A DNA stretch of 64,000 nucleotides from an uncultured Spirochaetaceae bacterium (GCA_944390015.1 CALXOL010000015.1:1-64000); one strand, 5' to 3'. Positions 1 through 64,000 are shown, counted from the first letter of the stretch. Notes: generated by a model not told the origin, from the letters alone. Made by a program: numbers and translations.

Positions 1-2
1 AA

Positions 3-122
3 GACATCCTATGCCGCTGGGCCAGTGGTGAAAGCTCGCTGTATCTGACATCATCGGGTGTCTTGAGTGAGAAGAAGATCCATCCTCATGCTCACAGCAA
101 TGTGAGACAGGGTGGAGAGTAA
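3..122 (+). CDS. possible 3' end of a gene cut by the window edge
   Basis: An open frame runs from base 3 to a TAA at 120-122 and would encode the last 39 residues of a protein that starts outside the window. The peptide (ending in SNVRQGGE) is not one I recognise. Nothing else supports it as coding, and it ends 30 bases before the stop of the next gene on the opposite strand. It could also be part of the decayed mobile DNA seen further on. Confidence 0.25.
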   Translation, partial: DILCRWASGESSLYLTSSGVLSEKKIHPHAHSNVRQGGE

Positions 123-151
123 GTCACTAATCTGGAGTCGCAAAGAGCTAA

Positions 152-1336
152 TTAATGTTTTGTGAGGATATCACCATTCCAGAGCCTCTCAAGGAAATCC
201 TTCCATGGCAGTATAAGAATACCATCGTCAAACATTCTCGGACTCTCTTCCCTTGATACAACAATGTACTTGGAAAATATGCCTTCTTCTTTAAGTTCCC
301 TCAAATTTGCAAGGTGCTTGTCCGTAACAGATTTTGCACTCTTTACCTCAATTGCAACTTCATCTCCGATGATAAAATCAACCTCTCTCTTTCCATCACT
401 AGTGCGATAATATGTGAGCTCTGTATTATGGATTCCTATATAGTCAATGTATGCAACAAGCTCCATTGCAATGTATGTTTCAAAGAGAGTACCATACTCC
501 GTCATCGTCTCTGTCGGGACTGTCATATGAGCAAGGCTTCTTGCAATTCCCACATCGAAGAAATAGAAACGGGAGAAAGATGTCTCCTTTCTCTTCTTTG
601 TCTTCCCGTACGGCTTGATCTCTTTCACCATCAATGTATCAAGAAGGATCTTATACCAGGTCTTTATTGCCTGACGGCTCACACCCACGTCAGAAGCAAA
701 TGCAGAGAAATTTATCTGTTGTCCATTCGATAACGCAGCTTTCTCAAGGAAGTTGATGAAGCCAGGAAGATCATTCACTTCATTTTCAAGTTGGATTTCT
801 GTTTCCAGGTAAAGTCCTTCATAAGCTTCAAGAGCCTCATCTGCCTCTGTTGGATATAGATACATTTCCGGCAATAACCCAGTTCGGAATATACGCTCAA
901 GAGTGTAATTATCTCTGTCCTTGATCTCTGGATAACAGAGTGGATGCAGCTTCTTCTCAAGTGCACGGCCTCCAAGAAGATTAACTCCACCCTTTTTCAG
1001 CTTACGTACACTGGATCCAGTCATAAGAAACACAAGATCAGTATCCTCGATGAACTGATGAACTGTATACAGAAGCTGTGGAGCACGCTGGATCTCATCT
1101 ATGACTACAAGTCCCTCAGTGATTCCTTCTGCCTTGAGCGTTTCCTCAAGAAGAGCTGGATTACGCACAATACGATAGTAAAGAGTATTGGAAAGCAGAT
1201 TCCAGTAGAGCACAGGTTTCCTGACTTCGTTTTTCGCATACATCGATTTGCCGCACATTCTCGGGCCAATCAGGAATACCGATTTTCGGTCAAGAATTCT
1301 GTCGAGATCAACATAACGCTTTACGTACTCTTTCAT
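152..1336 (-). CDS. DUF4143-type AAA ATPase
   Basis: A 394-residue ATPase of the AAA_14/DUF4143 family, a group common in gut bacteria whose role is unsettled. Walker A is GPRMCGKS (residues 24-31) and Walker B is VVIDE (77-81), followed by a sensor-like MTGSS. The C-terminal part holds the restriction-endonuclease-like core EVDFIIGDEVAIEVKS, as is usual for this family. The ATG at 1336 is chosen because AGAGGTG lies about seven bases upstream; an in-frame TTG at 1369 would add 11 residues without a better ribosome site. It is monocistronic and sits in a patch with a transposase remnant and a frameshifted gene, so mobile origin is plausible. Family assignment is firm; function is not known. 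Confidence 0.85.
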   Translation of the reverse strand: MKEYVKRYVDLDRILDRKSVFLIGPRMCGKSMYAKNEVRKPVLYWNLLSNTLYYRIVRNPALLEETLKAEGITEGLVVIDEIQRAPQLLYTVHQFIEDTDLVFLMTGSSVRKLKKGGVNLLGGRALEKKLHPLCYPEIKDRDNYTLERIFRTGLLPEMYLYPTEADEALEAYEGLYLETEIQLENEVNDLPGFINFLEKAALSNGQQINFSAFASDVGVSRQAIKTWYKILLDTLMVKEIKPYGKTKKRKETSFSRFYFFDVGIARSLAHMTVPTETMTEYGTLFETYIAMELVAYIDYIGIHNTELTYYRTSDGKREVDFIIGDEVAIEVKSAKSVTDKHLANLRELKEEGIFSKYIVVSREESPRMFDDGILILPWKDFLERLWNGDILTKH

Positions 1337-1462
1337 GATTTCACCTCTGTAAAAGTCATTATAGTACAAAAAATGAATTTTTAAAAGTCAATATTAGCCA
1401 GAAAACTAACATTCCATATTCGTTATCGATTGAAAAAAGTAAATGCAACTCTTACCGAGTAG

Positions 1463-1939
1463 TCCAGTCTCATTTACTTTTTCAAGGCAGGGGTTGCAGC
1501 AACATCGTATAGAATAAAGACAAGGCGTCGGGACAACTTTTTCCAGCTCAACAAGGAGGTGGATGCGATGACCATAATCGACATGTACCGGGGGCTCTGG
1601 GATATAGAGGAGACCTTCAAGATTACGAAGTCGTTCCTTTCCACAAGACCCATATATGTAAGAAAAGAAAGCAGCATAAGGGCCCATTTCACCACATGCT
1701 TCATAGCCCTGCTCATTGTAAGGCTATTGGAGAGACAGACTGGAAACAAGTTGAACCATTCCGAAGTGCTCGACGCTGTCCGTCAGTCCATCGTGGCAGA
1801 AATCTCCCCCGGAGTGTACAGGAACATAGTAACAAGCAGGAACATGGAGATCATCGGGAACTCGATGGGCATGGATCTAACCAAGCTCTGGTACACGGCA
1901 AATGAGATAAGAGCTCTTAGCGCAAAGTCAAAAAATTAA
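1463..1939 (+). pseudogene. C-terminal remnant of an IS4/IS1634-type transposase
   Basis: An open stretch of about 158 codons matches the last third of an IS1634/IS4-like DDE transposase. It contains the E-region YRGLWDIEETFKITK, with Y, E and K at the Y-x6-E-x6-K spacing of the IS4 signature, then the typical segment RAHFTTCFIALLIVRLLER. The frame is closed by TAG at 1460-1462 and I see no N-terminal two-thirds (no first or second catalytic Asp), so the element cannot transpose by itself. A GTG at 1559 could start a shorter peptide but this is probably not expressed as a functional protein. Confidence 0.8.
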
Positions 1940-1960
1940 AAATTTTTCGATATTTTTCTT

Positions 1961-2028
1961 ATAAGGTACTACAAATGACAGGTATTTCTAACCGGGGATA
2001 ATTCCTGTAAATATTTGTAGTTCCTTAT
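1961..2028. repeat. 68-base imperfect hairpin beyond the transposase remnant
   Basis: Outer arms at 1961-1976 and 2013-2028 pair at 15 of 16 positions. Inner arms at 1978-1986 and 2000-2008 pair at 8 of 9. It lies 22 bases past the transposase stop. It may be a terminator or structured end of the insertion element, or a small inverted-repeat element of its own. Flanking sequence to 2130 is AT-rich with no gene. Confidence 0.5.
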
Positions 2029-2135
2029 TTTATCTCAATATTTGTGAATATTTGCTTCGGAAAAATGGATAGTATTTATTACTCTCTTTAAAAACAAGTT
2101 ATATATTTTATACATTCAAAGTCCATAAGACTAAA

Positions 2136-2291
2136 TCATTTTCTGCGTCTTGTTGTCTGAAGCCTGTAAATCGCCTCTGCCGTATCTGATAATTCAGGGT
2201 TCAGTGCCCTGCTCTGTTTTATCAGATATGCGATGGGACTGGACACATCACCTCCGCACAAGCCCTGCTCATTCATCTCCTTTGAAAGCAT
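2136..2291 (-). CDS. possible 51-residue protein or gene fragment
   Basis: An ATG at 2291 opens a 51-codon frame ending at TGA 2136-2138. The peptide starts MLSKEMNEQ and ends in a basic tail TTRRRK. The frame stays open about a dozen codons upstream of the ATG, to a TAG, suggesting the true 5' part is lost. AAGGAG sits within the reading frame just before an internal ATG (MNEQ), which could be the start of a 46-residue product. I do not recognise the family. It lies between the insertion-sequence hairpin and the frameshifted AlbA_2 gene, so it may be debris. Confidence 0.3.
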   Translation of the reverse strand: MLSKEMNEQGLCGGDVSSPIAYLIKQSRALNPELSDTAEAIYRLQTTRRRK

Positions 2292-2348
2292 ATTGCAATA
2301 TATGAAATCAATTGTTTTGTGAGATTGCTAAACAAGGTATCATTCATC

Positions 2349-3832
2349 TTATTCAAGCTCCTTGATTACATGCCAAGAACCAGACTTCTTTGAGCCAATA
2401 CGCTCAAGATAGCCATTTTCTTTCAGCCATTCGATGTCCCTTGCTATTGTCCTTCTTGGAAGAGATAGAGCAGCTTCAAGCTGGTCAAGAGTAATCTGAG
2501 AATTTCTCTTCAGCTCAGAAAGCAAGCGTTTTTTTCGAGAATAGATGTAATCATTTGACTTGGAATCGTGGATAGGCGTTTTGGTTTTAGTTATAGTGCC
2601 ATCAGTGCCATTTATAGTGCCATCAGAATTGTTTTCTGTAAGCTTATCAATTTGTGCAAAAACCTTCCGATAATCTACAACCACATCATCATTAAGTTCT
2701 CTGTACTTTTCTAGGGCTCTATATATCTTTGAAGTTTTGAAAGTGACACAGAAATCCATACCATCGGCTGCTGTCTCAAATAAAGGTTCAGGATTTCCAG
2801 CGTTCTTGCATGAATCAATCATTTTGGTGATACCGGTACCGAATTTTTCAACGAGTCCTGCTTTATTGAACACATTGGATATCAGTGGATTGATGTGTCT
2901 CGATTTATGGTGCACCACAGTCCAGTCCTCATCAATAATAGCCCTATTGAGTATGCTAAGCGAATGATCATAAACCTTGATCAGAATAGATTGTCCTGAC
3001 GACCAATCGTTATGCATTAAAGAGTTAAAAACTGCTTCTCTAAGTACATCAAACGGATATGGATATGTCTCAATCCTTGTAGGCATGTCGTAGGATATGA
3101 GTGCATAAAGATATTTCACCTTCAGGATATCAAGGATGCTTCTGCTGAGCTTCATCAGAGATCCTTTTATCTCGTCACTGCTTACCACATCTGCATCATT
3201 TCTCATTTTTCCGATAAGCACAGAAGCACCTGATACCACTTTTGATGGTTTTCTATGGAACAAAAGAACCGCAGCTACTGTAAACTTTCCATCCTTGATA
3301 AGCTCAAGTTCTTCGAGAATCTTCTCTCTGCTCTCAAGAGCTTTTCCGCTCAGTTTGCCTGATGATATAGCTTCCTCTCTGAATATCTCGAAACTCTCCT
3401 CATCGAGGTCATCAATCGAGACATTATCCACAACTGACGAATCCCATGTTCTGTTCCTGACTTCAATCAAAGCATTCTGCTGCTGAGGGCCTTCCACTTT
3501 GAAATTAGCAGTCCCGATACGTTTGTACATGCTTCCCTGATAGAAAACAGGAAAGTCGGATTTATGAACTATGATCTCGATGTAGAGGCCATTGTCATCC
3601 TTCTTTGCATCTACAGAGACATTAGAGTAATTCAGAGCCTGGACTATGCTGTTTGGGATTGATTCAAGCAATCTTCTTGTTTCATTGATTCCAAGATCCA
3701 CAGTATTGCCATCGTCATCCTTTCCGATATATATCTTACCGCCTGACCATTGGCCATACCGCATATCTCGTCAAGAAACTCTTTCTTCCAGATAACTTTG
3801 TATTCTATGTTCTGCAATTCGAAATCTTCCAT
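2349..3832 (-). pseudogene. AlbA_2 / RecG-like putative DNA-binding protein, frameshifted
   Basis: The protein belongs to the large AlbA_2 (Schlafen-like) plus ATPase_C family with a C-terminal winged helix. The start at 3832 follows a GAGG site and gives EYKVIWKKEFLDEICGMANGQ in one frame. The expected continuation GGKIYIGKDDDGN lies in another frame running to 2349. The switch falls at about 3741-3755 and fits loss of one base. Downstream of it come the usual RIGTANF, the HNDW helix region, the KFGTGITKMI glycine motif and a C-terminal HTH (about residues 420-470 of the long frame). Unless the shift is a sequencing error or programmed, the product is broken. The frame also stays open upstream of 3832, to a TTG at 3943. 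Confidence 0.8.
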
Positions 3833-4041
3833 TCTTGCCTCACCCGCCTCTTCAGCCAGCTTGATTTGAAAACGTATCTTATCCACGAACTCTCTCAAAT
3901 AATCCAGCATGACATTGGCTGTATTATCATTGTATCTTACCAAGAATCATTATGTAATGCCTCTTTACGCAAAGACTCGAGTATTTTCATAGTTCAAGAT
4001 TGTTAAGAGATAGCATGATGGAAGCATTAAAAACGAGAAAA

Positions 4042-4058
4042 GCTCCCTTTTCGGGAGC
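4042..4058 (-). terminator. terminator of tRNA-Phe
   Basis: A GCTCCC/GGGAGC stem with loop GAAAA (read on the minus strand), followed by TTTTC, begins nine bases past the 3' end of the tRNA. It is a typical factor-independent terminator. Confidence 0.85.
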
Positions 4059-4066
4059 CTTCTAAG

Positions 4067-4139
4067 TGCCGCCTCCCAGAATCGAACTGGGCACACAAGG
4101 ATTTTCAGTCCTTTGCTCTACCAACTGAGCTAAAGCGGC
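4067..4139 (-). tRNA. tRNA-Phe (GAA)
   Basis: Reading the minus strand gives a complete 73-base cloverleaf. It has a seven-pair acceptor stem GCCGCTT/AGGCGGC, a D-arm GCTC...GAGC, and an anticodon stem AAGGA/TCCTT. The anticodon loop is CTGAAAA (anticodon GAA), and the T-arm is CCCAG-TTCGATT-CTGGG with discriminator A. CCA is not encoded at the 3' end. It stands alone, with its own promoter and terminator. The 3' side faces the accessory patch at 1-4000, the usual orientation for tRNA-targeted insertion, although no repeat of the tRNA end is present in the window. Confidence 0.97.
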
Positions 4140-4140
4140 A

Positions 4141-4190
4141 TCTGTTCTTTCGAACAACGCTAAGGTACACGATTTATTAGACAATATCAA
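4141..4190 (-). promoter_or_regulatory. promoter and 5' leader hairpin of tRNA-Phe
   Basis: -35 TTGATA (4185-4190) and -10 TACCTT (4162-4167) are separated by exactly 17 bases. Between the -10 and the mature 5' end, a five-pair hairpin capped by a GAAA tetraloop (4141-4156) forms in the leader, presumably removed by RNase P. Confidence 0.7.
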
Positions 4191-4290
4191 GGGGGTTTTC
4201 CGTTTTTTTTAATCTTTTTAATATTCTTTGAATCAAATAAGCAGATATTTCTTTAATTCATAATGATATGTCTTTAATCATGAAAACAAT

Positions 4291-4321
4291 CCCACCTTCT
4301 CCTGAAATTAGAAAAGGTGGG
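4291..4321 (-). terminator. terminator after the D-lactate dehydrogenase gene
   Basis: An 11-pair stem (one G-U), CCCACCTTTTC with GAGAAGGTGGG on the minus strand, is followed by TTGTTTTC and lies ten bases past the stop codon at 4332. Confidence 0.8.
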
Positions 4322-4331
4322 ATGACTGAAA

Positions 4332-5312
4332 CTATTTTACCTGATTTGTAAGAGCCTTACCCTCTTCAAACTCCCTGATATTAGACAGCGTTGTCCGGCT
4401 TATGGCACTCAGCGCCTCTTCTGTAAGATACCCTTGATGGGATGTGATAATCACATTCGGCATGCTTATCAATCTGGCAAGGATATCATCCTCGATTCCC
4501 TCATCACTTTGGTCGGTATAGAATATGCCAGCCTCCTCTTCATAGACATCAAGGGCGGCTCCCCCGATTTTCTTCTCCTTGAGGGCAACGAGAAGCGCTT
4601 CAGAATCGATTAGAGCACCTCGTGACGTATTTATCAACAATGCAGTATTCTTCATATCCTCAAGCGTCTTTGCGTTGATCATATGGTAGTTGTCCTTTGT
4701 CAACGGGCAGTACAGAGTTACGACATCCGACTCTTTCAAAAGCGTATCTAGAGAAGTGAACTCAACCCCTTCGAGAGCTGCAGGATATGGATCGTATGCC
4801 AGAACCCTCATACCGAATCCCTTTGCGATATCGATTGCAACCCTTCCGATTTTTCCTGTTCCGACAATACCGATTGTCTTCTCGTGCAGATCCATGCCGA
4901 CAAGACCTGAAAGGGAGAAATTGAACTCCCTTGTCCTGACATATGCATGGGTAAGCTTTCTCACAAGAGCAAGAAGAAGTGCGAATGAGTGCTCTGCAAC
5001 CGCGTATGGGCTGTACGCAGGAACACGCACTACTGGAATCCCGTTCTTGAGTGCGTAATTGTAATCGACATTGTTAAAACCTGCAGAGCGCATTGCAATA
5101 AGCTTCACCCCGCATTCCTTGAGTATATCTATTACAGCTTTATCTACGGTGCAATTGACGAATGGGCAGACAACATCTGCACCCTTGGCCATGACGGCAG
5201 TATGGATGTTAAGTGCAGGCTCATAATATGTGATTTCATAATTGAAATCCTTGTTTGCCTCCTCAAAATGTTTCTTGTCATAAGACTTGACGTCAAAAAG
5301 AACTATTTTCAT
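4332..5312 (-). CDS. ldhA: D-lactate dehydrogenase (D-2-hydroxyacid dehydrogenase)
   Basis: A 326-residue cytosolic NAD-dependent D-2-hydroxyacid dehydrogenase that reduces pyruvate to D-lactate during fermentation. The NAD fold carries GIVGTGKIG near residue 150. The catalytic Arg is in INTSRGALID, the Glu in the YEEEAG segment and the His in TSHQGYLT, all at the family spacing. The insert after the Glu (FYTDQSDEGIEDD) is typical of LdhA rather than of phosphoglycerate dehydrogenase. ATG 5312 is chosen because AGGAGG lies nine bases upstream; an upstream in-frame ATG adds only a vector-like tail. It is downstream of the deacylase and mannonate dehydratase-like genes on the same strand, 46 bases after the former. 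Confidence 0.92.
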   Translation of the reverse strand: MKIVLFDVKSYDKKHFEEANKDFNYEITYYEPALNIHTAVMAKGADVVCPFVNCTVDKAVIDILKECGVKLIAMRSAGFNNVDYNYALKNGIPVVRVPAYSPYAVAEHSFALLLALVRKLTHAYVRTREFNFSLSGLVGMDLHEKTIGIVGTGKIGRVAIDIAKGFGMRVLAYDPYPAALEGVEFTSLDTLLKESDVVTLYCPLTKDNYHMINAKTLEDMKNTALLINTSRGALIDSEALLVALKEKKIGGAALDVYEEEAGIFYTDQSDEGIEDDILARLISMPNVIITSHQGYLTEEALSAISRTTLSNIREFEEGKALTNQVK

Positions 5313-5358
5313 AAATCGTTCCTCCTTGGAAAGAAAATAAGTCCTTCTCATCATATAG

Positions 5359-5856
5359 TCAAATCAGCATTGGAACATCGATTACAAGACAGTCTTTCCC
5401 TCGCTCTCTCAACATCTGCAGAAGACTAAGAGAATTCAAGAACACCGTCTTAGAATTATCATTAGGATGTATTCCTATTAGCTTATTTAAGAGGCTCCTA
5501 TCGAGAATGAAAGAAAAGAGATTCTCCTCGTCATTAAGCAAGGCAAATGGAGTGGCCTCCCCTTTTCCTATCTTGAGAAACTCGTGGAGCCTATTCTCAT
5601 CAAGAAAACTCAAAGGCCTAGATGAAAGCTCCGTGCGCAAGGCCTTTAAATTCACCCTAACATGGGCAGGCACAGTGAGAAAATAGAAAGACCTCTTCTT
5701 ATCATCACAGAGCACGATGTTCTTAACAATCGCATCCTTTCCATCCGCATCTATATCATCGAGTTCTGCAATCGAGAAGACCCTCTTATGCTCAATGAGG
5801 GAATATGGTACGCCCTTCTTTTCAAGCATTCTGATTATTTCATCCGGCCCAAACAT
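5359..5856 (-). CDS. YbaK/ProX-type aminoacyl-tRNA deacylase
   Basis: A 165-residue single-domain editing enzyme of the YbaK/ProXp/PrdX superfamily that hydrolyses mischarged tRNA in trans. The essential Lys is in VKNIVL, and the late motif KGEATPFALLND matches the PrdX-type GxxTPFGLxND. This makes Ala-tRNAPro deacylation the likely activity, but specificity within the family cannot be read from the sequence. Length fits the PrdX group (about 160). The start lies three bases after the stop of the mannonate dehydratase-like gene, so the two are co-transcribed. Confidence 0.85.
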   Translation of the reverse strand: MFGPDEIIRMLEKKGVPYSLIEHKRVFSIAELDDIDADGKDAIVKNIVLCDDKKRSFYFLTVPAHVRVNLKALRTELSSRPLSFLDENRLHEFLKIGKGEATPFALLNDEENLFSFILDRSLLNKLIGIHPNDNSKTVFLNSLSLLQMLRERGKDCLVIDVPMLI

Positions 5857-5859
5857 CTT

Positions 5860-6861
5860 CTACCCGTATATCTCATTCTCTGCAGCAGAGAGAAGTCCTT
5901 TCATGTATCCCGTGGGATATGCGAAGGAACCAATCATACCACCATAACCCTCAACGGCATCGGCTGCATGATCGATTGAAATCACAGCATCCGTTCCACT
6001 TTTGACAAGAGCCTTCATAATCGTATACATGTTGGCATAGCCATCTTCTATCAGGACCTCTTCAAATACAGGGAGGGGAGAAGAGACATTCCTGAAATGG
6101 ACACAAAGTATCCTTCCTGACTCTCCGAACTCCTTTATGTCTGAAAGAAGGTCTCCATACCTATCACCTGCTTCCAGATAACAGCCTATGCACATCTTCA
6201 TTCCAACCGCTTTAGAGTCATTACATTCCTTCATAATCCTTTTAAATGAAGCTGTTGAATAAAACAGGGAGGCTATCCCTTCGGCTTTCTCAATCGGCGG
6301 ATCGTTCGGGTGTATAGCCATTTTCACACCATATCTCTCAAGCTCAGGGATGACCGCTTTTGCAAAATAGGAGAAATTCGCCAAGATCTCATCTTCGCCA
6401 TACTCCCTCTCTTCTCTCCAGCTCCTCTTCATGATCTCACATTCATCGCAATATAGGGCCCTCTGTCCCCTCGTATGCTCCCCTATTCTTTTATCTGTTC
6501 TCAGTATTCCATACGGCTGCCAGGCAAGTGATGTGAATTCAATCCCTTCCGATGAGAAAAGCCTCACAGCATCTATGAACGCCTCTATCTCATCATCCCT
6601 GTTTTCAAGGCCAAGATGAATCGCCCTGTTCTTCTGAAGTTCCATGCAGGCTGCATTTGTAACTATGAAGCCGTTTTCTCTAAACCTCTTTATGCCTATA
6701 TGGAACGCATCACCACTAAGCTCACTCCTTTTAAGAACCAAGGAAAGATGCTCAATCCCCATGGCTTTGATAAACTTCAACTCGTTATCACTTGCATTCA
6801 GCAATACCGGCACTTCCGGGCGAAGTGCGCTCTTTTTCTTAGGAAACTCTCTAATATCCAT
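5860..6861 (-). CDS. mannonate dehydratase family protein (UxuA-like)
   Basis: A 333-residue TIM-barrel protein related to D-mannonate dehydratase, which makes 2-keto-3-deoxygluconate from mannonate in hexuronate breakdown. Visible family marks are MAIHPNDPP, the CIGCYLEAG strand, CVHFRNV and VISIDHAAD, which carry the metal-binding His, Cys and Asp residues. The protein is somewhat shorter than typical UxuA (350-390). It has no Shine-Dalgarno site; a -10-like TAGAAT ends eight bases before the ATG. It would link the pectin locus at 19681-30664 to central metabolism, but the genes are not adjacent. A related dehydratase specificity is possible. Confidence 0.75.
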   Translation of the reverse strand: MDIREFPKKKSALRPEVPVLLNASDNELKFIKAMGIEHLSLVLKRSELSGDAFHIGIKRFRENGFIVTNAACMELQKNRAIHLGLENRDDEIEAFIDAVRLFSSEGIEFTSLAWQPYGILRTDKRIGEHTRGQRALYCDECEIMKRSWREEREYGEDEILANFSYFAKAVIPELERYGVKMAIHPNDPPIEKAEGIASLFYSTASFKRIMKECNDSKAVGMKMCIGCYLEAGDRYGDLLSDIKEFGESGRILCVHFRNVSSPLPVFEEVLIEDGYANMYTIMKALVKSGTDAVISIDHAADAVEGYGGMIGSFAYPTGYMKGLLSAAENEIYG

Positions 6862-6924
6862 AGCTAATGATTCTAATATACAAAGACTGTTTTTTCATCA
6901 TATCTTTTGTGTTACCCTTTCCAT

Positions 6925-7653
6925 ATGGCAACTATCTATGATGATGAGAAATTTTATTCTGCGTATTCTCAAATGACACGCTCAAAGCTGGGATTATATG
7001 GTGCGGGAGAATGGGAGTGCGTGAAAACCCTTCTGCCTGATGTGAGCGGCAAAAGGATACTTGATCTCGGATGTGGATTCGGCTGGCATGCAAAATACTT
7101 TGCCCAAAAAGGCGCAAAAGAGATCAAAGCAATCGACATAAGCGAAAAGATGATTCAAAAAGCAAAAGAAATCAATGATGACAGGAAAATCTTGTATAGC
7201 CTTTACGACATCGAAAGCTTTGAGACGGATGCAAACTCCTACGACATTGTCTTCAGCTCCCTTGCCATCCACTATGTGAGGGATTACAAAAAACTAATCG
7301 GGAAGATCCATCGATGGCTAAAAGAGGAAGGAACCCTGCTCTTTTCAGTTGAACATCCATCTTTTACCGCGGAAGGTAGCGAGGACTGGTGCTATGATGA
7401 GAGCGGTGAGATAAGGCATTTTCCTCTGGACAATTATTTCAAAGAAGGAGAAAGAGAGACCACATTTCTCGGATGCAAGGTGAAAAAATACCATAGAACC
7501 CTTACAAGTTATGTAGAGACTCTGCTTGAATGCGGTTTCTCCATTGCCGGACTAAAGGAACCTGAAGTTCCTTCCTACCTTGAGAATCTTGAAGAGATGA
7601 AAAACGAATGGCGACGGCCGATGATGCTGGTAATAAAAGCACAGAAAGGGTAA
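6925..7653 (+). CDS. class I SAM-dependent methyltransferase
   Basis: A 242-residue methyltransferase with motif I ILDLGCGFG (residues 45-53), the acidic strand end IKAIDIS, and FSSLAIHYV as motif IV. The C-terminal half (VEHPSFT, KYHRTLTSYVETLLECGFS) is characteristic of the UbiE/small-molecule type methyltransferases common in gut bacteria. The substrate is unknown. The start at 6925 is preferred over the upstream ATG at 6907 because a -10-like TACCCT ends six bases before it and neither has a ribosome site. It is divergent from the mannonate dehydratase-like gene. Confidence 0.8.
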   Translation: MATIYDDEKFYSAYSQMTRSKLGLYGAGEWECVKTLLPDVSGKRILDLGCGFGWHAKYFAQKGAKEIKAIDISEKMIQKAKEINDDRKILYSLYDIESFETDANSYDIVFSSLAIHYVRDYKKLIGKIHRWLKEEGTLLFSVEHPSFTAEGSEDWCYDESGEIRHFPLDNYFKEGERETTFLGCKVKKYHRTLTSYVETLLECGFSIAGLKEPEVPSYLENLEEMKNEWRRPMMLVIKAQKG

Positions 7654-7662
7654 AAAAAATTC

Positions 7663-7721
7663 TTGACGGCTGTATTAAACCGGTTTAACATTAAATCATA
7701 AAGGTTATTAAACCGGTTAAA
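7663..7721 (+). promoter_or_regulatory. promoter with two LacI-type operators
   Basis: -35 TTGACG (7663-7668), a 17-base spacer and -10 TAACAT (7686-7691). The first operator, the perfect palindrome TTAAACCGGTTTAA at 7675-7688, covers the spacer and the start of the -10. A second, nearly perfect copy (7708-7721, same CCGG centre) lies downstream of the predicted start point. The CCGG centres are 33 bases apart, about three helical turns. The CG-centred symmetry is the classic LacI-family signature, and the LacI gene at 10831 lies in the operon it would control. Confidence 0.85.
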
Positions 7722-7755
7722 CGGGGGTTTCCCCATAAACAAAAGGAGAAGAAAA

Positions 7756-9087
7756 ATGAAAAAGTCGCTGAGCATTCTTTTAGTTTTCGCTCTTGCTCTT
7801 TCATCTGTTTTCGCTGGCGGAGCCAAGGAAAGCAGTGCAAACGAAGTTTATTTCCTCAATTTCAAACCGGAAATCGCAGATGTCTATACAGATATCGTAG
7901 CACCGGCATTTGAAGAAGAGACAGGCCTTAAGCTGCGCGTCGTAACAGCTGCTTCAAACCAGTATCAGACGACACTTCGCTCTGAGATGGCTAAGAGCAA
8001 CCCACCTGTAATCTTCCAGGTAAACGGACCGGTAGGAGTCCAGGCATTCACAAATGATGTCGCACCTTTGGAGGACACAGGATTCTACGCTCTTCTTGCT
8101 GATAAGAGCATGGCAATCGAGCAGGATGGACACGTAGTAGGAATTCCTTATGCAGTAGAAGGATATGGAATCATTTATAACGATGCCATCATGAGAAAGT
8201 ATTTTGCTCTCCCAGATAAGGCAGTGGACATCTCAAGTGCAGATGAGATTAGAAGTTTTGATACTCTCAAAGCTGTCGTAGAAGACATGTCAAAGCATCT
8301 TGATGAACTTGGCATACAGGGAGTTTTCGCATCCACATCAATGGCAAGCGGAACGGACTGGAGATGGCAGACACACCTGTTCAACATGCCTCTTTGGAAG
8401 GAATTCGGAGATATCCTCACGACAACTGAGGCATCCTCCTTCGAGTTCACATACAATGAGAACTATAAGGCCCTCTGGGATCTTTATCTTGACAACAGCA
8501 CCACACCAAAGGGAATGGTAAGCGCTAAAACGGATGCTGACAGCATGGCAGAATTCGCCCTGGGACAGTGTGCGATGGTACAGAATGGAAACTGGGGAGC
8601 CGCACAGATTCTCGGACAGGCTGGAAACGTCGTTGCATCTGAAGATATCAAGTTCCTGCCTCTTTATATGGGATTTGACGGGGAGGAAAATCAGGGTATC
8701 TGCGTTGGAACGGAGAACTACCTCTCGATAAACATCCATGCAAGCGAAGAAGCAAAGAAAAATGCTGACACGTTCCTCACATGGCTCTTCTCAAGCGACA
8801 CTGGTAAGAAGATCGTAAAAGAGAACCTGATGTTCATCACACCTTTCAACTCCTTCACAGAAGAAGAGCTTCCTGAAGATCCTCTGGCTAAGGAAGTAAA
8901 CAGATGGATGAATATGGACGGAGTAACAAGCGTACCATGGGCATTCCAGGGTATTCCATCCGAACAGTGGAAGAGTGATTTCGGCGGTGCATTACTTCAG
9001 TACATCAATGGAACAATGGATTGGTCTGAGGTTGTGGAGATCGCAAAGAAATCATGGACGGTTGAGGCGGAAATCGCTGGAAGATAA
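7756..9087 (+). CDS. sugar ABC transporter substrate-binding protein
   Basis: A 443-residue periplasmic binding protein of the MalE-like (family 1) class. Residues 1-20 form a signal peptide ending SSVFA-GG with no lipobox cysteine. The mature part has the usual two-lobe features, such as GIPYAVEGYGIIYN, FALGQCAMVQNGNWG and the C-terminal WLFSSDTGK. A GGAG site precedes the ATG. It is the first gene of an operon with two permeases, a LacI regulator and MalQ, so maltodextrins or other alpha-glucosides are the likely substrate. No ATPase gene is present; a shared MsmK-type ATPase encoded elsewhere is expected. Confidence 0.9.
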   Translation: MKKSLSILLVFALALSSVFAGGAKESSANEVYFLNFKPEIADVYTDIVAPAFEEETGLKLRVVTAASNQYQTTLRSEMAKSNPPVIFQVNGPVGVQAFTNDVAPLEDTGFYALLADKSMAIEQDGHVVGIPYAVEGYGIIYNDAIMRKYFALPDKAVDISSADEIRSFDTLKAVVEDMSKHLDELGIQGVFASTSMASGTDWRWQTHLFNMPLWKEFGDILTTTEASSFEFTYNENYKALWDLYLDNSTTPKGMVSAKTDADSMAEFALGQCAMVQNGNWGAAQILGQAGNVVASEDIKFLPLYMGFDGEENQGICVGTENYLSINIHASEEAKKNADTFLTWLFSSDTGKKIVKENLMFITPFNSFTEEELPEDPLAKEVNRWMNMDGVTSVPWAFQGIPSEQWKSDFGGALLQYINGTMDWSEVVEIAKKSWTVEAEIAGR

Positions 9088-9103
9088 ACAGAAACAATGT
9101 ATT

Positions 9104-9130
9104 GGCCGTCTGAAAAGGACGGCCTTTTTT
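9104..9130 (+). terminator. hairpin between binding protein and permease (attenuator)
   Basis: A perfect seven-pair stem GGCCGTC/GACGGCC (9104-9110, 9118-9124) with T6 follows the binding-protein stop by 16 bases. The permease begins 11 bases later. It should terminate part of transcription or protect the upstream mRNA, giving more binding protein than permease. Confidence 0.8.
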
Positions 9131-9140
9131 GAAGGTCACT

Positions 9141-9986
9141 ATGGAAAAGTCAATTAAGAAATATTTTGCCCTATTTGCTCTCCCTGCTCTTATCTGCTTT
9201 GCTATCGCATTCGTCGTACCATTCATATGGGGACTGATACTCTCTTTCTGCGAGTTCACAACAATCACAGATGTTGATTTCGTGGGATTCAAAAATTATA
9301 TAAGAGCTTTTACCGTAGATAATTACTTTTCACACGCATTCTTCTTTACACTTGCATTCGCAATTGTAAGCGTAATTACGATAAACATCCTGGCATTCGC
9401 ACTTGCACTGGCTCTTACCAGATCAGTGCCCGGCACAAATGCCTTCAGAACGATATTCTTCATGCCTAACCTTATAGGAGGCATCGTGCTGGGCTGGATA
9501 TGGCAGGTAATAATAAACGGAGTGCTGGCATACTTCGAGAAGACAATCGCAGTTGATGCCACATACGGATTCTGGGGACTTGTCGTGCTGATGAACTGGC
9601 AGAATGTCGGGTACATGATGGTAATATATATTGCCGCCATCCAGAATATTCCGACCGACATGCTTGAGGCCGCGGACATAGACGGCGCTAACTACTGGAC
9701 AAAACTGAGAAAAATCATAATACCCGCAGTCATGCCGTCGATAACCATCTGTCTCTTCCTTACCACAACTAACGGCTTCAAACTCTATGACCAGAACTTA
9801 GCACTCACAGCGGGAAACCCGAACCATCAGACGGAGATGCTCGCACTTAACATCTTCAACACATTCTATTCGAGGATCGGTTTTGAAGGTGTCGGTCAGG
9901 CAAAGGCCGTTATTTTCACTATCCTTGTTGCCGCAATCGCATTGTTACAACTCTATACTACGAGAAAAAAGGAGTATGAGAACTGA
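9141..9986 (+). CDS. sugar ABC transporter permease (MalF-like)
   Basis: A 281-residue inner-membrane permease with six predicted helices. The EAA loop, which contacts the ATPase, is EAADIDGANYWTKLRKIIIPAVMP. It lacks the long periplasmic P2 insert of enteric MalF and so resembles the shorter CUT1 permeases. ATG 9141 is chosen because GAAGG is six bases upstream; a TTG at 9129 overlaps the terminator hairpin. The stop shares one base with the next ATG, showing translational coupling. Confidence 0.9.
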   Translation: MEKSIKKYFALFALPALICFAIAFVVPFIWGLILSFCEFTTITDVDFVGFKNYIRAFTVDNYFSHAFFFTLAFAIVSVITINILAFALALALTRSVPGTNAFRTIFFMPNLIGGIVLGWIWQVIINGVLAYFEKTIAVDATYGFWGLVVLMNWQNVGYMMVIYIAAIQNIPTDMLEAADIDGANYWTKLRKIIIPAVMPSITICLFLTTTNGFKLYDQNLALTAGNPNHQTEMLALNIFNTFYSRIGFEGVGQAKAVIFTILVAAIALLQLYTTRKKEYEN

Positions 9987-10819
9987 TGAAAAAGAGAAAT
10001 GCTTCGACATATATACTGTTTGTCCTAATGGCTGTTTTTGCCGTTTTCGTACTCTTTCCTATACTTATAGTTTTCATAAACTCATTCAAAGGAAGGCTCT
10101 TCATCTCCTCTGAGCCATTCACGATTCCCAAAGGAGATGCATTCGTGGGAATGACGAACTACACCGAGGGGCTGGCAAAGACCGGATTCTTCTCCGCATT
10201 TGCTTACTCCCTCTGGATAACCGTTTCATCCGTCGTTGTGATACTGCTCTTTACAAGCATGCTCGCCTGGTACATTACCAGGGTAAAGAACATAGTGACA
10301 CAGGTAATCTACTTCGCACTCGTCTTTTCAATGATCGTTCCATTCCAGATGGTCATGTTCACCATGAGTAAGATTGCAAACATGCTGGGATTGGACAATC
10401 CTGTTGGAATCATAGTACTATACGTAGGTTTCGGAGCGGGAATGGCTTCATTCATGTTCTCTGGATTCATTAAGAGCATACCGCTTGCCTTGGAAGAGGC
10501 TGCGATGATTGATGGTGCGAATCCCGTCAAAACCTTCTTCCTCGTAGTACTCCCTATGCTTAAGAGTACGGCTGTGACGATAGCGATACTCAATACGATG
10601 TGGATCTGGAATGATTATCTGATGCCGTATCTTACAATCGGAACCAATTACAGGACGATACCGGTTGCTATTCAATATCTCAGAGGTGGATACGGAGCAG
10701 TCGATATGGGAGCCATGATGGCGATGCTGGTACTTGCAATGGTCCCTGTAATCGTATTCTACCTGGTCTGCCAGAAACACATCATCAAAGGTGTTTTAGC
10801 AGGAGCTGTAAAAGGATAA
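9986..10819 (+). CDS. sugar ABC transporter permease (MalG-like)
   Basis: A 277-residue partner permease with six membrane helices. The EAA loop is EEAAMIDGANPVKTFFLVVLPMLK, followed by WIWNDYLMP, typical of the MalG/CUT1 group. The C-terminus HIIKGVLAGAVKG is the usual ending. It starts on the last base of the previous stop codon (TGATG) and ends 11 bases before the LacI gene. Confidence 0.92.
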   Translation: MKKRNASTYILFVLMAVFAVFVLFPILIVFINSFKGRLFISSEPFTIPKGDAFVGMTNYTEGLAKTGFFSAFAYSLWITVSSVVVILLFTSMLAWYITRVKNIVTQVIYFALVFSMIVPFQMVMFTMSKIANMLGLDNPVGIIVLYVGFGAGMASFMFSGFIKSIPLALEEAAMIDGANPVKTFFLVVLPMLKSTAVTIAILNTMWIWNDYLMPYLTIGTNYRTIPVAIQYLRGGYGAVDMGAMMAMLVLAMVPVIVFYLVCQKHIIKGVLAGAVKG

Positions 10820-10830
10820 GGAGATTCAGT

Positions 10831-11871
10831 ATGGAAGCAAAGAGAGTTACTATGGCGGACATAGCAAAAGAATGCGGGGTATCAAAAGCCTCCGTCTCCT
10901 TTGCTTTCAATTCCCCTCAGAAGATAAGAAGAGAGACCTATGAGAGGATAATGGATGTAGCAAGAAAGCTTGACTACATCCCAGATCCGGTCGCAAAACG
11001 CCTGAGTGAGGGAAAGAGCTATACGATTGGATTCCTTCTGCCGCAAAAGATAGACGTAAGTCTGAATAATCCATACGCCATTGAGGTCTTAAAAGGCATA
11101 GGGGAATCATGCGAGAAGAACGGCTATTCCATGAATCTAATTCCCCCACTCCATTCATCCATTGCGGAAGCTGTAAAAAAAGCAGCGGTTGATGGTCTTA
11201 TTACGATGGGAATAAGCATCGATAAGAAAATCAAGGAAGCTCTTAGAATCCGCAAAATCCCCGTCGTCTGCATCGACGGCAGGAAGAGGGACGGGCTTTG
11301 CTCTGTGAACATAGATGATGAGAAGGCGGCATATGAGCAGATAGAATACGCTTTAAAACGAGGACATAGGGATTTTGCCTTGATTGCTCTTGGAAGGGAT
11401 GAATATGTAAGCAATAAAGACGACAATGATTCAACAAGCAACAGAAGGCTGAAAGGATATGAGAAAGCCCTTCGCAAATATGGTCTATCACTTTCAGATA
11501 CGCTGATTCTGACAGCAGAACCGACAGTGGAGGAAGGCAGAAGGATTCTAGACTCGATAATGAAAAGCGGAAGGAGGGTCTCTTGCGTAATAGCGATGGC
11601 GGATGCAATCTGCTATGGCGTGATGAAAAGAGCAAAGGAAATAGATTTAAAAGTTCCCGAGCAGCTCAGCATAATCGGATTTGACGGCCTTGATAACATC
11701 TTCAGTGACATTCCGCTTACAACCATCAAGCAGGCTGCGTCAGAAAAAGGGAGCAAGGCAGCAGACATCCTGTTTGCCATCATAAACGGAGAGAAGCAGG
11801 ATGACCGCGCGTTCTTTGTTGATTATAGATTAATTGAGGGAGAGAGCGTTAGAGATGAATATAGAATATAA
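10831..11871 (+). CDS. LacI-family transcriptional regulator
   Basis: A 346-residue repressor. The N-terminal HTH and hinge helix (residues 6-60) contain VTMADIAKECGVSKASVSFAFN and PDPVAKRLSEGKSY. The rest is a periplasmic-binding-protein-like sugar sensor with the dimer segment LSIIGFDGLDN and the late TTIKQ motif. The hinge Leu is in KRLSEG. GGAG lies six bases before the ATG. Position between transport genes and malQ, and CCGG-centred palindromes at the operon promoter, argue that it represses its own operon until an oligosaccharide binds. Confidence 0.92.
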   Translation: MEAKRVTMADIAKECGVSKASVSFAFNSPQKIRRETYERIMDVARKLDYIPDPVAKRLSEGKSYTIGFLLPQKIDVSLNNPYAIEVLKGIGESCEKNGYSMNLIPPLHSSIAEAVKKAAVDGLITMGISIDKKIKEALRIRKIPVVCIDGRKRDGLCSVNIDDEKAAYEQIEYALKRGHRDFALIALGRDEYVSNKDDNDSTSNRRLKGYEKALRKYGLSLSDTLILTAEPTVEEGRRILDSIMKSGRRVSCVIAMADAICYGVMKRAKEIDLKVPEQLSIIGFDGLDNIFSDIPLTTIKQAASEKGSKAADILFAIINGEKQDDRAFFVDYRLIEGESVRDEYRI

Positions 11872-13375
11872 AAGGCACAATGGGATACTTATGCACATTA
11901 CAAGTCTTCCCTCAAGATATGGAATAGGAGATCTTGGTAAAGGTGCTTATGATTTCATCGATACGATATGGGAAACAGGCTGTGATTTATGGCAGATTCT
12001 TCCACTTGGGCCTACCGGATACGGGAACTCCCCCTACTCTCCAAGAAGTTCTTTCGCTGCGAATGAGCTTCTAATTAGTCCTGACGAGCTATTGAACGAT
12101 GGCTATTTAAATGGAGAGGATATCGTAAATGTCCCATCTTTCCCAGAGGGAAAAGTTGACTTCAACAGTGTAATAAACTATAAGATTCCGCTTTTAAAGA
12201 AAGCTGGAAGAAACTTCCTCAAAGAAAATAGGGAGGAGTCTTCTTTCAATGAGTTTCTTGATAGAGAGAAGTATTGGATTTATGACTATGCACTCTTCAT
12301 GGTCCTATATGAAAAACACGACGATGCCAGGTGGCAGCTTTGGCCTGACGGAGAGAAAAACAGAAAAGATGAGGCTATAGAAAAGCTTTACATTGAGATG
12401 CAAGAGGATAGTCGAGTCTACCTTGCGCTTCAATATCTTTTTACAAAGCAGTGGCTCAGGATAAAGTCATACGCATCATCAAAAGGAATAAGCATAATCG
12501 GAGACATCCCAATATTCGTAGGACGGGATAGTGCCGATACCTGGAGCCATCCAGAACTTTTTAAGCGCGATGAGAATGGTAATTTCAACAAGGTCTCAGG
12601 TGTTCCACCAGACAGCTTCTCCCCTACGGGGCAGCTTTGGGGCAATCCCGTATACGACTGGCAGAAACACGAGGAGGATGGATTCTCATGGTGGAAGGAA
12701 AGGATAAAAAGAACCATGGAGTTCGTCGATATACTCAGAATAGACCACTTCAGGGGCTTTGACGCATATTTTGAGATTGATGCATCGGCTCAGACGGCAG
12801 AGCACGGGATATGGATGAAAAGCCCTGGCGATGAACTATTCAAGGCAATGAAGAATGAATTCGGCGCTCTCAACATAATAGCAGAGGATCTTGGATTCAT
12901 AACAAAAAGCGTTGAAGATCTCAGACAGAGATACGGCTTTCCTGGCATGAAAATCGCTGAGGATGGCTTTAATTCCAATCCCGACGGGTCTCTAAATACA
13001 CGGGATACGTTCCTGCCCCATAACTATGAACGCTCATTCGTCGCATATCCTGGCACTCATGATAACGATACGATAAAAGGATGGTTCTCAACGCTTTCTA
13101 CTGATATGCAATCAAATGTGCTTGAATATCTTGATTGCGATGAGGGGAATATCAACTGGGCGATGATCAGAGCACTTATGATGAGTAATGCCGATTACAC
13201 TGTTTTCTGCACACAGGATCTTCTCGGGCTTTCAAGTGAGGCAAGAATGAATACTCCTTCAACCTGCAATGATATAAACTGGTCATGGCGCATGACGGAA
13301 GGCTCGTTTTCAGATGAAATAATATCAAGGCTGAGAAAACTCAATAGGCTCTCCGCCCGTGGTCGGGATGTATGA
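11855..13375 (+). CDS. malQ: 4-alpha-glucanotransferase
   Basis: A 506-residue GH77 amylomaltase that disproportionates maltodextrins, releasing glucose and longer chains. The nucleophile Asp is in ILRIDHFRGF, the acid Glu in IIAEDLG, and the third acidic residue in PGTHDNDT. The N-terminal HITSLPSRYGIGDLG is diagnostic. The start ATG 11855 overlaps the last 17 bases of the LacI gene and has GGGAGAG upstream. Its presence identifies the operon as one for starch or maltodextrin use. Confidence 0.95.
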   Translation: MNIEYKRHNGILMHITSLPSRYGIGDLGKGAYDFIDTIWETGCDLWQILPLGPTGYGNSPYSPRSSFAANELLISPDELLNDGYLNGEDIVNVPSFPEGKVDFNSVINYKIPLLKKAGRNFLKENREESSFNEFLDREKYWIYDYALFMVLYEKHDDARWQLWPDGEKNRKDEAIEKLYIEMQEDSRVYLALQYLFTKQWLRIKSYASSKGISIIGDIPIFVGRDSADTWSHPELFKRDENGNFNKVSGVPPDSFSPTGQLWGNPVYDWQKHEEDGFSWWKERIKRTMEFVDILRIDHFRGFDAYFEIDASAQTAEHGIWMKSPGDELFKAMKNEFGALNIIAEDLGFITKSVEDLRQRYGFPGMKIAEDGFNSNPDGSLNTRDTFLPHNYERSFVAYPGTHDNDTIKGWFSTLSTDMQSNVLEYLDCDEGNINWAMIRALMMSNADYTVFCTQDLLGLSSEARMNTPSTCNDINWSWRMTEGSFSDEIISRLRKLNRLSARGRDV

Positions 13376-13742
13376 AAAGATGACCAAGGAAGAAGATTGG
13401 CTCAATTTGAAAAAACGGCTATCCCGCTCCGCATTCCGAAACAGGTTTCACCTCAGCGATAAGGATAAAAAGTATATAGAGGAAAAGGGGCTTGATACGA
13501 TTGAGCGCCATGCTTACGATTTCGTGAACAAAAGGCTTACTCCCGCCGTCATTTTGAACGACGGAAAGCAAACTCCGATGAAGGGACATCCTGTGTTCAT
13601 CGCACAACATGCGACAGCGCTATGCTGCCGTAGTTGTGCGGAAAAATGGCACCATATTGAGAAGGGAAGACAGATGACTTATGCGGAAATAGATTACGCA
13701 GTCTCCGTCATCATGCGCTTCATCAAAGAAGAACTTGCCTAG
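13368..13742 (+). CDS. DUF4186 protein
   Basis: A 124-residue protein of the uncharacterised DUF4186 family. The recognisable core is FRNRFHLSDKDKKYI, HAYDFVNKRL, then GKQTPMKGHPVFIAQHATA followed by CCRSCAEKWHHI. The paired Cys and clustered His suggest a metal site. The start at 13368 overlaps the malQ stop by eight bases; GTG 13359 and ATG 13380 are alternatives. It is the last gene of the operon and overlaps the reductase gene from the other strand by four bases at CTAG. Function unknown. Confidence 0.85.
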   Translation: MYEKMTKEEDWLNLKKRLSRSAFRNRFHLSDKDKKYIEEKGLDTIERHAYDFVNKRLTPAVILNDGKQTPMKGHPVFIAQHATALCCRSCAEKWHHIEKGRQMTYAEIDYAVSVIMRFIKEELA

Positions 13743-14848
13743 GCCTCGAACCGGGCTGCGACCTTTTCAAGGAGCCTTCTGATTGGTAGGTGCTGTGGAC
13801 AGGACTTCTCGCAACGGCCGCATTTTATGCATTCACTCGCCTTGGAGTGCCCATCAACGGTGTAGACTTCATTATAGAAACGGGAAGAATCCCATGAAGC
13901 GAGACTGTCCGAATTATAACAGGCAAAGAGATCAGGAATGAGAATCTGCTTAGGGCATGTGGGTGTGCAATATCGGCATGAGGTGCAATCTATCATATCC
14001 TTGCCGTTTATGATTCCAACGACCTTGGCAAGTCCTTTCTCCTCATCAAGCGAGAGTGCCTTACTTTCTTTCATGGTCTTAACGTTATCTACCATCTGCT
14101 CAAAAGTACTCATTCCTGAGAGGATCATGAAGATACCGCTGTAGCCAGATACGAATCTGAGTGCGAGGCCCGCAGGGCTTCCAGAGCTGATTGAGCTGAG
14201 TATTTTAGCAGCCTCCGGTGGCAATGAAGCAAGATTTCCACCCTTTACAGGTTCCATTACGATGACCTTCTTTCCATGGCGCATAGCAACGTCATAACAC
14301 TCCCTACTCCTGACAGACGGATTATTATAATCAAGATAATTGAACTGAATCTGAACAACGTCTACAAAAGGAAACTCCGTAAGTACCTTATCGAGGAATT
14401 CGGGCTGGTCATGGAATGAAAAGCCAATATATCGGATCTTTCCCTCATCTTTTAAAGCCTTCACCGTTTCAAAAGCTTTAGTCTTCCTATAATGTTCAAT
14501 ATTGTTCTTATTTACCGTATGCACAAGATAATAATCAAAATATGTTACTCCACACCTCTCAAGCTGGCTCTTAAAAAGCGGTCTTATCTCTTCCTCAGTG
14601 TTAAAATAGGAATATGTAAGCTTATCGGTAAGGACATAAGACTCTCGATCATAACGACTTGTAAGTGATTCTTTTACAACAAGTTCACTTCTTTTATCAA
14701 GATAGCCATGCGCGGTATCAAAATAATTGAATCCATTTTCAATAAAATAATCGACCATTTTCTTGGTCTGCTCAACATCAATTTCGTCTCCGATCTTAGG
14801 AAGACGCATCATCCCAAAACCAAATCTACCTTTAATCTTTCCATCCAT
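13739..14848 (-). CDS. aldo/keto reductase with C-terminal 4Fe-4S ferredoxin domain
   Basis: A 369-residue two-domain protein. Residues 1-270 are an aldo/keto reductase barrel with FDTAHGY (catalytic Asp, Tyr), a Lys in TDKLTY and His in YLVHT. The C-terminal 100 residues hold two cysteine clusters, CTSCRYCTPTCP and CIKCGRCEKSCP, for two 4Fe-4S centres. Such fusions are common in anaerobes and may exchange electrons between NAD(P)H and ferredoxin-type carriers; the substrate is unknown. GGGAG lies nine bases before ATG 14848. The gene is monocistronic. Confidence 0.9.
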   Translation of the reverse strand: MDGKIKGRFGFGMMRLPKIGDEIDVEQTKKMVDYFIENGFNYFDTAHGYLDKRSELVVKESLTSRYDRESYVLTDKLTYSYFNTEEEIRPLFKSQLERCGVTYFDYYLVHTVNKNNIEHYRKTKAFETVKALKDEGKIRYIGFSFHDQPEFLDKVLTEFPFVDVVQIQFNYLDYNNPSVRSRECYDVAMRHGKKVIVMEPVKGGNLASLPPEAAKILSSISSGSPAGLALRFVSGYSGIFMILSGMSTFEQMVDNVKTMKESKALSLDEEKGLAKVVGIINGKDMIDCTSCRYCTPTCPKQILIPDLFACYNSDSLASWDSSRFYNEVYTVDGHSKASECIKCGRCEKSCPQHLPIRRLLEKVAARFEA

Positions 14849-14962
14849 GTAACTTACTCCCTTCTGATGGGGATTATATAACAAAAAAACAGGCAGAGCC
14901 AACAAATTTAAGAATTCAAAAACTACATTATCATCGTCTTAACATTCCGACTGTTAATGGAG

Positions 14963-15089
14963 AAAAAAACCGACCCAGAGGAGGTGCATTCTGGGTCGGA
15001 AAAGGGGATGGGCACTAGGATTGAGATTTTTCCAAAATTAAATCCTGGCAAAAACACATCTCAATCACAAACACCACTAAGGTGCTAGT
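14963..15089 (-). ncRNA. candidate small RNA of about 127 bases
   Basis: On the minus strand an extended -10 (TGC-TAATAT, 15096-15104) predicts a start near 15089. The transcript would contain hairpin CACC/GGTG (15072-15084), a nine-pair stem GATTGAGAT/ATCTCAATC (15019-15027 with 15058-15066), and a perfect ten-pair terminator stem CCGACCCAGA (14970-14979 with 14990-14999) followed by T7. No open frame longer than 14 codons is present. It does not match the cores of 6S, SRP, tmRNA or RNase P RNA that I know. The terminator hairpin would also act for the plus strand. From 15105 to 15471 the DNA is very AT-rich and I see no gene. Confidence 0.55.
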
Positions 15090-15471
15090 ACTTTCATATT
15101 AGCATGTTTTAGAAAAATATTAAACAAAATTTTTTATCTTCAAGAATTTTACACAATTAATTAAAACTTTTTGTAAATAGAAAATACACGGATAGAAATT
15201 TCAGACCTTTAACAGCAGGTAAAATCTAATTCGGATTAAGGCCCTGTTGCTGCAACCTCTTTTCCCTATTCATTTACTATTAGAATATGAATTGAGATAA
15301 TTATAAGGATTATTATCTTACAAAAATTTCTTATGTCTTATGCGTTTAAATAGTTTCCAGGCACTACTGCAAAATATTTAAAAATATTTATTTTATATAA
15401 ATTTACCAATAATATACATCCTAACTTGGTATGTAAATTCTCTGCACATTATATTCTAAATCAAAAATGCC

Positions 15472-15497
15472 GGATTCCCTGATATCTCAGGAAATCC
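15472..15497 (-). terminator. terminator after the orphan gene at 15543
   Basis: GGATT and CCTGA pair with AATCC and TCAGG across one mismatch around a TATC loop; the minus-strand copy is followed by GGCATTTTTG. It lies 45 bases past the stop at 15543. Confidence 0.65.
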
Positions 15498-15542
15498 AAC
15501 CACCCCAAAAACCATTTACGCTAGAGCGTCAATAAATACAAA

Positions 15543-16337
15543 TTAAGCATACTCCATTTTAAGAACATCAAGAGCTTCCAGAAACTTTCTATCCTTAAGG
15601 GAGCAGAATGCAATAATCCGGCCTTCACCAGACCCATCTTCGACAGAAAAGAGAGAGGATGCGATTTCAAATAACTTGCAGGCATAACAATCAGCATATG
15701 CCATTTTTGAAAGTAAAAACTTTATGATGTCCGAGTAATACAAGATGCTCAGTAAATTGAGAAAAGACCAAATATCCTTTCTGCCTTCAGCACGGATAGA
15801 ACAGTTAAGATTATTCAACTTGGAACGAACTTCAACAATTGCCCTGTTCCTTAAATCCACACTCGATATGTTGGAAATAAAAGAACAGGCAGTTGTTGAG
15901 TGCTCTTGGAGGAAGCAATGAATCTCTTTAACATCAAGGGACGAGAAGAATCCATCAAGATCAAAAGATTCAAACAAAGGTGAGAATGTGGACGACGAAA
16001 GAACACTCGCAAATTCTTTTATCTCCACATCGGTTGCAGCCCTTACCTTAGCAATGGCTTTAATGTATATTGCCTTATCCCGAAATCTTGAATCCAGTTC
16101 CCTATCAAGATCAGAAGAGATAACATCCATGATTTCATAAGGGCCAGCTACGAGCTTACGCATAGAAACATATGCATCCTTTGAGATTCGATCAGATACA
16201 TTACACATTTCCACACCAAAGCCTCCATCGGCATTAACGCACTCACCCTGTCCGAAGGAATTGGTCTTTTCTGATTTTAAGTCAGAAAAACCGCATAAAA
16301 CAGTATTGTAACTATGTTTAATATTTTTATTAATCAT
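15543..16337 (-). CDS. hypothetical protein in an AT-rich island
   Basis: A 264-residue protein I cannot assign. No signal peptide or membrane helix is evident. It is largely helical and serine-rich with scattered cysteines (for example CNVSD, DCYACKLFE near residue 220). Coding status is well supported by an ideal ribosome site (TAGGAGG, seven bases before ATG), a consensus promoter and a terminator. It is flanked by about 430 and 640 bases of AT-rich non-coding DNA, unlike the dense neighbourhood, which suggests recent acquisition or a lineage-specific gene. Confidence 0.75.
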   Translation of the reverse strand: MINKNIKHSYNTVLCGFSDLKSEKTNSFGQGECVNADGGFGVEMCNVSDRISKDAYVSMRKLVAGPYEIMDVISSDLDRELDSRFRDKAIYIKAIAKVRAATDVEIKEFASVLSSSTFSPLFESFDLDGFFSSLDVKEIHCFLQEHSTTACSFISNISSVDLRNRAIVEVRSKLNNLNCSIRAEGRKDIWSFLNLLSILYYSDIIKFLLSKMAYADCYACKLFEIASSLFSVEDGSGEGRIIAFCSLKDRKFLEALDVLKMEYA

Positions 16338-16389
16338 TACAAACCTCCTATTTTATGCTTTTTAGACATCCTTTTTCTTTTACAATTAC

Positions 16390-16418
16390 ATTATAACACC
16401 CTATCGGCCCAAAATCAA
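16390..16418 (-). promoter_or_regulatory. sigma70-type promoter of the orphan gene
   Basis: -35 TTGATT (16413-16418) and a perfect -10 TATAAT (16390-16395) are separated by 17 bases. The predicted leader is about 45 bases. The rest of 16419-16900 is AT-rich and I find no gene or clear signal in it. Confidence 0.8.
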
Positions 16419-16904
16419 ACAAAATTTTAGCAAAAATTTATTCTAGAGGACATCGTTTCAAATAATTAGGAAACTAATCTTTATGTTATTTCCACAGTAA
16501 CTGATTAATTAAAACAAAATTAAGATTTTCTCGTTTATAATAATTAATTACGTTCAAGATTAAAAAATCGGTCTATAAATATATTGGGTATTATCTCTTT
16601 TTACTAAAGTAAAAGATTTATTGATTAGGAAAAAAATATTCATGGATAAATTTCTAACAAACTACGCTTATCTATAACATTGCAAATTTATAGCTTAAGA
16701 AGATCTTCAGCTGCTTTTTCATTGTGTATAGAAATCTAGAATGAATCTTCTTGTTCTTAATTGAAAACTAAATTTCTTAAATACATTTGATAGCATAAAT
16801 ATTGAGATTAATATCAGAATTAAGCTTTTAATAAGAATTTTATACCACTGTTTGATAGTTTTTACACCATATTTTGCATTTCTTAGGTTTATAAAGAAAT
16901 TCTC

Positions 16905-16931
16905 AGGGCACCAAGACAGTAACGATGCCCT
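16905..16931 (-). terminator. terminator after the PNPOx-like gene
   Basis: AGGGCATC pairs with GGTGCCCT on the minus strand (eight pairs, one G-U that becomes a mismatch on the plus strand), then GAGAATTTCTTT. It lies 44 bases past the stop at 16975. Confidence 0.65.
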
Positions 16932-16974
16932 AAGTTCATAATATATGATTTATTTTCGCTATTTGGCTAGGGAT

Positions 16975-17370
16975 TTATAACACTATTTCTCTTGGTTCAC
17001 TGGTAAAAGAATAAAATGTGGCCCTTACATCCTCAAGCATGAATACCTCTGTATTACCATCATCTGGATCATACATTTTTTTAAGCGAAGGATAGGCATT
17101 AAGCATATGGACTCTTGCTTCTCTTCTATCATCAAGAAAAGACTTTGCTTCAAGTCTTAACCACCTCTCCCCATCAAAGGCACAAATCTCTATACATGGG
17201 TTTTTCTTCATCTCTTCTGAGACCTTCTTTACTTTGCCAGTCTGTATATAAATTTTTCCTTCAAAAATTTCAGCAGTCCCAAACGGCCTGACTTTTGGCT
17301 TAACACCATCAACTGTAGCTAAGTAATAGGTTTCACACTTTTTTAAAAAGTCTACAATTTCGTTTTTCAT
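16975..17370 (-). CDS. pyridoxamine 5'-phosphate oxidase-like flavoprotein
   Basis: A 131-residue split-barrel protein of the PNPOx-like family. It shows the N-terminal helix and YYLATVDGVKPKVRPFG, then IYIQTGKVKKVSEEMKKNP and CIEICAFDGERWLRLEA, which form the FMN-binding strand set. Members of this size are usually small FMN or haem-binding oxidoreductases rather than true PdxH. AAAGGAGG lies six bases before the ATG. It is monocistronic with its own terminator. Upstream, 17371-17545 contains only the leader region and an inverted TTAACC/GGTTAA pair. Confidence 0.85.
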   Translation of the reverse strand: MKNEIVDFLKKCETYYLATVDGVKPKVRPFGTAEIFEGKIYIQTGKVKKVSEEMKKNPCIEICAFDGERWLRLEAKSFLDDRREARVHMLNAYPSLKKMYDPDDGNTEVFMLEDVRATFYSFTSEPREIVL

Positions 17371-17545
17371 TTTTTCCTCCTTTTTTTCATCTCTCGTCTC
17401 GCGCTACCGATGATGAGGATGAAAAAATATGATTCATACTTATCATGATACTCGCATGATGAACGTTTGTTAAAACTTTTTAGAGCTTAACCAATGATGA
17501 TTTTATCTGTCGGTTAAAATGCTTACTACCGATATGAGATGGCAA

Positions 17546-18691
17546 TCATTTCTCGATCAAAGCAATCGTCTCTACATGCTCAGTCCTGGGGAACATATCA
17601 ACTGGTTGGATACAAATGATACGATACGTACTAAAACGTTCAAGATATCTTATATCGCGTTCCTGAGTTTCAGGATTGCAGCTGATATACACTATCCTCT
17701 TTGGCGACAGTTTTATAAGAGAAGAGAGAAATCGCTCATCGGAGCCGGAGCGTGGAGGATCCAGGAAAACCACGTCATAATGTTCTTTTTTCTTAGCCTC
17801 CGCTTTAATGAAGGAAGATGCATCATCTGCTACAAATGATACATTATCAATATTATTCTCCTTGGCGCTCTTAATGGCGGAACGCACTGCATCAATGTTG
17901 TTCTCAACAGCGACGACCTCTTTTGCTTTCCTAGATGCTATCATGGCTATGGTTCCTGTTCCCGAATAAGCATCCAATACACGTTCCTTCCCACTAAGAG
18001 ATGCCATGTGCATTGCCATATCATACAGCACCTCTGTCTGGGATGCGTTAATCTGGAAGAAAGAGGATGAACTGATGCGAAAATGCAAATCGAATAAATC
18101 GGAGGTAATATAACTTTTCCCCGAGAGCACTTTTATCGGAGATGAAGAGACTATCATGGAAGTCTTCTCGCCATTTACCTGGTATGAAACCGATGCTACA
18201 GATGGGCACATGTCGCGAAGGGAGTTGGCAAACTCCTTCTTCCTCATGCACGCATCATTTCCAAAGATGAGAAGAACAAGTATCTCATTGCTCTTATGCC
18301 CCTTGCGCAGCAGGACATGGCGAAGATCTCCTTTGAAAGAATCCTCATCATAAGGCTTTATGCCATAACTCCTCATAAGATGCCTGATACATCTGAGAAT
18401 CTCCGCAGATTCCTCAAATTCCAAAGGACAATCTTTTTTCTCTATTATCTTATGTGTTCCTTTGATGAACAGGCCTGAGATGATTCGACCTTTTCTGTCA
18501 TAGCCGAAAGAGGCCACGACCTTGTTCCTATAATGCTTAATCTCAGAGCCAATCGTCTCATATGTAGGACAATGGTAGGAAAACAGGGAATGTACGTAGC
18601 GAGTCTTCATCTCCAACTCTTCTTTGTAGCTCATTGAATAGTCGCAACCGCCACATCTTCTGAACAATGGACAGATATCCTTATTTCTCAT
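17546..18691 (-). CDS. 23S rRNA (uracil-5-)-methyltransferase, RlmD/RumA type
   Basis: A 381-residue SAM-dependent m5U methyltransferase of the TrmA/RlmCD family. The N-terminal cysteines CPLFRRCGGC plus a later CPLEF supply the four ligands of a 4Fe-4S cluster. The Rossmann part has SSFFQINASQTEVLY, LDAYSGTGTIAMIAS and FLDPPRSG. The catalytic pair is Cys in YISCNP and the general-base Glu in RTEHVE. It lacks the TRAM domain of longer homologues. The start overlaps the dipeptidase stop by four bases, so both are in one operon. Whether it modifies 23S U747, U1939 or both is not decidable here. Confidence 0.92.
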   Translation of the reverse strand: MRNKDICPLFRRCGGCDYSMSYKEELEMKTRYVHSLFSYHCPTYETIGSEIKHYRNKVVASFGYDRKGRIISGLFIKGTHKIIEKKDCPLEFEESAEILRCIRHLMRSYGIKPYDEDSFKGDLRHVLLRKGHKSNEILVLLIFGNDACMRKKEFANSLRDMCPSVASVSYQVNGEKTSMIVSSSPIKVLSGKSYITSDLFDLHFRISSSSFFQINASQTEVLYDMAMHMASLSGKERVLDAYSGTGTIAMIASRKAKEVVAVENNIDAVRSAIKSAKENNIDNVSFVADDASSFIKAEAKKKEHYDVVFLDPPRSGSDERFLSSLIKLSPKRIVYISCNPETQERDIRYLERFSTYRIICIQPVDMFPRTEHVETIALIEK

Positions 18692-19629
18692 GCTAAAACC
18701 CTTAATCCATTACCATAATAGAATTTCTCAATCTGGGAAGCACTTAATCCCGCCTTTCTAAGAGGATCATACAGCTTACAATAGTCCAGAACGCTAGCAA
18801 GCTCAAGGCTCCCATCTGTGCCATCAAGATCACTACCGATTGCAATCACATCCTCTCCTGCAACATTATAAAAATGCATGATGTGTTCAACCATATCCTG
18901 AATTCTTGACACGCAATCCTCCATTCTGGAGTCTGCTGGATAATTTCGGAGAAATATTGGACAGACGTTCATTCCTATGATACCGCCCCTTTGTGCGATT
19001 TTTCGGGCCATATCATCGGTCAGATTCCTCGGATGGTTGCATAAAGCTCGGGAATCTGAATGGGTTGCCACCATCCTTACCCCATGATCATAAACATCCT
19101 GAAATCCTCCATCACTGAGATGGGATACATCCACAATGATATTCATCCCGGAAAGCGCCTCAACAGCCTCGTGCCCTTTCTTTTTGAGTCCTCTTGCCAT
19201 TATTGCCGGGTCTGCTGAATTAGGATAGGCATATGCATTCTCATTATTCCATATAAGGGATGCTATCCTCACACCCCATAAACCAAGCAGTTCAAGCTTC
19301 TTATCATCACCGTCAATAGGACCAATATCCTCGACGGTAAGAACCGCACTCGTTTCATTATGAATTATATCCGAAGCGTTATAAGCCTGCCTGATAAGAG
19401 GAGAAGCAAGATCCATCTCGCACTGGAAACGGTCATGCAAAGCATTAAAGAGTTCCCATCGAGAGGGAAAAAGATTATTCTCCTCTGGTGTAAATAAGGC
19501 AAAGCAGATAGCTTTCACACCCGCTTTTTTCATTCTTTGAACGTCTACGGCGAATGAATTACTTTCAAGGCTTTCACCGCTTTTATTGATTACGAGCTGG
19601 TATATCGTATCCACATGAAAATCTATCAT
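18688..19629 (-). CDS. membrane dipeptidase (peptidase family M19)
   Basis: A 313-residue zinc dipeptidase of the renal-dipeptidase family. Metal ligands are visible: HVD at residues 4-6, Glu in TVEDIG, His in VDVSHLS and in VATHSDSRAL, and the late Asp in IGSDLDG. There is no signal peptide, so it is cytosolic as in most bacterial members; it cleaves dipeptides, including D-amino-acid ones. A -10-like TAGAAT ends seven bases before the ATG and no Shine-Dalgarno site is present, suggesting a leaderless start. The RNA methyltransferase follows with a four-base overlap. Confidence 0.92.
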   Translation of the reverse strand: MIDFHVDTIYQLVINKSGESLESNSFAVDVQRMKKAGVKAICFALFTPEENNLFPSRWELFNALHDRFQCEMDLASPLIRQAYNASDIIHNETSAVLTVEDIGPIDGDDKKLELLGLWGVRIASLIWNNENAYAYPNSADPAIMARGLKKKGHEAVEALSGMNIIVDVSHLSDGGFQDVYDHGVRMVATHSDSRALCNHPRNLTDDMARKIAQRGGIIGMNVCPIFLRNYPADSRMEDCVSRIQDMVEHIMHFYNVAGEDVIAIGSDLDGTDGSLELASVLDYCKLYDPLRKAGLSASQIEKFYYGNGLRVLA

Positions 19630-19680
19630 GGGAAAGATTCTACATCTCTTTTCCCCTCTATAAAAGAGCAGAAGTAATAA

Positions 19681-22600
19681 TCAGGAGCGGTTACGCATCT
19701 TTCCAGGTGTCACACCCTTTATCTTTTTAAATACCCGGCAGAAATACGCCTGATCCTGGAAGCCAGTACGGTATGCGACCTCATTAACGCTCATCGCCTC
19801 CTGCCTGAGAAGTTCCGATGCCAGGTATATTCTGAACCTGTTCAGGTAGTCCCATGGAGAAAGCCCGATCTCCTTTCTGAAGATACGTGTCAGATAATCC
19901 TCGCTGACATTCACGCTCTCTGCAAGCTGCCAGCGTGTTATCTGGCTTGTGGCATGCTCCTCAAGATAGCCTAAGGCCTTCTTCACCAAAGCTCCGGTAA
20001 AAGGAGGCAGAATCTCAGAGCCCGCAAGAATGGCATTAAAACGTGCTATGAAATCGTCAGATTCGACGATACAGGCGTTCGCAAGCAGAATCTTAGGTAT
20101 TGAGCTTATGGACTCCGCATAAGAGGCGCTGAATGTTCCGGGGAAGATCATGATGTTGAAACTGACATTCTCCTTTTTCCTGAAATCCATTATCTCCTTG
20201 GCGCTGAGCGCAGTGGTTGTAATCATAAGCCTGACTTCCTGATGGCGCTCCTTAGTTGAGAACTCATCAAGTTTTTTCAGATAAATTATATTCTTTTCCG
20301 ATAGCACCTTCTTAAGAGGTTCGGGTATTCCACCAAGAATCACGACAGGAGGTGTATCGAAATCCTTCATCATGTTTCCTATCAGCATTGCAGGACTTAC
20401 GGCATCAGAAACATCACCATAGAAATAAAGAGGGATCCTGGCATATGATGAATCGCTGGAGAGTCCCCTCAACAGGGATAGTGCACCATAGCTCGAGTCT
20501 GCCATGTCCCAGCTTATTGCGGCGATATCTGGATAATATATCCTTCCCTTATTAATCAGGTCTTCCTTATAAAGCTTACCATTATAAAAGTCCGAAACCT
20601 TTTGCTCATTACCACCTACAATGAGAATTTTCCCATCCTTGTTTCTGACTCCTTCGAGTGAGAAAGTCGGGAGTGAGAACGAGAGCCTTATATGCCCCAT
20701 TCCAGGACTTATAAGCCCCTGATGCATCAACATTATCTTCTCTGCAAGGAGGAAGGACGTGTCATTCAAGAAAAGCCTGTAATCGAGTTTATTCTCCGTA
20801 TTCTCGATATCGACATCGACACTTGCCCGACTAGAGAGAGATAGTCTTAGACGTACAGGGCAGTTGTTCTCCGCCGAGAGAGTGATAAGCATCTCTAAAA
20901 CCTCTCTCAGCATCTGCTTATCAAAATAGACAAGTGGGATTCTATCTTCAACATCGATAGTGATGCCTTTTTCATCTGCTATCTTTCCAACGATTTCATC
21001 TATCTTTACCAGAGTATCCTCAAACTCAAGTTCTCCAGTCTGGGCAAGAGAGAGATCGAGCATGTGATTCGCTTTTTCAATCTCATGGGATATGGCGTCT
21101 CTGCCATCTCCTTCCGGCATTGCATTGAGTATTTCCTTGATTTTGAGCAGAGGGTCACGAAGCACATCTGAGACATTTGAAAAGAATTCATTTCTGGCTT
21201 TTTCGGCATTCTCAGCACGTATTCGAGCTTTATTGCTGCTCTCAAAGAGATAAGTACCTTGGACTGCGGAGCTCAAGGATGTCCTCAGCTCCTCTAGAAG
21301 AAGTCCGTCATTCGTCTCACTCCTAACTACGAGATATCCTAAATCCGTGTTCTCAGAAAAGAGCTCACTGACTACATATACACCAGAGCCGAACGTATCT
21401 GTTATAGACTCCGGCAGTATCAGGTCTTCCTCAAAATCTATCTCCTCCGTATAAAGACGATCCTTGTCAAATCCACCGATGAAACGGGAGCTTATACTCT
21501 CTGTTTTAAGAACTACGAAAGCAGCGCTTACAAAAAGGGATGGCAGATACTTTTTGAGGCTCTCGGCAAGCTGAGAAAAGCTTTTGATGCTTAAAAGCTC
21601 ACACTTTAAACTGTTTAGAATCTTCTCCTTCTCCTGATTTCTTACCTTCATCAGTAAATTCACCCTGTCCAAGGCCGTACCAACGAGAGGGAGAAGTCTC
21701 TCATTTACGAATTTCTCATAATATTCGTTCCTGTTAATCAGGAAAGACCATCTTATTGCCTCATAAATCAGGTTGATATCAACAGAACGAGAGAGAAGGG
21801 ACTCAAATAGTGCTGAGAAATTAAAAAGCAGATCCTCCTGCTCATCTTCCAGAAGCGGGAAGGCAAATGACCGGTTAACGACCTTTTCAAACAGTAGGCC
21901 CTCATCATCCGTGAACTGAAATGTCTTATTCGCCCATGTTTGAAAACTCTTCCTGTCTTTTATTACGAGTGCGGCGACCTTCTCCCCTCCGATACTGTCA
22001 CGGCAACCACAGCTACGCCTTATGACAAGCTCTGCAGGAAGAACAACATCTGGCCCATCATACTCACTGTCATTTGAGCTTATAACCCCTTTAAGCAAAG
22101 TATAAGCCATCATACCCATTCTCTCATAAGGGAGTGAAACGGTGGTGCAAGGAATACGCAGAAGCTGGCTATCAGAACTGTTATTGAACCCCACAAGCTT
22201 TAAATCCTTAGGAATCCTCACACCTATTCTCTCAAGGTATCGCCCGGCTGAGAGCATCAAAAGGTCACTCGAGGCACATAAGGCGTCGAAATCAATCCCA
22301 GGTCTAAGCCCCCGTTCCTCTACCAGTTCCTTTATGGCGGCCTCTCCTTCCTGCCATGCATGGAATGATGTGATAAGATTCTCATCAATTTCCAGCCCTG
22401 ACTCAGTAAGGCTGTCTATATATGCCCTATATCTCTCATTAGCGGATTTATGATTCTCAGGTCCTCTTATCAAGGCAAGCCTTTTTGCTCCATGAATCTT
22501 TATCAGGTGCAGAATCTCACTCTTATAGCCATCATAGGCATCGAAACTGACATCTGCATGGCCTTTACATTTAAGACCTATTGTCACATATGGAAGGCTT

Positions 22601-22881
22601 TCAAAATTCCCCTTATGAAAATCCTCAACATCGCTAAGCGATACCTCTCCACCAAGTGTTGATGCCCATGAAATCAGGCCATCCAGATTCTTCTGATTAA
22701 CCAGCGGCACAACCCCGGCACGCATCTCTTCATTCTCTTCTTTTGCGGAGAGCCTCCCAATTGGAAAAAGAAACAGCTGATCGTTGCTTTTTCTCACATG
22801 ATCCGCAATAGCAGACCAGAGCTTCAAAGAAGATCCTGTATGTATGCTTGCAAATGTAAAGCCGATTCTATATCCTTCCAC
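19681..22881 (-). CDS. fused LacI-like sensor / degenerate histidine kinase / AraC regulator
   Basis: A 1066-residue regulator. Residues 1-290 are a LacI-type sugar-binding domain (CASSDLLMLSAGRYLE, LVGFNNS) without an N-terminal HTH. About 300-550 is an uncharacterised sensor-like middle. About 560-740 resembles HisKA/HATPase, but the phospho-acceptor region reads FFSNVSDVLRDPL with no His, and the ATP-binding G-boxes are degraded. About 745-950 looks like two worn receiver domains. The last 100 residues are an AraC HTH (YLTRIFRKEIGLSPWDYLNRFR, YRTGFQDQAYFCRVFKK). The start is GTG 22881 with GGGGAG upstream. It lies just after the acetylesterase and probably senses pectin oligosaccharides to control this locus. 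Confidence 0.88.
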   Translation of the reverse strand: MEGYRIGFTFASIHTGSSLKLWSAIADHVRKSNDQLFLFPIGRLSAKEENEEMRAGVVPLVNQKNLDGLISWASTLGGEVSLSDVEDFHKGNFESLPYVTIGLKCKGHADVSFDAYDGYKSEILHLIKIHGAKRLALIRGPENHKSANERYRAYIDSLTESGLEIDENLITSFHAWQEGEAAIKELVEERGLRPGIDFDALCASSDLLMLSAGRYLERIGVRIPKDLKLVGFNNSSDSQLLRIPCTTVSLPYERMGMMAYTLLKGVISSNDSEYDGPDVVLPAELVIRRSCGCRDSIGGEKVAALVIKDRKSFQTWANKTFQFTDDEGLLFEKVVNRSFAFPLLEDEQEDLLFNFSALFESLLSRSVDINLIYEAIRWSFLINRNEYYEKFVNERLLPLVGTALDRVNLLMKVRNQEKEKILNSLKCELLSIKSFSQLAESLKKYLPSLFVSAAFVVLKTESISSRFIGGFDKDRLYTEEIDFEEDLILPESITDTFGSGVYVVSELFSENTDLGYLVVRSETNDGLLLEELRTSLSSAVQGTYLFESSNKARIRAENAEKARNEFFSNVSDVLRDPLLKIKEILNAMPEGDGRDAISHEIEKANHMLDLSLAQTGELEFEDTLVKIDEIVGKIADEKGITIDVEDRIPLVYFDKQMLREVLEMLITLSAENNCPVRLRLSLSSRASVDVDIENTENKLDYRLFLNDTSFLLAEKIMLMHQGLISPGMGHIRLSFSLPTFSLEGVRNKDGKILIVGGNEQKVSDFYNGKLYKEDLINKGRIYYPDIAAISWDMADSSYGALSLLRGLSSDSSYARIPLYFYGDVSDAVSPAMLIGNMMKDFDTPPVVILGGIPEPLKKVLSEKNIIYLKKLDEFSTKERHQEVRLMITTTALSAKEIMDFRKKENVSFNIMIFPGTFSASYAESISSIPKILLANACIVESDDFIARFNAILAGSEILPPFTGALVKKALGYLEEHATSQITRWQLAESVNVSEDYLTRIFRKEIGLSPWDYLNRFRIYLASELLRQEAMSVNEVAYRTGFQDQAYFCRVFKKIKGVTPGKMRNRS

Positions 22882-22894
22882 TTTACTCTCCCCT

Positions 22895-23563
22895 TCATCC
22901 GTTCATTCTAAGAAAAGATGGTGAATACTTTTTTAAAGAATCATTTACCATTGATGCCACAGTCTGGGCTCCTAATGGTCTGAGATGGGTATCATCCTCA
23001 TCTCCTAAGGGATAATTTGGATAGACTCCTGCTGGAAAATGCATGAAGAATTTCATGCTTCCTTCATCCCCTTCGGTCCTGAGAAGCTCCATGGTCTTCT
23101 CCGTCATATCTATTACCGGTATGTTAAGGGACGAAGCGACATCTTTCATGGCCTTCGGGTAATCCCCATGGGTATCGACGGGTATTCCATCGATGAACTT
23201 TCTTCTTGCTATTGGAGTAAGAAAGTATACGGATACACCCTTTTGAACCAGACATTGTGCCATATAGATAAGATTATCCATGAAACTCGTCCAAGGTTCA
23301 GTGTGCCTCTCCTCATCGCTCTTACTCTCGTTATGCCCATACTGAATTAAAGCAACATCCCCGAAAGAGGCTAAGGCCAGGGCATTAAAAAATTCCCCAT
23401 TGGCAAGGACCTGCTTCGTACTTCTTCCGTTTATGGCACGGTTATCAAGAATCCATCCAGGAGCAAGATATGGGGAGAAACACTCACCCCACCCCGTCTC
23501 AGGCCTTGCTTTTTCCTCTTTCGCTGCAGCTGTCGAATCACCAAATATGAACACTCTCGGCAT
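22895..23563 (-). CDS. rhamnogalacturonan acetylesterase (SGNH, CE12-like)
   Basis: A 222-residue SGNH hydrolase that removes acetyl groups from rhamnogalacturonan. The nucleophile is in FIFGDSTAA, the oxyanion Asn in QYGHNESK, and the catalytic Asp-His pair is in DDTHLRPLGA. There is no signal peptide, so it acts on imported oligosaccharides. It has an AGAGG site before ATG 23563, and lies between GH28 and the regulator on the same strand, 13 bases before the latter. Confidence 0.9.
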   Translation of the reverse strand: MPRVFIFGDSTAAAKEEKARPETGWGECFSPYLAPGWILDNRAINGRSTKQVLANGEFFNALALASFGDVALIQYGHNESKSDEERHTEPWTSFMDNLIYMAQCLVQKGVSVYFLTPIARRKFIDGIPVDTHGDYPKAMKDVASSLNIPVIDMTEKTMELLRTEGDEGSMKFFMHFPAGVYPNYPLGDEDDTHLRPLGAQTVASMVNDSLKKYSPSFLRMNG

Positions 23564-23586
23564 AAAAACCTCTTATATTTCAAAAA

Positions 23587-23615
23587 TCCTTCAAGAGCAT
23601 ATATCTCTTGAAGGA
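23587..23615 (-). terminator. terminator/attenuator between GH28 and the acetylesterase
   Basis: A perfect 11-pair stem TCCTTCAAGAG/CTCTTGAAGGA with a seven-base loop is followed on the minus strand by TTTTTG. The acetylesterase start is only 24 bases further, so some read-through is expected if the genes form one operon. Confidence 0.8.
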
Positions 23616-23638
23616 AAAGGAGAACAATTTTATCAATG

Positions 23639-24985
23639 TTATCGGATCTGGCAACCTTCCTCAATCAGGAAAGCCTCATCAGTACCGGTAAAAGATACGT
23701 TTTTTATCTCTGCATCTACATTGCGGAGTCTGACAGCCCTACTCGTAATCTCAGGCAATCCCTCATACATCTCGCTGTCCTCTATCGCAGCTGATGGATT
23801 ATCAGAGAGGGAGAACGAGCAGTCCTTGATGACAAGCCCCGTTATAGGCATCTCGGGCAGTCCCACAATGAAACCATTTGTAGCACGGCTTCCCGTAGCA
23901 TGACAGTCCTCGATATCGACATTCTTGATTGAAGGGGTCGAATCCACGACATCAAGTTTTGAAAGGCTGAAACAGCTTTGGTCATCAGCACCACAACGAT
24001 AATACATGTTTATCGCTATCGGGCAGAGGTTATCTGTGATCTCAAGGGATTTGAATCTCAGGTTTTCGATTGCACCACCCCTACCTCTTCTGGTCTTAAT
24101 CCTGATACCTCTGTCGGTTCCAATGAATGAGCAGTTCTCAACATCAACGTTCTGTATTCCAGCTGCGGTCTCACTTCCTACGACGATTCCACCGTGTGCC
24201 TTATAGACGCGACAGGATGAGACACGTACATTCTTCGTTATTCTCGCTGTTTTTATCCCGTCATCCCCACTACCGCTCTTGAGTGCGATTCCATCGTCTC
24301 CGACTTCGACAATACAGTTTGAAACCGTTACATTCGTACAGGAGTCTATATCTATACCGTCTGTGTTAGGACTCTCGTACGGGTTCTTGATGCTTACACC
24401 GTCGATAACCAGATGATCAGTATATACAGGGTGCAACGTCCAGAATGGACTGTTCTGAAGTCTTATGCCTCTTATCTCAACATTCTTCGCATTCAAAGTC
24501 TGGAATAGTGGAGGTCTGAGGAACTGGCACTGCCTTCCGCCACCTCCTCCCGGCTGATTCTTGTAATCTGGATTCAAAGCGGCAAACTTCTTCTCCACCT
24601 CTGTCTCCGGCTCCGCCTGTCCATGCTTCTTATATGCAGCGAAATCCCACCAGTATTTTCCGTTCCCGTCAATGACGCCTTCTCCGATTACAGAGACGTT
24701 CTCAACATCATTGATGAAAACACAGGGGTGCATCGCATAGCAGTTTACGCCCTCCCATCTTGTATAGACCGGCTCATAGATTGTCTGATCAGCGATGAAA
24801 AGGATGATGGCACCTTTTTCCAGCTTAAGAGTAGTATTGCTACCTATACTGAACGGGCCAGTAAGGAACGTCCCTTCAGGAACACTGATACCCCTTCCAC
24901 CTGAAAGTGCGCTCTTAAAAGCCGCACTATTATCTGTTTTTCCGTCCCCGACGGCACCATAGGATAAAATCGATTCAAACTCCAT
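23639..24985 (-). CDS. GH28 polygalacturonase / rhamnogalacturonan hydrolase
   Basis: A 448-residue right-handed beta-helix glycosidase. The GH28 catalytic cluster is present in order: NTDGIDID, VGDDGIALKSG, the His in AHGGIVVGSE and the RIKTRRGRGG strand. The N-terminal AVGDGKTDNSAAF is the usual start of the helix. No signal peptide is seen, so it most likely cleaves galacturonate-containing oligosaccharides inside the cell. AAAGGAAATAGGT precedes the ATG. It is the first gene of the GH28-esterase-regulator set and is divergent from the sugar isomerase at 25033. Confidence 0.92.
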   Translation of the reverse strand: MEFESILSYGAVGDGKTDNSAAFKSALSGGRGISVPEGTFLTGPFSIGSNTTLKLEKGAIILFIADQTIYEPVYTRWEGVNCYAMHPCVFINDVENVSVIGEGVIDGNGKYWWDFAAYKKHGQAEPETEVEKKFAALNPDYKNQPGGGGGRQCQFLRPPLFQTLNAKNVEIRGIRLQNSPFWTLHPVYTDHLVIDGVSIKNPYESPNTDGIDIDSCTNVTVSNCIVEVGDDGIALKSGSGDDGIKTARITKNVRVSSCRVYKAHGGIVVGSETAAGIQNVDVENCSFIGTDRGIRIKTRRGRGGAIENLRFKSLEITDNLCPIAINMYYRCGADDQSCFSLSKLDVVDSTPSIKNVDIEDCHATGSRATNGFIVGLPEMPITGLVIKDCSFSLSDNPSAAIEDSEMYEGLPEITSRAVRLRNVDAEIKNVSFTGTDEAFLIEEGCQIR

Positions 24986-25032
24986 ACCTATTTCCTTTAC
25001 AAATATGAGCAGATGAATTTAAAATTCCAATT

Positions 25033-25908
25033 ATGGAAATTGGATTCAGAGCTCATGACATCGGCAAGTTCGATTCCGTGGAATCACTTGCATCAACTAT
25101 CGAGACCTTCAAAAAACGGAGCAAGATACAGCTCGCTTTAAACAAGGTCATCCCATCATCTCCAAAGTATACAGAGTATACACCGGAGTATATCTCTTCC
25201 GTGCGAGAGACACTTAATGCACACGGCGTGTCCATCGCAATCGTCGGATGCTATATCAATCCCGTCCATCCAGATGAGGATCAAAGGGAAGATCACCTAA
25301 GGCGCTTTGAGACCAGCCTCTCCCTTCATAAGGAGTTCGGCTGTCCTTATATCGGAACTGAGACGGGAAGCGCCAATCCCGACTGTTCCTACAATCCGCT
25401 CACTTTCGAGGAAAAGAACTTCTCTCTTTTTCTCTCCTCTGTGGAACGCCTTCTCAAAAAAGCCGAGCAATACGGGTCAACCGTTACGCTTGAAGCCGTT
25501 TCAAGGCAGCATACCATCTGCTCAGCAGAGCGTATGAGAAGGGTCATGGATACTTTCAAGAGCGATAATCTGAAAGTGATATACGACCCAATCAATCTCA
25601 CAAGCTGGCTTGGAATGGAAGAGCCTGACGGATCTGTGCGTAGCAAGCCAAGCAAAGAGGCTGTCGAAAAAGCCATCAGGCACGACCTAGACCTTTTAGC
25701 ACCCTATATCGTAGCCATCCATGCCAAGAACTACATTCTGGATTCAAACGGCTGGAAAATCGGTAATAAGGCGCTCATGGAGGGAGTCGTAGACTGGTCT
25801 GTCATATTCCGTCTCCTTAGAGAATACGGAATCGATGTGCCAGTACTTTTAGAGAACCTTAATCCGGCAACACTAAAAGAGACTCTCGCCTACCTCAACA
25901 CCATCTGA
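25033..25908 (+). CDS. sugar phosphate isomerase/epimerase family protein
   Basis: A 291-residue TIM-barrel protein of the AP-endonuclease-2/xylose-isomerase-like group. Metal ligands appear in VTLEAVS (Glu), VIYDPINL (Asp), IVAIHAKNY (His) and VLLENLNP (Glu). It probably isomerises or epimerises a sugar acid or deoxysugar released from pectin; the substrate is not readable. The ATG has no ribosome site, but TTTACA (24996-25001), 18 bases and TAAAAT (25020-25025) form a promoter whose -10 ends seven bases before it. Confidence 0.82.
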   Translation: MEIGFRAHDIGKFDSVESLASTIETFKKRSKIQLALNKVIPSSPKYTEYTPEYISSVRETLNAHGVSIAIVGCYINPVHPDEDQREDHLRRFETSLSLHKEFGCPYIGTETGSANPDCSYNPLTFEEKNFSLFLSSVERLLKKAEQYGSTVTLEAVSRQHTICSAERMRRVMDTFKSDNLKVIYDPINLTSWLGMEEPDGSVRSKPSKEAVEKAIRHDLDLLAPYIVAIHAKNYILDSNGWKIGNKALMEGVVDWSVIFRLLREYGIDVPVLLENLNPATLKETLAYLNTI

Positions 25909-25919
25909 ATTAAATGCTG

Positions 25920-25975
25920 CTGGAAGAGGAAGAGTCTCTCTGGTGGAAGCCTTATTTGCACTCCTCCTCTTCCAG
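25920..25975. repeat. inverted repeat in the convergent gap
   Basis: Arms at 25920-25934 and 25961-25975 pair at 14 of 15 positions around a 26-base loop. The right arm is the 3' end of the GH105 gene and its stop region. It may act as a two-way terminator or mRNA-protecting stem for the convergent transcripts, although no T-run follows. Confidence 0.5.
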
Positions 25976-27040
25976 ACAAGCTAGAATAAACGGCCCGACC
26001 CCTTTAAAGTCATCCGTAGCGATCTTCTCTTTGACATAATAAGCGAAAGACCCATCACGATAAGGATTACCTCCAAGACCCGCTACAGAGCAGATACCTC
26101 CCAAGTGATATATTCCCCTCTCATCCTGAGTAAGATAAATTCTCCTAATTCCATCCATGGCCTTCTTAGCCGCCTCGATGTATCTTGAGTCTGTCGAATA
26201 ACCCATTCTTATGCTCTTAAACAGAGAATATGCGAACATGCTGGTACCACTTGTCTCAAGATAGTTGCGGTCTCTTCCCTTCTCATCAGGTACCTGATAC
26301 CACATTCCGCTCTCATCCTGGAAATTAAGAACAGAACTCATGAGCTTGTTGAAAATCTCAATAAGATTTTCCCTCTCCTTGTGATCCTCAGGCAGATAAT
26401 CAAGGACGTCGATTATCGCCATCAGATACCATCCGATACTTCTAGACCAGAAATGAGGACTCTGTCCCGTAATCAGGTTACTCCATCTCTGACCTCTTGA
26501 CTCATCATAAGCATGGAATACAAGGCCCGTCTTAGAATCAAGAAGGCATTCATATGTCTTTTTAAGCTGATCGGCAATATCATCGAACACTGCCACATCA
26601 CCGTGACGCTTAGCATATTCAGCATTAAAAGGTCCTTCCATATAAAGACCATCAAGCCAGATCTGCCAAGGATAGATCTCCTTGTGCCAGTAAACACCGC
26701 AAAGACATCTCGGCTGATTTACAAGCTGACTCTTAAGCCGATCCTGAGCTTTTAAGAACCTCTCCTCCTTAGATCGGTCATAAAGGACAAACAACGCACG
26801 GCCTGCATTAATCTGGTCGAGATTGAACTCACCTTCCCTGTAAGTAGCAATACTACCGTCCTCTCCGATAAGACGGTCATACATCGAATATACCCATGGG
26901 TATACGGAATCATCTTTATAGTAGTCTCCGGCCTTCAATGAGGCATAAAGTACAAGACCATGCTCATAGTGCCATTTCATATCGCCGGGGCGATAATAAG
27001 ACTCGACGCTTTTTGCCATTTTCAGTGAAAGTGCATCCAT
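25952..27040 (-). CDS. unsaturated rhamnogalacturonyl hydrolase (GH105/GH88)
   Basis: A 362-residue alpha6/alpha6-barrel hydrolase of the YteR type that removes the unsaturated uronate from lyase-cut rhamnogalacturonan. Family features are WHYEHGLVLYASL, the catalytic Asp in YPWQIWLDGLYMEGPF, SPHFWSRSIGWYLMAI and the late YLETSGTSMFAYSL. No signal peptide, so it is cytoplasmic. ATG 27040 is spaced nine bases from GAGG, better than the TTG at 27049 which abuts it. It closes the permease-permease-binding protein operon. Confidence 0.92.
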   Translation of the reverse strand: MDALSLKMAKSVESYYRPGDMKWHYEHGLVLYASLKAGDYYKDDSVYPWVYSMYDRLIGEDGSIATYREGEFNLDQINAGRALFVLYDRSKEERFLKAQDRLKSQLVNQPRCLCGVYWHKEIYPWQIWLDGLYMEGPFNAEYAKRHGDVAVFDDIADQLKKTYECLLDSKTGLVFHAYDESRGQRWSNLITGQSPHFWSRSIGWYLMAIIDVLDYLPEDHKERENLIEIFNKLMSSVLNFQDESGMWYQVPDEKGRDRNYLETSGTSMFAYSLFKSIRMGYSTDSRYIEAAKKAMDGIRRIYLTQDERGIYHLGGICSVAGLGGNPYRDGSFAYYVKEKIATDDFKGVGPFILACLEEEECK

Positions 27041-27063
27041 AAATTTCAACCTCTTTTAATATA

Positions 27064-27088
27064 GGCCGGCCGCTTTAGGCAGCCGACC
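27064..27088 (-). terminator. hairpin between binding protein and GH105
   Basis: A ten-pair GC-rich stem (two G-U pairs on the minus strand) with loop CTAAA follows the binding-protein stop by ten bases. No strong T-run follows, so it is more likely an mRNA-stabilising or partial terminator element. Confidence 0.6.
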
Positions 27089-27098
27089 ATGAATTTGA

Positions 27099-28670
27099 TT
27101 AATAAGCTAATCCGTTCTCCTGAGCATAAGCGATACCAGCCTCATTCCAAGCCTGTCCGCCTATCTTATTGAACTGATCAAGGAATGCCTGCCAGTTCTC
27201 AGGTGTGAGCTCTCTCTGTCCAGAGAGGAACTCAGCAAGAGACTGCTCGAAATACCTGAATACATCGGCATTTGGAGTAGGCATCATTCCAGATCCGATT
27301 GCAGGAATCCAGTTCTTAGACTGCATCTCTCTCAAAGTTGTGAGAGCAGACATCGTCTTTCCAGATTCAGTTACATATGTAGGATATCTGGAAGCAAGCT
27401 CGGTATCACTATTGTAGAATACCATGTTCCTCAGCTGAGTATAGACCTGTCCCTGTGTACCGGAGAAAGCCATATCTCCAAGGTCTCCAGCAGAAGGAAT
27501 TCCATTCTCATCGAGAACGTAGTTGACACCCTCAACTCCCCAACCGCAAAGGAGGTAGCCTTCATCAGAGCTCATCCATTCAAGAAGTTCACAGATCTTC
27601 TCAGCCTTTCCCTCATCTGCAGCCTTCTGGCTGATTGCGAAAATTCTGTAATTCTGGTCATAAGCACCAACTTCCGCATAACCCTCAGGACCTTCAATCG
27701 CATCAATTACGATCCATTCGCCATCAGGGAAGTTAGCATCAAACGGCGCATAGTTCGCTTCTCCTGCGAATGCAGCGTTCTGCTCCTTCATGACACCGAA
27801 CCTACCCTGCTTCCATGCAGCGCGGAAATCATCCTTTCTATATGAAAGCCAGTTTGGATCTACAAGTCCCTCTGCGATAAGTGAGCGGATATATACCATT
27901 GCATCATAGAACTCTGGACGATATACATTAAGTCCAAGATGATCGGAATCAAATGACCAGAGGCCCGGGACATCGAAAGCGCCAAGGAGTGGGAAGAATC
28001 TTGATCCTGGATAGCCGTTGATGTTCATATCGCTCTCAACGAATGCACCATAGCCCCATGTATCATCCCTTCCGTTTCCATCTGGATCATCGAATGTGAA
28101 GGCTCTGAGAACCGCCCTAAGCTCCTCCGTTGTGGTAGGAACTTCGAGTCCGAGATTATCCAGCCAGTCCTTTCTGACAAGAATACCTTCGTTTCTGACT
28201 ACGGCACCTGGAGATGCAAAGCCCCAGTTCTCACCGTCGATTGTAGTCATTCTGATGGCATTCTCATCATACATGATCTCAGTCCTATGTGGCATAAGAG
28301 CATAATAGTCATCAACTGGAGCAACAAGGCCCTGAGCGACAAGGTTAGCAAGAACAGGGCGGCGAACCATGAAAAGATCCGGAAGGTCGTTTGCAGCTCC
28401 TGCTGCCTGAATTCTTACATCCTGGTCGTTCTCATTTGAAGGGAGAGCCGTCAACTCAAGATTGATGTTGAGTTTCTCACGAACGATGTCATAACCTACC
28501 CAATCCTCTGGGATAGGACCCGCTTCCGTAATAGCAGCACCGTACCATACCTCAATAGTGACGGGCTCATCAGAAGAAGCGGATGCGCTTGACTTCTCAG
28601 CAGCGCCGTTTGCAAACACGGATGAGGCAAGCAGCGCCAGAGCAAGTAATGCAACTAATAATTTTTTCAT
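27099..28670 (-). CDS. LplA-type oligosaccharide-binding protein
   Basis: A 523-residue periplasmic binding protein of the large LplA/YtcQ class. Residues 1-20 form a signal peptide ending SSVFA-NG, again with no lipobox Cys. The body has the EF-hand-like calcium loop DDPDGNGRDDTWGYG and LPDLFMVRRP, typical of this class. Such proteins bind rhamnogalacturonan or other complex oligosaccharides and work with the two permeases encoded just upstream. AAAGGAG lies before the ATG. Confidence 0.92.
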   Translation of the reverse strand: MKKLLVALLALALLASSVFANGAAEKSSASASSDEPVTIEVWYGAAITEAGPIPEDWVGYDIVREKLNINLELTALPSNENDQDVRIQAAGAANDLPDLFMVRRPVLANLVAQGLVAPVDDYYALMPHRTEIMYDENAIRMTTIDGENWGFASPGAVVRNEGILVRKDWLDNLGLEVPTTTEELRAVLRAFTFDDPDGNGRDDTWGYGAFVESDMNINGYPGSRFFPLLGAFDVPGLWSFDSDHLGLNVYRPEFYDAMVYIRSLIAEGLVDPNWLSYRKDDFRAAWKQGRFGVMKEQNAAFAGEANYAPFDANFPDGEWIVIDAIEGPEGYAEVGAYDQNYRIFAISQKAADEGKAEKICELLEWMSSDEGYLLCGWGVEGVNYVLDENGIPSAGDLGDMAFSGTQGQVYTQLRNMVFYNSDTELASRYPTYVTESGKTMSALTTLREMQSKNWIPAIGSGMMPTPNADVFRYFEQSLAEFLSGQRELTPENWQAFLDQFNKIGGQAWNEAGIAYAQENGLAY

Positions 28671-28700
28671 TCTTTTCTCCTTTTGTTTTATTCCTATTCA

Positions 28701-29675
28701 TCAACCCTTTACGGAGCCGAGAAGAGTACCCTTTGTAAAATACTTCTGTATGAACGGATAAGCGATAACCATCGGGATTGCAGAGAGGAATACCGATGCC
28801 GCCTTAATCGCCTGTACAGGAGCGTTACCGAATGCGTTTACCTCAACGAACTCATTCATACCGGATGCCATGAGGATGTTCCTCAGAAGAATTGGCAGCG
28901 GATAGAGATAGTTGTCGCTGATATAAAGCATTGCATTGAAGAAGTTGTTCCAGAAGGAAACTCCGTAGTAAAGTCCAATCGTCATAACAATTGCCTTCGA
29001 AAGAGGAAGGATAATCTTTATGAGGACCTGGATTTCAGAGCATCCGTCGATTCTAGCACTTTCCTTAAGCTCTCCAGGAATTCCATCGAAGAACTGCCTC
29101 ATGATGATGAGGTTGTAAGTAGAAATCGCACCAGGAAGGAATACAGCCGCCAGATGGTTCTGAAGACCGATGCTGGTAACCAAGAGGTAAGCTGGAATCA
29201 TTCCAACGTTGAATACGTAAGGTATTATAACGATGACGGAAAGTATCTTTCTTCCAGGTAGTGTTTTAACAGACATTACATAAGCCATTGGAATCGTAAG
29301 GAACAAAGCACAGATGACACCTCCGACAAGAATCTTCATACTATTAAAGAATGCAAGTGCGAATCCATCGTTTCCAAGCAATGCCTTATATGCGTCTATG
29401 GACCAATCCCATGGAGCCAGGAACATGCCTTCCAGATATGTTCCGATATAAGTATTAGGTCTGAAGGAGAGCGTGATCGTTGACCATACAGGAATTACGA
29501 TTACTACCAAAATAAAGACCATGAATACATCGACAAGAATCTGGAACACCTTATCGGCCGTAGTAGGACGAACGGTCTTGTTATGGAGATTCGGCTTAAG
29601 ATGAACCTTCTCCTTCTTTTTCTTTCCTAAAGCAGGTACTGCTTCAGCCTTAATTTTCATTTCATTATCTGCCAT
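28701..29675 (-). CDS. ABC transporter permease (LplC/YtcP-like)
   Basis: A 324-residue permease with a lysine-rich N-terminal tail (about 40 residues) and six helices. The EAA loop is ELKESARIDGCSEIQVLIKIILPLSK. The ending KYFTKGTLLGSVKG is the family hallmark. ATG 29675 follows GGGGAGGTGCTGAAA; the frame stays open upstream, but that region overlaps the previous gene. It acts in the cytoplasmic membrane with the permease at 29693. Confidence 0.92.
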   Translation of the reverse strand: MADNEMKIKAEAVPALGKKKKEKVHLKPNLHNKTVRPTTADKVFQILVDVFMVFILVVIVIPVWSTITLSFRPNTYIGTYLEGMFLAPWDWSIDAYKALLGNDGFALAFFNSMKILVGGVICALFLTIPMAYVMSVKTLPGRKILSVIVIIPYVFNVGMIPAYLLVTSIGLQNHLAAVFLPGAISTYNLIIMRQFFDGIPGELKESARIDGCSEIQVLIKIILPLSKAIVMTIGLYYGVSFWNNFFNAMLYISDNYLYPLPILLRNILMASGMNEFVEVNAFGNAPVQAIKAASVFLSAIPMVIAYPFIQKYFTKGTLLGSVKG

Positions 29676-29692
29676 TTTCAGCACCTCCCCTA

Positions 29693-30664
29693 TTAGAATA
29701 TTGAAGAACCTTCGTTCATTCGTGAGACGAGCTTGTTGGAAACAAGCATGAGAATCATACCGAATACACCCTTGAAGAGACCTACCGCGGTTGCAAGTCC
29801 AAACTGGAACTGCAGAAGTCCTTGTCTGTAAACCCATGTATCGATGATATCCGCAACAGAATATACAGGCTGGCTGTAAAGCATGTAGATCTGGTCGAAA
29901 CCTGCATCAAGAATAGTTCCTATCTTGAGCAGCAATACGGTAACGATAACCGGTCTGATGGCAGGAAGTGTGATGTACTTGATCCTCTGCCAGCTGTTTG
30001 CACCCTCTACCATCGCAGCCTCAAAGAGAGATACGTCGATTCCCATCAGCGCAGCGATGAAGATGATTGCGCTCCATCCCATCTCCTTCCATGCATCTGA
30101 AACCAATACGACCCATGGGAATGCATTTACGCTTGAGAGGAAATCGATTGGAGTTCCACCCATAAGACGTATCAAATCATTCAATACACCATCTGCCGGA
30201 GCGAGAAGGGAAAGAAGGATACCGTACATGATAACCCATGAAAGGAAGTGAGGAAGGTAAGCAAGAGTCTGAACAATCTTTCTCAATACAGGACGAGTAC
30301 ACTCGTAAATTGCAATAGCAAGTATGATTGAGAGCGGCAGACTGATTATGATCTTACCGATGCTGTAGAATACAGTATTTCTCAGCAATTCCCAGAAATA
30401 AAAGGAATTTATGAAGTCAGAGAAATTCTGTAATCCGACCCATGCGCTACCAAGGACTCCTTTTCTTGCCTGGAAGTCCTTAAATGCGATCTGTGCATTC
30501 CAGATTGGAACGTACTTGAAGATAATGTAGTAAATCAGAGGAATGAGCAGAAGAAGATATACCGAAGTATGCCTCTTTATCTCCCTTCCCAGGCGACCTT
30601 TCTGCGTTAAAGGCGCATTTACTACTGTTGACCCATTTTTCGTTGTTTTTTTGTCAATAGTCAT
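29693..30664 (-). CDS. ABC transporter permease (LplB/YteP-like)
   Basis: A 323-residue permease, first gene of the importer operon. A soluble 35-residue N-terminus is followed by six helices. The EAA loop is FEAAMVEGANSWQRIKYITLPAIRP, and the protein ends in RMNEGSSIF, close to the usual ending of this class. ATG 30664 has AGGTGG nine bases upstream. The 222 bases between this gene and the divergent MATE gene hold both promoters; I find no clear operator there. Confidence 0.92.
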   Translation of the reverse strand: MTIDKKTTKNGSTVVNAPLTQKGRLGREIKRHTSVYLLLLIPLIYYIIFKYVPIWNAQIAFKDFQARKGVLGSAWVGLQNFSDFINSFYFWELLRNTVFYSIGKIIISLPLSIILAIAIYECTRPVLRKIVQTLAYLPHFLSWVIMYGILLSLLAPADGVLNDLIRLMGGTPIDFLSSVNAFPWVVLVSDAWKEMGWSAIIFIAALMGIDVSLFEAAMVEGANSWQRIKYITLPAIRPVIVTVLLLKIGTILDAGFDQIYMLYSQPVYSVADIIDTWVYRQGLLQFQFGLATAVGLFKGVFGMILMLVSNKLVSRMNEGSSIF

Positions 30665-30871
30665 TTTTGCTTCCACCTGTATTGATAAAAATAAATCGAA
30701 ATGTGGAGAAAATGCAGAAAGCAATTTGTACTATTCCGACTTTTTTCATAGAAACCTAACAGGAAATTAACGCAAAAGCCATCATTCTACCGCACAAAAG
30801 ATACGGGTTTAACACATTTTTCATTTTCTAAAGAATCTTGGCAAAGTTATGTTTTCTTTAAGTATGTTTAG

Positions 30872-30880
30872 TGGTATAAA
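30872..30880 (+). promoter_or_regulatory. extended -10 promoter of the MATE gene
   Basis: TGG-TATAAA ends six bases before the ATG at 30887, so the transcript should start at or within a base of the start codon. No Shine-Dalgarno site is present. Confidence 0.6.
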
Positions 30881-30886
30881 GCAGAC

Positions 30887-32236
30887 ATGGCTGAGACAAA
30901 AATGACGGAGAACAGCCCTTTCAAGCACATGGTACGCTATGCCGTACCACTGGTACTTGCATCGGCGTTTCAATTATTCTATAACGCTGCGGACAGCATA
31001 ATCGCAGGCCGTTTCATCGGAAGGGAGGCACTTGCTGCCACAGGAATAGCAAGTCCGATAATGAACCTCCTGATACTCTCGATCTCAGGGCTTAGCATCG
31101 GAAGCGGTGTCTTAATGAGCCAGCACTACGGTGCAGGAGATGTTGCTAAATTGAAGAAGGCACTCTCGACCCTGCTTCTTTTCGGTCTCTTCTTCTCACT
31201 CTCGATTGCCGCAATCGGATTTATCCTCACCGAAAAGATTCTCACATGGGTAAATACCCCGGAAAACATTATGGATCTAAGCGCGGCTTACCTGAGAATC
31301 ATATTCCTGGCAACACCGTTCACATATTTCTATAACGCACTCTCCGCATCACTAAAAAGTGTTGGAGACTCCTCCACACCACTGAAATTCCTTTTGTTCT
31401 CATCCATACTGAACCTCGTTCTCGACATCATATTCATCGGCATGCTCGGCTTCGGAATAAGGTGCAGTGCGATCACGACGGTCGTGGCGGAAGCCGTTTC
31501 GGCCATCCTATCTTTTTATTATATTTACAGGCATGTCGATATTCTGAGACTCGGTAAGAAAGACTGGTCTTTCGATAAGTCAATGCTCTCTTTGATAATC
31601 AGCTATGGCTCCATCACCGCACTTCAGCAATCGGTACAGCCGATTGGAAAGCTCATGATCCAAAGTGCCGTGAACTCCCTTGGCGTAAATGTTATCGCCG
31701 CTTTTAATGCGGTAACCAGGATTGACGATTTCGCACTTACTCCAGAGCAGAGCATAAGCCATGCAATAACCACTTTTACCGCCCAGAACCTGGGAGCGGG
31801 AAAAGAGAAAAGAATACGCATAGGCCTCAGAGAGGGACTTTTCCTTGAAACTCTTTATGCAATATTCATAGGACTAACGGTTTTCTCCCTGCGTGGTGTG
31901 GTGATGACACTCTTTAGTGCAGGGGAGGATTCAGATCTGGTAATACTTGAGGGTATAAAATACCTCAGTACGATGTCCTTATTCTACATCCTTCCTGCAC
32001 TCACAAATGGAATGCAGGGTTTCATGAGAGGAATGGGCAAGATGAAAATCACCCTCGTCTCCACCTCGATACAGGTGGTCGTAAGGGTGATAATGACATT
32101 CATCCTCATATCTAACATGGGGATAACGGGAATAAGTCTTGCGTGCGCACTTGGATGGATGCTGATGATTCTCTTCGAATACCCCTATGCGTTCACCTTC
32201 CTGAGAAAAAGAAAGAGCAAGTTCCCTCTTTGTTAA
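30887..32236 (+). CDS. MATE family efflux transporter
   Basis: A 449-residue inner-membrane protein with 12 predicted helices in two repeats, of the NorM/DinF-like MATE family that exports drugs or metabolites using Na+ or H+. N-terminal landmarks are FQLFYNAADSIIAGRFIGREALAA and ISGLSIGSGVLMSQHYGAG; the second repeat shows NAVTRIDDFALTPEQSISHA. The start lacks a ribosome site and appears leaderless. The stop overlaps the DUF362 stop by four bases at TTAA. Confidence 0.9.
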   Translation: MAETKMTENSPFKHMVRYAVPLVLASAFQLFYNAADSIIAGRFIGREALAATGIASPIMNLLILSISGLSIGSGVLMSQHYGAGDVAKLKKALSTLLLFGLFFSLSIAAIGFILTEKILTWVNTPENIMDLSAAYLRIIFLATPFTYFYNALSASLKSVGDSSTPLKFLLFSSILNLVLDIIFIGMLGFGIRCSAITTVVAEAVSAILSFYYIYRHVDILRLGKKDWSFDKSMLSLIISYGSITALQQSVQPIGKLMIQSAVNSLGVNVIAAFNAVTRIDDFALTPEQSISHAITTFTAQNLGAGKEKRIRIGLREGLFLETLYAIFIGLTVFSLRGVVMTLFSAGEDSDLVILEGIKYLSTMSLFYILPALTNGMQGFMRGMGKMKITLVSTSIQVVVRVIMTFILISNMGITGISLACALGWMLMILFEYPYAFTFLRKRKSKFPLC

Positions 32237-33318
32237 GAAAGATATGAGCGCAGCATGTTGATGATATCATCAGCTTTTGCAGGACATCCTTTTACAGAGT
32301 GCAATGCAGCTAAGCAGCATGAGCCCACCCCCAGCTCTGGACTCTTTCCCTTATAGCCCTGACCAATTGCAATCTTCTTATCAAGAGAGCTGAGCAGATT
32401 CTCATCGTCAAGACGCTTTAGAGCATGTATCAGGGAGGCAAAGCATGCAGAGCATGCATCATCCGGGGCTGTATAGCGGCTAAGGCGCTGCGCCTCTCCT
32501 TTGGGCCGGATATTAGATGCAACAGGCGTATTAAGGGCAATTACTTCTGCTCTTGATGGATCCGTGTCTCCAATCCTCCAGTCATGTGCGACTTTCAGAT
32601 AGCCGATATCGTGCGGAGCATACCCCATCAAGCTCGATGCATATGAGTCAAGAAGAACAGCATTAGTGGAGGCCATCATCCTGTCCGTTTCAACTGGATT
32701 ACCACCCTCTTCAAAATCAAGATCCCCGCATATACTGTCAGAGATTATGAGGCCGCATTTTATCACATCAGAGATTGCCGCAATAGGTTTCATCAGCCCG
32801 AATTTATGAAAATCCCTCTTTGAGCGGTCAGATAAAAATCCTTTTAGATTCTTCATCGCATGTGTCATCAGAGTCTGACAATGCCCTTTGAGAACAGGTA
32901 GGTTTATTATGAAATCAGCTGAGAGCGCAGTCTCCGCGATCTCCATTGAGATTCCATGGCTCTCAACCCTTCTGAAAAGATCTTTTTTAGTATCTACCAG
33001 CTTGATGCCGTAACGCTTGGCAAGTCCGTAGTAATCCAGAAGGCGGAAAGCATCCTCAGTTCTCGATCCGACCCAGGAGCCCTCTGCCACGGTAATGTCC
33101 TCAAAGCCATTTTGATGGAGGTATTCAATTACGGCTACAGTTATCTCCGTATGGGTGACTGCACCGTTCTCAGGTCTGTCCGCTATTACGAAATTCGGCT
33201 TTATGACTATTCTGCTGCTACGGTCCCCTATTAATGATGCTGCATCTACGGCTTCAAGAAGGGATCTCGTCATAGAAAGAGGATCCCTTCCGTATATCAT
33301 ATAAATCTTATTGTCCAT
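32233..33318 (-). CDS. DUF362 domain protein
   Basis: A 361-residue DUF362 family protein, often linked to iron-sulphur redox chemistry. It has the usual opening VIKPNFV, the TVAEGSW strand, FIINLPVLKGH and HAMKNLKGFL. Here the typical C-terminal 4Fe-4S motifs are replaced by a looser cysteine set (DACSACFAS and GVGSCCLAALHSVKGCPA), which could still bind metal. The function is not established. CAAGG lies just before the ATG. It is convergent with the MATE gene. Confidence 0.85.
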   Translation of the reverse strand: MDNKIYMIYGRDPLSMTRSLLEAVDAASLIGDRSSRIVIKPNFVIADRPENGAVTHTEITVAVIEYLHQNGFEDITVAEGSWVGSRTEDAFRLLDYYGLAKRYGIKLVDTKKDLFRRVESHGISMEIAETALSADFIINLPVLKGHCQTLMTHAMKNLKGFLSDRSKRDFHKFGLMKPIAAISDVIKCGLIISDSICGDLDFEEGGNPVETDRMMASTNAVLLDSYASSLMGYAPHDIGYLKVAHDWRIGDTDPSRAEVIALNTPVASNIRPKGEAQRLSRYTAPDDACSACFASLIHALKRLDDENLLSSLDKKIAIGQGYKGKSPELGVGSCCLAALHSVKGCPAKADDIINMLRSYLS

Positions 33319-33368
33319 ACCTTGATTTCATCACAAATCAAATGCAAGGACAATAGAAAAGAATGCGA

Positions 33369-35441
33369 TCAGCAATAGAAAAGGATGTCCGCATATGTGG
33401 GCATCGGCCACTCTTTCTTATCAACAATGGACTCCAGATGATCGGCAATTCGTCTTGCATCCTCCATCTGAGGCAAGAGCACGTCAGCAGAATATCTGGC
33501 CGCAGCATAAACATCTTCAGGGGTTTTATCTACATCGGATGATAGCTTTTCCACAACCTCAAAGAGCGAGGAGACACAAGATGTGATCTCCTTACACAGA
33601 CTCATCTCATAGACATCTTCGATGCCAATGCTTTTCTTAACGGCTACACCACTGGCAAGCTTATCTGAATATGTAAGAGAAGCAGGGATTATAGCCTTTC
33701 TAAGCATTTCAATCATTGTAAGGGCTTCGATATGAATCTGTTTCTGGTACTCATCGATAAGCACCTCCTCCCTACTCTTCAGCTCCTCCTTGGTATAGAT
33801 TCCGTGCTTCTTAAATAGCGCCACGTTCTTCTCATCCGTATAATGTACGAGAGCATCTGGGGTTTTCTTATAATTCAAAAGGCCTCTCTTCTGAGCCTCC
33901 TCTTCCCACTCCCTGCTATATCCGTTTCCATTAAAGAGGATCCTCTTATGCTCTGTAAGCTCTCTTTTTATCAGGTCATGGAGCGCCTTTGTGAAATCTG
34001 ACGCTTTTGACAGCTCCTCATAGAACAATGTAAGGCTCTCAGCGACAGCCGTATTCAATATCGTATTGGTGCATGCGATATTGAATGAGGAGCCTAGCAT
34101 GCGGAATTCGAACTTATTTCCCGTAAAGGCGAAAGGACTCGTCCTGTTGCGGTCGCTGTTATCCTGAGGAAGTTTCGGCAAAACCATTCCCAGGTCGATC
34201 TTATTCCTTCCTCCGCTTTTTGCGTTGCGCTCCTCTATTATTGAGTTTATGACCTCTTCAAGCTCTTCTCCGACAAAGATGGATAAAATTGCAGGAGGTG
34301 CCTCATTCGCACCCAGGCGGTGATCGTTTCCAGCAGAGGCGACAGAGAGTCTCAAAAGATCCTGGTAGTCATCTACGGCTTTGATTATCGCAGTAAGGAA
34401 AAGAATGAACTGAGCATTCTCGCTCGGAGTCTTTCCCGGATCGAGAAGATTCTCTCCTGTATCTGTGGCAAGAGACCAGTTATTATGTTTTCCAGATCCG
34501 TTTACCCCTTCAAATGGTTTCTCATGAAGAAGACATGCGAATCCATGCCTCTCTGCAACCTGTTTCATCACCTCCATCGTTAACTGATTGGCATCGGTTG
34601 CGATATTCGCGGTCTCGAAAACAGGAGCCATCTCATGCTGGCAGGGAGCGGCTTCATTGTGTTCGGTCTTAGAAGGTATTCCAAGTTTCCAGAGCTCCTC
34701 ATCAAGATCCGCCATGAAGGCTTTGACACGTGGTCTTATCGTTCCGAAATAGTGATCATCCTTCTCCTGTCCTTTCGGTGCAGGAGCGCCAAATAGCGTT
34801 CTTCCCGTAAGCTTCAGATCGGGGCGCTTTGAATAATCCTTCATATCAATAAGGAAATACTCCTGCTCAGGACCGACTGTAGCTGTTACCCTTTTAACGT
34901 TCTTACCGAAAAGGGAGAGTATTTTTATCGATGCCGCACTTACTGAATCCATGCTTCTTAAAAGCGGGGTCTTCTTATCAAGAATCTGCCCCGTATACGA
35001 ACAGAATGCGGTAGGAATGAAGAGGGTATCATCCTTGATGAAGGCATAGCTCGTAGGATCCCATGCGGTATATCCCCTAGCCTCGAATGTGGCCCTAAGC
35101 CCGCCAGAGGGGAAGCTTGAGGCATCAGGCTCACCTTTTACCAGCTCCTTTCCAGAGAAATCCATCAGAACATTGCCGTTTCCATCGGGGCTGATGAAGG
35201 AATCATGCTTTTCGGCAGTAACCCCCGTCATAGGCTGGAACCAGTGTGAAAAATGCGTAGCTCCCTTGCTGACGGCCCAGTCCTTCATACATGCTGCGAC
35301 AACATCCGCGACATCACTTTCCAGCGCAGTGCCTTCCTGCATGGTCCTTTTTAAGGACTTATAAACGGTCTTTGGAAGCATCTGCCTCATGACGTGATCA
35401 TTAAAAACCATGCTGCCGAACAGCTCAGGAATCTCTTTCAT
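33369..35441 (-). CDS. glnN: glutamine synthetase type III
   Basis: A 690-residue class III glutamine synthetase, which makes glutamine from glutamate, ammonia and ATP. Family marks are THFSHWFQPMTG, GEPDASSFPSGGLRATFEARGYTAWD, VGPEQEYFLID, NEAAPCQHEMAPVFE, the ATP site FEGVNGSGKHNNWSL, and NDHRLGANEAPPAI. The length is normal for GSIII, which is common in Bacteroidetes and spirochaetes and is often the main nitrogen-assimilation enzyme in gut anaerobes. GAGG lies about nine bases before the ATG. It is monocistronic. Confidence 0.96.
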   Translation of the reverse strand: MKEIPELFGSMVFNDHVMRQMLPKTVYKSLKRTMQEGTALESDVADVVAACMKDWAVSKGATHFSHWFQPMTGVTAEKHDSFISPDGNGNVLMDFSGKELVKGEPDASSFPSGGLRATFEARGYTAWDPTSYAFIKDDTLFIPTAFCSYTGQILDKKTPLLRSMDSVSAASIKILSLFGKNVKRVTATVGPEQEYFLIDMKDYSKRPDLKLTGRTLFGAPAPKGQEKDDHYFGTIRPRVKAFMADLDEELWKLGIPSKTEHNEAAPCQHEMAPVFETANIATDANQLTMEVMKQVAERHGFACLLHEKPFEGVNGSGKHNNWSLATDTGENLLDPGKTPSENAQFILFLTAIIKAVDDYQDLLRLSVASAGNDHRLGANEAPPAILSIFVGEELEEVINSIIEERNAKSGGRNKIDLGMVLPKLPQDNSDRNRTSPFAFTGNKFEFRMLGSSFNIACTNTILNTAVAESLTLFYEELSKASDFTKALHDLIKRELTEHKRILFNGNGYSREWEEEAQKRGLLNYKKTPDALVHYTDEKNVALFKKHGIYTKEELKSREEVLIDEYQKQIHIEALTMIEMLRKAIIPASLTYSDKLASGVAVKKSIGIEDVYEMSLCKEITSCVSSLFEVVEKLSSDVDKTPEDVYAAARYSADVLLPQMEDARRIADHLESIVDKKEWPMPTYADILFYC

Positions 35442-35572
35442 CTGCTAATACCTCTATAATAAGAAAACATCTTTGAAAGTATTTCATAATAATTTGCACT
35501 TCCTCGTCAAGAAGAGAAAGGAAATGAGAAGGAAGTACATCTTTAAAAACGAGGAAAAGAGTGGGATCTGCA

Positions 35573-35595
35573 CTTTTTAAAATGATTTTAAAAAG
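35573..35595. promoter_or_regulatory. 23-base perfect palindrome, probable operator
   Basis: CTTTTTAAAAT (35573-35583) is followed by one G and its exact reverse complement (35585-35595). It lies 14 bases upstream of the -35 of the zinc dehydrogenase promoter and about 130 bases upstream of glnN. No T-run or gene end nearby suggests a terminator, so a regulator-binding site is more likely. Confidence 0.55.
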
Positions 35596-35609
35596 TATCC
35601 TCAGTTTTC

Positions 35610-35638
35610 TTTACATCACAAAAATTCAATGATAAAGT
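35610..35638 (+). promoter_or_regulatory. promoter of the zinc dehydrogenase gene
   Basis: -35 TTTACA (35610-35615), 17 bases, and extended -10 TGA-TAAAGT (35633-35638). This leaves a short leader containing the GGGAGG ribosome site. Confidence 0.7.
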
Positions 35639-35660
35639 TAATGAAAAAGGGAGGTATCAA

Positions 35661-36692
35661 ATGGCCAAAATGATACAACAGGTTATGACTAATCCAAAGG
35701 AGATTGTCTTCAAGCAAGTCGATATCCCCACTGTTGGAGATGATGACGTTCTTATAAAGATAAAGATGATAGGTATCTGCGGAAGCGATATCCATGTATA
35801 CCATGGATTGCACCCGTTTACGAAATATCCGGTAACGCAGGGACACGAGGTATCTGGAGAGGTCGTAGAGGTAGGTAAAAACGTAAAATCCGTAAAGCCC
35901 GGAGACAAGGTGACTATAGAACCGCAGGTAAGATGCGGAAAATGCTACCCGTGCAGGAATGGTAAATACAATCTATGCGAATCCTTAAAGGTCATGGGTT
36001 TCCAGACGACAGGAGCGGCATCTGAGTATTTCAAGGCACCGGAAATCAATGTCACTAAGCTTCCCGATGACATGGATTACAAGAAAGGTGCCATGATAGA
36101 GCCTCTTGCCGTAGCCGTGCATGCTATATCCAGGGTCGGCGATGTAAATGGACTTAATATCTCTGTCATTGGAGCAGGTCCCATTGGAAATCTTGTAGCT
36201 CAGACTGCAAAAGCACTTGGAGCAAACGTCATGCTCTCCGATATAAGCGACTATCGCCTAACCCTTGGGAAAAAGACAGGCATAGAACACGTATATAATA
36301 CCAAGAACATGGACTATAATGACGCACTCATCGACTGTTTCGGCCCTGACAAAGCGGATGTGATCTACGACTGTGCCGGGAATGACATCACAATGAACAG
36401 CGCAATCAGATCTGCCAGGAAGGGAAGCACGATAATCCTTGTCGCGGTATATGCGGGCATGGCGAATGTTGACCTGGCGGTATTGAATGACCATGAGCTT
36501 GATCTCAATACAACGATGATGTACCGCCATGAGGATTACCTCAAGGCAATAGAGCTCGTAAACGATAAGAAGATAAACCTGGAGGCTCTTCAGAGCAACG
36601 TATTTCCTTTCAAGGATTATCTTAAGGCATATGAGTTCATAGATGCCAACAGGGAGACATCGATGAAGGTACTGATCGACCTGGAGTGTTAA
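35661..36692 (+). CDS. zinc-dependent medium-chain alcohol/polyol dehydrogenase
   Basis: A 343-residue MDR enzyme. Catalytic zinc ligands are Cys in GICGSDIH and His-Glu in QGHEVSG. The structural zinc cluster is CGKCYPCRNGKYNLC, and the NAD fold carries VIGAGPIG. The sequence fits sorbitol/L-iditol or threonine dehydrogenase-like enzymes; substrate not decidable. It is followed convergently (four-base TTAA overlap) by a ROK regulator, which may respond to a related sugar. Confidence 0.88.
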   Translation: MAKMIQQVMTNPKEIVFKQVDIPTVGDDDVLIKIKMIGICGSDIHVYHGLHPFTKYPVTQGHEVSGEVVEVGKNVKSVKPGDKVTIEPQVRCGKCYPCRNGKYNLCESLKVMGFQTTGAASEYFKAPEINVTKLPDDMDYKKGAMIEPLAVAVHAISRVGDVNGLNISVIGAGPIGNLVAQTAKALGANVMLSDISDYRLTLGKKTGIEHVYNTKNMDYNDALIDCFGPDKADVIYDCAGNDITMNSAIRSARKGSTIILVAVYAGMANVDLAVLNDHELDLNTTMMYRHEDYLKAIELVNDKKINLEALQSNVFPFKDYLKAYEFIDANRETSMKVLIDLEC

Positions 36693-37849
36693 TATTCTTT
36701 TATGGCCTTTTCTACAAGGCTCATCGCGGCACCCAGTTTGATCGCCTCATCCGTGTGCTTGCTTACTTTCAGCACCACAGAGCCTATCCTATTGAACGGG
36801 TAGGCTTTATCTATGCGCCTTTTCAGCTCGAGGATATCATCATCATCGATGAACTGTACAAGATATCCTCCGATAAGAACATCAAGATTAATAACCATCC
36901 TGACATTGTTTATCGCAAGAGCAAGATGGTCCAGGTAAGAGCCCCAGATCTCACACTCATGGGCCGATTTGGAGTGAACTTTTGAAAAGAATTCAACAAG
37001 GCTCAAAGGGGCGATCATCTCTTCAAGGCGGTCTACGGAGCAGAATGTCTCCACACAGCCCCTGTTACCACAATAACAGAGCGGGCCATCTGGGTCGATG
37101 GAGATGTGCTCAAGAGTCCCACTTGATACATTAAGAAGCTGCCGGATACTCCTCTGATAGATCATCACACCCCCGAAATTCTTATTCAGAATCATATAAA
37201 TGGCATTACCTATGTCCTCTCTCGTGAGCATCTCGTAATAAGCAGCGGCATCGAGATCATGCATCAGTGAGACCTTAAGGGAAATATGATCCTGAAACGT
37301 CTTGCGTCTTATCCCTGGACTTTTCAATATCTCAGTATAATGTACGTACTCCCCGTCCGAAGAGACCAAGCCCTGCAGCGCTATGCATACCCCCAGTATT
37401 TCATCCTCAGTGTATGGTAAGGCGGAAGAAAAGGCATTCACCCATTTACCAAACGCCATGTAGTATTCATCAATATCTTCGAAAACATGATCAAAATAGG
37501 ACTCCTCCAGCACGTTACCATAAAGATCTATGGCAACGGCGGATGCGCCTTCCTTAAGAAGTTTCACCCCTATCGAGATGCGTGATAGCGCATTGAAATC
37601 ATATACTTTGGCTTTTCTTCCCCCGGTGTACACGGCGGTCTTCGAAGTGACTACAAGCCCCTCAGAAATAAAAGTATTAAGGCATGTGGTAACCGTGGGG
37701 ATACTCATGCCGAGGCTCTGTGCCAACTCAAGTTTCGTAGCGCTCTTTCTGTGATAGATCTCCCTTAGAACCGCTCTCAGATTAGCCTGCTTAAGGGAGA
37801 GTGCACCAGCAGCACCTATGGAGAAATCCACATCATTTTCTGCTTTCAT
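36689..37849 (-). CDS. ROK family transcriptional regulator
   Basis: A 386-residue NagC/XylR-like regulator. Residues 15-80 form a winged helix (KSATKLELAQSLGMSIPTVTTCLNTF). The rest is the ROK sugar-kinase fold, with the zinc-type motif CYCGNRGCVETFCS that maintains the sugar site. The catalytic/sugar pocket motif is MHDLDAAAYYE, where kinases carry NDANAA, so it is a sensor and not a kinase. No ribosome site; an extended -10 ends six bases before the ATG. It is divergent from the fatty-acid operon, but nothing shows it controls it. Confidence 0.9.
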   Translation of the reverse strand: MKAENDVDFSIGAAGALSLKQANLRAVLREIYHRKSATKLELAQSLGMSIPTVTTCLNTFISEGLVVTSKTAVYTGGRKAKVYDFNALSRISIGVKLLKEGASAVAIDLYGNVLEESYFDHVFEDIDEYYMAFGKWVNAFSSALPYTEDEILGVCIALQGLVSSDGEYVHYTEILKSPGIRRKTFQDHISLKVSLMHDLDAAAYYEMLTREDIGNAIYMILNKNFGGVMIYQRSIRQLLNVSSGTLEHISIDPDGPLCYCGNRGCVETFCSVDRLEEMIAPLSLVEFFSKVHSKSAHECEIWGSYLDHLALAINNVRMVINLDVLIGGYLVQFIDDDDILELKRRIDKAYPFNRIGSVVLKVSKHTDEAIKLGAAMSLVEKAIKEY

Positions 37850-37855
37850 TGCCCT

Positions 37856-37864
37856 AGTATAGCA
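37856..37864 (-). promoter_or_regulatory. extended -10 promoter of the ROK regulator
   Basis: TGC-TATACT on the minus strand ends six bases before ATG 37849, predicting a leaderless transcript. Confidence 0.6.
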
Positions 37865-38022
37865 TAAGCAATGCAGTAAATGAGAAAGTTTTTAAAAGGT
37901 TTTCAAAAAATGTTTAATCCCAGTAAGTTCTTTCCTGTCAAAAAGTAGCAAATTCATTCCCCACCCAATCACCCATAGTAAATTATATCTACTTGCTCAG
38001 AGAGAAAGTAATGGTGTAATTT

Positions 38023-38073
38023 CTGTATAATACAGTAGTTGACATATTGACAGTTTTTGAAAATATGTCAATA
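38023..38073 (+). promoter_or_regulatory. promoter and nested operator-like repeats of the fatty-acid operon
   Basis: A -10 TATAAT (38026-38031) sits inside the near-palindrome CTGTATAATACAG. Immediately downstream, TTGACATAT (38039-38047) and ATATGTCAA (38063-38071) form a nine-base inverted repeat, and a nested TATTGACA/TGTCAATA pair spans 38045-38073. This covers the likely start point and early leader, a good place for a repressor. It does not match the FapR or FabT consensus that I know. Confidence 0.6.
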
Positions 38074-38106
38074 TTAAAATATCAAAGCTTTATAGGAGAA
38101 ATTAAA

Positions 38107-38334
38107 ATGGACGAAAAAACAATTTTTGACGCTATTAAGGAGACCGTTATTGAGCGCACGGATGCAAATGAAGATGACATCAAGATGGAGAGCACATTCC
38201 GCGAACTAGGAATCGACAGCCTCGATACAGTGGAACTGCTGATGAATCTTGAAGACAAGCTTGACGTGACGATTGAAGTTGACAGGAAGCTTGAGACCGT
38301 TAAAGATCTCGTAGACTTCATCGCAGCACTTTAA
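38107..38334 (+). CDS. acpP: acyl carrier protein
   Basis: A 75-residue acidic four-helix protein that carries the growing acyl chain on 4'-phosphopantetheine attached to Ser in GIDSLDTVELLM. ATG 38107 has TAGGAGAAAT upstream. It is the first gene of a fatty-acid operon running to 47591. Confidence 0.96.
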   Translation: MDEKTIFDAIKETVIERTDANEDDIKMESTFRELGIDSLDTVELLMNLEDKLDVTIEVDRKLETVKDLVDFIAAL

Positions 38335-38343
38335 GGGAATGCC

Positions 38344-39288
38344 ATGATTGAAACTCCGATAACGAAAATGCTTGGAATCAAATATCCACTCTTCCAAGGT
38401 GGAATGGCCTGGATTGCGGACGGATGTCTTGCTTCTGCGGTATCCAATGCCGGAGGGCTTGGTATTATCGCAGCAGGAAACGCTCCTAAGGACTATGTGA
38501 GAGATGAGATTATCAAGGCAAAGAGCCTTACTGATAGGCCTTTCGGGGTCAATATCATGCTCATGAGTCCCTATGCCGATGAGATTGCAGATCTTGTCGT
38601 TAAAGAGGGTGTCAAGGTTGTGACCACAGGGGCAGGAAACCCCAGCAAATACATGAAAGCCTGGAAAGACGCAGGCATCACGGTAATTCCAGTCGTTGCC
38701 TCCGTTGCGATGGCGAAACTGATGAAAAGAGTCGGAGCCGATGCGCTGATCGCAGAAGGTGGGGAAAGTGGAGGCCATGTCGGAGAGCTTACGACGATGG
38801 TACTCGTACCTCAGATAGTGGATGCAACCGATCTTCCGGTAATCGCCGCAGGTGGAATTGCCGAGGGAAGAGCTGCCGCAGCTGCCTTTCTCTTAGGAGC
38901 GGTAGGCATACAGATGGGAACGAGGTTCCTAAGTGCAAAGGAGTGCAACATATCCCCTGTGTACAAGGAGAAGATCATCAAGGCAAACGACCTATGCACC
39001 ATGGTTACGGGAAAAAGACTTGGACATCCGGTAAGAAGCCTCAGGACTAATTTCGCAAGAAGATATCAGGAGGCCGAGTACGGTGGAATGAGTGATGAGG
39101 AACTTGAGAAACTCGGAGTCGGAGCACTAAGCAAGGCTGTAAAGGACGGAGATCTTGAGAACGGATGTTTCCTCTCCGGCCAGGTCGCAGCAGTCGTGAA
39201 AAAAGAAGAGAGTGCCTCAGAGATCATCATAGATGTTATGAATGGCTGTGAAGAGGTGCTGAAAGGAGCTTTAAAATGGGTAAAATAG
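38344..39288 (+). CDS. fabK: enoyl-ACP reductase II (FMN)
   Basis: A 314-residue FMN-dependent enoyl-ACP reductase, the triclosan-resistant type that performs the last step of each elongation cycle. It shows PLFQGGMAWIADG, ALIAEGGESGGHVGE (active-site His), VIAAGGIAEGRAAAAAFLLGAVGIQMGTRFL and the FMN phosphate site. It is related to nitronate monooxygenases, but context in the fab operon fixes the role. It ends overlapping the fabD start by 13 bases. Confidence 0.95.
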   Translation: MIETPITKMLGIKYPLFQGGMAWIADGCLASAVSNAGGLGIIAAGNAPKDYVRDEIIKAKSLTDRPFGVNIMLMSPYADEIADLVVKEGVKVVTTGAGNPSKYMKAWKDAGITVIPVVASVAMAKLMKRVGADALIAEGGESGGHVGELTTMVLVPQIVDATDLPVIAAGGIAEGRAAAAAFLLGAVGIQMGTRFLSAKECNISPVYKEKIIKANDLCTMVTGKRLGHPVRSLRTNFARRYQEAEYGGMSDEELEKLGVGALSKAVKDGDLENGCFLSGQVAAVVKKEESASEIIIDVMNGCEEVLKGALKWVK

Positions 39289-40190
39289 CCTTTGTTTTCT
39301 CAGGACAGGGAGACCAGAAAGTAGGAATGTGCAAGGATTTATTCGAAAGCTACCCTACTTTCAAGACAACACTTGAGCACCTTGAGAAAGTTCATCACGG
39401 CCTTATAGCCTCAATCTATGATTCTACAGACGATGAGCTTATGAAGACCATAAACACACAGCCTGCTCTATATGCAATAGAGAGTGCAATATCAGCCATT
39501 TTGGCCGAGATGGGGATAAGGGCTGATGTAGCCGCAGGTTTCTCCCTTGGTGAGATTGCAGCACTTTCCTATGCTGGTTCATTCAGCATGGAAAGCGGAA
39601 TGAACATCGTCTCAAAAAGAGCTGAATTCATGCAGGAGGATGCAGAGAAATACGATGCTATAATGACTGCAGTCATACGACTCAGCGAAGACCAGGTAAG
39701 CCAGATTGCGGAGAAGTACGATTATGTCTTTCCCGTAAATTTCAACTGTCCGGGCCAAATCGTATGCTCGGGTCTTGAAAGCGAGATAAAGAGCTTTGAA
39801 GAGGATGTGAAGGAAAATGGCGGAAGATGTATTCGCCTCAGCGTGAAGGGAGCATTCCATTCACCTTTCATGAATGATGCCTCTGAGAAATTCGCATCCT
39901 TCCTTGACTCGAGGGTCGTATCCCTACCGACAATACCAACATACTCGAACTATCTCGGCATGCCATACCAAACGAGCGTGAAGGATATCCTGGCCTTTCA
40001 GATCAAGAGCCCGGTGCTATGGCAGAAGAGTGTGATGGATATGTTGAAAAACGGGGTTGATACCTTTATCGAGATAGGACCGGGAACGACACTCTCCTCG
40101 ATAATAAGGAAAATAAAAAAGGATGTAAGAATCTATTCAACAGGTAGCGTGGATGAACTTGAAAAGCTTAAGGAGGCTCTTTCATGCTAA
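39276..40190 (+). CDS. fabD: malonyl-CoA:ACP transacylase
   Basis: A 304-residue transferase moving malonyl from CoA to ACP. FSGQGDQKVGM opens the fold, the nucleophile Ser is in GFSLGEIAAL, and the catalytic His in VKGAFHSPFM. The end overlaps fabG by seven bases. Confidence 0.95.
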   Translation: MGKIAFVFSGQGDQKVGMCKDLFESYPTFKTTLEHLEKVHHGLIASIYDSTDDELMKTINTQPALYAIESAISAILAEMGIRADVAAGFSLGEIAALSYAGSFSMESGMNIVSKRAEFMQEDAEKYDAIMTAVIRLSEDQVSQIAEKYDYVFPVNFNCPGQIVCSGLESEIKSFEEDVKENGGRCIRLSVKGAFHSPFMNDASEKFASFLDSRVVSLPTIPTYSNYLGMPYQTSVKDILAFQIKSPVLWQKSVMDMLKNGVDTFIEIGPGTTLSSIIRKIKKDVRIYSTGSVDELEKLKEALSC

Positions 40191-40915
40191 AAGCAAAAGT
40201 CAGCGTGGTAACAGGCTCATCCAGGGGTATTGGAAGAGCCGTAGCGGTAAAGCTTGCCTCCCTTGGCTCCGATGTTGCCGTAGTCTATCACGGCAACAGT
40301 GCAAAGGCTGAGGAGACGGTAAGATCAATAATTGAAAACTATGGGGTAAAAGCCATAGCGTACAAGGCAGACGTATCATCATACGATGAGACGAAAGAAC
40401 TTGTAAAAAAGATAAAAGAGGATTTTTCCCGTATCGACATTCTTGTAAACAATGCGGGAATCGTAAAAGACGGACTCATCGCCATGATGAGCGAACAGTC
40501 TTTTGACAGTGTAATCGATACCAATTTAAAAGGGACATTCAACATGATCCGCCACGTCTGCCCCATCATGATAAGGGAAAAAGGTGGAAGGATCGTAAAC
40601 ATATCATCAGTGTCCGCCATTATCGGGAACCCGGGACAGGCGAACTACTCCGCTTCGAAAGCCGGCATAATCGGATTGACAAAATCCGCAGCTAAGGAGC
40701 TTAGCGTAAAGAATATCACGGTTAACGCAGTAGCACCAGGGTTCATCAGGACGGATATGACTGAGAACATCGGAGAGGATAATCCCCTCATCCAGATGAT
40801 TCCTCTCAAGAGATTCGGAGAGGCAGAAGAGGTGGCAGAAGCGGTAGCATTCCTTGCCTCATCCTCTTACATCACTGGAGAGGTTCTCAAAGTCGATGGC
40901 GGAATCGCAATGTAA
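40184..40915 (+). CDS. fabG: 3-oxoacyl-ACP reductase
   Basis: A 243-residue short-chain dehydrogenase that reduces beta-ketoacyl-ACP with NADPH. It has the TGSSRGIG nucleotide motif, NNAG, the Ser-Tyr-Lys triad (ISSVSA; YSASK), and the C-terminal ITGEVLKVDGGIAM. AAGGAGG lies before the ATG inside the fabD end. Confidence 0.95.
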   Translation: MLKAKVSVVTGSSRGIGRAVAVKLASLGSDVAVVYHGNSAKAEETVRSIIENYGVKAIAYKADVSSYDETKELVKKIKEDFSRIDILVNNAGIVKDGLIAMMSEQSFDSVIDTNLKGTFNMIRHVCPIMIREKGGRIVNISSVSAIIGNPGQANYSASKAGIIGLTKSAAKELSVKNITVNAVAPGFIRTDMTENIGEDNPLIQMIPLKRFGEAEEVAEAVAFLASSSYITGEVLKVDGGIAM

Positions 40916-40929
40916 AGGAGAGAGCAAAG

Positions 40930-42168
40930 ATGGAGAATTATAGAAGAGTCGTAGTTACCGGTATGGGTGCCATAAGCCCTGTTGGAAAAGGAGTTGAAGA
41001 GAACTGGAAGAACCTGGTTGACGGGGTCAACGGGATCGACAAGATCACCCTCTTCGATACTTCTGATTTCAAAGCCAAGCTTGATGGAGAGGTAAAAGAC
41101 TTCAATCCACGTGACTACATGGATAAGTCCGATGTCCTTAAAAGCGACAGATATGCCCAGTTCGCAATAGCCGCGGCAAGCGAGGCAGTGGGGATGAGCG
41201 GCATCATTGGAAACGTGGATCCTGAACGTCTTGCGGTATATTTCGGAACGGGAATAGGAGGAATGGCGACTTTCGTAAAAGAGCACAACACCCTGATAAA
41301 AAGAGGTCCTACCAGGGTTTCTCCTTTCTTTGTTCCCATGATGATTGCAAACATGGCATCAGGCATGATCTCAATCAGATACAACGCCCAGGGGCCGTCG
41401 ATGCCCGCCGTTACCGCATGCGCCTCAGGAACAAACGCAATCGGAGAGGCCATGCGCCTTATCAGGCATGGTTATGCGGATGCAGTAATCACAGGGGGAA
41501 GCGAGGCAGCGATATGCGAATGCGGTGTTGCAGGATTCATAAACATGCAGGCACTCTCAACAGCGGACGACAGAAACTCAGCAAGCCTTCCTTTTGATAG
41601 AAGAAGGAGCGGCTTCGTCATCGCGGAGGGAGGTGCTGCCCTGATACTTGAAGAGTATGAACATGCGAAAAAGAGGAATGCAAAAATCTATGCGGAGCTC
41701 GTAGGATACGGTTCGACATGCGATGCATACCATATAACTGCTCCAAGATCTGATGCCGAGGGGGCAAGAAGAGCAATGAGCCAGGCACTCAGCGAGGCCA
41801 ATTACGACAAAGAAGACAGCGTATATATCAACGCACATGGTACAGGTACCCCGTTAAACGATAAGACTGAGACACTTGCAATCAAGCACGCACTCGGAGA
41901 AGAAGAGGCGAAAAAGGCGATCATAAGCTCAACGAAGAGCATGACTGGACATATGCTCGGGGCAGCAGGTGCCTTGGAGGCGATAGTCTCCATAAAAGTC
42001 CTTGAGAGCGGAATAATCCCTCCGACAATCAACCTGCTTGAGCATGATGAGGAGTGCGACCTCGACTATGCCCCTTTAAAAGCAGTTAAGAGGGATATAA
42101 CACTATCTCTTTCCAACTCACTGGGATTCGGTGGGCACAACGGATGTCTTGCATTCAGGAGGATATGA
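40930..42168 (+). CDS. fabF: beta-ketoacyl-ACP synthase II
   Basis: A 412-residue condensing enzyme with the Cys-His-His triad (Cys in TACASGTNAIG, His in AHGTGTPLND and in SMTGHMLGAAGA). It is the only condensing enzyme in the operon; no fabH is present. AAGGAGAGAG lies before the ATG, and the stop overlaps the accB start region. Confidence 0.95.
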   Translation: MENYRRVVVTGMGAISPVGKGVEENWKNLVDGVNGIDKITLFDTSDFKAKLDGEVKDFNPRDYMDKSDVLKSDRYAQFAIAAASEAVGMSGIIGNVDPERLAVYFGTGIGGMATFVKEHNTLIKRGPTRVSPFFVPMMIANMASGMISIRYNAQGPSMPAVTACASGTNAIGEAMRLIRHGYADAVITGGSEAAICECGVAGFINMQALSTADDRNSASLPFDRRRSGFVIAEGGAALILEEYEHAKKRNAKIYAELVGYGSTCDAYHITAPRSDAEGARRAMSQALSEANYDKEDSVYINAHGTGTPLNDKTETLAIKHALGEEEAKKAIISSTKSMTGHMLGAAGALEAIVSIKVLESGIIPPTINLLEHDEECDLDYAPLKAVKRDITLSLSNSLGFGGHNGCLAFRRI

Positions 42169-42599
42169 TGGAATTGAACGAACTCAGAAAGTACGGCCAG
42201 CTGATGAAAGAGCTGAAACTTACAGCATTCGAGGTCTCAGATGGTCCTAAGACCTTTCGCATGGAAAGAAACCTGGGCCTAGGCAATCTTTGCACCACGC
42301 ATGAGGAATATAGCGAAGAAAGAACTGACAATGTTAGTGAAGCTGAAGATTCCGCAACACTCGAGATAAAATCACCGATGGTAGGCCTATTCTACTCATC
42401 AAGTGCAGAGGACAAGGATGATTATGTCACAGTCGGCTCTCAAATCAGGAAGGGGGACACCATCTGTATCATTGAGGCAATGAAGCTGATGAACGAGATC
42501 AAAGCAGAAGAGGATGGAATCATAGAACAGGTTCTTGTAAGAAACGGAGAGGCTGTTGAATTCGGCACTCCCCTATTCAGATACAGGAGGATTAAATGA
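42168..42599 (+). CDS. accB: biotin carboxyl carrier protein of acetyl-CoA carboxylase
   Basis: A 143-residue protein. A variable N-terminal half (about 1-70) is followed by a biotinyl domain whose Lys is in IEAMKLMNEI. ATG 42168 is preferred because it is five bases from AGGAGG; ATG 42165 is only two bases away. It overlaps the fabF stop by one base and fabZ by four. Confidence 0.93.
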   Translation: MELNELRKYGQLMKELKLTAFEVSDGPKTFRMERNLGLGNLCTTHEEYSEERTDNVSEAEDSATLEIKSPMVGLFYSSSAEDKDDYVTVGSQIRKGDTICIIEAMKLMNEIKAEEDGIIEQVLVRNGEAVEFGTPLFRYRRIK

Positions 42600-43036
42600 A
42601 GGGGAACGAACTTATGGAGATACTTCCTCATAGACGCAGCATGCTCCTTCTTGATGAGGCTTATAGGGAAGATGAATACGCACATGGAATTTATACGGTA
42701 AAAGGAGATGAATTCTTCCTCGATGGGCATTTCCCAGGCTTTCCAATCGTACCGGGAGTAATACTGTGTGAAATACTCGCACAGAGCACAGCAATCCTAT
42801 TAAAGGATAAGATGCAGGAAGGAAAAGTATGCCTTTATACAGGACTGGACAAGGTCAGATTCAAAAGTCCAGTTCTACCTGGAGACAGATTTGAAACAAA
42901 ATGCAGAATCGTCAGAAGCAAAGGTATTTTCTATTTCGCAGAAGGCGAAGGTTATGTAGGTGAAGAATTGAAGATCAAGGCGGAATATTCTTTCGCCTTA
43001 GCAGATAAGAGCGCGTTATGTTCTCAAAAATCCTGA
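42596..43036 (+). CDS. fabZ: 3-hydroxyacyl-ACP dehydratase
   Basis: A 146-residue hot-dog dehydratase. The catalytic His is in LDGHFPGFPIVPGV and the Glu in CEILAQ. It starts with ILPHRRSMLLLDE, as in FabZ. It overlaps accB by four bases and accC by 19, showing tight coupling. Confidence 0.94.
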   Translation: MKGNELMEILPHRRSMLLLDEAYREDEYAHGIYTVKGDEFFLDGHFPGFPIVPGVILCEILAQSTAILLKDKMQEGKVCLYTGLDKVRFKSPVLPGDRFETKCRIVRSKGIFYFAEGEGYVGEELKIKAEYSFALADKSALCSQKS

Positions 43037-44331
43037 TTGCAAACCGCGGGGAGATTGCGATAAGAATCATCAGAGCCTTAAGCGAGATGGGGATAAAGAG
43101 TGTCGCAGTCTACTCAAATGCGGATAAGAATTCATTACATCGTTATCTGGCGGATGAAAGCATCTGCATCGGCTCCGAGGATGCCTCCGATAGTTATCTC
43201 AGAGCAGACAGAATCATAAGCGCTGCACTCCTTACCGGAGCAAAAGCCATTCATCCAGGTTATGGTTTTCTCTCTGAGAATGAGGATTTCGCATCGCTAT
43301 GTGAGGAGAACGGGATTGCATTCATCGGACCGGGTTCTGCTCTGATGAGAAAGCTAAGCGACAAGACAAGGATGAAGGAGATAGCTAAGGATGCCGGACT
43401 TGATACGATTCCAGGGACATCTATACTCTCATCCCTTGAAGAGGCAAAAGAGAGGGCAAAGGAGATCGGCTATCCCGTGATGCTCAAAGCACGCAGTGGC
43501 GGAGGGGGAAGAGGAATCCGTCTTGTAGAGGATGATGATCAGATGGAGAAGGCCTACCCTATTGCAAGGAACGAGGCAGAGCAGAGCTTCTCCGACGGTG
43601 CGCTCTATCTTGAAAAGTACATAGCCAGTGCAAGCCACATCGAAGTGCAAATACTCGCAGATGAGTTCGGCAATGCCGTAAGCTTCGCAGAGAGGGACTG
43701 CTCGATGCAAAGAAACCATCAGAAGCTCATAGAAGAGAGTCCAAGTGCTAAAGTAAGTGAGGAAGAAAGAGCGCTTTTGATGGAGAAGACAAGAAAGGCT
43801 GCCATCAAGATGGGATACAGGAATGCGGGAACAATGGAATTTCTCTTCTCCAGTGACAGGAAATTCTATTTCATGGAGATGAACGTACGCCTTCAGGTGG
43901 AACATCCAGTAAGCGAGATTCTCTCTTCCATAGATATCGTGAAATGGCAGATAAGAATAGCAGCCGGTATTCCACTATCATTCACCACTAAGGATGTCAG
44001 AACGAAGGGAGCCGCCATCGAATGCAGAATAAACGCTCTTAGCACCGGAGAGATTGAAGAACTTCACATCCCGGGAGGACCGTTTGTTCGTTTCGACACC
44101 TACATTGAGAAAGGTGCATTAGTCTCCCCATATTATGATTCACTGCTGGGCAAGCTCATCGTATACGCCCAGACGAGGGACGAGGCAATCAGGAAGATGA
44201 GGGCATACCTTTGCGAACTCCAAATCGTTGGCGTCAAAACCAATATAGAGCAGCAGCTCATGATTCTGAAAAATCCAGATTTCATCTCTGGAACATATGA
44301 CACGATGAGCATGGAGAGGATAAATGATTAA
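43018..44331 (+). CDS. accC: biotin carboxylase subunit of acetyl-CoA carboxylase
   Basis: A 437-residue ATP-grasp enzyme that carboxylates biotin on AccB. It has ILIANRGEIAIRIIRA, the glycine loop ARSGGGGRGIR, and the catalytic segment MNVRLQVEHPVSE. Length and motifs are complete. It overlaps fabZ and accD. Confidence 0.95.
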   Translation: MFSKILIANRGEIAIRIIRALSEMGIKSVAVYSNADKNSLHRYLADESICIGSEDASDSYLRADRIISAALLTGAKAIHPGYGFLSENEDFASLCEENGIAFIGPGSALMRKLSDKTRMKEIAKDAGLDTIPGTSILSSLEEAKERAKEIGYPVMLKARSGGGGRGIRLVEDDDQMEKAYPIARNEAEQSFSDGALYLEKYIASASHIEVQILADEFGNAVSFAERDCSMQRNHQKLIEESPSAKVSEEERALLMEKTRKAAIKMGYRNAGTMEFLFSSDRKFYFMEMNVRLQVEHPVSEILSSIDIVKWQIRIAAGIPLSFTTKDVRTKGAAIECRINALSTGEIEELHIPGGPFVRFDTYIEKGALVSPYYDSLLGKLIVYAQTRDEAIRKMRAYLCELQIVGVKTNIEQQLMILKNPDFISGTYDTMSMERIND

Positions 44332-45160
44332 TTTCAACTTCAAACCAGAAAATGAGCTTGAGAAGGAAGGCATAGACAACATCCCCTCCCCCGAGGACGA
44401 AATAGTCTGCCCCAACTGCCATAGAACGGAGAAGAAAGATGACATCCTGCCGTTCAAGACCTGCACATGCGGTCATCATTTCCGCTTAAAGGCAAGAGAG
44501 AGGGCATTCCTTTTCTTCTCTGACTTTAGCGAGATGTTCCAAGAAGAAAAGAGTGAGGATGTACTGTCATTTCCAGGCTACAAAGAGAAACTCGAGAAAG
44601 CCAGAGCATTAAGCTCGGAGGATGAGTCTGTGATTACAGGCACAGCCATGATTGATGGTATGAGAGTCGCCGTATTCTTCATGGAGAGCCTTTTCATGAT
44701 GGGAAGCATGGGGCACGTGGCAGGAGAGAAGATTACAAGACTTTTCGAATTCGCACTGAGCAACAGGCTTCCAGTAATTGGATTCACTGCATCCGGTGGT
44801 GCGAGAATGCAGGAGGGGTTAATATCGCTCATGCAGATGGCCAAGGTCAGTGGAGCGGTAAAGAGGCACAGCAATGCAGGACTATTATACATTGTCGTAC
44901 TTACCGATCCCACTACGGGAGGGGTTACTGCGAGTTTTGCCATGGAGGCAGATATCATACTCTCCGAACCTGGTGCTCTTATCGGCTTTGCAGGAAAGCG
45001 AGTGATTGAACAGACGACAAAGAAGGAACTGCCAAGAGGATTTCAGAAAGCAGAATTCCTCCTTAAATGCGGCTTTATAGATAAGATCGTGCATAGGAAG
45101 GATTTAAAATACACGTTAAAAGAGATTTTAATCCTTCATGGAATTAATAAGGAGCATTAA
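44324..45160 (+). CDS. accD: acetyl-CoA carboxylase carboxyltransferase beta subunit
   Basis: A 278-residue subunit. The N-terminal zinc finger is CPNCHR...CTCGHHF, in which one expected CxxC is CTC. The crotonase-like body has ASGGARMQEG and TDPTTGGVTASFA for carboxybiotin and malonyl-CoA binding. The start overlaps accC by eight bases. Confidence 0.94.
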   Translation: MINFNFKPENELEKEGIDNIPSPEDEIVCPNCHRTEKKDDILPFKTCTCGHHFRLKARERAFLFFSDFSEMFQEEKSEDVLSFPGYKEKLEKARALSSEDESVITGTAMIDGMRVAVFFMESLFMMGSMGHVAGEKITRLFEFALSNRLPVIGFTASGGARMQEGLISLMQMAKVSGAVKRHSNAGLLYIVVLTDPTTGGVTASFAMEADIILSEPGALIGFAGKRVIEQTTKKELPRGFQKAEFLLKCGFIDKIVHRKDLKYTLKEILILHGINKEH

Positions 45161-45187
45161 GCCTCCCCTTTTATTTCGAGGACAAAA

Positions 45188-45949
45188 ATGAACGCATATG
45201 AAAAAGTAAGAACGGCCCGCTCATCGGATCGTCCGACGGCTCTGGCCTATATAAACAACATATTCTCATCTTTTATCGAATTCCATGGGGACAGGAGGGC
45301 AAAAGACGATGGTGCAATAGTATCAGGCATTGCAAGCCTTAACGGCATGCCTGTTACAGTAATTGCAATCGAAAAGGGACGAACGGCTGCAGAGCGTACG
45401 ATGCGTAACTTCGGATCTGCAAGCCCAGAGGGGTATAGAAAAGCCCTGAGATTGATGAAGCAGGCGGAGAAGTTCGGCCGCCCTGTCATCACCTTCGTAG
45501 ATACATCTGGTGCCTTCTGCGGTATCGAGGCGGAAGAGAGAGGAGAGGGAGAGGCGATTGCAGTAAACCTGATGGAGATGATGGATTTGAATGTTCCCAT
45601 CCTATCAGTGCTCATAGGTGAAGGAGGAAGCGGCGGAGCCCTTGCTCTCGCAGTTGCAGACAGGGTATGGATGCTTGAGAACGCAGTCTATTCTGTAATT
45701 TCTCCAGAAGGGTGTGCAAGCATACTATTCAAGGACAGCAAGAAGGCAAAAGAGGCTGCAGAATGCCTCAAACTCACAGCCGAGGATGCCCTCTCCTTTG
45801 GCCTGATAGAAAGAATAATCGATGAGAATGCTCTTGGCACAGAGGAGTTCTTCAACAGACTTGCATCAGAAATTGAAAAAGAGATTCTCAGCATAAAGGA
45901 AGATCGGGACTATAAGGAAAACAGGTACAGACGCTTCAGAGCGTTTTAG
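45188..45949 (+). CDS. accA: acetyl-CoA carboxylase carboxyltransferase alpha subunit
   Basis: A 253-residue subunit, shorter than the enteric AccA (about 320) because the N-terminal helical extension is reduced, as in Firmicutes. Core motifs are [37 protein letters not shown] (residues 77-103), and [15 protein letters not shown]. AccA and AccD form the carboxyltransferase. It is 27 bases after accD. Confidence 0.94.
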
Positions 45950-45959
45950 GAGATGATGA

Positions 45960-47591
45960 ATGAGCATATATGAAAGATTCTGTACGTGCATGGAGGATGA
46001 AAACGGTGCACTGAGGAAGATAGATATACATTATGAGGATAATTTCAACTTCGCATATGACGTAGTTGATGAGATTGCAAAAGAAAATCCTACCAAGAGG
46101 GCGATCGTCTGGTGCAATGCTAATGGGGATGAGAGGACATTTACTTTCTCAGATGTGATGAGGGAGTCAAACCGGTATGCGAACGCATTCTCTGCTCTCG
46201 GCATTAAAAAGGGCGATTTCGTCATGCTCTGCCTGAAAAAACACTATGAGTACTGGTTCATCTCCACCGCCCTACATAAACTCGGTGCGGTGATGGTTCC
46301 TGTTACGCATATGCTGAGAGTTGACGACTTCAAGTACCGTTTTGAAACTGCAAAAATCAAAGCTGTGATAACAACGCATGAGAACGGTGTCCCATCACGC
46401 ATTAAAAATGCTCTTAGCGTGGCGGGAAAGGAAGCAATACTGATGAGCATAAGGGAGGATGTTGATGGCTACTTAAACCTCTCGAAGCTGAAAGATGAAT
46501 ACCCATCCACCCTAGAGAGAATCGATACTGACGTGCATGATAGCATGATGATGTATTTCACATCAGGTACCACAGGATACCCTAAGGGTGTGATACATGA
46601 CCATAGCTACCCTCTTGCACACATCGTAACGGCAAAGTACTGGCAGAGAGCAGAAGATGACGGACTGCACTTCACAGTCGCAGAGACCGGATGGGCAAAA
46701 GCCAGCTGGGGAAAGATGTACGGACAGTGGCTCATCGGCTCTGCGGTAATGGTCTATGACTTCGACAACTTTGACCCTAAGATGCTCACACAGGTCATAA
46801 ATAAATATAAGGTAACCTCGTTCTGCGCTCCTCCGACGGTATATAGATACCTGGTAAAAAAAGGAGCACCTCAGATGCCAAGCCTCAGGAGTGCCGCAAC
46901 AGCAGGAGAGTATCTGAATCCCGAGATTTTCAAGAAATTCTATGAGAAGACGGGACTCTATCTGAATGAAGGCTACGGACAGACGGAGACGACGCTGCTA
47001 AGCGCGAACTATAAGGGAATAAAGAACAAGGAAGGCTCGATGGGTGTCAAAAGCCCGCTATATGACCTTCGCCTTATCGATAAGGCCGGCAATGAGGTTG
47101 CCCCAGGAGAAATCGGAGAAATCGTCATAGTTCCTGAGAAAGGGAAAAGACCTATCGGAGTTTTCTCATCTTATCTTAACGACGAGAAGCTATACGAAAA
47201 AGCGTGGCAAGGCGGGGTCTATCATACGGGGGACTCCGCATGGAAGGACGAGGACGGGTACTTCTGGTTCCACGGCAGATTTGATGACATCATCAAAAGC
47301 GGTGGATTCAGAATCGGGCCGTTCGAGATTGAGAACATCCTGATAAAACATGAGGCGGTACTTGAGTGCAGCGTAGTGGGAATACCGGATGCCCTAAGAG
47401 GTCAGGCGATCAAGGCATTCATAGTACTCTCCCATAACTATGAACCGTCTGCAGAGCTGGAAAAGGAGATAAAAGAGTATGCTAACAGCCAGCTTGCCCA
47501 ATACAAGTGGATTAGGTATATCGAATTCACCAATGAACTGCCAAAGACGATAAGCGGGAAAATCAGGAAGAGGGAACTGAAAGAGAAGTAG
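45960..47591 (+). CDS. acyl-CoA synthetase (AMP-forming)
   Basis: A 543-residue adenylate-forming ligase of the acetyl/medium-chain acyl-CoA synthetase type. The P-loop is MYFTSGTTGYPKGV, the A5 motif NEGYGQTE, the A8 hinge DDIIKSGGFRIGPFEIE, and the catalytic Lys is in TISGKIRKREL. It activates a carboxylic acid to its CoA ester. Ten bases after accA with GGAG upstream, it is the last gene of the fatty-acid operon. It could supply acyl-CoA primers or recycle exogenous fatty acids; chain length is not readable. Confidence 0.9.
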   Translation: MSIYERFCTCMEDENGALRKIDIHYEDNFNFAYDVVDEIAKENPTKRAIVWCNANGDERTFTFSDVMRESNRYANAFSALGIKKGDFVMLCLKKHYEYWFISTALHKLGAVMVPVTHMLRVDDFKYRFETAKIKAVITTHENGVPSRIKNALSVAGKEAILMSIREDVDGYLNLSKLKDEYPSTLERIDTDVHDSMMMYFTSGTTGYPKGVIHDHSYPLAHIVTAKYWQRAEDDGLHFTVAETGWAKASWGKMYGQWLIGSAVMVYDFDNFDPKMLTQVINKYKVTSFCAPPTVYRYLVKKGAPQMPSLRSAATAGEYLNPEIFKKFYEKTGLYLNEGYGQTETTLLSANYKGIKNKEGSMGVKSPLYDLRLIDKAGNEVAPGEIGEIVIVPEKGKRPIGVFSSYLNDEKLYEKAWQGGVYHTGDSAWKDEDGYFWFHGRFDDIIKSGGFRIGPFEIENILIKHEAVLECSVVGIPDALRGQAIKAFIVLSHNYEPSAELEKEIKEYANSQLAQYKWIRYIEFTNELPKTISGKIRKRELKEK

Positions 47592-47594
47592 TAG

Positions 47595-48251
47595 CTACCA
47601 CTCTATCGGCTCCATTCCGTTTTCTACGAGGAAATCATTACACCGTCTGAAATGGTTATTACCGAAAAATCCTCTATAGGCGCTTAGCGGGCTTGGATGA
47701 GCGGACTCGAGTATCAGATGTTTTTTATTCTCGATAAGTGCTTTCTTTCCCCTGGCATAACTGCCCCAGAGAAGGAATACTTTCGGCCTCTCATCCTTCC
47801 CCAGTGCTGATATAGCATTATCGGTAAAAGTCTCCCAGCCGTGACCGGAATGGGAGGCTGCCCTGTGCGCCTCTACGGTAAGAGTGCTGTTTAAAAGCAG
47901 TACCCCCTGTCTTGCCCATCTTGAGAGATCTGAGGACCAAGGGCCGTCAAAACCTTCACTGATAAGCTCCTGATGTATGTTCATAAGTGAAGGCGGCTCC
48001 TGAGTACCCTCTCGCACCGAAAACGACAAACCCATTGCCTGCCCTTCTTCATGATAGGGATCCTGCCCTACTATAACGACTTTAACAGAGTTGAAAGGAG
48101 TCAGGACGAAGGCATTGAAAATCTCATCCATCGGGGGATATATCCTCTTCGTGGAATATTCGTGCTTCAGAAACTTTCTAAGATTCAGATAATAAGGCTT
48201 TTGCTGTTCTATATCAAAAAGATCCTGCCAATCATTTCCTACGTTTATCAT
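47595..48251 (-). CDS. ung: uracil-DNA glycosylase
   Basis: A 218-residue family 1 UDG that removes uracil from DNA. The water-activating loop is GQDPYHEEGQAMGLSFSV, the uracil site LLNSTLTVE, and the DNA-intercalation motif HPSPLSAYRGFFG. ATG 48251 is preferred: an extended -10 (TGC-TATCAT, 48258-48266) ends six bases upstream and no ribosome site is present. It is convergent with the acyl-CoA synthetase, three bases apart. Confidence 0.95.
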   Translation of the reverse strand: MINVGNDWQDLFDIEQQKPYYLNLRKFLKHEYSTKRIYPPMDEIFNAFVLTPFNSVKVVIVGQDPYHEEGQAMGLSFSVREGTQEPPSLMNIHQELISEGFDGPWSSDLSRWARQGVLLLNSTLTVEAHRAASHSGHGWETFTDNAISALGKDERPKVFLLWGSYARGKKALIENKKHLILESAHPSPLSAYRGFFGNNHFRRCNDFLVENGMEPIEW

Positions 48252-48282
48252 ACGATCATGATAGCACACTATAAACAAAAAA

Positions 48283-48305
48283 GGCATGAGGATATTCCCC
48301 ATGCC
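48283..48305 (-). terminator. terminator after the purine permease
   Basis: GGCATG/CATGCC with an inner GGA/TCC (interrupted ten-pair stem) and a run of T on the minus strand, 24 bases past the permease stop. Its T-run directly adjoins the ung promoter. Confidence 0.75.
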
Positions 48306-48328
48306 CAATCCTTAGAGAAAAATATCTA

Positions 48329-49723
48329 TCAACCGACTGCCTTCAAAATGAAATCAATTATGAACAGTATGGATGCCGCTGCGATGATAGGATGAATCTC
48401 CTTCGCCTTCTTCGTACAGATCTTTGTGATACAGTACATGATGAATCCAGCTGCGATACCGTTCGTGATTCCATATGTAAAACTCATTACCGCGACAGTG
48501 AAGAACGCAGGAACCGCATCGTTGAGATCCGACCAGTTGATCTTTGCAAAAGGCTCTACCATGAGAACACCAACTACGATCAGGGCCGGAGATGTTGCCG
48601 CAGAAGGAACCATGCCGATAAGACCAGCAAATGGAAGACAGATAAGGAACATGATTGCGGTTGTAAGGCTTGTCAGTCCAGTTCTACCGCCGGCTGCGAT
48701 ACCTGCCGAACTTTCTACGTATGTCGTAGCGTTACTCGTTCCAAAGAGAGCTCCGATGCTTGTTGCGAAGCTGTCTGCTACCAGTGCCTTGTCGAGGCGG
48801 CTCTTAAAGCCAGATCCTTCGAGTGCCTTCTCATCCTCTGCATCGAATATTCCACTCTTTCTACCAGTTCCGATAAAGGTACCGATTGAGTCGAACGTAT
48901 CAGAGAGACACATTGAGAAAATAGTTACGATTACAAATGGTATCTTTGCAGGATCGGTAAAGAGAGAGACGAATCCATCACCACCAAAGAATGCGAATGA
49001 TACCTCTTTAAAGCCCTCCCATGTGCCGGAATCCGACATGATCGACTCTGGCATCAGTGTAACACCCATTGGAATTCCGATAATCGTCGTTGCGACTATT
49101 CCGATGAGAATCGCACCTTTTACTTTCAACACCATCAATATGACGATAATCAACAATCCTATTACTGCAAGTACGAGAGATGGATTGCTGAACGCCATCA
49201 TGCCCGGTGTTACTCCAGAGTTAAGAGTGAGAGACCCCGTCTCAGTAGCTGTTAATGTAAAGGATATGAGTCCTGCATTATTCAGCCCGAGATATGCGAT
49301 GAAAAGACCTATTGCTCCTCCGATTGCGTTCTGCAGGCTCTCTGGAATGGATTTTACTATCGCCTTCCTGAGTTTCGTAACAGTGATTACGATGTTTATA
49401 AGACCGCAGATGAATACCATCGAAAGTGCCTGTTTCCATGAGAATCCCCCTGCAAGACATACCGTATAAGCAAAAAGCGCATTGAGCCCCATTCCTGGAG
49501 CGACCGCATAAGGTACGTTTGCAAAGAGTGCCATGATGAGTGTTCCGACGGCTGCGGAAAGACAGGTTGCAACGAATACACCCTCAAAACTCATCCCAGT
49601 AGCGCTTAACATACCCGGATTTACGAATATGATATACGCCATCGTGAAGAATGTCGTAAGACCAGCGACAATCTCGGTTCTAACGGTGGTATTCTTCTCT
49701 TTTAAACCGAAAAAATCCTTCAT
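48329..49723 (-). CDS. NCS2-family guanine/hypoxanthine permease (AzgA/PbuG type)
   Basis: A 464-residue membrane protein with about 13 helices in the AzgA branch of nucleobase-cation symporters. Signature segments are EIVAGLTTFFTMAYIIFVNP, VAPGMGLNALFAY, SIGTFIGTGRKSGIFD, TSIGALFGTSNATTYVESSAGIAAGGRTGL. It imports purine bases. AGGAGG lies six bases before the ATG. No purine riboswitch is present in the leader. Confidence 0.93.
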   Translation of the reverse strand: MKDFFGLKEKNTTVRTEIVAGLTTFFTMAYIIFVNPGMLSATGMSFEGVFVATCLSAAVGTLIMALFANVPYAVAPGMGLNALFAYTVCLAGGFSWKQALSMVFICGLINIVITVTKLRKAIVKSIPESLQNAIGGAIGLFIAYLGLNNAGLISFTLTATETGSLTLNSGVTPGMMAFSNPSLVLAVIGLLIIVILMVLKVKGAILIGIVATTIIGIPMGVTLMPESIMSDSGTWEGFKEVSFAFFGGDGFVSLFTDPAKIPFVIVTIFSMCLSDTFDSIGTFIGTGRKSGIFDAEDEKALEGSGFKSRLDKALVADSFATSIGALFGTSNATTYVESSAGIAAGGRTGLTSLTTAIMFLICLPFAGLIGMVPSAATSPALIVVGVLMVEPFAKINWSDLNDAVPAFFTVAVMSFTYGITNGIAAGFIMYCITKICTKKAKEIHPIIAAASILFIIDFILKAVG

Positions 49724-49780
49724 AGATCCTCCTTTGTTTTCAGGAATGGAGAAACATCTTCCATCCTTAGCCTATAAAAA

Positions 49781-49809
49781 ATTATAGGTCTACTATTGAA
49801 AATACGCAA
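49781..49809 (-). promoter_or_regulatory. promoter of the purine permease
   Basis: -35 TTGCGT (49804-49809), exactly 17 bases, and -10 TATAAT (49781-49786). The -10 lies inside a seven-pair palindrome CCTATAA/TTATAGG (49771-49788), which may let a regulator or structure affect initiation. Confidence 0.75.
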
Positions 49810-49870
49810 ATTAAATATTGAAAAATGTTGCCATCTGTTGCAAAAGAAGAAAAAAGATTATGCTTTTCCT

Positions 49871-50320
49871 ATGGAAATCAGAAGATATCATGAGACGGAT
49901 TTAAGCGAGATATGCCAGCTGTTCCACAATTCGGTACATAGTGTGAATGCCTCACATTATAATGAGAGGCAGCTCGATGCATGGGCCCCAGAGAATAATG
50001 ATCATGCCCATCTAAAAAACGCATTAAGAAATAACAACACTTATGTCGCAGTAGAGGATAATCAGATAGTCGGTTTTGCCGATATCGATGAAAATGGCTA
50101 TCTTGATCATCTCTTCGTACATAAGGATTATCAGAGAAAAGGAATAGCCACCGCCCTGTTAAAAGAGATAGAAGAGAGACATGCTTATTCCCAGATGGAG
50201 ACCCACGCCTCAATCACAGCACGTCCATTCTTTGAGAAAATGGGATTTTCGGTTGAAAAAGCACAGGATGTGAAAATAAGGGGTGAAAAGCTAAGAAACT
50301 ATGTGATGAAGAAGAGCTAA
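49871..50320 (+). CDS. GNAT family N-acetyltransferase
   Basis: A 149-residue acetyltransferase with the acetyl-CoA motif LFVHKDYQRKGIATALLKEIE and the C-terminal ARPFFEKMGF, which resembles the YafP/PhnO-like group. The acceptor is unknown. ATG 49871 has no ribosome site; a -10-like TATGCT ends six bases before it. The stop overlaps that of the small protein at 50317 by four bases. Confidence 0.87.
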   Translation: MEIRRYHETDLSEICQLFHNSVHSVNASHYNERQLDAWAPENNDHAHLKNALRNNNTYVAVEDNQIVGFADIDENGYLDHLFVHKDYQRKGIATALLKEIEERHAYSQMETHASITARPFFEKMGFSVEKAQDVKIRGEKLRNYVMKKS

Positions 50321-50679
50321 TCCGCTCTCCAGTATTTATCCACATACTCAGTTGCGAACTGCCCTTCTATTACCTCATTACCCGTTCTGGAGAATCTAAG
50401 GCTCTTCTTTCCATCGAGAGAATAATCTATCGCCTTAGGCTTATACCCTTCCTTCTTCGCATGCGCGCTCATTACCGCCATCAGGCGCAGAACCTTCTGA
50501 GGCCCCAGTTTAAGCGCCTTTTCCAGATATGAGAGCCTTCCCTTCTTCCAATCGGAAAAAGCCCCCTCATCCAGATATCCGAGTGCGATAAGCAGATCTG
50601 CCGGCCTTGACGAGCCGAACTTCTCAATCTGGCTATCCATCTCCATCTTTATCTTATTCTCAAGATCCTTATCATTCAT
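50317..50679 (-). CDS. small protein of unknown function
   Basis: A 120-residue soluble protein, charged and helical, with recognisable segments LIALGYLDEGAFSDWKKGRLSYLEKAL and EGQFATEYVDKYWR. I do not know the family. The ATG at 50679 is preceded by an extended -10 (TGC-TAGACT, 50686-50694) that ends six bases upstream, and there is no ribosome site. It is convergent with the GNAT gene. Confidence 0.75.
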   Translation of the reverse strand: MNDKDLENKIKMEMDSQIEKFGSSRPADLLIALGYLDEGAFSDWKKGRLSYLEKALKLGPQKVLRLMAVMSAHAKKEGYKPKAIDYSLDGKKSLRFSRTGNEVIEGQFATEYVDKYWRAD

Positions 50680-50729
50680 ATCCAAAGTCTAGCAGAATAA
50701 TGGAAGAAAGAATATCAGGCAAACAGAAA

Positions 50730-50747
50730 CGGCCCGGTTAAGGGCCG
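50730..50747 (-). terminator. terminator of the tRNA synthetase operon
   Basis: A six-pair GC-only stem CGGCCC/GGGCCG with loop TTAACC is followed on the minus strand by TTTCTGTTTG, eight bases past the tyrS stop. Confidence 0.8.
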
Positions 50748-50754
50748 CTCTCTA

Positions 50755-52002
50755 TTAAATCAATACGATTTTCGCATATCTCTTCTTTCCGCTCTTGAGA
50801 AGGAATGAACCGTCCTCATCGGCATCATCTACTCTAAAGGTCTTCTTCGGATCCGTGATTTTCACTCCGTTGATCTCTGCTCCCCCCTGAGTGACAATGC
50901 GCCTTGCCTCTCCGTTTGAAGCCGTTATTCCTGAGAGAGTGAACATTGTAAGCACACCCATGCCCTCTTTTGGCCACTCTTCCTTCTTAACTTCCTTAGC
51001 TGGAACCGATGCCTTATCAGCACCACCATAGAAGAGCGCCTTGGCAGCGGCTAACGCCTTATCCGCCTCCTCCTCGCCATGGATGATTCTCGTAACCTCA
51101 TAGGCAAGCTTCTCCTTCGCCTCATTGATGTTGCGCTTAGGATCCGAGTACTCGGCGATCTCATCAAGGCTCATGAACGTGAAGATCTTCATGAACTTAT
51201 CAACATCGGCATCAGCGACATTCCTCCAGTACTGGAAGAAGTCGTACGGACTGTAAAGCTCAGGATCAAGGAACACAGCGCCCTTCTCACTCTTTCCCAT
51301 CTTCTTTCCATCTGCCCTCATGATGAGGTTGAAAGTCAGACCGAAGCATTCAGGGCCTTCCATTCTCTGAATCAAATCGATTCCTGCGACTATGTTTCCC
51401 CACTGATCCGCACCGCCAATCTGAAGGCGGCAACCAGTGAGCTTATTCAGCATGTAGAAATCATATGACTGCAGTAGCTGATAGTTGAACTCAATAAACG
51501 ACAGGCCCCTCTCAAGACGCTGCTTGACACCCTCGAATGTAAGCATCCTGTTTACAGAGAAATACTTACCGATATCACGGAGGAACTGGATGTAATTAAG
51601 ATCAACAAGCCAGTCGGCATTATTCATCATTCTCGCCTTTCCATGCCCCTCTTTCGGAGTTTCTGAGAAATCGACGACCATGGACAGCTGCTTCTTAATC
51701 GCCTCTACGTTGGAATTGATCTCCTCAACAGAGAGGATTTTCCGCATCTCCGTCTTTCCCGAGGGATCTCCGATAAGTCCCGTACCACCACCTACGAGAG
51801 CAATCGGGTTATGCCCTGCCTCCTGCAGATGGTGCATTGCGAAAAACGGCACGATGTGACCGACATGAAGGCTTCTTCCTGTTGGATCAACTCCACAATA
51901 GAAAGTAACTGACTGCTTATCCATCAGATCAGAGAGAGCATCAAGAGCGGTGCAATCCTTCACAAAGCCCCTGTCATATAGAACTTTCAAACCCTTATTC
52001 AT
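50755..52002 (-). CDS. tyrS: tyrosyl-tRNA synthetase
   Basis: A 415-residue class I synthetase. The HIGH-like motif is GRSLHVGHIVPF, the tyrosine site is GGADQWGNIVAG, and KMGKS is the KMSKS loop. The C-terminal 80 residues form an S4 RNA-binding domain (MFTLSGITASNGEARRIVTQGGAEINGVKI). It is the third gene of the gltX-glyS-tyrS operon, four bases after glyS. Confidence 0.96.
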   Translation of the reverse strand: MNKGLKVLYDRGFVKDCTALDALSDLMDKQSVTFYCGVDPTGRSLHVGHIVPFFAMHHLQEAGHNPIALVGGGTGLIGDPSGKTEMRKILSVEEINSNVEAIKKQLSMVVDFSETPKEGHGKARMMNNADWLVDLNYIQFLRDIGKYFSVNRMLTFEGVKQRLERGLSFIEFNYQLLQSYDFYMLNKLTGCRLQIGGADQWGNIVAGIDLIQRMEGPECFGLTFNLIMRADGKKMGKSEKGAVFLDPELYSPYDFFQYWRNVADADVDKFMKIFTFMSLDEIAEYSDPKRNINEAKEKLAYEVTRIIHGEEEADKALAAAKALFYGGADKASVPAKEVKKEEWPKEGMGVLTMFTLSGITASNGEARRIVTQGGAEINGVKITDPKKTFRVDDADEDGSFLLKSGKKRYAKIVLI

Positions 52003-52005
52003 CTC

Positions 52006-53331
52006 TTATACCCTTTCGTATGCCTTGTCAGCATCATGAATAAAGGAAGTAATCTGATCCACGCTGATCCTCTCCTGCTTCATTGAATCACGGAAACGAA
52101 TTGTCACACTGTTATCCTCAAGACTCTGGTAGTCAACGGTAATACAATATGGAGTACCAATCTCATCCTGGCGGCGGTATCTTCTTCCAACAGCTCCGCT
52201 CTGGTCATAGAAGGTCTTGAAATCGGCTCTCAGGCCATGCTCAAGCTTCTGTGCATACTCAGCAAGCCCATCCTTCTTCACCAGAGGAAGAACTGCAACC
52301 TTCACAGGTGCGATCGCAGGATGGAAGTGAAGAACCGTTCTAACATCCCCCTCAGGCGTCTGCTCCTCATCATATGCATCACTTAACACCATGAGTACGT
52401 TTCTTGTAAGACCTGCGGAGGTCTCAACTACATATGGGATATACCTCTCGTTTGTATCAGGATCGAGATAGGTAAGATCTTTTCCACTGAATTTCTGATG
52501 CTGGGTAAGATCATAATCCGTTCTTGAATGAACACCCTCAAGCTCCTGCCATCCCATCGGGAACAAGAACTGTATGTCATATGCGTCCTTGGCGTAGAAT
52601 GCCAGTTCATCCGGTCCATGCTGATGCCATCTTAAGTGCTCTGGATGGATGCCCATCTTCTTATAGAACTTCATCCTCTCCTCTCTCCAGTACGGGAACC
52701 ACTCATCCTCAGTCCCTGGCTTGCAGAAGAACTGCATCTCCATCTGCTCAAACTCACAGGAGCGGAATATGAAATTCTTCGTCGTAATCTCATTTCTGAA
52801 GCTCTTACCGATCTGTGCGATTCCAAAAGGAATTTTTACCCTGCTTGACTGAAGAACGTTCTTGAAATCGACATATATTCCCTGTGCCGTCTCCGGTCGG
52901 AGGTAGACAACGGATGCACTATCCGCATTAGCTCCGATGTGAGTCTGGAACATGAGATTGAAATTCCTAGGCTCTGTAAAGCTGTCCTTGTTACCACATA
53001 CAGGGCATGGCTTCGTCAAATCGATCTGATCTGCCCTGAAACGGCTCTTACAGCACTTGCAGTCAACCATCGGGTCTGTGAAGTTTGAAACATGTCCAGA
53101 GGCTTCCCATACCCTAGGATGCATGAGAATCGAGGCATCAAGTCCTACGATGTTATCATGCATCTGAGTCATCTCCTTCCACCAGAAATCCCTGATGTTG
53201 TTCTTCAGCTCTACTCCCATCGGACCATAATCGTAAGCTCCGTTGAGTCCGCCATATATCTCACTTGACTGGAAGATGAAACCCCTTCTCCTGCAAAGTG
53301 ATATAATCTTATCCATTGTTACTTCTGCCAT
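52006..53331 (-). CDS. glyS: glycyl-tRNA synthetase (dimeric class II)
   Basis: A 441-residue alpha2-type GlyRS as in Gram-positives, archaea and spirochaetes. It has RRRGFIFQSSEIYGGLNGAYDYGP, a zinc-like set CKCCKSRFR...CPVCGN, motif 2 FRNEITTKNFIFRSCEFEQMEMQFF and the C-terminal anticodon domain. GGAGAAAT lies before the ATG, which begins two bases after the gltX stop. Confidence 0.95.
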   Translation of the reverse strand: MAEVTMDKIISLCRRRGFIFQSSEIYGGLNGAYDYGPMGVELKNNIRDFWWKEMTQMHDNIVGLDASILMHPRVWEASGHVSNFTDPMVDCKCCKSRFRADQIDLTKPCPVCGNKDSFTEPRNFNLMFQTHIGANADSASVVYLRPETAQGIYVDFKNVLQSSRVKIPFGIAQIGKSFRNEITTKNFIFRSCEFEQMEMQFFCKPGTEDEWFPYWREERMKFYKKMGIHPEHLRWHQHGPDELAFYAKDAYDIQFLFPMGWQELEGVHSRTDYDLTQHQKFSGKDLTYLDPDTNERYIPYVVETSAGLTRNVLMVLSDAYDEEQTPEGDVRTVLHFHPAIAPVKVAVLPLVKKDGLAEYAQKLEHGLRADFKTFYDQSGAVGRRYRRQDEIGTPYCITVDYQSLEDNSVTIRFRDSMKQERISVDQITSFIHDADKAYERV

Positions 53332-53332
53332 A

Positions 53333-54811
53333 TTATTTCTCCTTAATCATTTCAAGCGCACGGCTAAGCCTTCTCTCCGCCTCTTCTATTCCAAGAAGTG
53401 AGATGGAATCAAAGAGAGGAAGGGATACCTGACTGTTGGTAATAGCAACCCTTATCGGCTGGAATACACCGTTCACCTTTATTTCAAGCTCCTGAGAGAG
53501 ATTCATAAGCGCCGTTTCAATCTCCTCATCGCTCTTTTTCTCCCTGAGCATCGAGAAGAGGATTTCACCACCTCTTTCCAACGCAGTCTTCGTCTTCTCT
53601 AAATCAGAGCCCTTCGCAATATATACATTCTCATCCATCACAGGCTCATCTACAAAGAGGAATCTTGAAAGCTCTACTATATCAGAAATGACCTTCATCC
53701 TCTCCTTTGCAGGTTTTACGAGCGCTCTGATCTTCCCCATCTCCTCATCACGCGGAGGATTTGAAACGAATCCCGCATTCACAAGATACGGAGTCATTAA
53801 GGATGCGATGCGCTCATCATCAGCCATTCTTATATACTGGCTGTTAAACCAGTCGAGCTTCTTATAATCGAACTTTCCAGGGTTCTTGTGGATGTTCTCC
53901 ATCTTAAAGCACTTTTCAAGCTGCTCTTTGGAAAGGAACTCCGTCGAACCATCCAGTGACCAGCCTACCAAAGTTACATAGTTGATGATCGCTTCTGGAA
54001 GATACCCCTTCTCCCTGAATTCACGAACGGCAGTAGAGCCATGTCTCTTTGAGAGCTTCTGCCCGTCCTTTCCCATGACCATCGGGAGATGGCAATATGT
54101 CGGCACTTCCCATCCGAACGCATTATAAAGGAGCACATGAAGCGGACCGGATGGAATCCATTCCTGAGCTCTCATGATGTGAGTAATGCCCATCAGATGG
54201 TCATCGATAACATTTGCAAGATGATAAGTCGGGAAGCCATCACTTTTAAGAAGAATCGGATCTGGAGAGATGTCCTTGTTCTTCCTCGTAATGTCCCCCA
54301 TGATAACGTCATGGAATGTGGTCTTACCCTCCGTTGGGACCTTGAGCCTTATTACGGGCTTAATACCCTGTCTCTCGTATTCAGCCCTCTCTTCCTCAGT
54401 AAGGTTTGCACAGTGCCTGTCATACCCCTGATATTCGCTCTTATTCTTAATCTGCTCCTCTCTGAGCTTCTCAAGGCGCTCAGGAGTACAGTAGCAGTAA
54501 TATGCCTTGCCCTCTTTTACAAGCTGCTCTGCATATTTTTTATAGATATCGAACCTCTCGGACTGGATATAAGGACCACAAGGACCACCTACGACAGGAC
54601 CTTCATCCCATTTTATTCCAAGCCAATCGAGAGTCTCATAGAGGTCATTAAGGGATTCATCGCTATAGCGCTCCCTATCAGTATCCTCGACTCTTAAGAT
54701 GAACTTACCTCCGCTGGATTTTGCAAAGAAATAATTAAAAAGGGCGGTGCGGATTCCGCCAATGTGCTGAAGCCCAGTTGGAGACGGGGCATATCGGACA
54801 CGAACACTCAT
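53333..54811 (-). CDS. gltX: glutamyl-tRNA synthetase
   Basis: A 492-residue class I GluRS with RYAPSPTGLQHIGGIRTALFNYFFA and KLSKRHGS. Zinc-site-type cysteines are partly present (YCYCTPERL). Without a glutaminyl-tRNA synthetase in view it may be non-discriminating, acting with GatCAB. ATG 54811 follows GGGAGTATTTT. It leads the three-synthetase operon and is preceded by a structured RNA. Confidence 0.95.
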   Translation of the reverse strand: MSVRVRYAPSPTGLQHIGGIRTALFNYFFAKSSGGKFILRVEDTDRERYSDESLNDLYETLDWLGIKWDEGPVVGGPCGPYIQSERFDIYKKYAEQLVKEGKAYYCYCTPERLEKLREEQIKNKSEYQGYDRHCANLTEEERAEYERQGIKPVIRLKVPTEGKTTFHDVIMGDITRKNKDISPDPILLKSDGFPTYHLANVIDDHLMGITHIMRAQEWIPSGPLHVLLYNAFGWEVPTYCHLPMVMGKDGQKLSKRHGSTAVREFREKGYLPEAIINYVTLVGWSLDGSTEFLSKEQLEKCFKMENIHKNPGKFDYKKLDWFNSQYIRMADDERIASLMTPYLVNAGFVSNPPRDEEMGKIRALVKPAKERMKVISDIVELSRFLFVDEPVMDENVYIAKGSDLEKTKTALERGGEILFSMLREKKSDEEIETALMNLSQELEIKVNGVFQPIRVAITNSQVSLPLFDSISLLGIEEAERRLSRALEMIKEK

Positions 54812-54904
54812 AAAATACTCCCAAACAAATAATAAGCACCACGTGGAAAGTGGCTCAATCAATACTATGATTTTTTTAATCTTTGCTCAACCGATGGAAT
54901 GAAG

Positions 54905-55017
54905 TAAAAAAATAAAATTAACCATGCACAGAACGCATAAAGGACTCCATCTGGAGCCCTTCATGGTCGTGCGCCCTGGTACGAAACCAGAACTTGAAGA
55001 TGGTATCATCTCCCAAC
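54905..55017 (-). ncRNA. candidate structured RNA upstream of gltX
   Basis: On the minus strand an extended -10 (TGA-TATACT, 55024-55029) predicts a start near 55017. Three hairpins follow: a seven-pair stem at 54996-55013, CTGGT-TTCGT-ACCAG at 54976-54990, and a long 14-pair stem at 54936-54965. The last has two G-U pairs on the minus strand that become A-C mismatches on the plus strand, which shows which strand is transcribed. A T-rich stretch (54906-54917) ends the element. It could be an independent small RNA or the first part of a synthetase-operon leader. It is not a T-box: I see no specifier loop or antiterminator bulge. Confidence 0.55.
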
Positions 55018-55078
55018 TTAAAAAGTATATCACTTTTTCAATACTACGTCGCTATCCTTACTTTTTGCTATTCCCCTA

Positions 55079-55909
55079 TTAGGCCTCAGGCCACATGGGA
55101 GGACGCTCATCAAGGAACTTTAAGGTCTCTGAGAGTACTTGTTTCTCCGCACTCTCTTTTCTGTCATAAGGCATGTAGTGCGTGCCTTTGGCTATCTTCT
55201 TATAGTTGGTAAAATTCTCAATGACCTTTGGACCATATGAGCAAAGCGCATCATCCGCTCCATAAAGGTTTAAATAGTTCTCCCTTTTAAACAATGGAGC
55301 GGCTTTTGCCATGGCATCATAGAGATCGAGCATCTGAGATGGATAAAGGTGTGACCAGTACTCAGCGCCATAGTACTCGTCATCACATGGAGCGCCTAAA
55401 TAATGAAGGTGAAAACTAGGATCACTCTGCCATGGAACATCTGGAATCCTTCCATCAGCTTTAAGCTCTTTTAGCAATGTCTTCTTTACGGGGTGCTTCA
55501 TCCTCAGCGGGGGCGCAACCATGACAGCCTTATCTATGATGGCGCTATCAGCAAGGGCTAGAAGAGAGCAGCCCATCGAATGACCTACCGCATAGACCTT
55601 CTGATAGTTCATCTTCAAATCCGAGAGTGCGTTATCAACAAGGCCAAGCCAGTCGGAGAGCCCGCTATTAGAGAAATCCTCTCCGCTTGTTCCCATGCCA
55701 GGAAGTCGTGGAACATAACAGTCGAATCCTGCGGAATAAAGATAATCCGCGATACTCACCATCTCCCCGGGATATCCGGCATAACCGTGCACAAGCAATA
55801 CTGCGCGATAGAAGTTATTGCTGAGCGTAAAACTACGTCCGCTTGAGCGCTCACTCTTCTTATCGCGATAGAGTCCGTAATACCATGAAGTGGGAACACT
55901 ATATATCAC
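55079..55909 (-). CDS. alpha/beta hydrolase (carboxylesterase/lysophospholipase-like)
   Basis: A 276-residue serine hydrolase with VLLVHGYAGYPGEM as oxyanion region, nucleophile elbow AVGHSMGCS, an Asp in YGADDAL and the final His in GTHYMPYD. It is closest in style to monoacylglycerol-lipase/carboxylesterase proteins; it has no signal peptide. GTG 55909 is preferred because AGGAGG lies seven bases upstream and it overlaps the regulator stop as GTGA; the ATG at 55951 would embed 14 extra codons in the upstream gene. It is the last gene of the five-gene RloAB operon. Confidence 0.85.
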   Translation of the reverse strand: MIYSVPTSWYYGLYRDKKSERSSGRSFTLSNNFYRAVLLVHGYAGYPGEMVSIADYLYSAGFDCYVPRLPGMGTSGEDFSNSGLSDWLGLVDNALSDLKMNYQKVYAVGHSMGCSLLALADSAIIDKAVMVAPPLRMKHPVKKTLLKELKADGRIPDVPWQSDPSFHLHYLGAPCDDEYYGAEYWSHLYPSQMLDLYDAMAKAAPLFKRENYLNLYGADDALCSYGPKVIENFTNYKKIAKGTHYMPYDRKESAEKQVLSETLKFLDERPPMWPEA

Positions 55910-56817
55910 CAGGAGGCCTCCTCGAAAAGGTTCAACAGGTCGATTCTGCATCTGACACCCGTCTTACTGAATATGTTTGCAATGTGATTATTCACGGTAT
56001 TCACGCTTATATTGAGTTTGCCTCCGATCTCCTTATTAGTAAGCCCCATCTTTATGAGCTTGATTATCTCGACCTCCCTTTCTGTGATATGGAAGTTCTC
56101 GACTATCTCATCCATCAGACGGCTCTTATCACTCTGGATCTCATCACTCTTCTTCTCATTCCTCCTATCCTGGTTATCGATTGCGATGAAGAGGAATACC
56201 AGGAGCATTATGAAATAAAGCAGTGCAACCGTCGGAAGCAGTGCGGGTGTGAGAAGAGGGAAAAGAATCGATGCCGTAAAAAGCAGTACGACAAGTGCTG
56301 AAACGGAGATAATCGTTATAGCAACAGCCTTTACCCCCTTCTGCTCTATCTTCGTACAGTTAACCGCCATTATTACGACCGTGTATACTATATCAAGAGC
56401 GAATGCCAGATGCTGGAGATATAAGAATACCTCATGCTTTAGGAATATTGAGAGTATGTAGCATACAACGAAGAATGCTGCCACGAGGGAGAATGCAACC
56501 TTCTCATATGCCGGCATAGGACGTGCGATGACCCAGTTAATAAAAAGAGGTATGAACACGATCAAAAACGCCGCATCAATATGGAAAAGTATGTCCCAGA
56601 TGTAGCGGAAGATGCTCATTGCCAGTGAATCTTCAAAAAGATATGAGAACTGTACGATGGCGTAACTGAATACTACACCCAGCAGTGTGGATGCGAATAC
56701 AATGAGAAACTTCGACCATTTAAAAGAGGCCTTCCGCCCCCATATGATTGCGAGCGAAAGGTCCATCGAAGATATTGAAATCGCCAGTATGCAGGCGATA
56801 ACCGTCAAGGCCTGCAT
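55906..56817 (-). CDS. membrane-anchored LuxR-type regulator
   Basis: A 303-residue protein with about seven predicted membrane helices (residues 1-210), a short linker, and a C-terminal LuxR/GerE HTH (about 238-300: ITEREVEIIKLIKMGLTNKEIGGKLNISVNTVNNHIANIF). It resembles the multi-helix-sensor/LuxR regulators of gut bacteria; the signal is unknown. Anchoring means it would bind DNA at the membrane. Its ATG overlaps the RloB stop by one base, with AGAAGG upstream. Confidence 0.9.
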   Translation of the reverse strand: MQALTVIACILAISISSMDLSLAIIWGRKASFKWSKFLIVFASTLLGVVFSYAIVQFSYLFEDSLAMSIFRYIWDILFHIDAAFLIVFIPLFINWVIARPMPAYEKVAFSLVAAFFVVCYILSIFLKHEVFLYLQHLAFALDIVYTVVIMAVNCTKIEQKGVKAVAITIISVSALVVLLFTASILFPLLTPALLPTVALLYFIMLLVFLFIAIDNQDRRNEKKSDEIQSDKSRLMDEIVENFHITEREVEIIKLIKMGLTNKEIGGKLNISVNTVNNHIANIFSKTGVRCRIDLLNLFEEASW

Positions 56818-57452
56818 TACTTGAATGCCTTCTGGTTATGGCTCATGTCGGCCTGACCGCACACATTCTGAATGCACTCATCGAAAAGCGGCATCGTAGT
56901 CGCTTCAAGTCCGGTCTGAATCTTGACGATGTCATTGTAGTTTCTTGCATTAAGATCCGCAGTCGCATGGCGACTAAAGAGCTGAAGATGAAGATTGAGT
57001 CCTCCTGTAAGCAGGTACTCAGGAGTCATCTCGAATCCCTTGATAGCCCCCTTCACTCTTGCTCTCAGAGCCTCGGCATCATTCGTATATGCCGCCATCT
57101 GTCCCAAATGTAATGCGAACCAGAGTTCAAAGCATGGATTGAACCAGCAGAGGTTTATCTTCTTACGCTCCGCATACTCTCCCATCTCCTTTACAGTCTC
57201 AATATCCGCACCAACCTCATCCAGACCGAAAAGAGTCCATACATACTGATAACGCCCTGCAAGCTTCTTGCGGCTTGTGATGTCGATAAGCTGCTTGAGA
57301 CTAAGGCTCTCACTTCCAGCCCACTCGACGGTAAGATTCATATATCTGCAGTCCTTCCTCATCTGATTGAAGTAAATGGACTCAGCTCTTGTTGCCGTTA
57401 CAAGAAGGATCGTTCCCTTGGCTTCTGTTATGTTCTTCTTACGTTTTGCCAT
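56817..57452 (-). CDS. RloB-like protein (AbiLii-type partner)
   Basis: A 211-residue protein of the RloB family (TOPRIM-like). The diagnostic segment NPCFELWFALHLGQ is intact. The N-terminal motif, usually EGxxTExxYF, reads TATRAESIYFNQM, keeping Glu. The usual DxD strand (VFDRDE) reads VWTLFGLDEV, missing its first Asp. Thus metal binding may be altered. RloB proteins pair with the AAA ATPase encoded one base upstream; the pair corresponds to RloAB and AbiL defence proteins. GGAGGAG lies before the ATG. Confidence 0.85.
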   Translation of the reverse strand: MAKRKKNITEAKGTILLVTATRAESIYFNQMRKDCRYMNLTVEWAGSESLSLKQLIDITSRKKLAGRYQYVWTLFGLDEVGADIETVKEMGEYAERKKINLCWFNPCFELWFALHLGQMAAYTNDAEALRARVKGAIKGFEMTPEYLLTGGLNLHLQLFSRHATADLNARNYNDIVKIQTGLEATTMPLFDECIQNVCGQADMSHNQKAFK

Positions 57453-57453
57453 C

Positions 57454-58740
57454 TCAGTTCTCCTCCTTCTCTTCTGTTACTTCTTCCTCTTTAACAGGAG
57501 TACCATCATGCACGAAGTAGAAATCGCTGGTTACAGGAAGCGCACCGAACGCACCCTGCAGATAACGATTGTAATTGCTGGTCCTGCTTCTGCCCTTGAA
57601 ATCTGAAAGGCTATAGAAAACAGTGCTGGACTCGTTATCCTTCTGTGCGAACCAAATGGCATCCTTTCTAAGAAGTCCATCCTTCAGAAGGGACGGATTG
57701 CAATCTACAACCAGCATCTGACTCTGCTTATTGCAGGACTCGAATATCTCTACCAAGTGGCAAAGTACATCGGGATGGAGAAGCTGACCGAAGTCATCTA
57801 TTAAGAGAACCTTCTCGCTTACGAAGCTCGTGAAGAATGCGATACCGATCGCGACTAATCTTCTTAAAGAAAGGCTCTCCATGAGGAATGAGTTCGAATA
57901 TCCATCTACCTTCTTGTCGTTTACATAGACGTGTGTGAAGACAACGCTCCTGGAGCCGTCTTCCTTCTCCCTGACACCTACACGCCTGATATCCGTAATA
58001 TCCAGGGCCCAGAGGTAGTTAACGAGCATATCACCCCAACCAGGATGCTTCTTAAGGGCATCTGCAACAAACTGCTCGGCCTGAGTTCCAACTCCCATCG
58101 GCAGTATGTTAAGCGTATTCTTAAACCATGAATACATCTCACCACTTGTCTGACCACCTGAGAGAGCACTCTCATTAAGGAAAGTCCTGCTCTTTGGAAG
58201 ATGCTTTGCAGCCCTCTTCTTATCACCACGGTAAAGTTTACCGAAGCGGTAATCATAAGCATCCCCTTCTTCCGCCTTCTTTCTCTCGAACATCAGCTTC
58301 TTAGAACCGTTGACGATATAATAGAGGGACTCCTCATATACCATCTCGCGGTTTGCTGATAATAGATAGCGTCCGATGATTGTCGGGTTCTCCTCATTGC
58401 CTTCCTCTCCCTTGTTAAGAAGAACGTCAATGCTGATGTTTGCAGGGGTGAGTTTGTCTATTCCATATGCGAATACCGTTCCGGAAAGACTTGATGCCAG
58501 CGGATTCTCTATCTCACGAGGAGAGAGGACAATCCTCCTAAGCACTTCAAGGGCTCTCACGAAGGAGCTCTTACCCGCTCCATTCGGACCAATTACGGCT
58601 GAAGTCTTAATCAGATTTATCTTGTCGTTGACAGCGATAACCTTACTCGGATCGAGGCGGCTATCCTTAACGGCTTCAAAACTGATAGTCTGAGCGGACT
58701 TAACCGATTTGAAGTTTTCAATAGTCATGCTCAATAGCAT
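57454..58740 (-). CDS. AAA15/21-type ATPase (RloA/AbiLi-like)
   Basis: A 428-residue ABC/SMC-like ATPase. It opens MTIENFKSVKSAQTISFEA, Walker A is GPNGAGKSS, and the signature region reads MESLSLRRLV. Walker B/D-loop is VLLIDDFGQLLHPDV, with Asp where the catalytic Glu is usual. The C-terminal YLQGAFGALP corresponds to the YLxGRFGxxP mark of RloA-type proteins. The tail (last 20 residues) is highly acidic. AGGAGG lies before ATG 58740, which shares one base with the phosphatase stop. With RloB it forms the core of the proposed defence or stress operon. Confidence 0.87.
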   Translation of the reverse strand: MLLSMTIENFKSVKSAQTISFEAVKDSRLDPSKVIAVNDKINLIKTSAVIGPNGAGKSSFVRALEVLRRIVLSPREIENPLASSLSGTVFAYGIDKLTPANISIDVLLNKGEEGNEENPTIIGRYLLSANREMVYEESLYYIVNGSKKLMFERKKAEEGDAYDYRFGKLYRGDKKRAAKHLPKSRTFLNESALSGGQTSGEMYSWFKNTLNILPMGVGTQAEQFVADALKKHPGWGDMLVNYLWALDITDIRRVGVREKEDGSRSVVFTHVYVNDKKVDGYSNSFLMESLSLRRLVAIGIAFFTSFVSEKVLLIDDFGQLLHPDVLCHLVEIFESCNKQSQMLVVDCNPSLLKDGLLRKDAIWFAQKDNESSTVFYSLSDFKGRSRTSNYNRYLQGAFGALPVTSDFYFVHDGTPVKEEEVTEEKEEN

Positions 58741-59390
58741 TACACGACCTCCTTAAGCTGACGGGCCAGACGGCTCATCTTACTCATAATATCTGGATGG
58801 CTTGATATCATCTCAGCCAAATCAATCACATCTTCTTTTCTACCATGACAGTCGGAAGCAAGAAGGTCAACAAGACCTGCCTTCACATATTTTTCTGCCA
58901 TGCCGCCCTTCTTAAGCGCCTTGCCGTTTACCTGGATGAGGTATCCTCTGTCCTTCATCTGTTTAAGCGCATCGCCCTCAGGGCTAAGCCACCTGTAACG
59001 CTCAACATGCGCTATTATCGGAACCAAAGGCTCCAGGCTCTCAAGCTTGGGAAAGAGATCTGGTGGAGCATAATCAACAGGGAACTCGACCAAGGCATAT
59101 TTACCAAGGATAGGTATGCCTTTGACAACCTGTTCGTTTAAAACGTAAATCTCACTTGCCAGAGAGGAGAAAATCTTTTTTTCCTCGCATATCGCACTCA
59201 CCTTAAGCCAAGCATCACGGAGCGCCTTTGTATCCGTGGTGACATATGGATCGTAGAGATGTGGTGTGAAGATTATTCCAGAAAAACCGCATTTCTTATA
59301 CAAATCCAGGTAATCCCCGATTTCTTCCCACTCAACAAAGCCATCATCAACATGAGGAAGAAGATGGCAATGCATATCAAACAATTCCAT
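58740..59390 (-). CDS. PHP-family phosphatase (CpsB/YwqE-like)
   Basis: A 216-residue PHP phosphoesterase of the CpsB/CapC tyrosine-phosphatase type. Metal ligands are seen in DMHCHLLPHVDDG, FTPHLYDPY, SEIYV, AHVERYRWL and ASDCHGR. Its known relatives dephosphorylate BY-kinases of capsule synthesis, but no such kinase or polysaccharide gene is nearby. It is the first gene of the operon; a perfect extended -10 (TGA-TATAAT) ends nine bases before the ATG and no ribosome site is present. Confidence 0.9.
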   Translation of the reverse strand: MELFDMHCHLLPHVDDGFVEWEEIGDYLDLYKKCGFSGIIFTPHLYDPYVTTDTKALRDAWLKVSAICEEKKIFSSLASEIYVLNEQVVKGIPILGKYALVEFPVDYAPPDLFPKLESLEPLVPIIAHVERYRWLSPEGDALKQMKDRGYLIQVNGKALKKGGMAEKYVKAGLVDLLASDCHGRKEDVIDLAEMISSHPDIMSKMSRLARQLKEVV

Positions 59391-59399
59391 ATTAGAGGT

Positions 59400-59408
59400 A
59401 TTATATCA
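59400..59408 (-). promoter_or_regulatory. extended -10 promoter of the PHP-RloAB operon
   Basis: TGA-TATAAT on the minus strand (TATAAT 59400-59405) is the full extended consensus. The predicted start lies within about three bases of ATG 59390. The interval 59409-59494 is AT-rich without other signals. Confidence 0.7.
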
Positions 59409-59494
59409 GCATTTTTGAACAAAAACAGCATTATTTATTATTTTAAGGCTATTATTATATGATAGTACAAAAAAACAATATTTGAATAAAAAAA

Positions 59495-59522
59495 TGAAGG
59501 AATATTTATCCATATTCCTTCA
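59495..59522 (-). terminator. strong terminator between the two unknown operons
   Basis: A perfect 11-pair stem TGAAGGAATAT/ATATTCCTTCA with a six-base loop, then T7A on the minus strand. It lies 60 bases past the stop at 59582 and insulates the PHP-RloAB operon. Confidence 0.85.
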
Positions 59523-59536
59523 AATTACCATTTTTA

Positions 59537-59549
59537 CTGTATTATACAG
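59537..59549 (-). promoter_or_regulatory. second copy of the CTGTATAATACAG element
   Basis: On the minus strand this reads CTGTATAATACAGTA, identical over 15 bases to 38023-38037 upstream of acpP. Here it lies between the stop of the gene at 59582 and its terminator, so any transcript starting here would be only about 45 bases, mostly the terminator hairpin. Confidence 0.45.
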
Positions 59550-59581
59550 GATATCAATTGAAATTTTTCTTTAAAATCATA

Positions 59582-59956
59582 TCAACGTATGTTGAGTAAT
59601 AATTCATCAATATTACTAATTTTCTTAGCTATGGCCTTCACCTCGCTGCAACTCTCAGCTTCGCGGATGATGACATAAGGCCCCTCATAATCTTCCGCAT
59701 GGTCTTTCAACCACTCAAGGAAAGGCTTGATCTCCGTCCCTTTGAACGCAGAAGAGAGGTCTTCTATCAGTATGAGGGAAAAGGAGGATGCGCTAATCCA
59801 CCTTTTTATCTGGCTCACACCGGATGCTGCGTCTTTTGTACTTTTAATCATCACCACTGTATTCATCGGAGTCTCGGAAAAAGAAAGTACTGCGCTTTTT
59901 ACCGTAGTAAGAACCTTTTCAACATCGTTTCCATCATATATGAAAATCTTATTCAT
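59582..59956 (-). CDS. hypothetical protein, third gene of the lipoprotein operon
   Basis: A 124-residue soluble protein of alternating strands and helices (IFIYDGNDVEKVL, TVVMIKS, FSLILIEDLS, PYVIIREAE), resembling a small Rossmann- or receiver-like fold, but I do not recognise a family. GAGGAGG lies before the ATG. It follows the lipoprotein gene by three bases and is followed by the strong terminator. Confidence 0.75.
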   Translation of the reverse strand: MNKIFIYDGNDVEKVLTTVKSAVLSFSETPMNTVVMIKSTKDAASGVSQIKRWISASSFSLILIEDLSSAFKGTEIKPFLEWLKDHAEDYEGPYVIIREAESCSEVKAIAKKISNIDELLLNIR

Positions 59957-59959
59957 TTC

Positions 59960-61072
59960 CTACCTCCTCAGAGCATCATAAATACTGCCGGAAGCAGGAG
60001 CGGAGAGGCTCTCTTCCCCACTCCTATCACTAAGCTGACGCATGCTCTCCTTATTACTCTCATCTATGCTTTTGAGTCTCGAATACAGCTGATAGACCTC
60101 TGCATTCCCACTCTCATCATAAACCCTCTTCGCCATGTCCATTGCCTTCTGGATATCCCCACATGCCGCAGTTGCAAGAGAGGCATTGTATCCGCTTGGA
60201 ACATGCCCTGAATTAAGATAAATATCCCAGAAAAGTCCTGATGCCTGTTTTATATCCCCATCCTTGAGCACATCATATGCGACTTGGGCATCTTCACTTT
60301 TTGGCCTGTTATCCATAAGGGTCAGACTTGCTCTGGTCCTAAGAGGTACGAGCTGCTGGGTAATGCGGCTCATGGAGGAATCAACCATGCGCTCAAAATG
60401 CCTATCTGGATATGCATAAATCAGATATGGATTTGAGACGAGGAAGTTATCATCATCCTCTACTACAAAGCGCCTTGTCGCGATTATGCTCTCACTCTCC
60501 ACATCCACGATGGTATAGGAGAAGGCAAGATAATAATCGGCATCATAGTAGAACTTCGTATCTGCCGTCTCATACTCATTCCCATCCGAATCCACACGTG
60601 TCTCATAAGTCGTCTTTGAATATATGTACTCATCGATGGACATGTTATCGATTCTTGGAATAAGAACAGCTTCCACTCCCCTCTTTTCAAACTCACTTCT
60701 ACTTGATACTCCGATTCTTGATGCATCGAGGATGCTGTCGGTGATATCAGGAGGCAGGATTGTATAATATCCTGATTCATCAAGCGTAGAGACGATCTTA
60801 TCCGTCATATAATCTGCGATCTCATCTTTAAGGCTCCAGTCGTAAGTCGAACGGGCAGATGCGAAACCGTAACGGGCAAGGTTGTCAATCGCCCTGATAT
60901 ACCTTGATGGATGTGAAAATCCGTAATAAGGAACGGTCGATGCGATTGCGATATTCCTGTGCCCACCCATGTCGATCTCGCTGGGTACCATATATGTTAT
61001 GTCAACGGAAGACTGACATGAGCAAAAACATATCACAACGGAAAGCAATAAAAAGAAAAGTTTCTTTCTCAT
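59960..61072 (-). CDS. predicted lipoprotein with DUF6340-like and repeat regions
   Basis: A 370-residue protein. The signal peptide ends in VVICFCSCQSS, with Cys suitable for lipidation. The main domain (about 25-250) resembles DUF6340/CsgG-like envelope lipoproteins: NIAIASTVPYYG, VEAVLIPRIDNM, a long AFSYTIVDVESESIIATRR strand pair. The last 100 residues look like TPR-type helices. It probably sits in the periplasmic or outer membrane leaflet. The start overlaps the upstream stop by four bases. Confidence 0.8.
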   Translation of the reverse strand: MRKKLFFLLLSVVICFCSCQSSVDITYMVPSEIDMGGHRNIAIASTVPYYGFSHPSRYIRAIDNLARYGFASARSTYDWSLKDEIADYMTDKIVSTLDESGYYTILPPDITDSILDASRIGVSSRSEFEKRGVEAVLIPRIDNMSIDEYIYSKTTYETRVDSDGNEYETADTKFYYDADYYLAFSYTIVDVESESIIATRRFVVEDDDNFLVSNPYLIYAYPDRHFERMVDSSMSRITQQLVPLRTRASLTLMDNRPKSEDAQVAYDVLKDGDIKQASGLFWDIYLNSGHVPSGYNASLATAACGDIQKAMDMAKRVYDESGNAEVYQLYSRLKSIDESNKESMRQLSDRSGEESLSAPASGSIYDALRR

Positions 61073-61863
61073 ATGTTTCCTCTCTGAATTATGCGTGTTA
61101 TCTTCAAGCCCGCAGTAATCGCCTTCTCAGGAAGTCTTACTGCGTTAATATACCAGAACGGCAGTCCGAAATAAACAGAAAGATCATCCCCATGCCCTAG
61201 TGTCGAGAAGGATAGAACCGCACGGGCCTCAAGAGATGGGCCATACTCCCCCTCATCTCTGAGAGAGACGGGGATGCCTATTAAAGCGGCTCTCTCCACT
61301 ATCTCCTGATAGTCCACATCACTCCTCTTCTCCTTTATGAGAATGAAAGGTCTGTCTTTTCTGAAGAACGGATTTGATGTCAGGCTATCAACATTAACAA
61401 GGGTATCCATCACAGCCTCCATCGAGCACTCCAAGACCCGTGGATAAGGGAACAACCTATTGCCATCAGAGGCAAGAATAAGACGAGAAAGCGTATTAGG
61501 GCTCGCCTCCAGAGATAGTCGGGTGTAATACTTCTCATGATTACCGAAATAAAGGAAAGAGACACATGGGCGGTTATCCATGATGCTTAGGCAGATTGAG
61601 AAAGCATCACGCTTTCCACAATCAAAGAAAATCATCTTCTCTTTTTCCTCAACGGCTTCATCAAGCGCTTCAAATGAAGATACGATCGAAGAAAACGGGA
61701 ATACAGAGCCGATCCTCAGAGCGGCGTTCTTGACCTTTTCAAGAGATCCGACATATACGATATCCCCTTTTGACTCTTTCATCACAGCAACAAGAACTGC
61801 GAGAGAGGTATCAATAATCTCTTCTTTTTCCTCATCTATGGCAAGTACCATGTAATCTGTCAT
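61069..61863 (-). CDS. hypothetical protein, first gene of the lipoprotein operon
   Basis: A 264-residue soluble alpha/beta protein I do not recognise. It has strands such as YMVLAIDEE, GDIVYVGSLE, KMIFFDCGK and PCVSFLYFGNHE. The ATG has no ribosome site; an extended -10 (TGT-TAGCAT, TAGCAT 61870-61875) ends six bases before it. It is coupled to the lipoprotein gene and divergent from the small acidic gene at 61920. Confidence 0.8.
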   Translation of the reverse strand: MTDYMVLAIDEEKEEIIDTSLAVLVAVMKESKGDIVYVGSLEKVKNAALRIGSVFPFSSIVSSFEALDEAVEEKEKMIFFDCGKRDAFSICLSIMDNRPCVSFLYFGNHEKYYTRLSLEASPNTLSRLILASDGNRLFPYPRVLECSMEAVMDTLVNVDSLTSNPFFRKDRPFILIKEKRSDVDYQEIVERAALIGIPVSLRDEGEYGPSLEARAVLSFSTLGHGDDLSVYFGLPFWYINAVRLPEKAITAGLKITRIIQRGNI

Positions 61864-61869
61864 GCAAAT

Positions 61870-61878
61870 ATGCTAACA
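61870..61878 (-). promoter_or_regulatory. extended -10 promoter of the lipoprotein operon
   Basis: TGT-TAGCAT on the minus strand, ending six bases before ATG 61863; predicts a leaderless mRNA. Confidence 0.6.
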
Positions 61879-61919
61879 CAAATATAGGATTTTTTCATTA
61901 TCAGATATATTATCGTTAT

Positions 61920-62075
61920 ATGGCGCTCTATTTTGATGATTTCCTGGATGAAGAGGAAGAAGAGAGAGAAGGAGAAGAAATTCTCATAGATTTAAAGAAA
62001 ATTGTCGATGATATGGATGATGTTGAATCACTATATGAGGATGAGGACGATGAGGAGGAAGATCTCTCCTTCTAA
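61920..62075 (+). CDS. 51-residue highly acidic small protein
   Basis: An ATG at 61920 opens a 51-codon frame ending TAA 62073-62075. About half the residues are Asp or Glu, with runs EEEEEREGEE near residue 11 and DEDDEEED near the C-terminus. A hydrophobic patch ILIDLKKIVDDM lies between. No ribosome site is present, but TATTAT (61908-61913) ends six bases before the ATG, as at other leaderless starts here. Coding is supported by this promoter geometry and the clean frame in an otherwise packed region. Possible roles include binding a basic partner; this is speculation. Confidence 0.55.
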   Translation: MALYFDDFLDEEEEEREGEEILIDLKKIVDDMDDVESLYEDEDDEEEDLSF

Positions 62076-62115
62076 AAAAAGAATAGAAATTGCATAAATA
62101 TGCACCTATTGAATA

Positions 62116-62144
62116 TTGAAGTACATCATCCTTTCAGCTATCAT
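62116..62144 (+). promoter_or_regulatory. promoter of the TrpX-like ABC operon
   Basis: -35 TTGAAG (62116-62121), 17 bases, and -10 TATCAT (62139-62144). A palindromic TGCATA-AA-TATGCA at 62091-62104 lies just upstream and could be an operator. Confidence 0.65.
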
Positions 62145-62177
62145 TTTCTCAACAATCTATTTAGGAGGTTTGGGGAA

Positions 62178-63176
62178 ATGAAAAAACTTATTGCTCTTTC
62201 TCTTGTTCTTTTACTCTCTTTCATGGTTTTTGCAGGAGGTAGCCAGGAGAAAAGTGAGGACGGATCTTATCTCATCGGAGTATCAAAGCTCATGAGTCAT
62301 GCGGCTCTTGATGCTGTTGAAGAGGGAATGCAGGACTACCTTGCTACGACAGGGTTGAATGTCAGATATGACTTCCAGAATGCCAATGGTGATATCTCTA
62401 CAAGTGCTACGATCGCACAGCTTTTTAAAGATGAGGGAGTAGATGTGGCAGTCGGAATCGCAACTCCTACCGCACAGGCACTTGCAAACGTATTTACCGA
62501 TGTTCCAATCGTTTTCGCTGCCGTAACTGATCCCGTTGATGCTGGTCTTGTCCCATCACTTGAAGGTAGCGAGGATACGAATATCTGCGGAGTCTCGGAT
62601 TTAAGCCCAGTAGAATCACAGATAAAGCTTCTGATGGAAGTGACAGGTGCAAAGGTAATCGGTAACATCTATGCATCAGGAGAGGCAAATGGAGTTGCCC
62701 TGAGAAACATGGCAGAAGAAGCTGTTGAGAAGCTCGGTGGCACTTTCGTCGATGCCGCTATCACAAACTCATCAGAGGTAATGATGGCAGCTCAGTCAAT
62801 CATCGACAGGGTCGATGCCATCTATATTGCAACAGACAATGCTGTAATTTCCGCACTTTCAGCCGTAGACCAGGTATGCTCACAGGCAGGTAAGCCGCTC
62901 TTCAGCGCAGATCCAAGTGGTGTTTCAGGCCTTGACTGCCTGATTGCATGGGGATTCAACTATTACTCAATCGGAGAAGCAACCGGTAAGGCTATCGAGC
63001 AGATCATCAACGGCACACACTCAGGGACAATTGGAACTGTGATGCTCACGGATCCTGCGGATTTCGAGCTATGGTTCAATCTCGACACAGCAAAGGAACT
63101 TGGAATCGAAATTCCTCAGCAGTATCTTGATATGGCTGCCGTAATCGTTGAAAACGGTGAAACAATAACGAAATAG
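62178..63176 (+). CDS. ABC transporter substrate-binding protein (TrpX/PF04392-like)
   Basis: A 332-residue periplasmic binding protein of the ABC_sub_bind family. The signal peptide ends MVFA-GGSQEK without a lipobox. Core features are DFQNANGD, VAVGIATPTAQALAN, PIVFAAVTDPVDAGLV and NIYASGEANG. Relatives bind tryptophan, tyrosine or other small amines. ATG 62178 follows TAGGAGG; the frame is open further upstream but overlaps the promoter. Confidence 0.9.
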   Translation: MKKLIALSLVLLLSFMVFAGGSQEKSEDGSYLIGVSKLMSHAALDAVEEGMQDYLATTGLNVRYDFQNANGDISTSATIAQLFKDEGVDVAVGIATPTAQALANVFTDVPIVFAAVTDPVDAGLVPSLEGSEDTNICGVSDLSPVESQIKLLMEVTGAKVIGNIYASGEANGVALRNMAEEAVEKLGGTFVDAAITNSSEVMMAAQSIIDRVDAIYIATDNAVISALSAVDQVCSQAGKPLFSADPSGVSGLDCLIAWGFNYYSIGEATGKAIEQIINGTHSGTIGTVMLTDPADFELWFNLDTAKELGIEIPQQYLDMAAVIVENGETITK

Positions 63177-63196
63177 GCACCCTACACTCTTGAAAC

Positions 63197-63216
63197 AGGC
63201 CACGTTTTTGTGGCCT
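63197..63216 (+). terminator. hairpin between binding protein and permease
   Basis: A perfect seven-pair stem AGGCCAC/GTGGCCT with loop GTTTTT, followed by ATTATTCTTT, 20 bases past the binding-protein stop. It should reduce expression of the permease relative to the binding protein. Confidence 0.7.
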
Positions 63217-63239
63217 ATTATTCTTTATAGAGGTTTCAA

Positions 63240-64000
63240 ATGATTGAAGGAATTTTCGTAGAAGGACTGATTTTCTCCTTAATGGTCCTCGGAATCCTCA
63301 TAAGTTACAGGATTCTGGATCTCGCAGATCTTACCTGTGATGGCTCATATGCCACCGGAGCTGCAGTTGCGACGATGTGCATAGTAAACGGCCTCGGTAT
63401 AACCGTCGGTCTCGTCCTCGCATTCCTGGTTGGAATTCTTTGTGGAATGGTCACGTCCATGATACATACGAAACTGAAGATTCCAGGACTTCTGGCATCC
63501 ATTCTTACAATGACGATGCTCTACTCGATAAACCTGAGAATCCTCGGAAACAGAGCAAACGTTCCTATACAAAGAACGGTTACTACGCTTTATAGGATTT
63601 TCCCGAATGCATTTCCATTTTTATCAACGGCATTTGCAAGCCTTCTGGGAACGCTTATAATCGTTCTTGCGGTAAAAGTTGTAATGGATCTTTTCTTCAG
63701 AACGGATCTGGGACTTGCCATCGGCGCACTCGGAGGAAACGAGCAGGTAGTCATAAGCCAGGGGATGAATCCCTCCTCTCTTAAGCTTATCGGGCTAGGA
63801 CTTTCAAACGGGCTTATCGCACTATCTGGTGGAATGCTCGCACAGTACCAGGGATTTGCTGATGCGAACCTCGGACAGGGCATGGTAGTACAAGGCCTTG
63901 CGGCCATCATGCTTGGAGAGTTCCTGTTCTCCTCCAATAGAATCTCCCTTATTACACTCAGGGCGATATTCGGTGCCATTATTTACAAGGCTCTGATGTT
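63240..64000 (+). CDS. ABC transporter permease (TrpY-like), partial
   Basis: The first 253 codons of a membrane permease of the branched-chain/BMP-type (PF02653) family, cut by the window end. It begins MIEGIFVEGLIF with GAGG upstream. It shows ISYRILDLADLTCDGSYATGAA and the ALGGNEQVVISQGMN loop, then SNGLIALSGGMLAQYQGFAD, as in TrpY-like transporters. With the binding protein at 62178 it should form a high-affinity importer whose ATPase gene lies beyond the window. Confidence 0.9.
   Translation, partial: MIEGIFVEGLIFSLMVLGILISYRILDLADLTCDGSYATGAAVATMCIVNGLGITVGLVLAFLVGILCGMVTSMIHTKLKIPGLLASILTMTMLYSINLRILGNRANVPIQRTVTTLYRIFPNAFPFLSTAFASLLGTLIIVLAVKVVMDLFFRTDLGLAIGALGGNEQVVISQGMNPSSLKLIGLGLSNGLIALSGGMLAQYQGFADANLGQGMVVQGLAAIMLGEFLFSSNRISLITLRAIFGAIIYKALM

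Follow-up and report, generated by a model that had tools for sequence, protein, structure and literature searches.

AbiL/RloAB pairs and related ATPase-TOPRIM systems

AbiL/RloAB abortive-infection systems are recognized by an AbiLi-like ATPase gene followed by a gene of the RloB family, with complete ABC motifs in the ATPase, the catalytic acids of the TOPRIM fold in RloB, and a sporadic or mobile distribution. Similar architectures, with an ATPase and a TOPRIM domain, are found in OLD-family proteins and in GajA of the Gabija defense system. The archaeal OLD protein Cran1 has an apparently essential role in the cell cycle and no apparent antiviral role (PMC12796447). In Bp OLD, a triple mutant of the metal-A site retained some plasmid nicking (PMC6755086), and GajA binds nucleotide with hydrolysis likely lost, according to work cited in PMC12796447.

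Here we describe an operon from a bacterium close to Candidatus Ornithospirochaeta (family Sphaerochaetaceae, as placed through named relatives) that carries an ATPase-RloB pair of this kind. The pair resembles AbiL/RloAB in gene order, ATPase homology, and an RloB-family match above the Pfam cut-off, but it lacks the TOPRIM metal-A acids and the canonical form of three ATPase motifs, is a vertically inherited core gene pair, and is joined to genes for a PHP phosphatase, a LuxR-type regulator, and a hydrolase. Our literature searches on RloB and on Sphaerochaeta defense found no account of this operon. Judging from sequence comparisons, we consider it probable (ca. 0.66) that this is a domesticated AbiL/RloAB pair that is most likely nuclease-inactive and would act as a switch or scaffold in a housekeeping job.

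A five-gene operon at a fixed chromosomal site

Five ORFs, all on the minus strand, span positions 55079–59390 of the window, i.e., the whole stretch of 64,000 nt that was analyzed (Table 1). They run 5' to 3' from the PHP phosphatase via the ATPase, RloB, and the LuxR-type regulator to the hydrolase with junctions of -1, +1, -1, and -4 nt, the last of which depends on the GTG start of the hydrolase gene at 55909 (where it overlaps the regulator gene by GTGA) and not on the longer ATG start at 55951. An initial annotation made from the sequence alone had proposed these families and spacings as a single operon with RloA/RloB homology, an extended -10 promoter, and a strong terminator at 59495. 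Pfam and PADLOC scores and the junctions bear out the gene families and the spacing, including the +1 nt between the ATPase and RloB genes, and the five genes are confirmed as one operon. The terminator is likewise present, reading from 59522 to 59495, and closes the upstream unit.

Table 1. Features of the operon and its surroundings in the window.
Feature	Position	Strand	Evidence or remark
CpsB/CapC-type PHP phosphatase, 216 aa	58740..59390	-	PF19567, 85.6 bits
AbiLi/RloA-type ABC (Rad50-like) ATPase with remodelled catalytic motifs	57454..58740	-	AAA_21, 50.3 bits; PADLOC AbiLi, 196.5 bits
RloB/AbiLii-type protein, TOPRIM-like fold without metal-A acids	56817..57452	-	PF13707, 50.7 bits
Membrane LuxR-type regulator, ca. 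7 hydrophobic segments and GerE HTH	55906..56817	-	GerE, 52.7 bits; hydropathy
Alpha/beta hydrolase, probable GTG start	55079..55909	-	PF12697 (Abhydrolase_6), 51.1 bits
Extended -10 TGATATAAT, 9 nt 5' of the PHP ATG	59400..59408	-	
Intrinsic terminator of the unit upstream of the operon	59495..59522	-	11 bp stem, T-rich tail
gltX, start at the ATG of MSVRVRYAPSPTG, picked by homology	53333..54811	-	begins the gltX-glyS-tyrS block found beside the operon throughout the family
D370, probable lipoprotein without Pfam match	59960..61072	-	conserved upstream neighbor
ATPase Walker A GPNGAGKS, retained	58567..58590	-	G, G, K, and S in 84/84 core sequences with residues there
ATPase signature region ESLSLRRL, lacking the Gly of canonical ES.GT..L	57856..57879	-	81/86 have S in place of Gly
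ATPase Walker B LLIDD, with Asp for the Glu of canonical DE	57793..57807	-	85/85 core sequences have D; 27/27 canonical ones have DE
ATPase switch region QMLVVDCNP, lacking the His of canonical T[TS]H	57694..57720	-	C in 81 and V in 4 of 85 core
RloB residues 20–24 ATRAE (canonical EG..TE position), first Glu lost	57381..57395	-	first Glu in 0/86 core; EG..TE in 27/27 canonical
RloB RKDCRY motif, almost unchanged across the core family	57342..57359	-	R32 82/86, K33 81/86, D34 85/86, C35 81/86, R36 85/86

In a generic promoter scan alone, the extended -10 does not clearly stand out from chance. We nevertheless regard the proposed promoter as more than a chance match because TGNTATAAT recurs with unchanged spacing in the closest relatives (L099–L104), and TATAAT is found at that spacing in L105–L107. 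Given how close the element lies to the PHP start codon, the transcript would be nearly leaderless.

The order of the ATPase, RloB, LuxR, and hydrolase genes and their near-zero spacing recur in ca. 70 genomes, far above chance, with median gaps of 0 (ATPase-RloB), 2 (RloB-LuxR), and -4 (LuxR-hydrolase). In nearly all Sphaerochaetaceae examined, the operon is found at one site with the order D370-(D124)-(PHP)-ATPase-RloB-LuxR-hydrolase-gltX-glyS-tyrS. In genus g14, only the pair and gltX of this order have been kept. We considered and rejected a defense island, as the neighbors are gltX, glyS, tyrS, the conserved lipoprotein gene, and genes of unknown function.

All 48 genus genomes that we searched encode an RloB orthologue, and the ATPase profile is positive in 87 of 92 family genomes and reaches 540 bits or more in 86 (in the 87th, G006, the gene is split over two contigs). 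Four genomes of two further families, f3 and f4, reach 538–574 bits, leaving a clear gap to canonical relatives at 167–208 bits. A phylum-wide draw yielded 34 positive genomes of the family and, outside it, only three remote matches (167–178 bits). In a separate search, the core type was missing from nine of 90 family genomes, every one of them 1.1–1.6 Mb in size, so the pair is not essential everywhere, with the proviso that most genomes are metagenome assemblies and absence calls in incomplete ones are soft. Where the pair is gone in L235, L236, and L238, D370 and the LuxR gene are adjacent, and gltX directly follows in two of these three. Pairwise distances correlate with those of gltX (r = 0.88 for the ATPase, 0.85 for RloB), and dN/dS is low (0.007–0.047 for the ATPase, mostly below gltX, and 0.006–0.10 for RloB). 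These data show a maintained core gene pair that is vertically inherited under purifying selection, a pattern of conservation that does not by itself imply essentiality.

The viral contigs searched held no close relative of the ATPase, and plasmid searches returned only remote matches for the ATPase (ca. 24–28% identity among the best listed) and a single weak Rhodococcus match for RloB.

Core and canonical pairs compared

Besides the core pair, 17 of the 48 genus genomes carry extra canonical RloB copies (detected with the Pfam RloB model) at varied sites, some with internal stops; the copy in the window genome, at C3:114379, adjoins a transposase-like gene. In a motif comparison with 86 core pairs, 27 canonical pairs served as a within-genome control; L098, a canonical relative by motifs and trees, was left out of the core counts. 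The canonical pairs display EG..TE and Walker B DE without exception (27/27 each), DxD in 26/27, and the ABC signature and the switch His/Gln in 25/27 each. Core ATPases keep Walker A, yet all have Asp-Asp at Walker B and none has the switch His (85/85 each). The three TOPRIM acids are not found together in any of the 86 core RloBs. The metal-B Glu at position 24 is retained in 77 and the second DxD position is acidic in 56; both DxD acids are present in one.

The core sequences form a single clade in both trees (support 100/98 to 100/100), with L098, L218, and L228 as the nearest canonical rows. Families f3 and f4 are intermediate: the switch His and the TOPRIM acids are already gone, and since the signature Gly is still there, motif loss looks stepwise.

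In structural comparisons, the ATPase fold matches Rad50 (Z 21.1) and PtuA (Z 18.4), with Rad50, SMC, and PtuA heads at Z 17–21, as is characteristic of the OLD family; searches for solved relatives by sequence gave weak OLD/ABCF/EF3 matches only. For RloB, the AF2 prediction (pLDDT 92.5) had as its top match the TOPRIM region of OLD nuclease 6p74 (Z 8.1 over 131 residues, rmsd 3.8), which is barely over background, and GajA appears in the same list at Z 6.1. Foldseek returned no match for RloB at E < 0.001, and sequence searches found no solved relatives. The PF13707 match supports RloB as a candidate TOPRIM partner of the ATPase, with the metal-A acids missing and the fold match (Z 8.1) near background.

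The altered ATPase motifs suggest that the core ATPase would hydrolyze ATP slowly or not at all. Replacement of the Walker B Glu by Asp does not on its own imply loss of hydrolysis, and single Walker B changes in Cran1 had no effect (PMC12796447). Nuclease activity has most likely been lost from the core pair. Weak nicking by core RloB may nonetheless occur and is conceivable because the metal-B Glu is often kept and Bp OLD could still nick without an intact metal-A site.

On these grounds, we propose that an ancestor of Sphaerochaetaceae and the two other families fixed one copy of the pair 3' of exopolysaccharide kinase-phosphatase genes. The pair would then have lost the TOPRIM metal-A site and retained ATP binding with altered hydrolysis motifs, and it would have been passed on vertically as core genes ever since. 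The Rad50-like ATPase would dimerize on ATP and carry a non-cleaving TOPRIM subunit, and instead of cutting as in abortive infection, the complex would act on a protein or nucleic acid partner as a scaffold or as a switch set by nucleotide state. The 7-TM LuxR regulator, the hydrolase, and the CpsB-type phosphatase that goes with a Wzc-like kinase would be separable cargo of the operon. More tentatively, and with somewhat less than even confidence, a phage-defense pair may have become a non-nucleolytic, near-essential complex of cell physiology across the whole family, with an erosion of active sites that can be traced from a canonical relative via the two families to Sphaerochaetaceae.

Cran1 may be seen as a precedent in kind for such domestication, being an OLD-type ATPase-TOPRIM protein with an apparently essential non-defense role whose ATPase matters more than its nuclease (PMC12796447). 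It differs as a single, archaeal protein that keeps all active-site residues (PMC12796447). GajA shares the ATPase and TOPRIM architecture and, in the work cited in PMC12796447, nucleotide binding without likely hydrolysis. It is, however, an active nuclease of a defense system and a single polypeptide.

If the core pair was indeed domesticated, a bacterial abortive-infection pair would have been recruited to normal cell life by shedding its nuclease site. The series of intermediates makes this idea testable, and the operon is present in named Sphaerochaeta strains. Defense-HMM scans would likely label nearly every Sphaerochaetaceae genome as AbiL-positive, and most likely wrongly so.

Operon partners and alternative roles of the pair

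The metal-site residues of the PHP protein (H7, H9, D15, H128, D180, and H182) are conserved in 41–42 of 42 sequences, which together with its Pfam match is as expected for CpsB/CapC. Like CpsB/Wzb-type capsule phosphatases, it has a Wzc-type kinase as genomic partner, a cognate BY-kinase that in the window genome is, unlike in those systems, encoded on another contig than the operon (C2:45297), while the phosphatase gene heads the operon. A long Wzc is found in 12/13 PHP-positive versus 0/35 PHP-negative genus genomes and in 23/25 versus 0/8 in the rest of the family, an association whose Fisher p values take no account of relatedness. Among PHP-negative genomes, G070 has a sub-cut-off kinase and four genus genomes have a short kinase. 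Coupled loss of PHP and Wzc is seen inside each of the genera g5 and g8 (G070 being the exception in g5). As its presence tracks the long Wzc, PHP is best read as partner of the kinase and not of ATPase-RloB, and its most likely identity is that of a CpsB-type phosphatase of the exopolysaccharide pathway serving a Wzc-type tyrosine kinase. The initial annotation had included the phosphatase as a component of the system; it does belong to the operon, but it is missing from about half of the loci and follows a kinase encoded elsewhere in the genome, and we thus reject it as an obligate part of an ATPase-RloB unit.

The families with the core pair also have the 7-TM part of the LuxR regulator, which is found in f17 as well and, with weak matches, in f26. 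Regulator and pair are linked, but they are not one obligate machine because each has been lost without the other. The hydrolase residues S111, D220, and H244 are conserved in 69–70 of 71 sequences. Regulator and hydrolase are separable cargo of the operon.

A narrower form of our explanation would have the pair relay or gate a signal in envelope or exopolysaccharide control together with PHP and the membrane LuxR. The order nucleotidyl-transferase, Wzc-type kinase, PHP, ATPase, RloB in f3 and f4 argues for it, as do the single operon and the occurrence of LuxR in the same families. We nevertheless find this doubtful: ATPase-RloB stays in every genus genome without PHP and long Wzc, LuxR can be lost without the pair and vice versa, and in one f17 genome a Wzc-PHP pair adjoins gltX with no core ATPase-RloB alongside.

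The initial annotation had suggested that the locus could be a regulated defense or stress system, with membrane or envelope damage as a putative signal. Its RloA/RloB homology, single operon, and family-wide link to LuxR and hydrolase hold, but the defense role does not fit an operon that is fixed and vertical and whose RloB lacks the metal-A acids that sporadic relatives keep. A fixed position at one housekeeping locus beside gltX-glyS-tyrS and core status in the genus (48/48), with absence only from some small genomes, form the pattern that this annotation itself had set against defense. The pair may still defend through different chemistry, or as a fixed, active innate system, tuned by the regulator, that stops phages by residual metal-B nicking or a new active site around RKDCRY. 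The clear AbiL homology, the frequent metal-B Glu, and the strong conservation of the basic motif are consistent with this. We judge it unlikely given the lack of presence/absence variation in the genus, the vertical inheritance, the very low dN/dS, the absence of any plasmid relative above 60% identity, and the separate canonical RloAB copies in the same genomes. Low dN/dS does not resemble an arms race.

A role linked to translation or tRNA is suggested by genus g14, with two 1.2 Mb members, where just ATPase-RloB-gltX remains and RloB and gltX are spaced by -4 to +4, and by the constant aminoacyl-tRNA synthetase neighbors. We consider this improbable, as the argument is one of neighborhood and, in f4, no gltX was found in the sequence examined on either side of the pair, which spans up to 10 kb. 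Finally, the inactive pair could bind and restrain sporadic active RloAB copies like an antitoxin, since active-looking and inactive-looking copies coexist in the 17 genus genomes, but this seems far-fetched because the core pair is present regardless of an active copy and core and canonical sequences are far apart.

Copies and C-terminus of the core pair

The genus genome G043 carries two core-type RloB copies, L113 and L038, each on a contig of its own, which may reflect either a true duplication or a mixed assembly. Single in-frame stops (TAG or TAA) interrupt the core ATPase genes at G030:C198 and G088:C34, and these may stem from sequencing error, decay or an edge effect. At the RloB C-terminus, the two further families with the core pair (f3 and f4; sequences L093-L096) carry CG[KR]C, whereas Sphaerochaetaceae have CG.AD at the same place; together with C35, the cysteine of the RKDCRY motif, CG[KR]C could form a metal or redox site.

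Neighboring genes and plasmid-borne relatives

On its upstream side, the operon has a constant neighbor in the family, D370. Contig C3 of the window genome carries a second, canonical RloAB pair, next to a transposase-like gene that we judged by eye to be TnpB-type. RloA-like ATPases were also found on small E. coli and Salmonella plasmids of ca. 6 kb, some of them annotated as "abortive infection protein".

Genes adjoining the operon and the canonical second RloAB pair
Feature	Location	Product	Pfam
D370	window 59960-61072	probable lipoprotein	no match
Transposase-like gene	L001 (locus on C3) 2257-3549
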